IMG/VR virus record: IMGVR_UViG_3300020165_000051
Coordinates: 1-39,068 of that record
Source: a virus
DNA: 39,068 nt
Reading direction: 5' to 3' (one strand)
The notes below the pieces were generated by a model. That model was not told where the DNA came from and ran no database searches. It saw nothing but the letters and a program-made list of their open reading frames with translations. The position numbers were made by a program, and so were the translations under genes. Positions 1 through 39,068 of the stretch are shown one piece after another; within the stretch, counting starts at the first letter, position 1, and the number at the start of each line of letters is the position of its first letter.

Positions 1-1806
1 ATAGAAACTGCAAGTCCAGGCAAAGATTTAGAAATTTACAATGCAACAGCCCCTACCATAAAATTAAATGATGGTGGTGATTATGAAGCTTATATAATTC
101 TATCTGGAAATGATTTAGAGTTTCGTACTAGTAGTGGAGTTATAGAGTTTTATACAGGTCATGCTGATGGTCTTAACGCATCTTCTACTGTTAAATTAAG
201 TATTTCCGCAGCAGGTAGTATTATCCCAGCAAGTGCAGGTACTTTAAATACACACTATGGAGATGGAGCTGGAGATGCTATTGAATCTGGAGGTAATTAC
301 AATACTTTAATTGGACATGATGCTGGAGGTGCTATAACTACTGGAGATGCTAATGTACTGATGGGTGATTCTGCTGGTGATGCAATAAATATTGGTGTAA
401 ATAATTGCGCTATTGGAAATGATGCCTTAACAGCTGAAGATGTTGGTAATAATTCAACCGCACTTGGCAACGCTGCTTTAGCTAGTCAAAATTCAGATAG
501 TAATAATGAAGTTACAGAAAATACAGGGGTTGGATATGCTGCTGGTTATTATAATGTTACGGGAACTGGTAATACTTCTGTAGGATACTATTCTATGCTA
601 GGCGCATCTGGTAATAGTCATAATGACAATACTGCTCTTGGAGCTTATAGTGGAACTGCAATAACAGGTGCTGACAGCAATGTTCTTATTGGATATAGAG
701 CTGGAGATGCCTTAACTACTGGTTCTAATAATGTAGCTGTGGGAAAACACGCATTAGGAAATAATACTGATGTTGATAAGTGTGTTGCTATTGGAAGCGC
801 AGCTTTAAGTCAATCTAACATAACATCAGCTGCTGATGGTACTGTTGGTGTTGGATACTTTGCTCTTGGCAATTTAACAACTGGTGGTAATAATGTTGCT
901 GTAGGTAACTCAGCTTTAATAGGACATACAACTGGTCATCGTAATATTGCTATTGGTCGTGATGCGATGGGAGATACTGATGCAGGAACAGATTCTTTAA
1001 GTTCAAGCGATAATGTATTTATTGGAATGCAAGCTGGTGGAGGAGCTTGGGCAGACACAACGTGTGAATATAACATTGGTATAGGAAGTTATGCTTTAGA
1101 CGCTCAATTAAATGACGCTGATGCAAATATAGCTATGGGTTATAATGCTTTAACAGCTTTAACTCAAGGCGATGGTAATGTTGCTATTGGTCATCAAGTA
1201 GGAACTTCTTTAGATACAGGAGCAGCTAATGTTCTTATAGGTTATCAATCTGGTACTGATACCGTTGCGCTTACAAGCGGTAGTAATAATGTTCTTATAG
1301 GTACAAATGTAAGAACTCCTGCAAACAGTACTGCTAATTGTATTGTAATAGGTCACGATATAGATGCTAGTGCTGATAGTGTAGCTATAGGTAAAGCTAG
1401 TAATAAAATACAAAATACTTTTACAAGTAACGCAACTTGGACAAGGTATTCTGACCAGAATTTAAAAACAAATATAAATACAACAGACTTAGGTTTAAGT
1501 TTTATTAATAAATTAAAACCTATAACTTTTAATTGGAAAGATAGTAAAGATTTTCCAGATGGATATGAAGGTAAAGGTAAAGCTAAAATGGATACAACAA
1601 CTAAGTTGTATGGAATGTTAGCGCAAGAAGTTAAAACAGCATTAGATGAAGTAGGACACTCTGAGTTTGGTGGATGGTCAAAAGACTCTAGTGGTATAGA
1701 AAGTCTAGCACAATCTATGTTTATTTATCCATTAATTAACGCAGTTCAAGAATTAACTGCTAAAGTAAAAGAATTAGAAACAAAACTTAACAATAAGGAA
1801 AGTTAA
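1..1806 (+). CDS. Receptor-binding tail fibre with beta-roll repeats and S74 chaperone (5' truncated)
   Basis: The frame is open from base 1, so the start lies outside the window; 601 residues are visible. Residues about 80-460 are degenerate repeats built on A-I-G / V-A-V-G / N-V-L-I-G units followed by an A-L or A-G turn. This resembles the left-handed beta-roll head of YadA-type adhesins. The C-terminal 118 residues (about 484-601) look like a peptidase S74 intramolecular chaperone. They begin SDQNLKTNI, with Ser484 and Lys489 in the spacing of the Ser/Lys pair used for self-cleavage in that family, and they end in a coiled coil. Known S74 fibres trimerise and then shed this domain. By inference this is the host-recognition fibre. 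The 4-base gap to the next gene suggests one operon. Confidence 0.85.
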   Translation: METASPGKDLEIYNATAPTIKLNDGGDYEAYIILSGNDLEFRTSSGVIEFYTGHADGLNASSTVKLSISAAGSIIPASAGTLNTHYGDGAGDAIESGGNYNTLIGHDAGGAITTGDANVLMGDSAGDAINIGVNNCAIGNDALTAEDVGNNSTALGNAALASQNSDSNNEVTENTGVGYAAGYYNVTGTGNTSVGYYSMLGASGNSHNDNTALGAYSGTAITGADSNVLIGYRAGDALTTGSNNVAVGKHALGNNTDVDKCVAIGSAALSQSNITSAADGTVGVGYFALGNLTTGGNNVAVGNSALIGHTTGHRNIAIGRDAMGDTDAGTDSLSSSDNVFIGMQAGGGAWADTTCEYNIGIGSYALDAQLNDADANIAMGYNALTALTQGDGNVAIGHQVGTSLDTGAANVLIGYQSGTDTVALTSGSNNVLIGTNVRTPANSTANCIVIGHDIDASADSVAIGKASNKIQNTFTSNATWTRYSDQNLKTNINTTDLGLSFINKLKPITFNWKDSKDFPDGYEGKGKAKMDTTTKLYGMLAQEVKTALDEVGHSEFGGWSKDSSGIESLAQSMFIYPLINAVQELTAKVKELETKLNNKES

Positions 1807-1809
1807 AGT

Positions 1810-2163
1810 ATGAAAAATTATAAAGCTTTAAAATCAGCTAGTAAGGTTTCTGTAAAAAAAACTACAGTTACTTTTAAAGAAGCAGTAGATGCTGTTAAAT
1901 TTAAAGATGGTGATAGTATACCTGATGGTAAAAAAGTAGGTGACGTTAGAATTGCAGCTCAAGATAAACAAACCGCAGAAGTTTTACAGATTGTTTCAAA
2001 AGTATATGATTCTAATACTGGAGAAGCTAAAGATGATTTAGAAAAAAATGCAGATATTAACATGATTAATACAGAAATTAATTCATTTAAAGCTCAAATA
2101 TCTAGCTTACAGTCTAAACAAGCTGATTTTGAACAACTTAAAAAAGATTTAGAAGCTCTTTAA
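1810..2163 (+). CDS. Hypothetical protein with C-terminal coiled coil
   Basis: This 117-residue protein starts 3 bases after the fibre gene stop, with a GGAAAG ribosome site inside the end of the fibre gene. The N-terminal half is mixed and lysine-rich. Residues about 80-117 form a predicted coiled coil (NTEINSFKAQISSLQ and on). I do not recognise a family. Its place directly after a fibre gene would suit a fibre-associated or assembly protein, but this is inference only. Confidence 0.7.
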   Translation: MKNYKALKSASKVSVKKTTVTFKEAVDAVKFKDGDSIPDGKKVGDVRIAAQDKQTAEVLQIVSKVYDSNTGEAKDDLEKNADINMINTEINSFKAQISSLQSKQADFEQLKKDLEAL

Positions 2164-2166
2164 TAA

Positions 2167-2424
2167 ATGCGTAAAAAATTAAACGAATGGGCTGACGCTA
2201 GTCGAGCTTTACACACCCTTGCAATACTTGGATTTGTTATAGCATTTATGGTTAGCATACTTAGTTGTCAGGATTATTACATAGGCAAGACACGAGAAGA
2301 ATTAGCTCAAGAAATGTTTGAGATAGATAGCTTGATGAAAAAGGTTATCTGGAAAGCAGATAGCTTGGGCATATATAATGATTTGTATATAGACGCTCAA
2401 AGGATTAACAATGGTAGTAATTAG
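2167..2424 (+). CDS. Small membrane-anchored protein, candidate inner-membrane spanin
   Basis: The protein has 85 residues. A short charged N-terminus is followed by a single hydrophobic segment (about residues 18-33, LAILGFVIAFMVSILS) and then a charged helical domain. The segment ends in L-S-C-Q, which could also be read as a lipobox. The gene overlaps the next one by 14 bases, and that gene encodes a lipoprotein. Overlapping genes for a membrane-anchored helical protein and a small lipoprotein are the arrangement of Rz/Rz1 spanin pairs. Several other small membrane proteins and a lysozyme-like gene lie downstream. The spanin role is inferred from topology and position, not from sequence similarity. 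Confidence 0.65.
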   Translation: MRKKLNEWADASRALHTLAILGFVIAFMVSILSCQDYYIGKTREELAQEMFEIDSLMKKVIWKADSLGIYNDLYIDAQRINNGSN

Positions 2425-2638
2425 AATAGCATTTGTAATTATAGCTTGGCTGTTTATTCTTTCTTGCGCCCCTAATGTTATGGGAAATAAAATACTAGAT
2501 AATAAAGATGTTTCTCATGTTTATTTAATAGATGATATCTATAATGGAAAAAGTTATTGGTGTATAAAACACAGAATAATGGAAACAGTAGAAATTAAAA
2601 ATCCAACTGTATCAATGAAAACTAAACAAAAAAAATAA
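2411..2638 (+). CDS. Putative lipoprotein, candidate outer-membrane spanin
   Basis: This 75-residue protein has a typical lipoprotein signal: MVVIR, then a hydrophobic stretch, then the lipobox L-S-C-A with Cys at about residue 19. The mature part is short and ends in a lysine-rich tail. The start lies inside the 3' end of the previous gene, in another frame. A small lipoprotein overlapping a membrane-anchored helical protein fits an Rz1-like o-spanin. Proline content is low, unlike classical Rz1, so other envelope roles are possible. Confidence 0.65.
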   Translation: MVVIRIAFVIIAWLFILSCAPNVMGNKILDNKDVSHVYLIDDIYNGKSYWCIKHRIMETVEIKNPTVSMKTKQKK

Positions 2639-2648
2639 GGAGTTAATA

Positions 2649-2900
2649 ATGGTTAAAAAAGTAAATGAAAAAAAACCAGTAGTAACAGTAGATAATAAGG
2701 ATTATTATTTTGATGATTTAAATCAAGAACAGCAAGTTATGCTAGCACATGTGCAAGATTTAGATAGAAAACTAACAACCTCTAAATTTAATTTGCAACA
2801 ATTACAGTTTGGTAGACAAGCTTTTCATGATGCATTAGCAGCATCTTTTAAAGATGCAGAAACAAATACTGAAACAAAAGAAGAAAGTAATAAGGTTTAA
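2649..2900 (+). CDS. DUF6447-like small phage protein
   Basis: This 83-residue protein is preceded by a strong AAGGAG site. It has the pattern V-T-V-D-x-K-x-Y-x-F-D-D-L, a central H-V-Q-D-L-D-R-K-L and then F-N-L-Q-Q-L. I associate this order with the small phage family DUF6447, whose function is unknown. It is mostly helical and probably cytosolic. It sits between lysis-type and small basic genes, so a late role is likely. Confidence 0.7.
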   Translation: MVKKVNEKKPVVTVDNKDYYFDDLNQEQQVMLAHVQDLDRKLTTSKFNLQQLQFGRQAFHDALAASFKDAETNTETKEESNKV

Positions 2901-2944
2901 TATGTTTTTAATGATTTGGCTTAAAAAGAAAAGTTGGTAGCATT

Positions 2945-3127
2945 ATGGCAATAGGATTAAAACATTACAAAAAAAATGGCAAGGAACATAAAGGTGTTAT
3001 GCACAAAATGGCTAATGGTCATTTACATTCTGGTAAAACCCATACAAAATCTAGCGTTCGTCTTTTTCACTATCGAGATTTAAATAAAAAAGCACAACAA
3101 ACTGCTAAAAAATCTTGGAAAAAATAA
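2945..3127 (+). CDS. Small basic protein (K/H-rich)
   Basis: This 60-residue protein is very rich in Lys and His (GLKHYKKNGKEHKG; MANGHLHSGKTHTKSS). It ends directly before the next ATG. Small basic proteins of this type are common beside lysis and structural genes in marine phages. I know of no defined function. Charge and size would suit nucleic-acid or membrane contact, but that is inference. Confidence 0.6.
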   Translation: MAIGLKHYKKNGKEHKGVMHKMANGHLHSGKTHTKSSVRLFHYRDLNKKAQQTAKKSWKK

Positions 3128-3391
3128 ATGATTGAAAATTGGACAGAAATTGGTTTTGCTGGACTAGCTGCTGGTATTCTTTGGATGACATTTAAGTGGA
3201 TGACTAACGAATTAAACAAAAAAATTGATGATTTACATCAAATAATTATTAAATTAATTGACGCTAAAAACATAATGGTAGACAAATTTCAACAATTAAA
3301 TGATGAAGTTACTGACCAATTAAACTATATAGAAGCTAAAATAGGAAATGGTCGTGGTTCTAAACAAAAAAGAAAAAGTAAGGCTAAATAA
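3128..3391 (+). CDS. Membrane-anchored coiled-coil protein, holin-like candidate
   Basis: This 87-residue protein has one N-terminal transmembrane segment (about residues 8-24), a long amphipathic helix (about 28-75) and a basic tail (KQKRKSKAK). The order of a single membrane segment, coiled coil and charged tail is seen in BhlA/XhlA-type holin-associated proteins. It starts immediately after the preceding stop, and its own stop overlaps the next start (TAATG). Four small membrane proteins lie within 2.2 kb here, so which one is the pore-former cannot be decided from sequence. Confidence 0.65.
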   Translation: MIENWTEIGFAGLAAGILWMTFKWMTNELNKKIDDLHQIIIKLIDAKNIMVDKFQQLNDEVTDQLNYIEAKIGNGRGSKQKRKSKAK

Positions 3392-3474
3392 TGAAAAAGA
3401 AAAAATCAACAAACAATAAAAAAAAACCTGCTTCTAAAAATAAAAAGAAAAAAAAAGTAGTTTATAAATATTAA
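3391..3474 (+). CDS. Very short lysine-rich peptide
   Basis: A 27-residue open frame starts at the TAATG overlap with the previous stop; about half of its residues are Lys. The start-stop overlap argues for translational coupling and thus for a real product. The low complexity argues for caution. No family is recognised. Confidence 0.4.
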   Translation: MKKKKSTNNKKKPASKNKKKKKVVYKY

Positions 3475-3481
3475 AAAACTC

Positions 3482-3664
3482 ATGCAAAAAAAAAACAAAT
3501 CAAGAGTAAACGAAGCAGGTAATTATACAAAACCTACTATGCGCAAAAGAATTTTTGAAGCAATAAAAGCTGGAACAAAAGGTGGCGCTGCTGGTCAATG
3601 GTCAGCTAGAAAAGCTCAAATGCTAGCAAAAAAATATAAAGCCAGAGGTGGTGGGTATCGTTAA
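3482..3664 (+). CDS. Small basic marine-phage protein (GNYTKP / GQWSARKAQ motif)
   Basis: The protein has 60 residues. The motif GNYTKPTMRKRIF, then IKAGTKGGAAGQWSARKAQ, and the end K-x-R-G-G-G-Y-R, belong to a small basic protein that I recognise as widespread in marine phages and large viruses. The function is unknown. It lies beside the similarly widespread protein at 3664, a pairing typical of such genomes. The stop overlaps the next ATG by one base (TAATG). Confidence 0.75.
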   Translation: MQKKNKSRVNEAGNYTKPTMRKRIFEAIKAGTKGGAAGQWSARKAQMLAKKYKARGGGYR

Positions 3665-3912
3665 TGGCTTTAAAAAAATCCCAACGAAGTCTTAAGGCGT
3701 GGACAAAACAAAAATGGCGTACTAAATCAGGTAAAAAATCTAGCAAAACTGGTGAAAGATATTTACCAGAGCAAGCTATAAAAGATTTAACTTCTGCTGA
3801 ATATGCTAGCACTACTGCTGCCAAAAGAAAAGACAAGAAAAAAGGTAAGCAGCACTCTAGGCAGCCTAAAAAAATAGCTAGCAAAACAAAATCATATAGA
3901 ACATTTGCATAA
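3664..3912 (+). CDS. DUF5872-like small basic protein
   Basis: The protein has 82 residues. It contains W-T-K-Q-K-W-R-T-K-S-G, then GERYLPEQAIKDL, a segment on E-Y-A-S-T-T and a basic C-terminus with G-K-Q-H-S-R-Q-P-K. This matches my recollection of the DUF5872 family in viruses; the exact family name should be checked. It is coupled to the previous gene. A DNA-binding or virion-core role would suit its charge, but none is established to my knowledge. Confidence 0.7.
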   Translation: MALKKSQRSLKAWTKQKWRTKSGKKSSKTGERYLPEQAIKDLTSAEYASTTAAKRKDKKKGKQHSRQPKKIASKTKSYRTFA

Positions 3913-3913
3913 A

Positions 3914-4105
3914 ATGGAATCTTATTTACAAAAACATCCGATACTAGGTATCGCAACAAGCTTTGGAGGCTGTATATTGCCAATGATAGAAGTGCTGTCC
4001 CCTTTAATACAATTTTTTGGTATGATTATTGGTGTGTTAATTGGTATATTGACACTATTGTTAAAGTATAAAGAATGGAGAAATAATGGATTGGATTCAA
4101 AGTAA
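3914..4105 (+). CDS. Small two-segment membrane protein, holin candidate
   Basis: I start it at the ATG at 3914, just after the previous stop, rather than at the in-frame TTG at 3905. The product has 63 residues. Two hydrophobic segments (about residues 10-28 and 30-51) are separated by a single acidic residue. A basic C-terminus follows (KYKEWRNN). Length, topology and charge are those of a class II holin. The gene overlaps the next one by 20 bases. The holin role is inferred from topology and from neighbouring lysis-type genes. Confidence 0.65.
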   Translation: MESYLQKHPILGIATSFGGCILPMIEVLSPLIQFFGMIIGVLIGILTLLLKYKEWRNNGLDSK

Positions 4106-4319
4106 TTGGACAGTTGTATTAGGAACTGTTGCTGTTATAGGTGGTGGTTTATATATTCCTTTTGTTAGAGGTTTTGTAATTACAGGTGTAAAAACAATGG
4201 TAAGTGAAAAAGTTTTAAAAAAAATTGCTTTACAGATTGTTGAAAAACTTGTTAAATCTAGCAAGAATAAACTCGATGATGTTTGGTTCGCAGAGTTTAA
4301 GAAAAAAATAAACGATTAG
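4086..4319 (+). CDS. Small membrane protein with amphipathic C-terminal helix
   Basis: This 77-residue protein has one transmembrane segment (about residues 9-34, Gly-rich) followed by a Lys-rich amphipathic helix ending in a charged tail. It overlaps the previous holin-like gene, which suggests coordinated synthesis, perhaps as a holin/antiholin-like partner. I recognise no family. Confidence 0.6.
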   Translation: MDWIQSNWTVVLGTVAVIGGGLYIPFVRGFVITGVKTMVSEKVLKKIALQIVEKLVKSSKNKLDDVWFAEFKKKIND

Positions 4320-4328
4320 ATTAAAAAT

Positions 4329-5690
4329 ATGACAAAACCTAGACCTTGGACTAGGGAAGAACAGCAAAAAGCTAAAGACTTAATTGAACAAGGCTTTACA
4401 TATAAAGAAACTGCTGAAGTTTTAACTAAAGAATTTGGTCATAAACGGACATATAGCATGGTAAGAAGGCAAGTCCGTAATGGTAACGTTAAAGCCAATA
4501 AGACCATAAAAGACTTTAATAAAAACTATACAAACTTCTCTAATGAAAACTCTTCATCATCTTCGTTAACTGAAAAAAATAATTACGCTACGATAGAGGG
4601 TAATTTTAAAGAAAAAAAACCTCCAACGCTGGATGATTTGCTAGCAAAATTTGATATTAATAAAAGTGACTGGAAAGTAGAATCATTTAAAGTCAATCAA
4701 TGGGATGTTTCTGCTAAAGAAGAAATAGATGGAAGGATAGTATGGAATACACATACTAATTATCAAGCTAGAGCTACTTTAATGCGAAAAACTCCTGTTA
4801 TATGTGAGTTTCCATCAGTACAAGGCGCAAATACATCTCCATTAAGATTCAATGTTAAAACACCGAAAAGAAAATTAAAAGTAGATGTAATATTACCAGA
4901 CTCTCAATGTGGATTTAAAAGAGACCTTGAAACAGGAAAGTTAACACCTCTACATGATTTAAGAGCAATTTCTATTGCTACTCAAATAATAAAAGATATA
5001 AACCCTGATAGAATAATAATGCTAGGTGATATGCTAGATTTGCCTGATTGGTCTACACATTTTGTACGTTCTCCTGAGTTTTATTTTACGACACAACCTA
5101 GCTTAGATTATGTAGCTTCATGGATTACAGAGTTAAGACCATATTGCAAGGAAATGGTATACATAGAAGGCAATCACGAAAAAAGAATGATTGATAGTAT
5201 TGTGCAAAACACAATTCAAGCGTATGGTATAAAGCCTGCTAATGAACCAAAGTCTGCACCAATAATATCCGTACCTTATTTATTGGGACTAGATAAATTA
5301 GATGTACAATATGTTGGCAATTATCCTCATGGTGAGTTTTATATAAATAATAATTTAGTTTGCATACATGGTATAAAAGTAGGCGCACAAAGTGGACAAA
5401 GTGTTATGAAACTATTAAACTCTCCAAGAATTAGCATAATTCAAGGTCATGTACATAGACTAGAGATGGCGCATAAAACAGTATGGACACATGGAAAGCC
5501 AAAAATATATCAAGCAATATCTTGTGGAACTCTTTGTAGGATAGATGGAGTAGTTCCTGGTGGAGGAACTAGGTATAATTGGCAACAAGGGGTGGGAATT
5601 GTTGAATACACAGATGAAAATTTTCAAATAGATACTGTTGGAATCTATGAAGGTCGCTCAATTTATAGAGGTAAAGTATATGAATCTTAA
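4329..5690 (+). CDS. HTH plus calcineurin-like metallophosphoesterase
   Basis: This 453-residue protein has two visible parts. Residues about 5-55 form a helix-turn-helix-like segment (TREEQQKAKDLIEQGFTYKE). A polar serine/asparagine linker follows. Residues about 185-450 carry metallophosphoesterase motifs: D191-S-Q193, GDMLD 233-237, GNHE 281-284, His347 and GHVH 373-376. The first motif is normally D-x-H; here His is replaced by Gln. Family members cleave phosphomono- or phosphodiesters, including DNA ends, using two metals. Its substrate here is unknown. Its HTH and late-region position leave open a DNA-related or regulatory role. Confidence 0.8.
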   Translation: MTKPRPWTREEQQKAKDLIEQGFTYKETAEVLTKEFGHKRTYSMVRRQVRNGNVKANKTIKDFNKNYTNFSNENSSSSSLTEKNNYATIEGNFKEKKPPTLDDLLAKFDINKSDWKVESFKVNQWDVSAKEEIDGRIVWNTHTNYQARATLMRKTPVICEFPSVQGANTSPLRFNVKTPKRKLKVDVILPDSQCGFKRDLETGKLTPLHDLRAISIATQIIKDINPDRIIMLGDMLDLPDWSTHFVRSPEFYFTTQPSLDYVASWITELRPYCKEMVYIEGNHEKRMIDSIVQNTIQAYGIKPANEPKSAPIISVPYLLGLDKLDVQYVGNYPHGEFYINNNLVCIHGIKVGAQSGQSVMKLLNSPRISIIQGHVHRLEMAHKTVWTHGKPKIYQAISCGTLCRIDGVVPGGGTRYNWQQGVGIVEYTDENFQIDTVGIYEGRSIYRGKVYES

Positions 5691-5713
5691 TTATGTATGT
5701 GTAAATTATTTAA

Positions 5714-5836
5714 ATGCCTAACAGAAACGCTAAAGCTAGAAAGCAAGAAAGACGGAAAAAACGCAACGCTATCAAAGTCTATAAAAGGCAACTTAAAAAT
5801 AAAAAAAAGAAAGATAAAAATGAAATACTTATATAG
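5714..5836 (+). CDS. Tiny basic protein (MPNRNAK type)
   Basis: The 40-residue frame begins MPNRNAKARKQERRKKRNA and is strongly basic throughout. I recognise this opening from short proteins in marine phages. It overlaps the start of the next gene (ATG at 5820) in another frame, so the two are probably translationally coupled. Function unknown. Confidence 0.55.
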   Translation: MPNRNAKARKQERRKKRNAIKVYKRQLKNKKKKDKNEILI

Positions 5837-6317
5837 AGATATGAAAGAAATTATTGAAGATACTCTTAATAGGGTAGGACTTTATAATGAGCAAGCTAGC
5901 ACAATGGTATTCAACACGGGGCTTGTAGAATCAAAGTATCGGGCTTTGATGCAATATCCTAGCAAAATAGCTCGTTCATTTTTTCAAGTAGAACCAAATA
6001 CAGCTTTTGATATCTTTGATAATTATCTTAAATATCGTAAAGGGTTATGGTATGATGTCATTGAAGCTTGTGAGTTAGATGATAAATATAAAAATGAGAT
6101 TCCTACAGTTCAAGACTGCGAAAGACTTTTGACTATTAATCTAGCTTTTGCTATATGTATGGCTAGACTTGTATACAGACGTGTGCCTTCGCCTTTGCCT
6201 AAATCAGACGATGTAGAAAGCCAAGCTGAATATTGGTTGAAACATTATAATGCAGGTGGTAAGGGAACTATTGATAAGTTTATAGAGGTTGTAGCTCCAG
6301 ATATGCTAGCAAAATAG
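5820..6317 (+). CDS. Lysozyme-like protein, candidate endolysin
   Basis: I start it at ATG 5820 (MKYLYRDMKEII, 165 residues). The longer upstream frame overlaps the small basic gene and has low-complexity Lys-rich sequence. Residues about 30-60 read FNTGLVESKY, then a spacer, then FFQVEPNTAFDIFDNYL. This is the order of a lysozyme/transglycosylase-like core (a Glu in G-L-x-E-S, then a Q-x-E-P loop). Downstream come RRVPSPLP and YWLKHYNAGGKGT. I know this pattern from conserved phage proteins that look muralytic. With spanin- and holin-like genes upstream, endolysin is the best guess. The enzymatic role is inference. Confidence 0.65.
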   Translation: MKYLYRDMKEIIEDTLNRVGLYNEQASTMVFNTGLVESKYRALMQYPSKIARSFFQVEPNTAFDIFDNYLKYRKGLWYDVIEACELDDKYKNEIPTVQDCERLLTINLAFAICMARLVYRRVPSPLPKSDDVESQAEYWLKHYNAGGKGTIDKFIEVVAPDMLAK

Positions 6318-6340
6318 CTGCCAGCGCTGCTAACCAGCTA
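6315..6340. terminator. Hairpin between convergent transcription units
   Basis: TAGCTG at 6315-6320 and CAGCTA at 6335-6340 form a 6-bp stem, with an inner palindrome CAGCGCTG in the loop. It spans the stop codons of the rightward lysis region and the leftward early block. No clear T-run follows on either strand, so terminator activity is uncertain. Confidence 0.3.
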
Positions 6341-6910
6341 ACGCTTCTTGAACTAGCTTTTCAAAATTCTCAGCGTCTCTATTTACCATTCTTTCTCTAC
6401 AATCTTTAATACCACAAAAAGCAAATAGGTTTCTATCTCCTTTGCGTTCCTCATACTTAGGGTGTTTAGGACATACATAAACTATATCTTCAGGTCTTTT
6501 AAATACATTATCTTCTTTTTTTGTACCTATACCTACATATCCACCTTCCATTATTTTAACAACTTTATCCATCTTATGTACAAAATCAAAGTCTGCTTTC
6601 CATCCTCTGTCGTTATCACCTGTTAAAAAAGGTATTTTAGAGACTTTACCATACAATGTATCAAAGAACTCTATATTGGGATTATCTTTCCATATAGAGC
6701 GTATTAAAGACTTTCTCTTATTAGTTAGTGTATTTATACTAGGTAATACTTTACCTAGTTTTTTATTATACAAACCTTGTATGTCTGTATAAGGTATTTT
6801 TGCAGTAGCAGTAGCAGTAGCAGTAGCAGAGTTATGTTTAGCTAATGGCTTTTGTATGGCTACCCCATTATTCCATCTTTTTCAGCACCTTTTTTGCCTG
6901 CGTCACTCAT
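6330..6910 (-). CDS. Replication initiator / helicase-loader-like C-terminal part, frame-disrupted
   Basis: The last 147 residues (from a TTG at 6773) carry IPFLTGDNDRGWKADFDF and KIMEGGY. This is the conserved C-terminal block of phage replication proteins that follow a DUF1376 domain. The frame stays open upstream to a TGA at 6884-6882 and includes RWNNGVAIQKPLA and an Ala-Thr linker. The natural upstream peptide, DAGKKGAEK, lies in the adjacent frame, reachable from an ATG at 6910 that overlaps the previous stop. A -1 shift in the A5 run near 6883-6878 would join GAEK to RWNN. So this is a split gene needing one frame change, a pseudogene, or a homopolymer sequencing error. Confidence 0.6.
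6802..6828. repeat. GCAGTA hexanucleotide tandem repeat
   Basis: Four and a half copies of GCAGTA. On the minus strand they encode an alternating Ala-Thr linker between the two parts of the replication protein. The unit is a multiple of three, so copy-number change would alter linker length, not frame. Confidence 0.9.
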
Positions 6911-7220
6911 CCTTTTGTTTTCTATCTAACTGTTCAGAGCGAACAGATTCCATCCTTGGGTTATAATATTTACCATCATGCTCTTGAAAGCAATTTAATA
7001 CATTTTGAATTGCGCTGTCAAAGTCGTCAGGGTTTCCACACAGTCTTTTGAGTTTACTTGTATCACTCGGTATTCCTTTCTCAATCCAAGCGTATGCTAG
7101 CAAGGTTATATAAATACCTCGCTCTTCCATTGTCATTAATTGAACATTAATATCAGCTAAAAAATCTCTTGCGTAAAATTGAAACGCAGGACTTTTATTT
7201 TCCTTTTTCTTCGATAACAT
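6903..7220 (-). CDS. DUF1376 replication protein, N-terminal part
   Basis: The product has 105 residues. FQFYARDFLADINVQLMTME, then ERGIYITLLAYAWIEKGIP and the later YYNPRMESVRSEQLDRKQ match the winged-helix-like DUF1376 domain found at the N-terminus of phage and prophage replication proteins. It stops at a TGA (6905-6903) just where such proteins normally continue into a G-K-x-G-A-x-K-R-W linker and a helicase-loader-like C-terminus. That C-terminal part follows in 6330-6910. By inference the pair opens the origin or loads host helicase. It overlaps the upstream gene by 26 bases. Confidence 0.75.
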   Translation of the reverse strand: MLSKKKENKSPAFQFYARDFLADINVQLMTMEERGIYITLLAYAWIEKGIPSDTSKLKRLCGNPDDFDSAIQNVLNCFQEHDGKYYNPRMESVRSEQLDRKQKDE

Positions 7221-7416
7221 TGATTACATCCTCATGTTTTACTATTACATATTGTTTGTTTTTACCATACCTATTTATATGTACAAACAATTCTCCTTTC
7301 TTACCACTAAAAGAGACAATTTCTCCGTAAGAATATTCTTTCTCACCTTGATTATCCATTCCTGATGCGAATGTAATTTTGTCTCCACAAAGTAGTGTCT
7401 TGCCATTGTATGTCAT
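7195..7416 (-). CDS. Hypothetical small protein (beta-rich)
   Basis: The 73-residue product has short alternating hydrophobic strands (LLCGDKITFASG; YSYGEIVSFSGKKGELFVHI) and ends Lys/Glu-rich. This pattern suggests a small beta-barrel. No family recognised. It overlaps both neighbours, consistent with a tightly packed leftward operon. Confidence 0.6.
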   Translation of the reverse strand: MTYNGKTLLCGDKITFASGMDNQGEKEYSYGEIVSFSGKKGELFVHINRYGKNKQYVIVKHEDVINVIEEKGK

Positions 7417-7625
7417 GCTTTTTTGTATTTTTTAATTACATTAAGTCGTTTTTTATTAACATTGTTTACATAACGACCTAAAGATATTAAATCCTTTGTA
7501 TTTTCATTTGGCTCTGCATTTTTACGAGATAATCTTTTTAATTCTATGCACATCTCTTCTAGTAATTTGCAAACTTGTGTCATTGTTTTTGATTGCATTA
7601 TTGTGTCATCAAGATTTACTTTCAT
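7413..7625 (-). CDS. Hypothetical small helical protein
   Basis: The 70-residue product is predicted all-helical and basic at the C-terminus (KKRLNVIKKYKKA). Its stop overlaps the next start by four bases (ATGA-type), indicating translational coupling. No recognised family. Confidence 0.55.
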   Translation of the reverse strand: MKVNLDDTIMQSKTMTQVCKLLEEMCIELKRLSRKNAEPNENTKDLISLGRYVNNVNKKRLNVIKKYKKA

Positions 7626-7800
7626 TTTCTTTCTCCTTTTTAATGAATACTTTACTTATTGTTGTTATGGCTCTTAAATTGCCAATTTTTTTATTCTGCC
7701 AAGCTTTAACTATACTTACTATGTACATTAAAGCTTCGTTCATTTGAATGTTTGAACTTGTTTGTTCTTCTAGTTTTTCCTCTAATTGTTTTTTAGTCAT
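7609..7800 (-). CDS. Hypothetical small helical protein
   Basis: The 63-residue product has an N-terminal charged helix (KKQLEEKLEEQ) and a helical core around MYIVSIVKAWQNKKIG. It overlaps the upstream nuclease gene by 4 bases and the downstream gene by 17. Function unknown. Confidence 0.55.
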   Translation of the reverse strand: MTKKQLEEKLEEQTSSNIQMNEALMYIVSIVKAWQNKKIGNLRAITTISKVFIKKEKENESKS

Positions 7801-8132
7801 GCGTTTTTTAATTTAATGTATTCTACATAATCTTCAAAGTTAATAACAACCAAAGGTTGCTCTCTATCTTGAACAAGTACTTGAGCTTGTATAACGTTTT
7901 CTTTAGGCTTAATATAGTTTGCTAGTTTTCTTCTTCCTTTTACCTGCAAATATATATCGTTATCTAGCTTAACTTCGTTTATTTTTGATATAACAATATC
8001 TACTTCGTCATCTAATCCCATGCTAGCACCAGAAGAACCCCAGGTTCTTTTTGATTCTACGCTGCGCTCTGCTAGCATACCTACAATCTTGCGTTCAATT
8101 CTATTGCCTTTTTGCTTTTGTTGTCTTCCCAT
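7797..8132 (-). CDS. Hjc/Mrr-like PD-(D/E)xK nuclease, putative Holliday junction resolvase
   Basis: The 111-residue product has the resolvase order KGNRIERKIV (Glu13), a W-G-S-S-G-A-S loop, D-E-V-D-I-V-I (Asp45) and Y-L-Q-V-K-G-R (Gln63, Lys65). This is the size and motif spacing of archaeal Hjc-like resolvases. The usual E-x-K is Q-x-K here, as in the Mrr branch of the fold. In the cell it would cut branched DNA during recombination or before packaging. The annealing-like protein encoded nearby supports that role. Confidence 0.7.
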   Translation of the reverse strand: MGRQQKQKGNRIERKIVGMLAERSVESKRTWGSSGASMGLDDEVDIVISKINEVKLDNDIYLQVKGRRKLANYIKPKENVIQAQVLVQDREQPLVVINFEDYVEYIKLKNA

Positions 8133-8256
8133 TATCTGTTACTCCTTCCATAAGTTTTTTTAGTTTTTGCTTCATATCATTTATAAACATCTCTTTTTGT
8201 GAAAGTGCATTGTGACTTGTAAACTTTCTGTTTCTCATGTACGTTTTTCTTTTCAT
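8101..8256 (-). CDS. Short basic protein overlapping the nuclease start
   Basis: The 51-residue frame from ATG 8256 begins MKRKTYMRNRKFTSHNALSQ and is helical and basic. An AGGAGA site precedes the start. It overlaps the first 32 bases of the nuclease gene in another frame, so it fills what would otherwise be a 126-base gap. No family recognised. Confidence 0.55.
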   Translation of the reverse strand: MKRKTYMRNRKFTSHNALSQKEMFINDMKQKLKKLMEGVTDNGKTTKAKRQ

Positions 8257-8258
8257 TA

Positions 8259-8468
8259 TTAACTCTCCTTTTTTAATTTGTCATGCAATCTTTGCAAATA
8301 AACACACAAATCCATTGCTTCTTCTAAAGCTTCTTCTACCCATTTAATATTGGGTTTTTTTACTTGGTCTATTGTATTTCCATGTTTTTTACTAGAAGTA
8401 ATACTACGAACTATAAATTTCTTTACAAGTTCTTTTACTGTTTTATCTTTAAAATTAATATCTGCCAT
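8259..8468 (-). CDS. Small all-alpha protein, possibly MazG-like
   Basis: The 69-residue product contains W-V-E-E-A-L-E-E-A-M-D-L-C-V-Y-L-Q-R-L. This E-E-x-x-E-E-x-x-D-x-x-x-Y pattern resembles the metal-binding helix of all-alpha NTP pyrophosphatases (MazG/dUTPase type). It is shorter than typical members, and only one such helix is clear. If the resemblance holds it would act on nucleotides; otherwise the function is unknown. Confidence 0.6.
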   Translation of the reverse strand: MADINFKDKTVKELVKKFIVRSITSSKKHGNTIDQVKKPNIKWVEEALEEAMDLCVYLQRLHDKLKKES

Positions 8469-8487
8469 TGTTATTCCTTTTTAAATT

Positions 8488-8598
8488 ATTAGGGGTGAGT
8501 GCGCCAACACTTTTCACTTTTTAAATTACCAACCAATTATAGCCTCGACTCCTCAAACACTCTAACCAATTAGTTAATTAAAAGCAATCACCCCTAAT
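8488..8598. other. Large stem-loop between leftward genes
   Basis: Perfect 11-base arms (ATTAGGGGTGA at 8488-8498; TCACCCCTAAT at 8588-8598) close a loop of about 89 bases that fills most of the gap between two leftward genes. An AT-rich inner helix is possible (CTTTTTAAATTA against TAATTAAAAG). It could be a structured 5' leader or processing element of the downstream mRNA, or a protein-binding site. Confidence 0.5.
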
Positions 8599-8602
8599 TG
8601 TT

Positions 8603-8956
8603 TTACGATTTAAACATTGTCATTTGTTTTGGGTCAAGCACTCGCCAATAAGCAATAGCTAGAGCCTCTTGCTTTCCAAAACCTCTATCAACTTTAAATG
8701 CATTAGATTTAAACTCTTTGTAACTAGCCATGTATCTACGCTTTGTATCTTTGTCGTGTACCATTAGCTTGCTAGCTCCAAGTTTTTCAGCATCTAAAAT
8801 ACTCCTTTCATCAAATGCAATCGCAGGTGGTTTTCTTAAGAAATGCTTACTTGAGTTTACTCTCTTGTGAAATGTATCATCAATAACAACACCAATAACA
8901 TTTCCTGTTGTAGAGTAAACAGCATGTTGAACAATCTCTTTGCTTTTTTTATTCAT
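8603..8956 (-). CDS. Hypothetical protein
   Basis: The 117-residue product has beta-rich N-terminal sequence (AVYSTTGNVIGVVIDDTFHK), then K-P-P-A-I-A-F-D-E-R, a K-D-T-K-R-R-Y segment and a C-terminal F-G-K-Q-E-A-L-A-I-A-Y-W-R-V. No family recognised. It overlaps the end of the annealing-like gene by 8 bases, so the two are probably translationally coupled. This suggests a role in recombination or replication. Confidence 0.6.
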   Translation of the reverse strand: MNKKSKEIVQHAVYSTTGNVIGVVIDDTFHKRVNSSKHFLRKPPAIAFDERSILDAEKLGASKLMVHDKDTKRRYMASYKEFKSNAFKVDRGFGKQEALAIAYWRVLDPKQMTMFKS

Positions 8957-9644
8957 CGAATAAATCCTGAATATGCTCTTCTAAAACATTTTCTATCTTT
9001 TTTGGTTCAGGGTTTTTATTTTCTTGCTTGCTTGAAGGTTCTATTACAATCCTGTAATTTTGCTCTAAGTCAGCAAAGTGTGCGTTCTTACCATCTTGTT
9101 TGCTAGCTAACCAAGCTAAGTAACCATCAGCAATATCTTTCCATGCTGTACCTTTGTGCTTGCCGAAAGTAATCTCATTCTCCCTTTCAACACTCCAATC
9201 AATATTATCGTATTGAGAAGCATCAAATGGTGGCTTGTCGCTTACTTGACTAACGTTGTCATTTTGTTTTGTGGAAGGGGTACTGTTTTGATTTATTATA
9301 GCGTTAGCAACTTCATCTGCCGAAGCTATGCTAGCATCTGTTGAGAAACCTGCAAATGCAAGCGCTCTACCAACTGCACTCGTTTCTGCGTTTTCAAGTG
9401 CGCTAGTTTTGTTTATTAAACTAGAACCGATAATCTCTTCAGCATGTCCTGTGTAGGTATTGCTGTGACTAACCAATCCTTCGCTCATTTCAACAAGCGT
9501 TAACGTTGCTTTTACTCTTACTGTTCCACTATCTGATTCTGCAATTTCTGTTATAATAGAACAACTTCCCTTGTAATCATTGTGAAGTTCTGTTATTCTT
9601 TCGTTAACAGTTGCATATTGTTTTCCATGTATATCTACAGGCAT
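8949..9644 (-). CDS. Single-strand-annealing/ssDNA-binding-like protein with DUF3820-like tail
   Basis: The protein has 231 residues. Residues 1-118 include K-T-S-A-L-E-N-A-E-T-S-A-V-G-R-A-L-A-F-A-G (79-99) and A-S-A-D-E-V-A-N-A. I recognise this pattern from phage proteins annotated as ssDNA annealing or binding proteins of ERF/Rad52-like type. After a polar linker, residues about 157-182 (ITFGKHKGTAWKDI then YLAWLASK) match the DUF3820-type module. The C-terminus is acidic (LEEHIQDLFDE), like partner-binding tips of ssDNA-binding proteins. With the Hjc-like nuclease it could form a recombination module. The biochemical role is inference. Confidence 0.65.
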   Translation of the reverse strand: MPVDIHGKQYATVNERITELHNDYKGSCSIITEIAESDSGTVRVKATLTLVEMSEGLVSHSNTYTGHAEEIIGSSLINKTSALENAETSAVGRALAFAGFSTDASIASADEVANAIINQNSTPSTKQNDNVSQVSDKPPFDASQYDNIDWSVERENEITFGKHKGTAWKDIADGYLAWLASKQDGKNAHFADLEQNYRIVIEPSSKQENKNPEPKKIENVLEEHIQDLFDE

Positions 9645-9670
9645 AACAACTCCTTTCTCTTTTTATCTGT

Positions 9671-9889
9671 TTAATCTAAAGTAATATTACCATTATTAAT
9701 AGTAAGACTTCCTTTGGAACTCCATTCTGTTTCATTTTCAAAATAATAAAGCATCATGTGTTTTACTTGCGAACTTAATGACCTCGATTCTTTTCTTGCT
9801 AACATATCTAAACGATAATGCATACTTTCATTTATATATACAGCAACTAATTTATTATTCTTCGCCCATTTATCTTCTTTTTTACTCAT
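9671..9889 (-). CDS. Ribbon-helix-helix DNA-binding protein
   Basis: The 72-residue product has a ribbon (KLVAVYINESMHYRL), a helix (DMLARKESRSL) and a second helix (SSQVKHMMLYYFE), the layout of Arc/MetJ-type repressors, which bind as dimers to short palindromes. The C-terminus is polar and probably flexible. Palindromic operator-like sites exist in this window (12418-12462, 14577-14600, 16139-16180), but no site can be assigned to it from sequence. Confidence 0.65.
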   Translation of the reverse strand: MSKKEDKWAKNNKLVAVYINESMHYRLDMLARKESRSLSSQVKHMMLYYFENETEWSSKGSLTINNGNITLD

Positions 9890-9920
9890 CTTTTCTCCTT
9901 TTTTTACTGTTTAAAAATAA

Positions 9921-9998
9921 AGGCGCAAGGAGAGACAACAAGGAAACAATAAAAACCTTGCGATTTTAGTAACCAATAAACTAAAATAACTTGCGCCT
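9921..9998. other. Compact three-way-junction element in intergenic gap
   Basis: The outer stem is AGGCGCAAG 9921-9929 with CTTGCGCCT 9990-9998 (9 bp). Inside it are hairpin A, CAAGG 9939-9943 with CCTTG 9956-9960, and hairpin B, ATTTTAGT 9963-9970 with ACTAAAAT 9980-9987 (8 bp, 9-base loop). Helices are joined by 2-base linkers on two sides. It lies between two leftward genes and would be transcribed as mRNA leader or spacer. It may be a riboregulator, RNase site or small RNA. Confidence 0.6.
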
Positions 9999-10006
9999 AA
10001 TGTTAA

Positions 10007-10234
10007 TTATTCTCCGTAATAAACTTCCCCTACAACATTGCGAATACATTCATCACAATCAGGGTTTTCGTAAAGCAAACTGCCACATTTATCACATATT
10101 TTTTTTGGAATAGGTTTTTCTTTTTCAGTTTTAAACTTAAAAGGAATTCCTTTTCTTTCAAGATATGATATTATTTTTATTTTATTAATTTTTCCGACTG
10201 AATCTTTTTTGAAGTTTACTGTTAATGTTTCCAT
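10007..10234 (-). CDS. Zinc-ribbon protein
   Basis: The 75-residue product has C-D-K-C-G-S-L-L-Y followed by C-D-E-C, a four-cysteine knuckle pair typical of zinc ribbons, after a basic N-terminal half. Such proteins bind nucleic acid or protein partners. Its start overlaps the previous gene by 50 bases. No specific family recognised. Confidence 0.6.
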   Translation of the reverse strand: METLTVNFKKDSVGKINKIKIISYLERKGIPFKFKTEKEKPIPKKICDKCGSLLYENPDCDECIRNVVGEVYYGE

Positions 10235-10442
10235 TTGTTATTACCTCAGTTTCAGGTGATATGTGTTGAGTTACATCTCTAACAGATGTACGTTCGCCCA
10301 TTTTATCTGTGAGCTGTACATTTTTATAAATAACTTTAGAACTGCCAAGTCCGTTAGAAATAAGAATTCCTTTTGTGTTTATGCTTGGAATAAAAAACTC
10401 TTGAAAGTTTTTTAGTTCACATAGTTTAGTATTGCGTTTCAT
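10185..10442 (-). CDS. Hypothetical protein
   Basis: The 85-residue product has a beta-rich N-terminal part (FFIPSINTKGILISNGLG) and a basic end (KLQKRFSRKN). It is the first gene after a 194-base non-coding gap containing promoter-like sequence, so it probably begins a transcription unit. Function unknown. Confidence 0.5.
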   Translation of the reverse strand: MKRNTKLCELKNFQEFFIPSINTKGILISNGLGSSKVIYKNVQLTDKMGERTSVRDVTQHISPETEVITNGNINSKLQKRFSRKN

Positions 10443-10593
10443 AACGTATTACCTTTTAATTTATTAAAGTATTGTATTATATGCAAGAAATATTTGTTTT
10501 TTTGTAATTAATACTTTGCATACTTGTTAATTATGGATATAAATTCTAATATCTGTCAAAGTTCACATCCTCTCCTTTCTCAATGTCGAACTA
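10443..10593 (-). promoter_or_regulatory. Leader/promoter region for the 10442-leftward genes
   Basis: Read leftward, a perfect -10 hexamer TATAAT lies at 10481-10476, about 35 bases before the ATG, but its -35 is poor. Further upstream is a perfect TTGACA (10559-10554) whose best -10 (ATAATT) is at a non-ideal 19-base spacing. A strong AAGGAGAGG sits just before an ATG that is followed at once by TGA. These signals mark the gap as regulatory; the exact promoter is unresolved. Confidence 0.4.
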
Positions 10594-10622
10594 GAGGGTG
10601 TTAGTTTTTTGCTAGCACCCTC
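10594..10622. terminator. GC-containing hairpin with GCTAGC in one arm
   Basis: GAGGGTGTTAG (10594-10604) pairs with CTAGCACCCTC (10612-10622), 11 bp including one G-T, around a T6G loop. It follows the stop of the leftward gene at 10637. No T-run follows on the minus strand, so it may act in RNA stability rather than as a terminator. Confidence 0.5.
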
Positions 10623-10636
10623 ATCCTCTTTAAATA

Positions 10637-11203
10637 CTAAGCTACCATTTCGCTTGCTTTAGACATTGTAACTTCGTCTTTTTTATCCCAAGTATCAACG
10701 TGTTTCCATTCTCGAACATACTGCACAACAGCTGTATTGCACTCTATTCTCAAGAAGTCTACTTGCTTGGATATGTCTGTTCCTTCTAAAATAGCTTTAT
10801 CTGTTAAGGTTTCTGCTTTTAAACGATATTGATTCATTAGTTCATGTTTTGCTTTTTCTTGCGCTTTTCCTATGTCTTTTCTTTTTTTAACAAAGTCATC
10901 TACACCTACAATCAAGTCTATCAACTGTAGCTCTAAAGTACCTACTCCATTAGAGTAGTATGTGCTAAAATCTCCTTGATTGACCTTTGTTTTTACCATG
11001 CTAGCAATATTTGTATCATGCATCCAATCAAGGTCGCCTGCTGTTAAAGCTTTAAAAAGCGTTTTATTACCCTCTATGTCAGTCGGTGTTATATCTCTAC
11101 ATGCTCTTTCCATCTGCCTGTTAAAAGAATTAACTATATCATCAACACGTTCTTTAAGATACTTTTTTTGTATTTGTGTAAGGGGTTTTATTGTATTAGT
11201 CAT
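10637..11203 (-). CDS. Hypothetical helical protein
   Basis: The 188-residue product is predicted mostly alpha-helical, with many charged residues and segments such as KYLKERVDDIVNSFNRQMER and GKAQEKAKHELMNQYRLKAE. No family recognised. A hairpin follows it at 10594, so it may end a transcription unit. Its start overlaps the upstream stop by one base, so it is read with the genes before it. Confidence 0.6.
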   Translation of the reverse strand: MTNTIKPLTQIQKKYLKERVDDIVNSFNRQMERACRDITPTDIEGNKTLFKALTAGDLDWMHDTNIASMVKTKVNQGDFSTYYSNGVGTLELQLIDLIVGVDDFVKKRKDIGKAQEKAKHELMNQYRLKAETLTDKAILEGTDISKQVDFLRIECNTAVVQYVREWKHVDTWDKKDEVTMSKASEMVA

Positions 11204-11427
11204 TAGATTTCTCCTTTTTCTTCTAATATTACTTCATTTATAATATCATGCATTTGTTCGTAAGCGTAGTCTAATTTGCTATTCATTTCAATGGATGTAA
11301 CAACTTTATTCCATAAATTTTCGTCTGTTTCTTCATCGTACATTTCATGCCCAATCCAATCTATAATAATATTATCATCCAATTCATAATTATCAGTTAA
11401 AATTCTTATAACCTGTGATACTTTCAT
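11203..11427 (-). CDS. Hypothetical acidic protein
   Basis: The 74-residue product is rich in Asp and Glu (Y-D-E-E-T-D-E-N-L and N-Y-E-L-D-D-N-I-I-I-D) and helical. It overlaps the downstream start by one base (TAATG). Its strong negative charge would suit a DNA mimic or protein-binding inhibitor, but there is no direct evidence. Confidence 0.55.
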   Translation of the reverse strand: MKVSQVIRILTDNYELDDNIIIDWIGHEMYDEETDENLWNKVVTSIEMNSKLDYAYEQMHDIINEVILEEKGEI

Positions 11428-11444
11428 TGTTTTTTTCCTTTAGT

Positions 11445-11834
11445 TTAATACTCGTTTGGTAAAAAGATATGTACAGCATCTCCACTTGTATAATCTTTTG
11501 CTATCCATATCTTATGTTCGTGAAATTTAAGCGTAATCATATCCCCACATGATTCAAAGTATTTAAGTTTGTTATCACTTAACTCGATTACTTTTTCTCT
11601 AAATAGAGATATTAGTGAATCTAGCGCATCATGATAACTATCCCAATAATTATGGTCATCGCTAATTTTTGCTAGCAAACTATCAACTCCTTGGGTTATT
11701 CTTACTATTGGTTGAATACCAAATTGCTTCGCATAATTTGTTACATTTATAAAATAACCTTCATTTTCCATTTCTTGCGCCGTTACTCCTTTTATAATAA
11801 AAGGTTCATTTTCTTTTGTTGCTGTCAAGTTCAT
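11445..11834 (-). CDS. Hypothetical protein
   Basis: The 129-residue product has alternating strand and helix segments, for example I-V-R-I-T-Q-G-V-D-S-L-L-A-K-I and M-I-T-L-K-F-H-E-H-K-I-W. No family recognised. It overlaps the short coiled-coil gene upstream by 29 bases, as is common in this block. Confidence 0.55.
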   Translation of the reverse strand: MNLTATKENEPFIIKGVTAQEMENEGYFINVTNYAKQFGIQPIVRITQGVDSLLAKISDDHNYWDSYHDALDSLISLFREKVIELSDNKLKYFESCGDMITLKFHEHKIWIAKDYTSGDAVHIFLPNEY

Positions 11835-11958
11835 TTAGTCTCTCCTTTATTTTTTTAATATCTTTAGTATTAGTAACAGCTTGCTCTGTTAGTTGTTTTA
11901 ATAATTTTGATTGTGAATCAAATATTTCAGTAATTTTATTAATTACATTTTCAGTCAT
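11806..11958 (-). CDS. Short coiled-coil protein
   Basis: The 50-residue frame from ATG 11958 begins MTENVINKITEIFDSQSKLL and continues as one charged helix with heptad-like spacing. Its start overlaps the upstream stop (TAATG) and its end overlaps the downstream start in another frame. Coupled position and even codon use support a real gene. Function unknown. Confidence 0.55.
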   Translation of the reverse strand: MTENVINKITEIFDSQSKLLKQLTEQAVTNTKDIKKIKERLNELDSNKRK

Positions 11959-12383
11959 TACGCTTCTGCTCCTTTATTTTTATGTGTTTTCATCATCATT
12001 TCAATCTCGTTTTTTGTAGGAATGTTTGAATCATCATCAAATTTAGGAATTATTTGAGCTGAAGTAGTTATCGCATTACCTTTTTCTTTTACTATTTTAA
12101 AAATAATGCTTTCAGATTCGTCAATAATACCTATCTGCCTAGCCATGTTATCTGTAAGTTTCTGAAAACCTATTTGTGCTTGTATTTCTCCTTCTTTTGC
12201 TCTTTTTCCCATTGTAGCATTATCTGAAAATATATGCCAAAATATCGACAACAATTTAATTTTATGCTTTTTTTCTTCAGTTGATGTTTCAATTATTGCA
12301 CCTACTATATTACTAAAACAAGTCATATCATTTGCATAATCATAAGCCATTTCTAGCATCGTTTCTCTTTTTTTATCTGTCAT
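11958..12383 (-). CDS. Hypothetical helical protein, first gene of a promoter-led unit
   Basis: The 141-residue product is mainly helical. It has a motif A-K-E-G-E-I-Q-A-Q-I-G-F-Q-K-L in the middle and a Lys-rich end. No family recognised. A good promoter candidate lies 36-64 bases upstream, so transcription of the 12383-10637 genes may begin here. Confidence 0.6.
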   Translation of the reverse strand: MTDKKRETMLEMAYDYANDMTCFSNIVGAIIETSTEEKKHKIKLLSIFWHIFSDNATMGKRAKEGEIQAQIGFQKLTDNMARQIGIIDESESIIFKIVKEKGNAITTSAQIIPKFDDDSNIPTKNEIEMMMKTHKNKGAEA

Positions 12384-12417
12384 GGTAGCTCCTAATCTAC
12401 TTTTGGGTATTGTGTTT

Positions 12418-12462
12418 TAATATAATTCATTTTTCATTTCATATCAAAATGTAATTATATTA
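12418..12462 (-). promoter_or_regulatory. Sigma-70-type promoter with overlapping inverted repeat
   Basis: Leftward -35 TTGATA (12447-12442), a 17-base spacer and -10 TATATT (12424-12419). A perfect 10-base inverted repeat, TAATATAATT (12418-12427) and AATTATATTA (12453-12462), flanks and covers the -10, as an operator would. The right arm includes the stop codon of the upstream gene. Confidence 0.55.
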
Positions 12463-13314
12463 TAACCAATCCCATGTTTTACCATCCCTTTTCTCTACTA
12501 GGTCTGATATTGCTTTTTCGAAGTAATCTAAAGTTTTCTTTTCATCGGTTACAATTTCTTGTTCTATAACATAGTTAAAACCAAGCTCTTTCCGTATTTC
12601 ATTACACATCTGTACTTGCGTTCCAAGCGAAGAATCTGATTTCCATCTTTTTTCAAGAATTCCAAATACTAAATTTCTAAATAATCCTGTCAATCCTATG
12701 CTAAGTACACGCTGTATATCTAATTTCTGCCCACTATCTTTTATTTTTATCGCTGTACATACTTCATCTAAGTCCAAGCTTCCTCTGTAACCACTTGCAT
12801 CGACTCCCCATACCTCTACAGAGTAACCCATTTTAGTAAGCAAATCACTTAAGAACGCTCCTGCACTTACAATCTTAGCAAAGCTCTGCTCATTATTGCC
12901 ACAAGATAATCCAAAATTAATTGCTATTTTTATGTTTCTCGACTTGCTTTTACGCTTAGTTACTACCCAAGGTGTGTCAGAATTTGCTAGAAATCTGTCA
13001 ATATCTATTTCATCCCCATCATCTGTATATCTACGTTTACGTTTACATGACAAGCCTTTACCTGCATATTTTGATACTTTTAATTTACGTTCTAGCATAT
13101 TTCTAATTTTCTTATAGTGTCGTATAAGACTTGGTGAAGTACGCCCTTGGTTAAGTGCTAGCATGTGAGTATCATAATTATCGAAATGACTTCCGTATGT
13201 CCATTCATGATTGAATCTTTGCTCAGTTTTGCTATGCTCCCATCCATTACGCTTTATTTCAGCTTGCATGTGTTTGAGTGATTCAAATTGTAATGTTTCG
13301 TATTTTCTGTCCAT
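12460..13314 (-). CDS. vWA-like partner of the AAA+ ATPase (CobT-like), degenerate MIDAS
   Basis: I start at ATG 13314 (284 residues), which has AGAGG upstream and lies one base after the ATPase stop. The longer frame from 13353 overlaps the ATPase. The central part resembles a von Willebrand A fold: I-K-I-A-I-N-F-G-L-S-C-G, a helix F-A-K-I-V-S-A-G-A-F-L-S-D-L-L, then Y-S-V-E-V-W-G-V-D. The usual D-x-S-x-S metal site reads N-x-G-x-S. An upstream basic segment is present. MoxR/CobS-type ATPases work with vWA proteins on target complexes, and the gene order fits this. The target is unknown. Confidence 0.6.
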   Translation of the reverse strand: MDRKYETLQFESLKHMQAEIKRNGWEHSKTEQRFNHEWTYGSHFDNYDTHMLALNQGRTSPSLIRHYKKIRNMLERKLKVSKYAGKGLSCKRKRRYTDDGDEIDIDRFLANSDTPWVVTKRKSKSRNIKIAINFGLSCGNNEQSFAKIVSAGAFLSDLLTKMGYSVEVWGVDASGYRGSLDLDEVCTAIKIKDSGQKLDIQRVLSIGLTGLFRNLVFGILEKRWKSDSSLGTQVQMCNEIRKELGFNYVIEQEIVTDEKKTLDYFEKAISDLVEKRDGKTWDWL

Positions 13315-13315
13315 A

Positions 13316-14530
13316 TTAACCTCTATATACTTGTTTAAGTGAATTAAGAGCAACTTTGTCTTTTTCTTCTTCAGTCCAAGCGACTGTTATCCTGTCTAAG
13401 TACCATTTTCTTGACTTGCCTGCCTTTGCCCATATTTGAGCATCTGCAAACCTTCTTGTGCTTATAATACGTTCATGAAGATGTTCTTTTTGTGCATTTT
13501 CTCTAAGCTCCCATAACATATCTGCCCACTTTTTATCCTCTTCACCGATAAGCGCTAACTCTAATCCTTTATCATAATCAACGAATATGGTAGTGTCTCC
13601 TAGTCTGTCTAAAGTAGCTGAATCCTGTTGTCCTCTGCCACTATATGTAAAGTCTTGTCCGTCACCAAAGGTATTCATACAGCTAGCATCATAATATTTA
13701 TCATGTTTCCAAGCTATTGGATTTTCTGTTCTATTCGGTACAGCTATATATCCTTGTCCATCTAACATAGCATTTCTAATTAGTCCTGCATTACCATCCA
13801 TAGCGTCTGCTTCATCCCATAAATTTAGTCCACCATTTTCAAACTTATCCACAACAAGTCCTGTATGATATTTACCATGCGCATCCATCTTACCGAGTAA
13901 TTGTGCCTCACTTAACCCTGCTGAACATCCAATATACTGGAAAGTTGTGCTAGCTTGTAAGTCTTCTGTATTAGCAAGAACATCCCAGACCTGTTTTACA
14001 AGTGTGCTTTTACCTGTTCCTGCATGACCGACCAAGCATACATTCTTTTTATAGAATAACGCTTCGAACACATCCTCAAACGCAGGGTGTCTTATTTTAT
14101 CGTCTTCCAAATGAATTGTTGGCTTGCCCTTGATTTCTATGCTCTGAGGTCGCAAGCTATCTTGTGCCTGTTCAAGTTCAGTCGCTACTTGGTCTTGCAT
14201 AATTTTCATGCTAGTCTGCACTTTGCTTTCTAACTTGTTTTCAAGATGCTTTACAATCATATCTTCGATACTACCATTTTGAATAGCACTTGGTGTCTTG
14301 TTCGGGCTTGTGCTAGCAGGGTGCGCAGCAGGAGGATTTTCAGGAGGTGTTGTTTTCGATTCATCAGGGGTTACACCACTAATTAAATAGTCCATTCTCT
14401 GCCCATTGGAACAACTTTGTACCCATGAGGATTTAATACCTTTGGCTTTACATTTCTCAATACACTTGAGCTTTAGCTCTCTAGTCGTAAAATCGTATAC
14501 TTCATCTTGTGTATAAGTATGGGGATTCAT
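13316..14530 (-). CDS. CobS/MoxR-type AAA+ ATPase
   Basis: The protein has 404 residues. Residues about 10-55 are a small Cys/Lys-rich helical domain. A Pro-rich linker (60-80) and a coiled coil (88-130) follow. The AAA+ core has Walker A GHAGTGKST (168-176) and Walker B L-N-L-W-D-E-A-D (235-242). Arg-rich sensor segments (IISTRRFADAQIWAKAG) lie near the end. The family remodels protein complexes with a vWA partner, which is encoded just downstream. CobS-like genes in other phages have been read as metabolic; nothing here ties it to cobalamin. The promoter upstream (14566-14595) suggests it starts a unit. Confidence 0.75.
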   Translation of the reverse strand: MNPHTYTQDEVYDFTTRELKLKCIEKCKAKGIKSSWVQSCSNGQRMDYLISGVTPDESKTTPPENPPAAHPASTSPNKTPSAIQNGSIEDMIVKHLENKLESKVQTSMKIMQDQVATELEQAQDSLRPQSIEIKGKPTIHLEDDKIRHPAFEDVFEALFYKKNVCLVGHAGTGKSTLVKQVWDVLANTEDLQASTTFQYIGCSAGLSEAQLLGKMDAHGKYHTGLVVDKFENGGLNLWDEADAMDGNAGLIRNAMLDGQGYIAVPNRTENPIAWKHDKYYDASCMNTFGDGQDFTYSGRGQQDSATLDRLGDTTIFVDYDKGLELALIGEEDKKWADMLWELRENAQKEHLHERIISTRRFADAQIWAKAGKSRKWYLDRITVAWTEEEKDKVALNSLKQVYRG

Positions 14531-14565
14531 ATAATTTCTCCTTGGTTATTGGTTTTTGAATTGTG

Positions 14566-14600
14566 GTTATATTTATCATACTTTCATTTATTCAAGTATG
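14566..14600 (-). promoter_or_regulatory. Promoter candidate with palindrome upstream of the ATPase
   Basis: Leftward -35 TTGAAT (14595-14590), an 18-base spacer and -10 TATAAC (14571-14566). CATACTT (14577-14583) and AAGTATG (14594-14600) form a 7-base inverted repeat covering the -35 and spacer, suggesting repressor control. The gene's ribosome site AAGGAG follows. Confidence 0.45.
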
Positions 14601-14612
14601 CTAAACATAATC

Positions 14613-14894
14613 CTACCATAGTGTTGTATTTAAATTTGCTAGCTTGAACGTACCATCCTTAATTTTCTCTTCGGTGCTTTTCGTGGTTTCATTTAAGAAC
14701 ATATTTCTATATTTACTTGTTGTTCTTGAATAGTTCCAAGATTTACTGTCTAACGTTACAGTTCCATCATCATCAACAGTAGCAATTATTGTATCGTAAC
14801 TTTGAAATACTTTTTTATTATTTAAATAATTTATAAATTGATTCTTAACAACGTTTCCATTATTACTTCTCATATGCTCTATAAATGCCTTCAT
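14613..14894 (-). CDS. DUF8033-like small phage protein
   Basis: The 93-residue product has T-V-T-L-D-S-K-S-W-N-Y-S-R-T-T-S-K-Y-R and a later I-K-D-G-T-F-K-L-A-N-L-N. This order is well conserved in a small phage family I associate with DUF8033; its function is unknown. The start overlaps the upstream stop by one base (TAATG). Confidence 0.65.
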   Translation of the reverse strand: MKAFIEHMRSNNGNVVKNQFINYLNNKKVFQSYDTIIATVDDDGTVTLDSKSWNYSRTTSKYRNMFLNETTKSTEEKIKDGTFKLANLNTTLW

Positions 14895-15022
14895 TATTTA
14901 TTCTCCTTATTTTCTTTTTCTTTTTGCCAATCCCTTCCCTTTTTAGGGAAATTTACTCTGTGGCTTTTCTTTTTTAATTTAGATTTTTTATTATTAAAAT
15001 AATTCTTTAAACTGTTACTCAT
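14894..15022 (-). CDS. Tiny basic protein
   Basis: The 42-residue frame from ATG 15022 begins MSNSLKNYFNNKKSKLKKKS and has about one third Lys/Arg. Its start overlaps the upstream stop (ATGA), its stop overlaps the downstream start (TAATG), and it fills the gap exactly. No family recognised. Confidence 0.5.
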   Translation of the reverse strand: MSNSLKNYFNNKKSKLKKKSHRVNFPKKGRDWQKEKENKENK

Positions 15023-15207
15023 TGTGATTTAACTAATAATTTTATTCTTGTCGGTATAACTACTGTGTCGTTGCAATGATTACAGCACCTGCCTTTTTTA
15101 ACAGGTTCAGCGTTATGACCATCATCCCATGTAAATTCACCGATAATAGTTCGAGGTATTACATCTTTACAAATAGCGCACTTATATTTATTTTTTATTA
15201 AAGTCAT
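15019..15207 (-). CDS. Zinc-ribbon protein (GHNAEPV / GRCC motif)
   Basis: The 62-residue product has C-A-I-C near the N-terminus and G-H-N-A-E-P-V-K-K-G-R-C-C-N-H-C-N. This is a signature of small zinc-binding proteins that are very common in phages. Four or more Cys could hold one or two zinc ions. The role is unknown; binding to nucleic acid or a host protein is plausible. Confidence 0.75.
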   Translation of the reverse strand: MTLIKNKYKCAICKDVIPRTIIGEFTWDDGHNAEPVKKGRCCNHCNDTVVIPTRIKLLVKSQ

Positions 15208-15355
15208 AAGATTGTCTCCTTAAAATATATTTTAATGTAAATCTAATTTTCATTATATCCGTAAAATCACAATCTGAACCATGAGCTAATGCTCCTTCAA
15301 TTTCACCAAGTTTATCTATAGATTCTTCAAGTCTTTTAATTTCTGTTTTACTCAT
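15188..15355 (-). CDS. Short helical protein overlapping the zinc-ribbon start
   Basis: The 55-residue frame from ATG 15355 begins MSKTEIKRLEESIDKLGEIE. It is helical and charged, and overlaps the zinc-ribbon gene by 20 bases in another frame. A weak GGAAAC ribosome site precedes it. No family recognised. It fills part of an otherwise empty 450-base stretch of the operon. Confidence 0.5.
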   Translation of the reverse strand: MSKTEIKRLEESIDKLGEIEGALAHGSDCDFTDIMKIRFTLKYILRRQSYDFNKK

Positions 15356-15368
15356 TTAAACTGTTTCC

Positions 15369-15500
15369 TTAAAATAAATTAATTAATATGCTTACCAAAT
15401 ATATTGATAAACCGATTAGACTACTTGCTAGCATAAACAATGCTACAAATAATACCATGTCAATCATTATGCTGATTGTATGCTGAGTGTTTTTTCTCAT
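15369..15500 (-). CDS. Single-pass small membrane protein
   Basis: The 43-residue frame from ATG 15500 has a charged start (MRKNTQHTIS) and one long hydrophobic span (about residues 15-40). The start overlaps the upstream stop (TAATG). Small early membrane proteins of phages can act in superinfection exclusion, host-membrane takeover or lysis timing; nothing decides between these here. Confidence 0.5.
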   Translation of the reverse strand: MRKNTQHTISIMIDMVLFVALFMLASSLIGLSIYLVSILINLF

Positions 15501-15655
15501 TATTTATTTTCCTTATTAATAGTTTTAATTTTGAAGTATCTTGGTTTTGTTATCTTAAGTCCGAATTGATACTCTTTATTGCCGATGTTTATAACTCCCA
15601 AATATCCATGCGTTAATTTGTAAACTCTTATAAATCTATTTCTTAACCAAGTCAT
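15500..15655 (-). CDS. Small basic protein
   Basis: The 51-residue frame from ATG 15655 begins MTWLRNRFIRVYKLTHGYLG, with a beta-rich middle (VINIGNKEYQFGLKI) and a Lys-rich end. The stop overlaps the next start. No family recognised. Confidence 0.5.
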   Translation of the reverse strand: MTWLRNRFIRVYKLTHGYLGVINIGNKEYQFGLKITKPRYFKIKTINKENK

Positions 15656-15657
15656 GT

Positions 15658-15855
15658 TTAATCATTCCATTCTATTGCATTTAAAAACTTTCTCATATCA
15701 TCAAGTACAATTCTTTTTTCTAAGTCACCTAAATCTTGCATTTTCATATCAAAATTTCTTTTAGCTATAATATCCGATAAGCTATTAAAAACTTCCTCAG
15801 ATTCTTTTCGCTCTTTTTCTTTGATGATTTTATTTTGATTTTTAAATCTTGACAT
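15658..15855 (-). CDS. Hypothetical charged helical protein
   Basis: The 65-residue product has a strongly charged helix (KIIKEKERKESEEV) and a D-L-G-D-L-E-K-R-I segment. It overlaps the upstream gene by 14 bases. Function unknown. Confidence 0.55.
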   Translation of the reverse strand: MSRFKNQNKIIKEKERKESEEVFNSLSDIIAKRNFDMKMQDLGDLEKRIVLDDMRKFLNAIEWND

Positions 15856-16120
15856 TAAATTTCTCTTTTAGTTTGTCGCTTAAATTAGCTTCGTTCTCTC
15901 TGCTAGCTTTTTCAATCATAGCTGAACCTATATAGTAAAGCTTTCCTCTCTGCTTCATTCTTCTATTGACGCTAGAAACGAAACTGTTAGCCTTCTTCTT
16001 GCTTTTAAATTTATTGTGAGGGGATAAAGCGAAAGCCTCTTCACCTGTCAACTTCACCGAGGTAAAGGTGGTCGGCTCTCCAAGTTCATCTTTTATCGTT
16101 TTGTTTTCGTAGGTTATCAT
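15842..16120 (-). CDS. Hypothetical protein, first gene of the 16120-leftward unit
   Basis: The 92-residue product has a Thr-rich start, then L-T-G-E-E-A-F-A-L-S-P-H-N-K-F, a basic middle (KSKKKANSFVSSVNRRMKQR) and a helical end. The ribosome site is GAGGAAAT. A large inverted repeat lies 19-60 bases upstream (16139-16180), likely in its leader or operator. No family recognised. Confidence 0.6.
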   Translation of the reverse strand: MITYENKTIKDELGEPTTFTSVKLTGEEAFALSPHNKFKSKKKANSFVSSVNRRMKQRGKLYYIGSAMIEKASRENEANLSDKLKEKFNVKI

Positions 16121-16138
16121 ATTTCCTCATTTTTATAT

Positions 16139-16180
16139 GGTTTAATTAAGTAGTCACTACGTTCCTACTTAATATAAACC
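16139..16180. promoter_or_regulatory. Long inverted repeat (operator or leader hairpin)
   Basis: ATTAAGTAG (16145-16153) and CTACTTAAT (16165-16173) pair perfectly. They are extended by GGTTTA (16139-16144) and TAAACC (16175-16180) across a one-base bulge, giving about 15 bp around an 11-base loop. It lies upstream of the leftward gene at 16120 and overlaps the -35 of a rightward promoter candidate, so one protein could control both directions. Confidence 0.6.
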
Positions 16181-16198
16181 TTAAAAATGTGGTATAAT
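16169..16198 (+). promoter_or_regulatory. Rightward promoter with extended -10
   Basis: -35 TTAATA (16169-16174), an 18-base spacer and a perfect -10 TATAAT (16193-16198) preceded by TGG, an extended -10. No rightward gene follows for over 1 kb, so it would transcribe the non-coding stretch to its right. Confidence 0.5.
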
Positions 16199-16268
16199 GA
16201 TATATCCTACAAATAAAACAATTAAAAGGTAATAAAAGAAATAAAATAGGTTAGAAACAAAACCGATA

Positions 16269-16300
16269 CCAAAACCATAGCCAAAACCATAGCCAAAACT
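16269..16300. repeat. 12-base tandem repeat CCAAAACCATAG
   Basis: Two exact copies (16269-16280, 16281-16292) and a partial third (CCAAAACT). The A/C-rich repeat is roughly complementary to G/T-rich sequence about 100-170 bases downstream. Confidence 0.85.
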
Positions 16301-16510
16301 AAAGACAAGGCTTTTATCTTATGCGTTCTAGTTCGGCTTAATTTGGGTACGTTTTGAGGTTTTATTATAGTTTTTGGGGTTATGGGTTCAGGCTTGGTTA
16401 TTTGTGTATTGTTTTAACGCTTGTTTTGGGGGTTTTATGGGGTTTTCTAGCTCGGAGGGTATATTGCCTTTACCTAGAATAAAAAAAGGCTATAAACGTA
16501 CATTTTGAGC

Positions 16511-16550
16511 AAAAAAAAACCCCACGAACTTAATCGCAGGGTTTTCTTTG
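16511..16550. terminator. Bidirectional intrinsic terminator
   Basis: AAAACCC and GGGTTTT arms pair, with an inner CGA/TCG match. On the minus strand the stem is followed by nine T, ending the leftward acidic-protein gene (16571-16846). On the plus strand it is followed by TTTTCTTT and could end the candidate ncRNA. Confidence 0.7.
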
Positions 16551-16570
16551 AGGATAGTTAGACTATCTAT

Positions 16571-16846
16571 CTACATGAACCTATCATATGCATCGGTCTC
16601 ACAATCCCAATGGGGTTGCTCATCGCATAGTTCAGTAAGATATAAAGCTAGCACAGCTTCCTCATCCTTCGGTAATTGGTTACAGTACTCAGCCAAGCCA
16701 AGGTCAAGATTCGGTAACTCATCAAGACTAAAGCCAAAGTCAGCCTCGAAGTCTTCTATTATTGCAAGTGATTCGGTGCTAGCATTTTTAATTGATATAG
16801 TGGTGTTGTTGTCTTCTATTGTTATATTATTGTTTACTGTAGGCAT
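16571..16846 (-). CDS. Acidic protein, ArdA/Ocr-like antirestriction candidate
   Basis: The 91-residue product has a strong AGGAGG ribosome site. About 22 Asp/Glu against very few Lys/Arg make it highly acidic. The segment I-I-E-D-F-E-A-D-F-G-F-S-L-D-E-L-P-N-L-D, then L-A-E-Y and D-E-E-A-V-L-A-L-Y-L, recalls the ArdA middle motif. ArdA and Ocr mimic DNA and block type I restriction enzymes. It has its own terminator and is the leftward gene nearest the control region, fitting an immediate-early anti-host function. It is shorter than full ArdA, so the assignment is tentative. Confidence 0.55.
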   Translation of the reverse strand: MPTVNNNITIEDNNTTISIKNASTESLAIIEDFEADFGFSLDELPNLDLGLAEYCNQLPKDEEAVLALYLTELCDEQPHWDCETDAYDRFM

Positions 16847-17169
16847 TTTGCCTCCTGTTGTTTATTGGTTTTTTCATAGCGTTTTGCTATGCTATATATT
16901 AAGGATATAAAGAGTGGTTTGCTAGCATTAAAAAAAAATAAGGAATGGGAGCGAAAGCGAATAGAGCGTTTTACCGAGGGGAAAAAAGTCAGGTCAACGA
17001 GAATCTCATACGTGAAACCGAAAATAATGGGGTGCCGCTCCTAGTATAGTACCCACCATAAAAATTTTGCACTATTTTTACAAAAGGGATAGGGTGTGCA
17101 TTAGGGTCCCTATTAGGGTAGCCATACAAAAGCTAATAGCTTTCTATAGCTCTGCCTGTAGTAAATCTT
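16847..17169. other. Non-coding control region, left part
   Basis: This is the divergent gap between the leftward acidic-protein gene and the rightward terminase genes. It holds a small hairpin (CATAGC/GCTATG, 16876-16892), one TGCTAGCA site (16920-16927), a long-range GGAGCG/CGCTCC pair (16948-16953, 17036-17041), three TAGGGT repeats and a near-palindrome AAAGCT-AAT-AGCTTT (17129-17143). No gene is visible. Confidence 0.6.
17090..17125 (+). repeat. Three 12-base iterons, TAGGGTNNNYAT
   Basis: TAGGGT occurs at 17090, 17102 and 17114, exactly 12 bases apart. The full units TAGGGTGTGCAT, TAGGGTCCCTAT and TAGGGTAGCCAT share T-A-G-G-G-T and a final Y-A-T. Such arrays bind initiators or regulators. 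Confidence 0.75.
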
Positions 17170-17245
17170 AGGTTTATAAGAGATAGTATAGGTTTATAAT
17201 AATAAAAAAAAGGTTTACTTATATAGTTTATAAACCTTAGGTTTA
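17170..17245. promoter_or_regulatory. Phased AGGTTTA repeats with AT-rich run (origin/operator candidate)
   Basis: AGGTTTA at 17170, 17190 and 17211 (20-21 bases apart, two helical turns), inverted TAAACCT at 17231, and AGGTTTA again at 17239. An A/T run (17195-17211) containing TATAAT lies among them. The same GGTTTA core occurs in the stem at 16139-16180. The array may be a replication origin, an operator for the rightward late genes, or both. Confidence 0.55.
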
Positions 17246-17275
17246 ATCACCTAAACACATAAGAAAGGAAACATT

Positions 17276-17476
17276 ATGGCTTACGAACAAAAGGATATGA
17301 CTGGTAGCATTTTTGCTAACCAAGGTAAGAGTAAAGAAACGCAGCCAGATTATACTGGTACGTTAAAAATAAAAGGCGTAGAATATAGCGTAGCAGGTTG
17401 GAAGAAAACAGCTAAGTCTGGTTTAGACTATGTTAGCTACAAGGTAGAAGAAAAAGAAGACAAAGCACCTTTTTAA
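17276..17476 (+). CDS. DUF736-like small protein
   Basis: The 66-residue product is preceded by AAAGGAA. It has D-Y-T-G-T-L-K-I-K-G-V-E-Y and then A-G-W-K-K-T-A-K-S-G-L-D-Y-V-S-Y-K-V. This recalls DUF736-type proteins (G-T-I..., A-W-K-K-T-S-K-x-G-x-D-Y-L), whose function is not settled. It is the first gene of the long rightward block, directly after the repeat array, so it may be expressed early in that unit. Confidence 0.65.
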   Translation: MAYEQKDMTGSIFANQGKSKETQPDYTGTLKIKGVEYSVAGWKKTAKSGLDYVSYKVEEKEDKAPF

Positions 17477-17477
17477 A

Positions 17478-18308
17478 TTGAAAGCAACCTGCAAAGGTAA
17501 GGAGTTTGAAATATATGAAATCAATGAAGCAGACTCTGTTGGAATTAAAGCAATCGAAAACTGGCGTAACGCAGAGATTGGCGATTGGATATGCACTCAC
17601 GATAATATACTTGTTAGAGTTATTGGAAGGCGTATCAACAAGCTTAAAGGGAAGCGTAAACCGATTACTTTTATTCGTACAGGTTTTGGAGAAACCCCAA
17701 CATATTATAAAAAAATCTATGCCAAAGAACAAAAGTGCTGGACAGGAGACGACCTCGTCTATAAGCAGTATGTTCGAAATGTCCCAGCAACTGTACTCCA
17801 AAAACAGTTCGCAGACTATATCTCCGAATATGGTCAAGTGGACAAGAACAACAAGTTCGACACAGCCTCAATCGTTGATGCTTACACACACGCTTTCAGC
17901 GACAACAATCCCAAACAAGCGCTTAGAAGAGGTGTTAGAATTTTACGAAAAAAACATATCATTGATAGGATTAGCATGAATATGCGTGAAAAGCTAGTTG
18001 AACATGGTATGGATGATGATTGGGTAGCTAGTCAATATCGTGAGTTTGTTAACGATGCACCACCAAATGCAAAATTAAATGCACTCAATAGAATATCTGA
18101 TTTGCTTGGGCATACGAAAAGAGAAAAAGAAGAAAAGACACAAAATATTATTATGATATCAGATGGAGATAAGAAACTATTAGCTGAAGCTAGACAAAAA
18201 CTTTCCGATAAAGATATTGGTAGACTAATGCACGTTGTAAAAGAAAAAGGAATTGAAGGTGTTATTCAAACGGAAAGTACCGAAAGAAACAAGCACGATA
18301 GAGATTGA
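17478..18308 (+). CDS. Candidate terminase small subunit
   Basis: The product has 276 residues and starts at a TTG one base after the previous stop. The first about 95 residues are beta-rich. The rest is helical, with a middle segment around Q-A-L-R-R-G-V-R-I-L-R-K and a C-terminal part N-A-K-L-N-A-L-N-R-I-S-D-L-L-G-H-T-K, similar in style to small terminase helical cores. It lies just upstream of terminase large, the usual place. I assign it on position and style; it is longer than many small subunits. Confidence 0.55.
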   Translation: MKATCKGKEFEIYEINEADSVGIKAIENWRNAEIGDWICTHDNILVRVIGRRINKLKGKRKPITFIRTGFGETPTYYKKIYAKEQKCWTGDDLVYKQYVRNVPATVLQKQFADYISEYGQVDKNNKFDTASIVDAYTHAFSDNNPKQALRRGVRILRKKHIIDRISMNMREKLVEHGMDDDWVASQYREFVNDAPPNAKLNALNRISDLLGHTKREKEEKTQNIIMISDGDKKLLAEARQKLSDKDIGRLMHVVKEKGIEGVIQTESTERNKHDRD

Positions 18309-18465
18309 TACATCCTATTCTGGTATAATAGTGGTAGATGGAGCAGAAATGTTTGTTGAACCAAAAGTATCAGCATTGATACTGGATATGATAAAAGAGG
18401 TAGATGTGTTGTCAGAAAAAGTAGATGTTTATGAAAACTATATAATGGGAAAAGCTGATGCCTAA
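18253..18465 (+). CDS. Hypothetical small protein
   Basis: The 70-residue frame starts at a TTG inside the previous gene (56-base overlap) and stops inside the next. It has a beta-rich start (TSYSGIIVVDGAEMFVEP) and a helical end (MIKEVDVLSEKVDVYENYI). No family recognised. An alternative later start is possible. Confidence 0.5.
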   Translation: MKVLFKRKVPKETSTIEIDTSYSGIIVVDGAEMFVEPKVSALILDMIKEVDVLSEKVDVYENYIMGKADA

Positions 18466-18619
18466 ATACTTGTCAACTAATGAAATGCGTTCTACAGATG
18501 GTAGAACTAGATTAAAAAGCACATTAAACAAAAAACGTAAAAAAGAAACTATACAAAAACTAAAAAAACATAACTTAATGCAACAAAAAATAAGAAAACT
18601 TAGTAGAAAACGTAAATAG
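18458..18619 (+). CDS. Tiny basic protein before terminase
   Basis: The 53-residue frame from ATG 18458 begins MPKYLSTNEMRSTDGRTRLK and ends R-K-L-S-R-K-R-K. It overlaps the previous gene by 8 bases and shares one base with the terminase GTG start (TAGTG). Basic charge and position could suit a DNA-packaging accessory, but no family is known to me. Confidence 0.5.
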   Translation: MPKYLSTNEMRSTDGRTRLKSTLNKKRKKETIQKLKKHNLMQQKIRKLSRKRK

Positions 18620-20253
18620 TGGAACTTTCCTACACGAATCAAGAACGGGAAGAGTTAATGCGAAGAATGTATTTAGATATATTCTTTTTTGCTAAATTTA
18701 TTCTTGGTGACCCTGAACAACCTATGCATTACCATATTCGTACTAAGTCTCCAGATTTTCATAAAGACATTGTATCCAAGCTGCTAAACTTAGATGTAGG
18801 CTCTAAGCTTGCTGTAGTTGCGCCTCGTGGTCATGCTAAGTCTACTTTAATAAATTTAATTTATCCCTTGCATCGTATTTTATTTGGTGAAGAAAAATTT
18901 ATCTTGCTTATCTCAGAATCAGAAAAACAATCTAAGTTTTATTTAGAAACTATTGGCAATGAAGTAGAATTTAACGAAAAGTTGCGTTATTTCTTTGGCG
19001 ACAGGAAAGGTCGTAATTGGGGTAAGGAAGAAAAAGAATTTATTGCAGACTTTGATGAAAATGGCGTACCAAATAGTTTTTGTAAAGTACTTATTCGTGG
19101 TACAGGGCAAAAAGTGCGTGGATTAAAGTATGGAGCATATCGACCAACCTTAACTGTTATAGACGATGGTGAAGGTGAGCGCAATACAGCGACTCAAACA
19201 TTGCGTGACCAATTTCGTTCGTGGTTAAATGGTGCTGTTATTGCAGGTTCAGGTGATTCTAAATTAATATTTATTGGAACAATAGTAGATGAAGAGTCGT
19301 ACCTAAATCGTATAGCTGGTCCACTTGCCTACGATAGAAATGGTAAGCGCAAGATTAAGGGTTGGGATAGTTTATTCTATCAAGCAATACTACAAGAAAA
19401 TGAACCTGGACACTTTTCTGCAAGTGGTAAAGAAGTTTTAGATAAAAAAGGTAAACCTAAGGTTTTATGGGAATCATATAGACCCTATGATTGGCTTATA
19501 GCTGAAAGAGATAGACTTGTGTCCGAAGGTGATGTAGCTTATTTTTATCAAGAGTATCAAAATATACCAATGGATGATAGTTTTCGTGTATTTAAAAAAG
19601 AAAACATTAATTATTGGGATGGTCATTTTAAAAATGATAATAATTTTTCTGTTATTGTCCAACAAGTTGAAGATGAAATATGGGATATACCAGTAAATGT
19701 ATTTATGGGTGTTGACCCTGCTTCAAGTGAAAATGTAAAAGCTGATTTTTCTGTTATTATGGTAATTGCTGTAGATGCTGAAAATAATGTTTATGTTATT
19801 GATTACCATAGAGGTCAAATGGCGCCAATGGATTTAGCTGATAAACTATTTGAAATGATGGAACATTATAAACCAAAGTTAATTAATATTGAAGAGACTG
19901 GTCATGTCATGTTATCTGATTACATGATGCGTGAATCTAAAAGAACAGGAAAATTTTACAATATAAACCCTAAACAAGCAATTAAAAGCAAATATTATAG
20001 AATAAAACAACTTCAACCCTACTTTGCTAGCAATGCAATGCAAATAAAAGATACCCATTGGGAATTAGAGCAAGAGTTACTTAACTTTAAAGAGCATGGT
20101 AGCTTTAAAAAAGATACATTAGATGCTTTACGATGGGCTATTGATGATATTTATGCACCTAGGCATGGTTATGACGAAGATGGAGTTCAATATAAAGGTC
20201 GTTCTACGTTTCGTGGAATTGATTGGCAAACTGGAAAAACTATATTTGCATAA
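18619..20253 (+). CDS. terL: Terminase large subunit
   Basis: This 544-residue protein starts at a GTG overlapping the previous stop. The ATPase domain has Walker A A-P-R-G-H-A-K-S-T (68-76) and Walker B L-T-V-I-D-D-G-E (178-185). The C-terminal nuclease has G-V-D-P-A-S-S (Asp366), N-I-E-E-T-G (423-428) and D-T-L-D-A-L-R-W-A-I-D-D (499-510), the acidic residues expected for an RNase H-like fold. It translocates DNA into the prohead at the portal and cuts it. Length is usual for the family. The packaging mode (headful, cos or terminal repeats) cannot be told from this window. Confidence 0.93.
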   Translation: MELSYTNQEREELMRRMYLDIFFFAKFILGDPEQPMHYHIRTKSPDFHKDIVSKLLNLDVGSKLAVVAPRGHAKSTLINLIYPLHRILFGEEKFILLISESEKQSKFYLETIGNEVEFNEKLRYFFGDRKGRNWGKEEKEFIADFDENGVPNSFCKVLIRGTGQKVRGLKYGAYRPTLTVIDDGEGERNTATQTLRDQFRSWLNGAVIAGSGDSKLIFIGTIVDEESYLNRIAGPLAYDRNGKRKIKGWDSLFYQAILQENEPGHFSASGKEVLDKKGKPKVLWESYRPYDWLIAERDRLVSEGDVAYFYQEYQNIPMDDSFRVFKKENINYWDGHFKNDNNFSVIVQQVEDEIWDIPVNVFMGVDPASSENVKADFSVIMVIAVDAENNVYVIDYHRGQMAPMDLADKLFEMMEHYKPKLINIEETGHVMLSDYMMRESKRTGKFYNINPKQAIKSKYYRIKQLQPYFASNAMQIKDTHWELEQELLNFKEHGSFKKDTLDALRWAIDDIYAPRHGYDEDGVQYKGRSTFRGIDWQTGKTIFA

Positions 20254-20283
20254 TATTCTAATTATTAATTAATATGTGGTAGT

Positions 20284-22314
20284 ATGATAAGTTTAAAAAA
20301 TATCAAACTTGACGAAATTTCTGCGTCTGACATCAATAACGAGTATATACTGTATCAATCTTCTGCTCAAGAACATAAGTTTCAAATGGCAGAGGATGAA
20401 GAATTTTATTTAGGTATACAACTTACTCAATCTCAAAAAGATTATTTAATAGGAGTTGGTCAACCTCCTGAAGCAAATAACAAGATTCGACCTGCTGTAG
20501 AGCAAGTATTATCAAATGTTGCAGGTTCAAGTCCTGAATGGGATGTAAGACCAATAGGAAAAACCGACTCAGAAGTAGCATTTATTTACGATAAGTTGCT
20601 AGATAAAATATGGTACGATTCTGATGGTGATAGGCATTTTAGAAGTATTGTAAAAGATTATACTGTTAAAGGTATGGGTTATATGTATGTATATCCCGAC
20701 TGGCAAGCAGAACAAGGTAGAGGTGGAATTAAAGTAAAAAGAGTTGCACCAGAAAATATATATGTTGACCCTAACTCAACTGACCCTTTCTTTAGAGATG
20801 CAGCATCTATTATGCTTTCAGATGTTAGTACAAAAGACGCAATGAAAGTTATGTTTCCAGAACATGCTAAAGAAATTGAAAATGCAAATGAAGACTATAG
20901 AGATGATGAATACGCTACTGCTAAATATAATCGAGATGATATTATTCGTAGAACAGATGTTAATGATGATGGACAACCAAGAGTAAGAAGATACATTAGA
21001 TGGTCAAAGGTTAACGAAGAACAAATACTTTTAACAGATAAGTTAACAAGTAGACAAAAAAGTTTTAATAAAAAAGAATTTGATGAATTTAAAAATTCTG
21101 AGCGCTATAAAGCATATATTTCTGAAAATCAAGTAGAAGAAGAAAAAATCTATATAACAAAGGTAAGAGAAACTTTTGTTATTGGAGATGCACTTATATA
21201 TGACATAGTTTTACCATTGGAAGATTATCCTATAGTGCCTGCTTGTAATGAGCATAATGGAAATCCATATCCAGCTGGTGACGTAAGGCATGCAAAGACC
21301 CCACAAAGAATGTTGAATAGAACGGAGGCATTGCTTATATCTCACGCTACTAGCACAGCTAGCTTTAAGTTAATATATGAAGATGGTGCTATTGACCCAG
21401 AAGAATTAGAAAAATGGTTTGTACCTAATGCAATAATTAGAGCAAATCCATCTGCACTTCGTGAAGGTAAAATAAAAGAACTATCTCCACCTGCAATAAG
21501 TTCCCAACTTTATGTAGAAAAGCAACGTTATGAAACAGATATAGAAACTGTATTTGGTGCTTACAAATTCCAACAAGGAAATCCTTCTGGTGCAGTAGGT
21601 ACATTTGGTGAAGCAAGAATTATGGATGAAGCTTCCTCAAGAAAACAAAATTGGAAAATACTTCCTGTGTATGATATGTTAACACATGTAGGCAAAATTG
21701 TATCAAAATATGTACCTTATGTGTATGATAAAGAAAGAGTCCTACGAGTTATGAATCCAGTAGGAATAGAAAAAGAATTAAAAATTAATGTACCAGTTAT
21801 AAACGATTATACATTAGCTATTGAAAGAATGTACGATGTGACAACTGCTGAAGTAGATATTCGTGTAGTAATTGGTAGTACTCGTTCTAAAAGTCCAACT
21901 GCTGACTTGTCTAGGGATATACAGTTATTGCAAGCAGGAATATACGATAAAACACAAGTTATTATGGGTTTACAAGGAGATGTAGACAAAGTATCATTAA
22001 TGGCTAGAATGAGTGAAATAGAACAATTAAGAGCGCAGAATCAACAACTATCTCAACAGATACAAGCACTTTCTGGTGACTTGCAAACAAGAGATAGAGA
22101 GCTGTTCCATTCTAAGATGAGAGCAGAAGTTTCTGAAGCTACGAAACCTGTACAACAAGCAGTAAGTAACTTGAGGGCGACAGCAAAAAACGAGGAAAGA
22201 AAGCAAAAAGAAATGACAGACCAAACAGCTATTGATTTAGCTGACATTAGAAGCACGGTTAACTCAGAAGATATGGCTCCTAATACATTTGACGAACAAA
22301 TGGGATTAGGATAA
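20284..22314 (+). CDS. P22-like portal protein
   Basis: This 676-residue protein has N-K-I-R-P-A-V-E-Q-V-L-S-N-V and V-K-G-M-G-Y-M-Y-V-Y-P-D-W, then V-A-P-E-N-I-Y-V-D-P-N-S-T-D-P. This order is that of P22-type portals. A long C-terminal helix (about 575-640, IEQLRAQNQQLSQQIQAL) could form the barrel seen in P22. As a dodecamer at one vertex it holds the terminase during packaging and the tail afterwards. It follows terminase directly and precedes the scaffold. Confidence 0.88.
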   Translation: MISLKNIKLDEISASDINNEYILYQSSAQEHKFQMAEDEEFYLGIQLTQSQKDYLIGVGQPPEANNKIRPAVEQVLSNVAGSSPEWDVRPIGKTDSEVAFIYDKLLDKIWYDSDGDRHFRSIVKDYTVKGMGYMYVYPDWQAEQGRGGIKVKRVAPENIYVDPNSTDPFFRDAASIMLSDVSTKDAMKVMFPEHAKEIENANEDYRDDEYATAKYNRDDIIRRTDVNDDGQPRVRRYIRWSKVNEEQILLTDKLTSRQKSFNKKEFDEFKNSERYKAYISENQVEEEKIYITKVRETFVIGDALIYDIVLPLEDYPIVPACNEHNGNPYPAGDVRHAKTPQRMLNRTEALLISHATSTASFKLIYEDGAIDPEELEKWFVPNAIIRANPSALREGKIKELSPPAISSQLYVEKQRYETDIETVFGAYKFQQGNPSGAVGTFGEARIMDEASSRKQNWKILPVYDMLTHVGKIVSKYVPYVYDKERVLRVMNPVGIEKELKINVPVINDYTLAIERMYDVTTAEVDIRVVIGSTRSKSPTADLSRDIQLLQAGIYDKTQVIMGLQGDVDKVSLMARMSEIEQLRAQNQQLSQQIQALSGDLQTRDRELFHSKMRAEVSEATKPVQQAVSNLRATAKNEERKQKEMTDQTAIDLADIRSTVNSEDMAPNTFDEQMGLG

Positions 22315-22337
22315 CCAAATAATAAAAGGAGCATCGA

Positions 22338-23243
22338 ATGGCTGAAAATACGACAAGTACACAAGACACTAATAAAGATAACTTAATGGATATGTTAAAT
22401 GATTTTAATGTACCTCCAGAAAGCTCTGAAGAAGTAAAAGTGGAAAATGAAATAGAATCAAACACAGAAGAATCTGTTGAGCTTTCAGAAGAAAAATCTG
22501 AAGAAATAACTCAAAAAGAAGAAGAAGCTGTAGAAGAAGTTAAGAATTGGCTTATTGATAACAAGTTTGAAGATAGTGAAGAAGGTAAAAAGAAACTTGC
22601 TGATGCGTATAAGAATATTCAAAGCGCAAAAGATAAAGCAGAAGTCGAACTTCGTGATAAAAGTACAAAGTATGAAAAACTAGAAATAATAGATGACTGG
22701 CTAAAAAAGAATCCTAATGTAGTTGAAAAATTACAACAGGAAGCAGAAAAGCAAGAAGCTAGTGGTCCACCTCAGAAACCAGAAGAATATGATATATTAG
22801 AAGAAGCAGCCGAAGGCTCTTCTTCCCAAGTCTGGAGACAAGAGTATGACCAATGGTTAATTGACCAAGGCGCTAAAAAAGCTATGCAACATTTCGAAGG
22901 AGTTCGTGCTGAAGATAACGTTAAAAAAGCTAGACAAGCTGAAATTAACGAACTTAAATCACTTGGTATGTCAGAAGAAGAAATACAATCATTTTATGGT
23001 TTTATGAAAAGTCCTGACAATGTAACTACTTCTAATATGGTTAAGGTGTGGAAGGTTCTAAATGAAGAAAAAGAAAACGCAAATTCACCTTCAGAAAAGA
23101 AAAAAGAAAATTCAACCTCGGTTCTCGAAATGGAAAAAGTGCAAAGTGGTGCTGCTATTGAAGGCAAGTCTACTCCTGCTAAAAAACCTGAGGACAAAGA
23201 ATTAGATGGCTTTATGAAGGGAATTATGCAATTTAGCAAATAA
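22338..23243 (+). CDS. Scaffold protein
   Basis: The 301-residue product is very acidic in the first 80 residues and helical later, with a basic, conserved-looking C-terminal end (DKELDGFMKGIMQFSK). A strong AAAGGAG site precedes it. Position between portal and major capsid, charge and helical content are typical of phage scaffolds, which guide prohead assembly and then leave or are cut. No protease gene is seen nearby. Confidence 0.8.
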   Translation: MAENTTSTQDTNKDNLMDMLNDFNVPPESSEEVKVENEIESNTEESVELSEEKSEEITQKEEEAVEEVKNWLIDNKFEDSEEGKKKLADAYKNIQSAKDKAEVELRDKSTKYEKLEIIDDWLKKNPNVVEKLQQEAEKQEASGPPQKPEEYDILEEAAEGSSSQVWRQEYDQWLIDQGAKKAMQHFEGVRAEDNVKKARQAEINELKSLGMSEEEIQSFYGFMKSPDNVTTSNMVKVWKVLNEEKENANSPSEKKKENSTSVLEMEKVQSGAAIEGKSTPAKKPEDKELDGFMKGIMQFSK

Positions 23244-23267
23244 CCTTAAAATAAAGGAGTATGACAA

Positions 23268-24710
23268 ATGTCTACTTATGGAGCAGGAACTGCAACGCAG
23301 TTTTCTGACGGAACACAAAGACAAGTACTCGAATTAGGTCCAAAGATTTATTATTACAATGAATCCGTAACACCTTTGCTATCTATTTCAGGTCGTGCTG
23401 GGGCTGTTCAAACACCCGTGCCGATTTACGAATGGATGGAAGACGAGTACTTTATAAAGAGGAGTGTTAAAACTCCTATAGTTAGCACCGATGTTGCTGA
23501 TACAGCAACTGGTGGAATTAACGGACATCACACAGTTGTTAAATTTCGCAGACAAGCTCAAATGGAAATGTTTGAAGTTGGAGCAATTTATGCAGCATCT
23601 GTAGCAGGTGGTTCAGCAGCTTTACAAACAGCAGTAACACATTTTTTATGTGTAGCTATTGGTAAAGGTGTAAATTTATCATCACCTACTGATAAGCATG
23701 TTCAGTTTGTTGGTCTTCACATCAAATCAAGTGATTCAACTGTTTATCAAGTTGAGCAATGTGCTGATGGTAGTGACTTAATTACTGCTGATGCTTCAGG
23801 TATTCTTACTTTAACATATGTAGCAACTGCTGGTCAATACGGTACTACAGCAAATTACGCATCACAAGGCTTATTCCAAGCTGAAACAGCTTTTGTTGAT
23901 GATAACGAATTTAAAGTTGCTGGTGGTAATGGTACTTACGCTGAAGGTGCAGCTGTTGGTTCTGAAACTCGTAAAAAGGTTCGTAGATTGAGTAATTGCA
24001 CTCAAATTTTCCGTGAACCTTATACAATCACTCGTACTGCTAGAGTTTCTGAGCAGTATGGTGGTCCAGAACTAGCAAGATTGCAAGCTAGAAAGCTAGC
24101 ACAAATAAAAGCTAACGTTGAATACGCTATGCTTTTTAATGGTGCTAAAAGTCTAGATTCAAGCTCTGCCAATCCACAAAGAACCTTTGCAGGTTTAGGT
24201 GTTGGTGGAAGTGCTGGTGTTGTTCAAACTAATAATGCAGATATTGATTCTTCATTACAGTTTGATAATGGTAGTGGTACGCAAGCACAGTTTGATGCTG
24301 TTATAGAACATATTTTCCAAGATACCATGGATGGTTCAATGGAAAAAACTGTTTTTGCATCTAACAAATGGCTATTAAAAATGACATCAATGGTTCGTCT
24401 TGACTCTTCAAGCAATATGAATGCTATGATGGGCGAAGAAGAAAAAGCTGGTTTACGAGTTATGTCTTACATGGGTCCTGTTGGAACATTAAATTTTGTT
24501 CCTCACCCAATGTTAAGAGGTGCTTATGAAGACTACGCTGTTGCAGTTGACTTTGCTAACTTTGACGCTCGTGTCTTAGCTGAATCTGATTTCCAGCTTC
24601 GCAGAGACATCGTGCAAGATGGTAGTGATGGTCAAACAGATGAATGGTTAGTTGAGCTAGGTCCTGAGATTCGTCAGGAACAAACTCATGCAATCATGAA
24701 GCTTGTTTAA
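23268..24710 (+). CDS. Major capsid protein, SU10/DUF5309 type
   Basis: The protein has 480 residues. The N-terminal part has P-L-L-S-I-S-G-R-A-G and a W-M-E-D-E segment. Residues about 245-285 have Y-T-I-T-R-T-A-R-V-S-E-Q-Y-G-G-P-E-L, then L-A-Q-I-K-A-N-V-E-Y-A-M-L-F-N-G. This is the pattern of the SU10/DUF5309 capsid family (HK97 fold). An insert around residues 105-225 is Gly/Thr/Ala-rich and may be a surface domain. The strong ribosome site AAAGGAG and the hairpin after the gene fit high expression. Confidence 0.85.
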   Translation: MSTYGAGTATQFSDGTQRQVLELGPKIYYYNESVTPLLSISGRAGAVQTPVPIYEWMEDEYFIKRSVKTPIVSTDVADTATGGINGHHTVVKFRRQAQMEMFEVGAIYAASVAGGSAALQTAVTHFLCVAIGKGVNLSSPTDKHVQFVGLHIKSSDSTVYQVEQCADGSDLITADASGILTLTYVATAGQYGTTANYASQGLFQAETAFVDDNEFKVAGGNGTYAEGAAVGSETRKKVRRLSNCTQIFREPYTITRTARVSEQYGGPELARLQARKLAQIKANVEYAMLFNGAKSLDSSSANPQRTFAGLGVGGSAGVVQTNNADIDSSLQFDNGSGTQAQFDAVIEHIFQDTMDGSMEKTVFASNKWLLKMTSMVRLDSSSNMNAMMGEEEKAGLRVMSYMGPVGTLNFVPHPMLRGAYEDYAVAVDFANFDARVLAESDFQLRRDIVQDGSDGQTDEWLVELGPEIRQEQTHAIMKLV

Positions 24711-24720
24711 ATAGGATTAT

Positions 24721-24739
24721 GGGGGGCTTTATGCCCCCC
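24721..24739 (+). terminator. GC-rich hairpin after the capsid gene
   Basis: GGGGGGC (24721-24727) and GCCCCCC (24733-24739) form a 7-bp perfect stem with a TTTAT loop. No T-run follows, so it may be a partial terminator or an mRNA-stability element that separates capsid from downstream expression. Confidence 0.6.
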
Positions 24740-24752
24740 GTAATTATAAGAT

Positions 24753-25091
24753 ATGACACCAGCAGAAAAATCAAGACTTAAACGGGCAGGTTTAACTAAA
24801 TTAAATACCCCTAAAAGAACACCTAATCACAAAACTAAAAAAGCTGTGGTTGGTGTCAGGGTAAATGGTAAAGTTAAAATAATTCGTTTTGGCGCACAAG
24901 GTATGGGGCATAATTATAGCCCAGAAGCTAGAAAAAGTTTTAAAGCTCGACATGGTAAAAATATTGCTAAAGGAAAATCTTCAGCTGCATTTTGGGCAAA
25001 TAAAGTTTTTTGGGCTGGAAAAGGTGGTAGTACTAAATCACCACCAAGGTCACAAAAGCATGTTAAAGGAATTAGAAGAAGGAAAGCATAG
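24753..25091 (+). CDS. Small basic protein (SFKARHG motif)
   Basis: This 112-residue protein is strongly basic. It carries S-P-E-A-R-K-S-F-K-A-R-H-G-K-N-I, then K-S-S-A-A-F-W-A-N-K-V-F-W. This resembles a conserved marine-phage family with S-F-R-A-R-H and a W-containing end, which often has Cys residues that are absent here. It ends in K-G-I-R-R-R-K-A and overlaps the next gene (GTG). Role unknown; a head-associated DNA-contact protein is possible. Confidence 0.65.
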   Translation: MTPAEKSRLKRAGLTKLNTPKRTPNHKTKKAVVGVRVNGKVKIIRFGAQGMGHNYSPEARKSFKARHGKNIAKGKSSAAFWANKVFWAGKGGSTKSPPRSQKHVKGIRRRKA

Positions 25092-25984
25092 TGAGATATC
25101 AAGAAGCATATGAAATGGTTGAAGCTGGTTTAGTTAAATCAGCATTAGGTTTTCCAGTAACAGAGCCTTTGCTAGCACAATTTTTTGACAATAAAGTTCA
25201 AGAAGTTGGCGCAAGAGCTGTAAGGAAAAGAAACTCACAATCTTTTTCAACTACAACAACAAATACATATACACTAAGCAACGAAGATGCTAGCATGAGA
25301 ATTTATAAAGTTAGCATGATTGGTAACAATGATAGCACAATAATTCCTTTTGTAAGTGAAAAAAGATACGCTGAAGGAACTGATGAAGCTGCAATTCAAA
25401 ATATTGGATATTTTATAAGTGAAGAAGATGCTAGCACAGGTACTATTACAGCAGCTACTAGTGCTAATCCAATCGTAGTTACAAGTAGTTCTCATGGACT
25501 TGAAACAGGAGATAAAGTAAAAATATCTGGCGTTGTTGGTCTACTATCTGGAACAGGTGCAAAAAGTGAAGTTAATGATGTGGTTCATAAAATTACAGTA
25601 GTAAGTGCAAATACATTTTCTATACCAGTAAAAGGTCTTGCTTATTCAACAGCTTATTCTAGTGGTGGAACATGGACATTAAAAGGTATAAAACTTACAT
25701 TAACAAAAACTCCAGATACAGGTAGTGAATTAAAAGTATATTATTATTCAAACCCAATGCCTAAAAATGCAGTAACAGATGGTGTTGATTTACCTGAACA
25801 ACTTATACCTGCGTGTATACATTATTCGCTAGCACATTTTTTAATGTTAGATGGTCAATTACAAATTGGTAGTGGTCACTATGGTGTAGGAGAAAAAATA
25901 GAAAAAGAATTTATTGAAACAAGAAATGCGAGAGAAGCAAAACCAGATATTATTCCACCACCATTACAGGATTTTATTTTATAA
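25091..25984 (+). CDS. Virion protein with FCCH-like insert, head-tail adaptor candidate
   Basis: The 297-residue product starts at a GTG overlapping the previous stop. Residues about 116-200 resemble the FCCH-type beta module seen in phage structural proteins (S-S-S-H-G-L-E-T-G-D-K-V-K-I-S-G-V then V-S-A-N-T-F-S-I-P). The flanking helices (Q-E-A-Y-E-M-V-E-A-G-L, and the C-terminal end) form the presumed adaptor core. Position after capsid and before neck-type genes supports a connector role. No exact family recognised. Confidence 0.6.
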   Translation: MRYQEAYEMVEAGLVKSALGFPVTEPLLAQFFDNKVQEVGARAVRKRNSQSFSTTTTNTYTLSNEDASMRIYKVSMIGNNDSTIIPFVSEKRYAEGTDEAAIQNIGYFISEEDASTGTITAATSANPIVVTSSSHGLETGDKVKISGVVGLLSGTGAKSEVNDVVHKITVVSANTFSIPVKGLAYSTAYSSGGTWTLKGIKLTLTKTPDTGSELKVYYYSNPMPKNAVTDGVDLPEQLIPACIHYSLAHFLMLDGQLQIGSGHYGVGEKIEKEFIETRNAREAKPDIIPPPLQDFIL

Positions 25985-27360
25985 TGAGTACATTTAAAGT
26001 AAGAATAGAAGATTATGTTGGCTCTGTCGGTGATGACACCTTTTTAGGTGATGCACTTACAGATACAGCAGCAGAAATTATAAGAGCATTACCAGATAAT
26101 AAAGTTAAATCATTTACACAAGAATCTGGAGATATTACAAATGCATCTACAAATATTGCAAACCATAGAATTGTAAGCGTTATAAGAGAGCGTGGAACAG
26201 ATGGACAATATGTAGAATGCAGAGAACTTCCTGCATCATACTTTAGAAAAGTACAGGACTCTTCAAGCATGTTTGCTGCTAGTGTTGAATCTCCAGTATA
26301 TATAATTAAAAATAGCTCTATTCATGTATTTCCTACTCCAGCAGCTAGTCCAAATGCTTTTAAAGTTGAAAGTGTCACATTTCCAACTGTAGTTGCAAGT
26401 GCTTCAAATATAACAGATAGTCCAGTAGACCCTTTTCCTGATAGTATTGAAGATATAGTTGTTTTAGGTTCTTGCGCTAAAGCATGTCAGTATTTAATGG
26501 CAAGAGTTAAAGATTCTATGCCTTCAGAACCTGTACTAGTTTTGAGTGATATTGCAGTACCAAGTACACCAAGTAATCCTACTATTAGTTATTCAAATGC
26601 TAGTGTAGGCGATGCAGTATCTGCTGCACAAGATGCTGTTGCTGAAGCACAAACAAATGCATCTGGTACTGGCTCAACAGGTTCATCATCTTCTGCTTAT
26701 ACAAAACCTACTGTTGGTGGAACAGCAGATGAGTTAACTGATATTGACCATTTAGATACTGAAGATGTTATAGATGATTATGATGGAAACTCAATAGAAG
26801 TAGACCAATGGTTTGCAACTTTAGCACATTTTATAGAAGGTGAAGAAGATACTGAGCTAGCAAGCGCACAAATAGCTAAAATAAATACTTATATTGATGC
26901 TTTTAATGCAGAGGTAGCTTCTGCAAGAAGTGCAATGCAAGCAACGATTGAGGATGCTAGAAATTCTACGCAAGCAAGCATAGCAACTGCTGGTGATGCT
27001 ACTAGAGCATCTATTGCTAATGCTGCTAATGACGTACAAGCCGCTGTTTCGAAAATGAATCAAAGTACAAGTGCTGCTGTAAGCAAAATGAGAGAAAGTA
27101 CAAATGTAAATGTTTCAAATGCAGCTAGAACGCTTGAAGCATCTATTCAAGATTATGCACAAGAAGTTGATAAATTTCAAGCTGATGTTCAAAGATATTC
27201 ATCGCAAGCTCAAGCTTCTATAGGCGAATATAGTGCTGATATTCAAAAGTATACTGCTCAAGTAGATAGGTACACAAAAGAATATAGTTGGTATCAAGAC
27301 CAGTATGCTAGATTTGACACAAAATACAAAGAAGCATTACAAGTCTTAATTGCTAATTAA
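25984..27360 (+). CDS. Neck/adaptor-like protein with long C-terminal coiled coil
   Basis: The protein has 458 residues. The first about 190 residues recall adaptor/connector proteins of podovirus-like phages (F-P-D-S-I-E-D-I-V-V-L-G-S-C-A-K-A). A low-complexity Ser/Gly/Thr linker follows. Residues about 290-458 form an Ala-rich helical repeat region with units such as A-S-I-A-N-A-A-N-D-V-Q-A-A-V. This could be a trimeric stalk. The order suggests a neck protein carrying fibres or whiskers, which is inference. Confidence 0.6.
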   Translation: MSTFKVRIEDYVGSVGDDTFLGDALTDTAAEIIRALPDNKVKSFTQESGDITNASTNIANHRIVSVIRERGTDGQYVECRELPASYFRKVQDSSSMFAASVESPVYIIKNSSIHVFPTPAASPNAFKVESVTFPTVVASASNITDSPVDPFPDSIEDIVVLGSCAKACQYLMARVKDSMPSEPVLVLSDIAVPSTPSNPTISYSNASVGDAVSAAQDAVAEAQTNASGTGSTGSSSSAYTKPTVGGTADELTDIDHLDTEDVIDDYDGNSIEVDQWFATLAHFIEGEEDTELASAQIAKINTYIDAFNAEVASARSAMQATIEDARNSTQASIATAGDATRASIANAANDVQAAVSKMNQSTSAAVSKMRESTNVNVSNAARTLEASIQDYAQEVDKFQADVQRYSSQAQASIGEYSADIQKYTAQVDRYTKEYSWYQDQYARFDTKYKEALQVLIAN

Positions 27361-27758
27361 TGTCTGATAAAAAAATAATTACAAAAGTTATGGTGCATCC
27401 TACAGAGTATGTTAATGCACAAGCTCGTCATTATAATGATAGTGATATTGGTAAACGTTTATCTGGTAAAAATAGTGTTGATATAAACAACAGTCAACAT
27501 TCTAGTTTTTATTCTTCAGATAAAGAAGTTACAAGTACAGGAGCTGTTTTAAATTCAGGTGGCGTTACGGTTATATACATTATGATAAAAAACAAAACAA
27601 ATAACGATGTGTTTTTAGCGTTAGATGGTAGTAATTACACAACAAAGATTTCTAAAAATGATGTTTTTTCTTCTGAAGTAAATTCAGTTTCTTCAGCTAA
27701 TATAAAAGTAAAAACAACTTCTGGTACAAGTAACGTAGAATATATAGTAGCACAATGA
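27360..27758 (+). CDS. Small virion-type beta protein (paralogue 1)
   Basis: The 132-residue product has a C-terminal half rich in short strands (about 63-132), L-N-S-G-G-V-T-V-I-Y then L-A-L-D-G-S-N-Y-T-T-K-I-S. It ends G-T-S-N-V-E-Y-I-V-A. The next gene has the same C-terminal pattern, so the two probably arose by duplication. Function unknown; a virion decoration or tail-surface role fits the place. Confidence 0.6.
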   Translation: MSDKKIITKVMVHPTEYVNAQARHYNDSDIGKRLSGKNSVDINNSQHSSFYSSDKEVTSTGAVLNSGGVTVIYIMIKNKTNNDVFLALDGSNYTTKISKNDVFSSEVNSVSSANIKVKTTSGTSNVEYIVAQ

Positions 27759-28282
27759 GCGCAGTAGCAAGAAAAATACAATATAATACGCAAGTTATTC
27801 CATACAACTTAAACTCAATTACACCAACCAGTATTGTGTTTGAAGAGTTTACAAAAAGTTATAGCTCTACAACTGAAAATGTTATTGATTCTGATATTAA
27901 AAAATCATACGGATGCAATAGCTTTATAGATGTTACAGCAAACCAAGTAAATGATAAATGGTTTAGCGTTGAAGCAAAGCATTGGGATGATACACATGAA
28001 ACATGGAATTTAATGGATAATAAAAATTGGGATGAAATAGGTGAGGATTTAACTACTTCTGGGGAACAATTAAATTCCTCTAGTACTGCTTTAGTATTTG
28101 GTTATTTTAAAAATATTGGTTCTAACCCAATATTATTAAGTAATGATGGTGGTTCTAATTATTTATTTAAGATATCTGTTGGTAGCGCTTTATATTTTAA
28201 GGCAAGTGGAATTAATGTAAATTCTATCTATGCAAAATCATCAACTGGTACAACTTCAATAGAATTTATGGTAGCTATCTAA
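27755..28282 (+). CDS. Small virion-type beta protein (paralogue 2)
   Basis: The 175-residue product has an N-terminal part of its own. Its C-terminal half (about 105-175) has L-N-S-S-S-T-A-L-V-F-G-Y-F-K-N and S-N-D-G-G-S-N-Y-L-F-K-I-S, and ends G-T-T-S-I-E-F-M-V-A. This parallels the preceding protein strand by strand. It overlaps both neighbours by one to four bases. No family recognised. Confidence 0.6.
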   Translation: MSAVARKIQYNTQVIPYNLNSITPTSIVFEEFTKSYSSTTENVIDSDIKKSYGCNSFIDVTANQVNDKWFSVEAKHWDDTHETWNLMDNKNWDEIGEDLTTSGEQLNSSSTALVFGYFKNIGSNPILLSNDGGSNYLFKISVGSALYFKASGINVNSIYAKSSTGTTSIEFMVAI

Positions 28283-30636
28283 TGCCTAAAAAAACATATA
28301 TAATACAAAGATTTGATGGTGGTTTAAATGATGATGCTGACAAAAGAGATATATTTGAAAATGAATTAGCATCTGCTACAAATGTTATGGTAGATAAGTA
28401 TGGAAGGCTTAGAAACATGGGTAGTATAGTTGTAAACTCGCCTGCTGTTGCAGACCATGCTAGCTCAATTACAAATGGATATGGATTATTTGCTTTTACT
28501 TCAGATTATAGTTTTTTATCTACTATAGCATTAACAGGAAGTATTTCAGGTACAGTTAATACTGTAGGAGATACAATTACAGGAGCAACAAGTGGAGCTA
28601 CTGCAACATTGCTTAAAAATTATAGCAATACATTATATGTAGCAAATCAACTTGGAACATTTCAATCAGAAACAATAAATTTTACTACAGGAAGTGGTAC
28701 TGCAACTGTTGGAGGAGATACAGTAAGACCTACAGCTACTGAAACAAAAATATGGGTTACTTCAAATGGTAATTTATTTAATTTTTATGATACAAGCACA
28801 AGTGGTACTGTTGGTTGGTTTCAATCTGCTAATACTAAAATTATAGATTTAGGTACAAATACAAGTAGCGTGAAACCTGTTTACTATTCAGATAATAATA
28901 TTTTAAGAATATTTGATGGTAATCATACACATACTGGAAATACAGCAAAATATTTTGGATATATCCCTGCACGAACAAGATGGGCTAATGGATTAACTGG
29001 TGGAAATGGTTGGTATTTTGATGACGCTGAAATTGCAGCTCCTGCTGCTGCTGTTGCAGAAAAATTTACCCTTGATGGAACTATAAATGCTACAGGAGAT
29101 TTTGCTGATGCTGATGGTGAAATTGCTATTGACCTTACAAAAGAAGGAAGTGGTTCAAGTGGTTTATGGGCAGGAAGTTATAAATGTGGAATTTCTTTTG
29201 TTTATGATGATGGTCAAGAATCAGACTTAACAATATTTAGTCAAACAGTAACGCCAGATACAGATGATAGATATCATTTAGCTTTATTAATTCGTTCAAC
29301 AAGTTATACTGCTGGTGGTAAAATACCAATGAGAGTAACGCATGTGCGAGTATATCTACAACAAGTTGACAAGGGGGATTCATGGTGGTATCAAGGTCAA
29401 GTTAAATTAGGTGGCGCTTCTTATTTAGACGGAGGAGCTATTAAATCAGGTTTTAGTATAAATCATTTAGGACAACGTTTAGGTTCTAGTGGTGAATATT
29501 ATTACTATTACTTTAGAGATAATGCAACAGACCAATGGACAACTTCACCTTCTACAATAGCTACATATAAAAGTAATACAGGAAGAAATGTAGGTGACTC
29601 TACAACAGCTTCTTTTAAGTCTGTTGTTATAGCAAACAGACAAGCTTATGTAGGCAATACAATAATAGGTGGAATTGTTAATGGCGATAGAATGATTAAA
29701 AGTCCAGTTAATCAATTAGATATTTTTCAAGAAACTAGAGCTGTAGATGCAGTTGTAAGCGATGCTGATGAAATAGTACACATAGAAGAATATGCTGATA
29801 GAATATTGCAATTCAAAAAACGAGCAATGTACGTTATAAACGTATCAAGAGAATTTGAATTCTTAGAAAATAGATATCCAAATAAAGGATGCAGTAACCC
29901 TTACGCTGTTACTAAAACAGATAAAGGTGTTGCTTGGGTTAATGAGCATGGTTGTTATTTGTATAATGGTGAAAGGGTAGATGATTTACTTGATAAAAAA
30001 GGATTTCGTAAAATATCACAAACAACATGGTCAAGTTTTATAGATACAGATAGTATTATTGGTTATGTGCCATCAAAAAAACAATTAATTATAACAAAAA
30101 GTGGTGCTAGTGGTAATGACCATGATGTTTATATGTATGATATGATAACAAGCAGTTGGACATTTGGAAAAAATAAAATTCCAACAACAGATTTACCTAA
30201 AAGTAACTTTGTAGTAGATTGGGATGGAAATTTACAAATACTATATGACCATGATGATAATGATAGTTCAAGATTATATAAATGGAGCGATTCTTCAGCT
30301 AATGCTTCTACTTATGAAGTAATGACTAAAGATATAGATTTTGGAGACCCGTCAAGAAGAAAAAAAATTTATAAAGTTATTATGAGTTATAAAAGTGGTG
30401 CAAGTGTACCAGCTATACATTTTAGAACTAATAACGGAACAACTAATTATAATTTTAATACAACTATTTCTACAAATCAAAGCACAACAGCTATTACAGA
30501 ATTTAAACCAGCAACAGCAGCACAAGCAAATAATGTTAAATCATTTCAAATTGTACTGTCATCATCTGGTACCGTAAGTAGTGCTTTTGAAATTAATGAT
30601 ATTTCTATAATTTACAGGGGTAAATCAATAAAATAA
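28282..30636 (+). CDS. Tail protein, nozzle-like
   Basis: The protein has 784 residues. It starts I-I-Q-R-F-D-G-G-L-N-D-D-A-D-K-R-D-I, then E-L-A-S-A-T-N-V-M-V-D-K-Y-G-R-L-R. This opening is typical of large beta-rich tail proteins of short-tailed phages. The rest is beta-strand-rich with many Gly/Thr/Ser turns and a middle portion H-I-E-E-Y-A-D-R-I-L-Q-F-K-K-R. It probably forms the nozzle or tail tube end, by analogy with P22 gp10/T7 gp12. I cannot confirm the fold from sequence. Confidence 0.65.
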   Translation: MPKKTYIIQRFDGGLNDDADKRDIFENELASATNVMVDKYGRLRNMGSIVVNSPAVADHASSITNGYGLFAFTSDYSFLSTIALTGSISGTVNTVGDTITGATSGATATLLKNYSNTLYVANQLGTFQSETINFTTGSGTATVGGDTVRPTATETKIWVTSNGNLFNFYDTSTSGTVGWFQSANTKIIDLGTNTSSVKPVYYSDNNILRIFDGNHTHTGNTAKYFGYIPARTRWANGLTGGNGWYFDDAEIAAPAAAVAEKFTLDGTINATGDFADADGEIAIDLTKEGSGSSGLWAGSYKCGISFVYDDGQESDLTIFSQTVTPDTDDRYHLALLIRSTSYTAGGKIPMRVTHVRVYLQQVDKGDSWWYQGQVKLGGASYLDGGAIKSGFSINHLGQRLGSSGEYYYYYFRDNATDQWTTSPSTIATYKSNTGRNVGDSTTASFKSVVIANRQAYVGNTIIGGIVNGDRMIKSPVNQLDIFQETRAVDAVVSDADEIVHIEEYADRILQFKKRAMYVINVSREFEFLENRYPNKGCSNPYAVTKTDKGVAWVNEHGCYLYNGERVDDLLDKKGFRKISQTTWSSFIDTDSIIGYVPSKKQLIITKSGASGNDHDVYMYDMITSSWTFGKNKIPTTDLPKSNFVVDWDGNLQILYDHDDNDSSRLYKWSDSSANASTYEVMTKDIDFGDPSRRKKIYKVIMSYKSGASVPAIHFRTNNGTTNYNFNTTISTNQSTTAITEFKPATAAQANNVKSFQIVLSSSGTVSSAFEINDISIIYRGKSIK

Positions 30637-30638
30637 TT

Positions 30639-30893
30639 ATGGCAATGACAAGGCAAGAAAGAGTATCTTTACATAGTACGCAACCTAGAAATAAAATAGA
30701 AACCTCTGATTCTGAAGTTTCTATTGGTTCATCTGTAGTTATAAATGAATTTAAAGAAAATGTACCTGTAATAAGAAATTTAGGCACAGAAGGTGTTGTA
30801 GAATATATTAAAATAAATGGAGTTTTATATAAAAGAGCTTTAACAAGAGTGTCAGACCTTGAGTTGCAAGGTATAAATGGAGGTACAATATAA
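30639..30893 (+). CDS. Hypothetical small protein
   Basis: The 84-residue product has a basic start (MTRQERVSLHST) and a beta-rich middle (VEYIKINGVLYKRALT). It sits between the nozzle-like gene and the presumed ejection proteins with 2-base gaps on both sides. No family recognised; a minor tail part is likely. Confidence 0.55.
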   Translation: MAMTRQERVSLHSTQPRNKIETSDSEVSIGSSVVINEFKENVPVIRNLGTEGVVEYIKINGVLYKRALTRVSDLELQGINGGTI

Positions 30894-30895
30894 TT

Positions 30896-31453
30896 ATGTC
30901 ATCAAGAATACAAAAATTAGCACAAACTTATAAAGGCACAAAACCTGAAGTAAGTAGCAGAAATATATTGCAAAGAATAAAACTTGAATCTGATTTACAA
31001 GCACGAGAAGCTGAATCTAAATTAGATGATTTTACAACTGCAACGGATGTTGTTACGAGCGTTGCTGATTTCTCTAAACAATTAAAAGACGAACAACGTT
31101 TTGCTAGAAAAGTTGGTGAAGAATATGGTATTGCTGATTTTCTTGTAAGAAGCCCTGAAGCTGTAGAAGCAGCTAGAAAAGGTTCTGCTCTTGTAGATGA
31201 ATATGGTGAAAATGTGTATCTTGATAATGGTGAAATAAAATTAAAATCTTTTTCTGGTTTTGAAACTAAAAAACAACTTGGAGAGGCAAAAAAATATATT
31301 AAAAAAACTTTTGATGTTACGGAAGAACTTTTAGGTAGAAAATTAACTGATGAAGAAAAAAATATACCAACTATAGAAGGTATTGATTATGAAAAAGAAG
31401 AAACAAAAAATCCAATGTCAAGTTTATTGTCAATACTTCGAGGAGATAATTAA
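30896..31453 (+). CDS. Hypothetical virion protein, ejection-protein candidate
   Basis: The 185-residue product is helical and charged (Q-R-I-K-L-E-S-D-L-Q-A-R-E-A-E), with a central turn-rich portion. No family recognised. It is first in a set of four consecutive genes ending with a 1616-residue protein. This layout resembles internal virion genes of P22 and T7. Confidence 0.55.
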   Translation: MSSRIQKLAQTYKGTKPEVSSRNILQRIKLESDLQAREAESKLDDFTTATDVVTSVADFSKQLKDEQRFARKVGEEYGIADFLVRSPEAVEAARKGSALVDEYGENVYLDNGEIKLKSFSGFETKKQLGEAKKYIKKTFDVTEELLGRKLTDEEKNIPTIEGIDYEKEETKNPMSSLLSILRGDN

Positions 31454-31455
31454 TT

Positions 31456-31947
31456 ATGGACCCAATTACAGCATTAAAAATAGCTAGCACAGTAGGTGGT
31501 TTATTTTATTCAAATAAACTTAGACAAGAAGCAAAAGGTAGAAATAGAGAACTTTCAAGAAGTATAGATAAACAAGTTTCTAATTTAGAAGGAACATTGC
31601 CTAGTATAGATGAATTTACAGAAGGTTTAATAGATTTAGAAATGGATGAATCTTCAGTAAGAAGTGATAGAAATTTTTTAGATTTTTTAAGACAATCAGA
31701 AGATTTAAGTAGTAATCTTTCAGAAACAATTAAACAAAGTGATTTAGTTTTTAGTGGAGACCTTCAAAATAAATTTGAAACTGATAAATCTTTTTTAGAA
31801 AGTAATTTAAGAATAAGAGAAGATGCAGGTTCTTTAAATCGTGAAAGAAACTTGTTAAATATATTAACAAGAAAAGAAGACCAAAAGTCTTCTGTTGCTA
31901 ATGAAATATTTAGTTTAAAAACACAGCAAATGGGATTAGATGTATAA
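31456..31947 (+). CDS. Small internal virion (ejection) protein candidate
   Basis: The 163-residue product has a hydrophobic N-terminal helix (P-I-T-A-L-K-I-A-S-T-V-G-G-L-F-Y) followed by a long charged helical part. This is the style of small ejection proteins (T7 gp14, P22 gp7), which enter the host envelope. Similarity is of layout only. Confidence 0.55.
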   Translation: MDPITALKIASTVGGLFYSNKLRQEAKGRNRELSRSIDKQVSNLEGTLPSIDEFTEGLIDLEMDESSVRSDRNFLDFLRQSEDLSSNLSETIKQSDLVFSGDLQNKFETDKSFLESNLRIREDAGSLNRERNLLNILTRKEDQKSSVANEIFSLKTQQMGLDV

Positions 31948-33032
31948 TGGCAAAAACACCAGCAGAAGCTTTAAAAGAGTATAGAAATAAAATAATTAGA
32001 AATGCAGCAGATAATCTTCAATTAGAAACTAATAAAAGAAAAAATGTATTAGGTTCAGTAACATTTGTTAAGCCTGAAGAAAAAGAAAAACTTACAGCTT
32101 CTGAAATTTTAAAAGAAATGAAAGCTGCCGATGAGCTAGAAGAATATCAAAGTATAAAGCAAGAAATGGATATATACAATATTCCTGGTTCTGTTAAAAG
32201 CTACAATGAGCAAAAAGCAAGAGACAGAGCTAGAAGTGCTAATTTAGAAAGAATTGATAGAGATATTAAAAAAGAACGTAGAAAAGCTGATTTAAAAAAA
32301 TTAGATACCGATATTCAAGCATTAGAAAAGCAAGCTAAAAGTACAGCATTTCCAACTGCTCCTGTAACAGGGTTTAATTTTAGAGATGTTAGAATTAAAA
32401 ATGTTCCAAAAAATCAATTAAGAGTTTCAAAAGCTGAAGATATTCCATTTAGATTTAATGATAACACATCTGGAAAGTATGACGAAGGTAATTTTTATAT
32501 AAAAAATTCAACTGTAGAAGAAATAATAAGCGAATCTGGTCTTATTGAAAAATATGATTTACAAAATAAAATGAATACTTTATTTAAAGATTTTTATAAA
32601 GAAGAAAAATTTGGAGACACTACTGAAACACAACTAGTAGGAGAAAATACTGAAAAATATCAAAAAGCAGTTCAAGATTTAGTATACGAAATTGCTAAAA
32701 AAGATGCTAATTTTAGAAATTTTTATAAAATAAAACTTGTTGATTCATTTGAAAGTTTAGTAGATGATGGATATAAAGTATTTAGAACAGAAGATGGAAA
32801 AACATATAGAGTTAAAAAGCCAACATCATCAAATAACAATACAGAGTCAAATAACAATACAGGATTAGATAAAAATAAAACTAAAAAAATGAGTAAACTT
32901 CAAAAAACTAGATTTTATCAACAATATTTAAAAAAAAATGAAGTTAGTCCTGAATTAAGAAAATCTCTTAGAGCTTGGTCTCAAAACAAAGGTTCTTTTC
33001 CTTTAAATAAAAGTTTATTAGAAAATAAATGA
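31947..33032 (+). CDS. Hypothetical virion protein, ejection-protein candidate
   Basis: The 361-residue product is Lys/Glu-rich and helical in the first 130 residues. A folded-looking middle (about 140-285) includes I-P-F-R-F-N-D-N-T-S-G and Y-K-V-F-R-T-E-D-G-K-T-Y. Next is a duplicated S-N-N-N-T segment (from a 16-base direct repeat at 32829 and 32847) and a basic end. It overlaps both neighbours. Function unknown; it probably travels with the 1616-residue protein. Confidence 0.55.
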   Translation: MAKTPAEALKEYRNKIIRNAADNLQLETNKRKNVLGSVTFVKPEEKEKLTASEILKEMKAADELEEYQSIKQEMDIYNIPGSVKSYNEQKARDRARSANLERIDRDIKKERRKADLKKLDTDIQALEKQAKSTAFPTAPVTGFNFRDVRIKNVPKNQLRVSKAEDIPFRFNDNTSGKYDEGNFYIKNSTVEEIISESGLIEKYDLQNKMNTLFKDFYKEEKFGDTTETQLVGENTEKYQKAVQDLVYEIAKKDANFRNFYKIKLVDSFESLVDDGYKVFRTEDGKTYRVKKPTSSNNNTESNNNTGLDKNKTKKMSKLQKTRFYQQYLKKNEVSPELRKSLRAWSQNKGSFPLNKSLLENK

Positions 33033-36000
33033 ACGAAAATCAACTTAAAATAAATGTAACAAAATTTGTTAAAAACGAAGATGAAACATTATCTATAATG
33101 GATAAAAGAAATAATTCTACTAAGATAAATGTTACAAAGTTTGTTCAGTCAAAAGAAAAAGTTCCAGTTGAAAATATAGAAGAAATTGTTTTTAATCTAT
33201 CTAATCAAATTGAAAATTTAGAAGGTTACAATGTCCAAGGAAGTTTACCTCAAAGAACATTTAATCCTGGAGCTATGGCTTATTCTTCTTGGATGAATGA
33301 ATATGGAGCTAAAAAAGGTCCAAAGTTTCCTTCTATAGATAACCCAGAAGGTAGAGAACTGTATACTGCTATTTTTCCAAACGCTAAATCTGGAAGAAAT
33401 GCTTTAGAAAAAAGAGTAAAAGATTTATATCAAAAAACAAATGGCGATTTAGAGCGTTTTGCAAGTATATATGCATTAGGATTTGAGCCAAATCAATTAA
33501 TAGAAGACAGACAACATAAGATTAAAAACAGATATTTTAAAACTTTTTCTTCTGTTATAACAAAAGATGGATTAAATGAAACAATTAAAAGAAAAGAAAA
33601 TGACATTTCTTCAGCAGTAGTAGAAGAAACAAATAGAATTAAAAATTCTAACAATGTTTATTCTAATTCTTTGCTTGATTACGATATATTTAATCCTACT
33701 AAAACAAAATTTAATAATCAAGCATTTAATGAAATGCAGCAACCTGATTCATCTATAGCTGATGTAGAGTTGCAGAGAAAATTTGATAAATTTTACAATA
33801 AAAATCCAAAATCATTACAAGAAAAAGTTGATGTAGTATCTTTAAATTTTATAAAAGATTTAGATAAAGATATAAAAGTATTTCCCGTAGAATCTTATGT
33901 TAAAAATGTTTCTAAAAAAATTCAACTTGGAGATGACACTTCTGTAATTGCTAATAGAAAATGGACAAAATATTTTAGCGATGCTATTGGAGAAGAACCT
34001 AATCTTAAAAACTTTAAAGGTTTAGCGTCTTCTTGGATGAGAGATGTTGGTCAAGTAGTTATTGGTCAATTAGATTTTATAAACAAAGCTAATAAAGCTT
34101 TTAATTCTCCTGTTCCATTTTCTGTTTCAAGAATAGATGCATCAGGTAAAGTTTATACAAATCAAGAAGAATTTGCTGAGTTATTTGTTAGCACATTAAC
34201 AGCAATGCCAGACGTTGCTAATAAAATTTATTTAGGAACTAAAACTACATCCGACCCACAGTATGCAACTGAAGAAGCAAGAGAATCTAGGGAGTTTATT
34301 TTACAAAACCCTGTTTCTGTTGCTCTTTTTGGCTTTGGTTTAAAATCAATGATTCCAGTAAAAGGATTTCCTAAACCAAAAGGTAATCCTCAATTAATAA
34401 AATTTATGGATGAAAGTACAAAAATTATAGAAACTGCTAATGAAATTAAAAAAGGTAATATTTTACCAGAAGATGTTGCGCCATCGGTTGCAAAAATAGC
34501 TGACTTTATTAAACACCCAGATATTATTGATGCAACTTTAAAAAGGTCATTACAAACTATTTATGACCCTAAAAAAACTAAAACAGTAAGCTCTAAAGAG
34601 TTAAGCATTGCAAAAAATGAATTACCTGAATTATTAAAAAATTATGCAGATAATGAAATTAAACTATTAACTCAAAATTTAACAGAACAACAAAAACTTT
34701 CTTTTAATCAAAGCAAAGAATCTTTAGGCAATTTAATATCAGAACAAATTTTAAAAGTAGGTACTGAAAATACTATAACTTATTTAGAAGGTAGTACAGG
34801 AATACCAAAAGCGTTAGTAAAAAAAGCTATTGATGCTATTAAAAAAATAAAATCAGGTGATTTAAAAGCTAAAATTCCTGATGAATTTTTAAATTTAATT
34901 TCAAGAAAAACTCCTATTAAACAAGCTAAAGATATAGATAAAAATTACTCACCAGAATATAGAAAATCTCAAATAGAATTAGAAAAAAACAACGCTAAAT
35001 TGTTAGAAGCTAAATCTAAAAATAAAGAATCTTTTTTAAAAGAAACAAAAAAAACTATTGCAGAACAAATCAATCCAAGATATAGAGCTACATCTATTTT
35101 AGATAAGCTTAAAAAAACATATAAAAACGATAAAGATTTAAATTATGCAATTAGAGAAGTTGAAAATAGACTAATTGTTGCAAATGGTGCAACTCATGCT
35201 GCAAAAAATAAATTAACACAAATTAATAAAAACATTTATGAAAAATTAAATCAACAAGAAATAAATCTTTTAGATGAAGCTATTATTTATAAAGCTAATA
35301 TTAGTCTTTATGATTATAATAATTCAATTAAAATACCACAATTAAAAAAAGATTTTATTAATGCAAAAACAAAAGTTGAAAAAAATAAAATACAAAAAGA
35401 AATAAAGCAAAGAGAAAATTATAATTATACTGGTGGAAAAGAAACAACCAGTAAAGAGGTATTTAAAGAATGGGAATTAGATAAAATTGGAAATAACGTT
35501 GATTTAAAAAATAAAATTAATGATTTATCAGATATGTACTTTGACACTTTTAGAGCAATAAATGATTACAAAAGAAAAAATGGATTATTAACAGACGACC
35601 AATATACTGCACTTAATTTAAGAGATTATGAACCAACAAAATATTTAGAATTTCTTGAAGATTCTTATAAAGTACAAGATTCAAGTGGAAGAACTATAAG
35701 TTATAAAAATAATAAAGATGTTTCTTCTTTAGCTGGTGGTATTAGTGATGATTTAACAAGAATAACAGATTCTCACGCATTAATAGGGCAAGCCTTATTA
35801 GGTGCTGAAAATCAAGTATTTAGAAATAATGCAGTTAAAGCATTAGGAGGTCTTCTTGATGATATAAATCAAATAAATCCAGAATTTGCAATAACTAAAA
35901 TTGGAAAAAGAGTTGCATCTAATAATATAAAAGTAAAAAAAGGGTATCAAAGAATATCCTATAAAGATTTTGAAAATGTTGATGGTAAGATAAATGGAGG

Positions 36001-37879
36001 AAAAGAATATTTTATAGATTTAGATTCAGAATTTGCAAAAGGATGGACACAAACAGGGGGAATTTCTACTCAAGGTTTGTTGTTTCGTTTTTACGAAGCA
36101 GCTTCATTAGTAAGAGTTAGAAAGTTTTTTTCTACAAATACTGACTGGGCATTTGCAATGAAAGACAATGTTAGAAATATACAATATGCAATTTTAAGAC
36201 AGCATGATGCTTATAGTAATTTTTTACCTAAAGCTTATTGGGATTTGTCTACTGATATAATTAAAAATTTTCCTGATGTTTGGAAAAACCAAGGAGATGT
36301 TCTTAGGTATGTTGAGCATGGTGGAGGTATGGAATATCTTGCACAACAAGGAAGTTATAGAGGTAATCTTTTTGCAGAAAATCCAAAAGGTGTAAGAGCA
36401 AAATTTAGAAAATTTACTGATATAATGAGTCATTTAAATACAACAACTGAAATTGCAAGTCGTGTTTCTATTATGAAAAAATTAGAAAAACAAGGGTTTT
36501 CAACTTTAGAAGCAGTAGCAAAAGCAAGAGATATTATAGATTTTAGTGTTAAAGGTGATGCTATGAAATTACTTGAACCAATTTCTCCGTATAGTGGCTC
36601 TGGAATTCGTGCTACATATGGCCTTGTAAAAGGATTTCAAGAAAATCCCAGAATTGCTACACTTAAATATGCTCAAACAGGTGCAATTTCTGCAAGTATT
36701 TATTATTTATTTAATAGAAATACAGATAGTAAAAAAGATTATTATGATAACGATGTAAGCGAGTATGATAAATTTAATAATTATGTTTTTGTATCGCCTT
36801 TTGAATTGTATGACGATTTAGGAAAAAAAAGAAGAATTCATTTTAAAATACCAAAAGATAATGGAGCAAAAATTATTGGAGCATTAACTGAAACAGCATT
36901 TGAAATTGCTGATGGAAAAGAATTTTCGCCATTTAGAAAAAAAAGGCTTTTAAAAGCTTTAGGAGAATTACAACCTATTGATTTTAGAGGTCTTCCTTTA
37001 GGTGCTAAAATGATGCTCGGTTATATTTTTAATAACAAAGAAGCAGCAGGATTTCCTAGCGCTAAAGGAGGAACTTCTTCTGATGCAAAAGATAAAAAAA
37101 CAGATAGTTTTTTTAGAAGAATGGGTAATTATACAGAATTATCTGCTGATGACTTGCAATACACTTTTGATGAAATAACTGGATATGGTCATCCTATAGC
37201 AAATGGACTTGTAGATGCAGCTGATGGTTTTTTAAATGCAGTAGACCCAGATACAGCTGAAGCTTATAATAAAGAAGCTACTAAACTGCTTGGAGTACCA
37301 GACCCTTTACCAACAAGATTTATAAATACTTTTACAAACGATTTTATAGCATTTGGAAAATCCCAAATTTCAGAAGAAGAAAAAGATAAAGTATTTAATG
37401 CTCAAGAAAAATTAAAAAATACAAGAATTGATAATAATGCAATAATTGATATTTATTCTTATAAAATAAGTAAAGAAGTAGAAAGAAACAATTCAGAAAA
37501 AGAAGCTGAATTTACAAATGCATTATTTGCTTATATTGATAAAGTTGACTCAACTTCTCAAATTGAAGGAGAAAGTGACAGATTAATAAATAGATATAAT
37601 AATAATATTGACATGTCTAATGCAGATAAAATTAATGGATTTATAGAGCCAATGCTTTATTACCCTACTTCGGTAAGAGCAGAAACATTTATTTTTGAAC
37701 TATCAAGACCTATATATACTTTAGAAGATAAAATAGAAATGATTAAACAAGCTAAAACTATTAAAGGTTTTGCTACTAAAGAATTTAAAGGGCAATACAA
37801 TTCTCGTATGTTAGAAAATAAAAAATATTTAGACGTAGATGGTATATTTACCGATACTAGATTGTTGTTTGAAGATTAA
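33029..37879 (+). CDS. Giant internal virion protein: lysozyme-like N-terminus and LPD38-like domain
   Basis: The protein has 1616 residues. The start holds two copies of K-I-N-V-T-K-F-V. Residues about 78-165 have F-N-P-G-A-M-A-Y and L-E-K-R-V-K-D-L-Y-Q-K-T-N-G-D-L-E-R-F-A-S-I-Y, like the N-P-G-N murein-cleaving domain of phage structural proteins. Residues about 1130-1200, T-T-E-I-A-S-R-V-S-I, then A-R-D-I-I-D-F-S-V-K-G, match the LPD38 domain of phage polyvalent proteins. Between them lie long helical stretches. Position and size point to a large ejection protein that crosses the envelope with the DNA. The domain calls are from motif memory. Confidence 0.7.
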   Translation: MNENQLKINVTKFVKNEDETLSIMDKRNNSTKINVTKFVQSKEKVPVENIEEIVFNLSNQIENLEGYNVQGSLPQRTFNPGAMAYSSWMNEYGAKKGPKFPSIDNPEGRELYTAIFPNAKSGRNALEKRVKDLYQKTNGDLERFASIYALGFEPNQLIEDRQHKIKNRYFKTFSSVITKDGLNETIKRKENDISSAVVEETNRIKNSNNVYSNSLLDYDIFNPTKTKFNNQAFNEMQQPDSSIADVELQRKFDKFYNKNPKSLQEKVDVVSLNFIKDLDKDIKVFPVESYVKNVSKKIQLGDDTSVIANRKWTKYFSDAIGEEPNLKNFKGLASSWMRDVGQVVIGQLDFINKANKAFNSPVPFSVSRIDASGKVYTNQEEFAELFVSTLTAMPDVANKIYLGTKTTSDPQYATEEARESREFILQNPVSVALFGFGLKSMIPVKGFPKPKGNPQLIKFMDESTKIIETANEIKKGNILPEDVAPSVAKIADFIKHPDIIDATLKRSLQTIYDPKKTKTVSSKELSIAKNELPELLKNYADNEIKLLTQNLTEQQKLSFNQSKESLGNLISEQILKVGTENTITYLEGSTGIPKALVKKAIDAIKKIKSGDLKAKIPDEFLNLISRKTPIKQAKDIDKNYSPEYRKSQIELEKNNAKLLEAKSKNKESFLKETKKTIAEQINPRYRATSILDKLKKTYKNDKDLNYAIREVENRLIVANGATHAAKNKLTQINKNIYEKLNQQEINLLDEAIIYKANISLYDYNNSIKIPQLKKDFINAKTKVEKNKIQKEIKQRENYNYTGGKETTSKEVFKEWELDKIGNNVDLKNKINDLSDMYFDTFRAINDYKRKNGLLTDDQYTALNLRDYEPTKYLEFLEDSYKVQDSSGRTISYKNNKDVSSLAGGISDDLTRITDSHALIGQALLGAENQVFRNNAVKALGGLLDDINQINPEFAITKIGKRVASNNIKVKKGYQRISYKDFENVDGKINGGKEYFIDLDSEFAKGWTQTGGISTQGLLFRFYEAASLVRVRKFFSTNTDWAFAMKDNVRNIQYAILRQHDAYSNFLPKAYWDLSTDIIKNFPDVWKNQGDVLRYVEHGGGMEYLAQQGSYRGNLFAENPKGVRAKFRKFTDIMSHLNTTTEIASRVSIMKKLEKQGFSTLEAVAKARDIIDFSVKGDAMKLLEPISPYSGSGIRATYGLVKGFQENPRIATLKYAQTGAISASIYYLFNRNTDSKKDYYDNDVSEYDKFNNYVFVSPFELYDDLGKKRRIHFKIPKDNGAKIIGALTETAFEIADGKEFSPFRKKRLLKALGELQPIDFRGLPLGAKMMLGYIFNNKEAAGFPSAKGGTSSDAKDKKTDSFFRRMGNYTELSADDLQYTFDEITGYGHPIANGLVDAADGFLNAVDPDTAEAYNKEATKLLGVPDPLPTRFINTFTNDFIAFGKSQISEEEKDKVFNAQEKLKNTRIDNNAIIDIYSYKISKEVERNNSEKEAEFTNALFAYIDKVDSTSQIEGESDRLINRYNNNIDMSNADKINGFIEPMLYYPTSVRAETFIFELSRPIYTLEDKIEMIKQAKTIKGFATKEFKGQYNSRMLENKKYLDVDGIFTDTRLLFED

Positions 37880-37984
37880 AAAAAACAATAAAAGGATTTG
37901 CTAGCTTTTGCTAGCATATATAAATTAAACAATCATAAAACTAATTTGATTAGGTTTTTGATATAAATTCATAAAGGACAAGTT
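37880..37984 (+). promoter_or_regulatory. AT-rich gap with tandem GCTAGC pair
   Basis: GCTAGC at 37900-37905 and 37910-37915 are centred 10 bases apart, one helical turn, right after the ejection gene. AT-rich TATATAAA follows at 37917-37924, and an AAAGGAC ribosome site precedes the ATG at 37985. Promoter activity is plausible, but no well-spaced -35 is seen. Confidence 0.45.
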
Positions 37985-38968
37985 ATGGCTGGAATACAAG
38001 AATATACAGCTGCTGAAGCGCTAAACAGAGTTTTAAATACTGATGAAGATGCGCTAAAAGTTGATATTGATAATGTAACCCTTAAAACAGAGGGTTCTGA
38101 TATAAATATAGAAGTGCATACTGACAAAGCAGAAGATTCAATGCTTATGTTCAGTCACACAGTAAAAACAGGAACAGGTGGTACAAGCTATGTACCTTTA
38201 GTAGATGCCGATGGACATCTTCAAGTTGACACTTTATCAAGTGCGTTGCCTACTGGTGCTGCTACTGCTGCTAATCAAGCGACAATGATTACTGCGTTGC
38301 AATTATTAGATAATGCAGTAGATGGAAATTATTTAAATGTAAATGCTAACATAGCAGGAACAGATTTTGTTGGTGGAGCTGGAGCTGTTGCAGCTGGAGT
38401 ACAAAGAGTAACTTTAGCATCTGACGACCCAGCAGTTACAGATTTAGCAGCTATGGAAGTATTATTAGGCACTATAGATGCCGATACAGGAGCTATTAAA
38501 ACTGCTGTAGAAATTTTAGATAACGCTATTGACGGAAGTCAAATGCAGGTTGATGTAGTTGCAGCTTTACCAGCTGGTTCAAATGCAATCGGTAAGCTAG
38601 CAGCTAATAGTGGTGTAGACATTGGCGATGTAGATGTAACTTCTATGCCTACTAATTCTGCTACAATATCTAATCAAACCAGAAGCGCTACAAGTTATGC
38701 GGCTTTAACTGGCTCTAATTTAACTACAGATAATCAAGGTATTTTTAGCTACGTTATACAAATTACAAGCACTGATAACTGCATACTAAAAGTACAAGGT
38801 TCTAATGATAACTCAAATTGGGTTGACGACGATATGGCGGAAGTAACCATAGCTACAGGAGCTAGTGGTTTAATATCTGGAACTTCATTTTTTAAATATT
38901 TAAGACTACAGTTTAAAGCAAGTGCTACAAATGGAACAACTGTAAATGGACAAGGTTTTGCTAAATGA
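37985..38968 (+). CDS. Fibre-like virion protein
   Basis: The 327-residue product has low complexity typical of fibres (Ala/Thr/Asn/Asp-rich). It has duplicated units, L-L-D-N-A-V-D-G-N-Y-L-N-V-N and I-L-D-N-A-I-D-G-S-Q-M-Q-V-D, and L-P-A-G-S-N-A-I-G-K-L-A-A-N-S-G-V-D-I-G-D-V-D. That last segment I know from many marine phage fibre and adhesin-like proteins. The C-terminal about 100 residues look like a beta-sandwich (S-Y-V-I-Q-I-T-S-T-D-N-C-I-L-K-V). It is likely a tail-fibre or attachment protein. Confidence 0.7.
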   Translation: MAGIQEYTAAEALNRVLNTDEDALKVDIDNVTLKTEGSDINIEVHTDKAEDSMLMFSHTVKTGTGGTSYVPLVDADGHLQVDTLSSALPTGAATAANQATMITALQLLDNAVDGNYLNVNANIAGTDFVGGAGAVAAGVQRVTLASDDPAVTDLAAMEVLLGTIDADTGAIKTAVEILDNAIDGSQMQVDVVAALPAGSNAIGKLAANSGVDIGDVDVTSMPTNSATISNQTRSATSYAALTGSNLTTDNQGIFSYVIQITSTDNCILKVQGSNDNSNWVDDDMAEVTIATGASGLISGTSFFKYLRLQFKASATNGTTVNGQGFAK

Positions 38969-39068
38969 TAAGTAGAACAATACAATTAGTAGCAAGACTT
39001 TCAAGGAAATGGCAATTTTTAAAAGCGAGTTATGAATCAACCAATGCTCGTTGGGAAAACTTAAGGTA
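38965..39068 (+). CDS. Start of a gene running off the window
   Basis: An ATG overlaps the previous stop (ATGA). The visible 34 residues begin MISRTIQLVARLSRKWQFLK and stay open to the last base. Too short for a family call. If the window ends joined directly to base 1, the frame would stop at once (TAA), so simple circular closure would leave a 34-residue product. Confidence 0.45.
   Translation, partial: MISRTIQLVARLSRKWQFLKASYESTNARWENLR

Follow-up and report, generated by a model that had tools for sequence, protein, structure and literature searches.

The gene that probably starts DNA copying in this phage is interrupted, and we put the probability at about 0.92 that the interruption consists of two private 1-nt indels and reflects neither programmed frameshifting nor a natural two-gene arrangement. 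As a frameshift finding this is ordinary, two single-base differences that probably stem from a local error; the DNA element beside the break deserves a bench test. The gene lies on the minus strand of the window, the whole 39,068-nt stretch of viral DNA that was analyzed. Intact, it would span ∼296 codons in this phage group and comprise a DUF1376 domain, a disordered linker, and an O/DnaD-like helicase-loader part. The features at the junction are as follows.

6903 to 7220, minus strand: DUF1376 ORF forming the N-terminal half, 105 aa, ending in TGA at 6905-6903 (ORF list; PF07120 match).
6330 to 6881, minus strand: helicase-loader or O-like C-terminal half, an open frame of 183 aa with TAG at 6330 (ORF list; PHROG matches).
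6860 to 6910, minus strand: short overlapping frame from ATG 6910, 16 codons and then TAG, holding the connecting peptide MSDAGKKGAEK (sequence reading).
6882 to 6884, minus strand: second in-frame TGA between the halves, the first being 6903-6905 (sequence reading).
6911 to 6912, minus strand: G doublet, a single G in the closest relative; first private 1-nt difference (alignment and genome-wide comparison).
6878 to 6882, minus strand: A5 run, A6 in the closest relative; second private 1-nt difference (alignment and genome-wide comparison).

The split is real at the sequence level in this record. A preliminary description had the DUF1376 part stopping at 6903, the loader-like part open from 6881, and an ATG at 6910 overlapping the stop and reading into the linker; the minus-strand sequence bears this out, and the ATG frame, which runs from 6910 to 6860, translates as MSDAGKKGAEKDGIMG before its stop. 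The same description spread the connecting peptide over two frames. RWNN is indeed out of frame with DAGKKGAEK, but the DUF1376 and C-terminal halves themselves share one frame (7220 to 6330 is 891, or 3 × 297), parted by the two TGA codons at 6905-6903 and 6884-6882, and the connecting peptide MSDAGKKGAEK alone sits in another. Because the halves share a frame, a single −1 shift cannot join them; before any −1 shift, the ribosome would have to enter the ATG frame, either by another shift or by restarting at ATG 6910. Thus, the A5 run proposed as the site of a −1 move does exist, at 6882-6878, but one such move does not reconnect the gene, and an explanation by a single event in the A run overlooked the second difference, the G doublet at 6912-6911. 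Over its first 100 codons the C-terminal half lacks an ATG, and its earliest listed start is a TTG at 6773. As written, the record encodes only a truncated DUF1376 protein lacking the GKKGAEKRW motif and a loader half lacking a good start codon.

The N-terminal half belongs to the Pfam family DUF1376 (PF07120; 50.2 bits versus a cut-off of 30.1), and the C-terminal half matches the PHROGs profiles phrog_345, "replication initiation O-like" (E 1.9e-18), and phrog_10469, "DnaD-like helicase loader" (E 7.3e-15). When 18 window stretches (the two gene parts and 16 other ORFs) were scanned against PHROGs, replication-initiation matches appeared only in the two gene parts. This is compatible with the earlier view of the gene as the window's only replication initiator, but it speaks for those 18 stretches and not for the remaining ORFs. 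An AlphaFold model of the protein of the closest relative, L001, built from 13 sequences, had a mean pLDDT of 63.3 and a pTM of 0.36 and was confident mainly at residues 21-110; the indels fall late in the long helix that is predicted to close the DUF1376 part. A Foldseek search with this model returned 0 PDB matches at E 0.001 or less, and we therefore make no fold-based claim.

Searching viral contigs with the N-terminal half, we found L001 (99% protein and 97% DNA identity to the window), L002 (88% and 87%, respectively), as well as two loci further removed. In L001 the gene is one ORF of 296 aa, and in L002 one of 293 aa; judged against these closest relatives, the split in the record is more than chance. 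The two 1-nt differences from L001 stand 29 nt apart. The preliminary description had called for comparison with relatives, and none has the overlap or needs a shift: the frame is open through the junction in all 28 relative loci (26 from a wider search plus L003 and L004), extending 223 to 357 aa from the match start, although loci that share a record or have an identical linker make the distinct cases fewer than 28. A continuous gene joining DNA-binding and loader parts, broken in the record, is thus continuous in frame in every one of these loci, and a split gene was not seen in any relative within about 50% identity. The window's exact left junction had no match among the viral contigs, a search from which very near records were possibly left out; the one-G form of the junction was found there once, in L001's own record.

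To place the two indels in context, we compared the window with the whole L001 record (G001, 38,618 bp) and with the L002 record. The L001 record could be aligned over 22,003 coding bases, with 561 positions mismatched or gapped, and the two indels were the only frame-breaking differences; the remaining coding gaps either offset one another over a few bases where the sequences diverge or total a multiple of three, as does the in-frame cluster at 9226-9259 in the gene at 8949-9644. The aligned part holds 197 coding homopolymers of 5 or more, none of which besides the A5 run shows an indel. The rest of the record, these homopolymers included, is clean, which argues against a generally error-prone assembly, and we rejected that candidate for want of any other frame-breaking indel in the aligned coding part. 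By our estimate, the chance of two independent events falling 29 nt apart is about 2 × 29/22,003, or <0.3%; lying so close, the two indels look like one local event. Collapse of direct repeats was also considered and rejected: the closest relative's linker is the same except for the two single bases and a few substitutions.

The first indel creates an immediate TGA, and the second restores the original frame yet cannot undo that stop. The return to frame has the look of a compensated pair, but compensation fails on the two intervening TGA codons. Relative to L001, purifying constraint is evident in both halves (dN 0.004 and dS 0.13 in the N part; dN 0.016 and dS 0.10 in the C part), the changes being synonymous in 7 of 8 changed codons of the N part and 11 of 18 of the C part; this preponderance suggests that the gene was under constraint until very recently. 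A homopolymer error, one of the options in the preliminary description besides programmed shifting and a decaying gene, accounts for one of the two differences and leaves the change of G to GG unexplained, and its mechanism has no parallel in the other long homopolymers; what survives of that proposal is an error or a private mutation. On the pattern of differences from L001, a local consensus or assembly error seems the fairly probable cause, and a real, recent loss-of-function variant in the sampled population is a weaker candidate that we would still take seriously. A local error is likelier than a private mutation, and both are far likelier than programming.

Programmed −1 frameshifting, with a restart at ATG 6910 and a −1 slip on the A5 run that would supply the loader half in a controlled ratio, appeals to an ATG that does overlap the stop and to an A5 run that does precede the frame change; we nevertheless hold it very improbable. 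The shift is unneeded in the 28 relative loci, and the window would require two shifts, or a restart as well as a shift. A classical −1 slippery site is an X XXY YYZ heptamer in the upstream frame; the ATG frame reads GCT GAA AAA GAT and contains no such heptamer. RNA from 6925 to 6780 folds worse than the average shuffle (z +1.20), 182 of 200 shuffles folding at least as well, and the AGG that precedes ATG 6910 abuts it directly, leaving no spacing for ribosome binding. Rfam gave no match up to E 1 over 6300-7300. With open relatives and neither a slippery heptamer, a stimulatory fold, nor an Rfam match, the programmed frameshifting suggested earlier goes unsupported.

A functional split, into a stand-alone DUF1376 protein and a separate loader, has precedents: L068, L070, L073, and the phage Baldr have natural stand-alone DUF1376 proteins, of 120 aa in the related contigs and short in Baldr. 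It is just as improbable here. The stand-alone proteins of L068 and L073 include GKKGAxxRW, after which they end, and their genes have start sites of their own; the window product lacks the motif, the window's loader half is without an ATG over those first 100 codons, and the relatives within about 50% identity are unsplit. Least probable of all is that UGA is read as tryptophan. Both interrupting stops are TGA, and recoding would keep the DUF1376 frame open across them to 6330. Against this, TGA ends 9 of the 49 listed ORFs (one being the DUF1376 ORF itself), some of these ORFs overlap the next gene tightly (7413-7625 with the ORF starting at 7416), and the recoded peptide would be without the conserved GKKGA motif; the relatives need no recoding. 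Two private indels thus remain our reading of the break itself, and the features below concern the linker next to it, with one line for the E. coli counterpart.

6826 to 6865, minus strand: 40-nt element, the copy inside the gene's linker; its palindrome core, at 6838-6852, is degenerate (DNA search; sequence reading).
6802 to 6830, minus strand: NCT trinucleotide tract with T at period 3, 9 times in succession; it encodes the Ala/Thr linker and resembles TnnT repeats (T-run test).
17116 to 17155, plus strand: second copy of the 40-nt element, where no gene is listed, upstream of the gene starting near 17277 (DNA search).
17129 to 17143, plus strand: perfect 7-1-7 palindrome inside the non-coding copy (sequence reading).
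L155, 10472 to 10578: TGTTCAAACA-type repeated and inverted words in the ydaU linker of the Rac prophage, E. coli K-12.

The linker element may be an initiator-binding site or origin inside the initiator gene, a putative function suggested by its layout and distribution. Its region, 6802-6865, lies just downstream of the break, with both indels just upstream of it. Searching the window with the initiator gene as DNA gave a second match, of 83%, at 17116-17155, and a 23-nt core pattern has two occurrences in the window, against none in any of 100 shuffles. The records of L001 and L002 carry both the genic and the non-coding copy. The non-coding copy reads GCCATA, 2 nt, the perfect 7-1-7 palindrome, 2 nt, and ATAGCTCT; it is without a long T tract, having a run of 4. 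The window has one degenerate genic palindrome and the perfect one at 17129-17143; repeats are seen in L068, L132, Baldr, and ydaU.

Several GGTTTATAA- and TTATAAACC-type words stand at 17160-17262 on the plus strand, upstream of the gene starting near 17277, and occur also in G001, G002, G011, and G013; they may form an operator or belong, together with the element, to one control region. Nearby, the non-coding stretch at 16330-17050 shows many small indels relative to G001 and is far more diverged than its surroundings. GC skew was tried as an origin locator and was of no use, since it follows gene strand.

Linkers of the same layout, built around the palindrome TTTGCCA-W-TGGCAAA, occur in L022, L024, and L033 (26 to 38% protein identity). 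From these and the copies in the window's group we composed an IUPAC pattern of about 40 bits by our count and scanned 2.9 million viral contigs. The scan found 10 stretches; the records used to build the pattern were expected matches, and those of L066, L068, L070, L073, and L074 were new. Five matches lie on the sense strand of DUF1376 linkers and five in DNA without a long sense ORF (L068, L070, L073, L071, and L074), although L071 and L074, which belong to the window's group, have a 68-codon stop-to-stop frame overlapping the element. DUF1376 is encoded by 9 of the 10 matched records, the exception being a 15-kb fragment that is close to L001's record. The element of L068 and L073 stands about 125-150 nt upstream of a stand-alone DUF1376 gene (120 aa), with short direct repeats before it and a TCN-TCT tract after it; the L070 record has a stand-alone DUF1376 gene of the same length, 120 aa, at locus L130. 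By eye, we saw the same arrangement upstream of the stand-alone DUF1376 genes of L132, the one locus read among L131 to L134, and of the Pelagibacter phage Baldr, where the element overlaps the start of an annotated hypothetical gene.

The stand-alone DUF1376 proteins of L068 (2272-2634, minus strand) and L073 (1545-1907, minus strand) end just after GKKGAIARW and are followed by a 287-aa gene, which looks primase-like; these two are natural fissions of the fused gene. A more distant DUF1376 gene, in L142 (ORF from 1501), has by eye a GGTTTGGTTAACCAAACC palindrome before the serine run of its linker. An automatic search for a palindrome plus T tract around 20 loci gave one element-like match, in L129; its other matches, in L128, L129, L130, L135, L140, and L145, look like chance, and its strict rule missed the element in the known carriers L128 and L130. 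In G012, the record of L019 and possibly a fragment, nothing matched the window's non-coding region, and neither the linker region nor the L068 element gave a useful blastn result against phages.

Synonymous codons were then shuffled within each of 30 distinct DUF1376 genes; L124 and L125, short matches, had been left out, and 4 of the 34 others dropped as linker duplicates. For the best inverted repeat in codons 95-155, the combined p was about 5e-10 with 300 shuffles and 1e-8 with 100, values that are only indicative because the 30 genes are not independent in descent. Inverted-repeat arms of 7 or more were present in the linkers of 17 of 30 genes (shuffle mean, 2.0; maximum, 5 in 100 shuffles), versus 1 of 30 in control codons 15-75 (mean, 2.55) and 2 of 28 in control codons 165-225 (mean, 2.1). 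The linkers thus hold more inverted repeats inside the initiator gene than protein constraint requires, although only 12 of the 30 genes singly reach p 0.05, and L090, the window's closest relative, does not. When the search was narrowed to palindromes at most 8 nt ahead of an AAC/AGC/GGC-TCN anchor, 7 of 30 genes had arms of 7 or more (shuffle mean, 0.085).

The T tract behaves similarly. Serine TCN codons are TCT in 118 of 159 cases within the linker run versus 106 of 343 elsewhere, and linker threonine and alanine codons lean alike to a third-base T. Runs with T at every third base sum to 207 over the linkers (shuffle mean, 130; maximum, 151 in 200 shuffles), and in 26 of 30 genes the longest such run falls within codons 100-170. 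In E. coli K-12 ydaU, codons 115-165 contain 8 repeated 9-mers (shuffle mean, 0.38), a count reached in 4 of 2,000 shuffles; for control codons 30-80 the observed count was reached in 204 of 2,000. The element also co-varies between phage groups: a 12-mer of the genic linker of G011 and G013, TGCCATCGCATA, recurs in the non-coding region of these records that matches the window at 17.1 kb, from which the window's own core is absent (the best segments are 55 and 50% identical to the window). By these sequence statistics, the shuffles and comparisons show a conserved DNA-level element in or beside DUF1376 genes.

Instead of a DNA site, the element could be an RNA hairpin controlling translation, or nothing more than a linker that is conserved as peptide or of low complexity. 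Most loci do have it in coding DNA, where the motif AIxxPMAxxSS is visible as peptide too; the palindrome can fold as RNA; and Foldseek supplied no solved initiator fold to back DNA binding. We consider this alternative unlikely. Gene-free copies exist in the window's group and in L068, L070, L073, and L132, the linker inverted repeats and T-per-3 tracts exceed synonymous shuffles while inverted repeats stay at chance in both control regions, and genic and non-coding copies co-vary between phage groups. The gene-free copies, the shuffle excess, and the co-variation together make a pure peptide reading unlikely; the linker element may have a role at the RNA level.

We give somewhat better than even odds to the linker DNA of DUF1376/YdaU-type initiators being a cis-acting replication element, either an origin or the core of one, with a palindrome or repeats for the DUF1376 domain and then a tract with T at every third base. 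Weighing against this reading are the limited number of genes that pass the inverted-repeat test singly, the count from the narrower palindrome search, the chance-like matches and missed carriers of the automatic search, the short T run of the non-coding copy, the L132 element being visible only by eye, and the absence of a match in G012. The DUF1376 domain would bind the lineage-specific palindrome or repeat set; the T tract may be read as a single strand by the DnaD/O-like loader half, which would place the host helicase onto the strand that is opened at the NCT tract. In fused genes the origin would be written within the linker coding sequence, and with stand-alone DUF1376 genes the element would lie in the DNA upstream. 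The window phage would hold both a genic and a non-coding version, co-varying across relatives.

If real, the linker element gives a sequence-level handle on where DUF1376/YdaU phages start replication, extends the lambda-O style of intragenic origin to the DUF1376 family, and opens the location of the Rac origin in E. coli K-12 to a direct test. The split is of consequence only as a caution: annotators of this record would lose or mis-split the likely initiator. In the literature outside subscription papers, we found DUF1376 described only as a domain of unknown function, with no paper on it about origins by title, and nothing on the family among work on origins, helicase loaders, DnaD-like proteins, iterons, or linkers. 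The available text of PMC5795418 merely lists the DUF1376 domain, and that of PMC11014345 contains "ydaU" together with "origin of replication."

Like programmed −1 frameshift genes, the window has a short A run where frames overlap; unlike them, it has no slippery heptamer, stimulator, or conservation (0 of 28 relative loci). The lambda origin lies within gene O and consists of repeats with an adjacent strand-asymmetric AT-rich part (PMC4488673). The window gene shares with lambda O an O-like PHROG C-terminal part and repeats followed by a strand-asymmetric tract in its own coding sequence. It differs in its DUF1376 N-terminal domain, in having no tandem 19-bp iterons in its copy, and in the second copy in non-coding DNA 10 kb away. 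In YdaU of the Rac prophage, too, a DUF1376 domain precedes a linker that holds repeated and inverted words, their sequence differing from the window's; Rac has an active, normally repressed origin, oriJ (PMC3945230). In Bacillus subtilis oriC, the DnaD Recognition Element consists of TnnT pairs on one strand, opposite the DnaA-trios, and two TnnT motifs are necessary and sufficient for specific single-stranded DNA binding (PMC10201434). The window linker has 9 T's at period 3 on one strand, against the two TnnT motifs at least that define this element, and the C-terminal half fits the profile of a DnaD-like loader PHROG; we liken the linker to the DnaD Recognition Element as a resemblance only.
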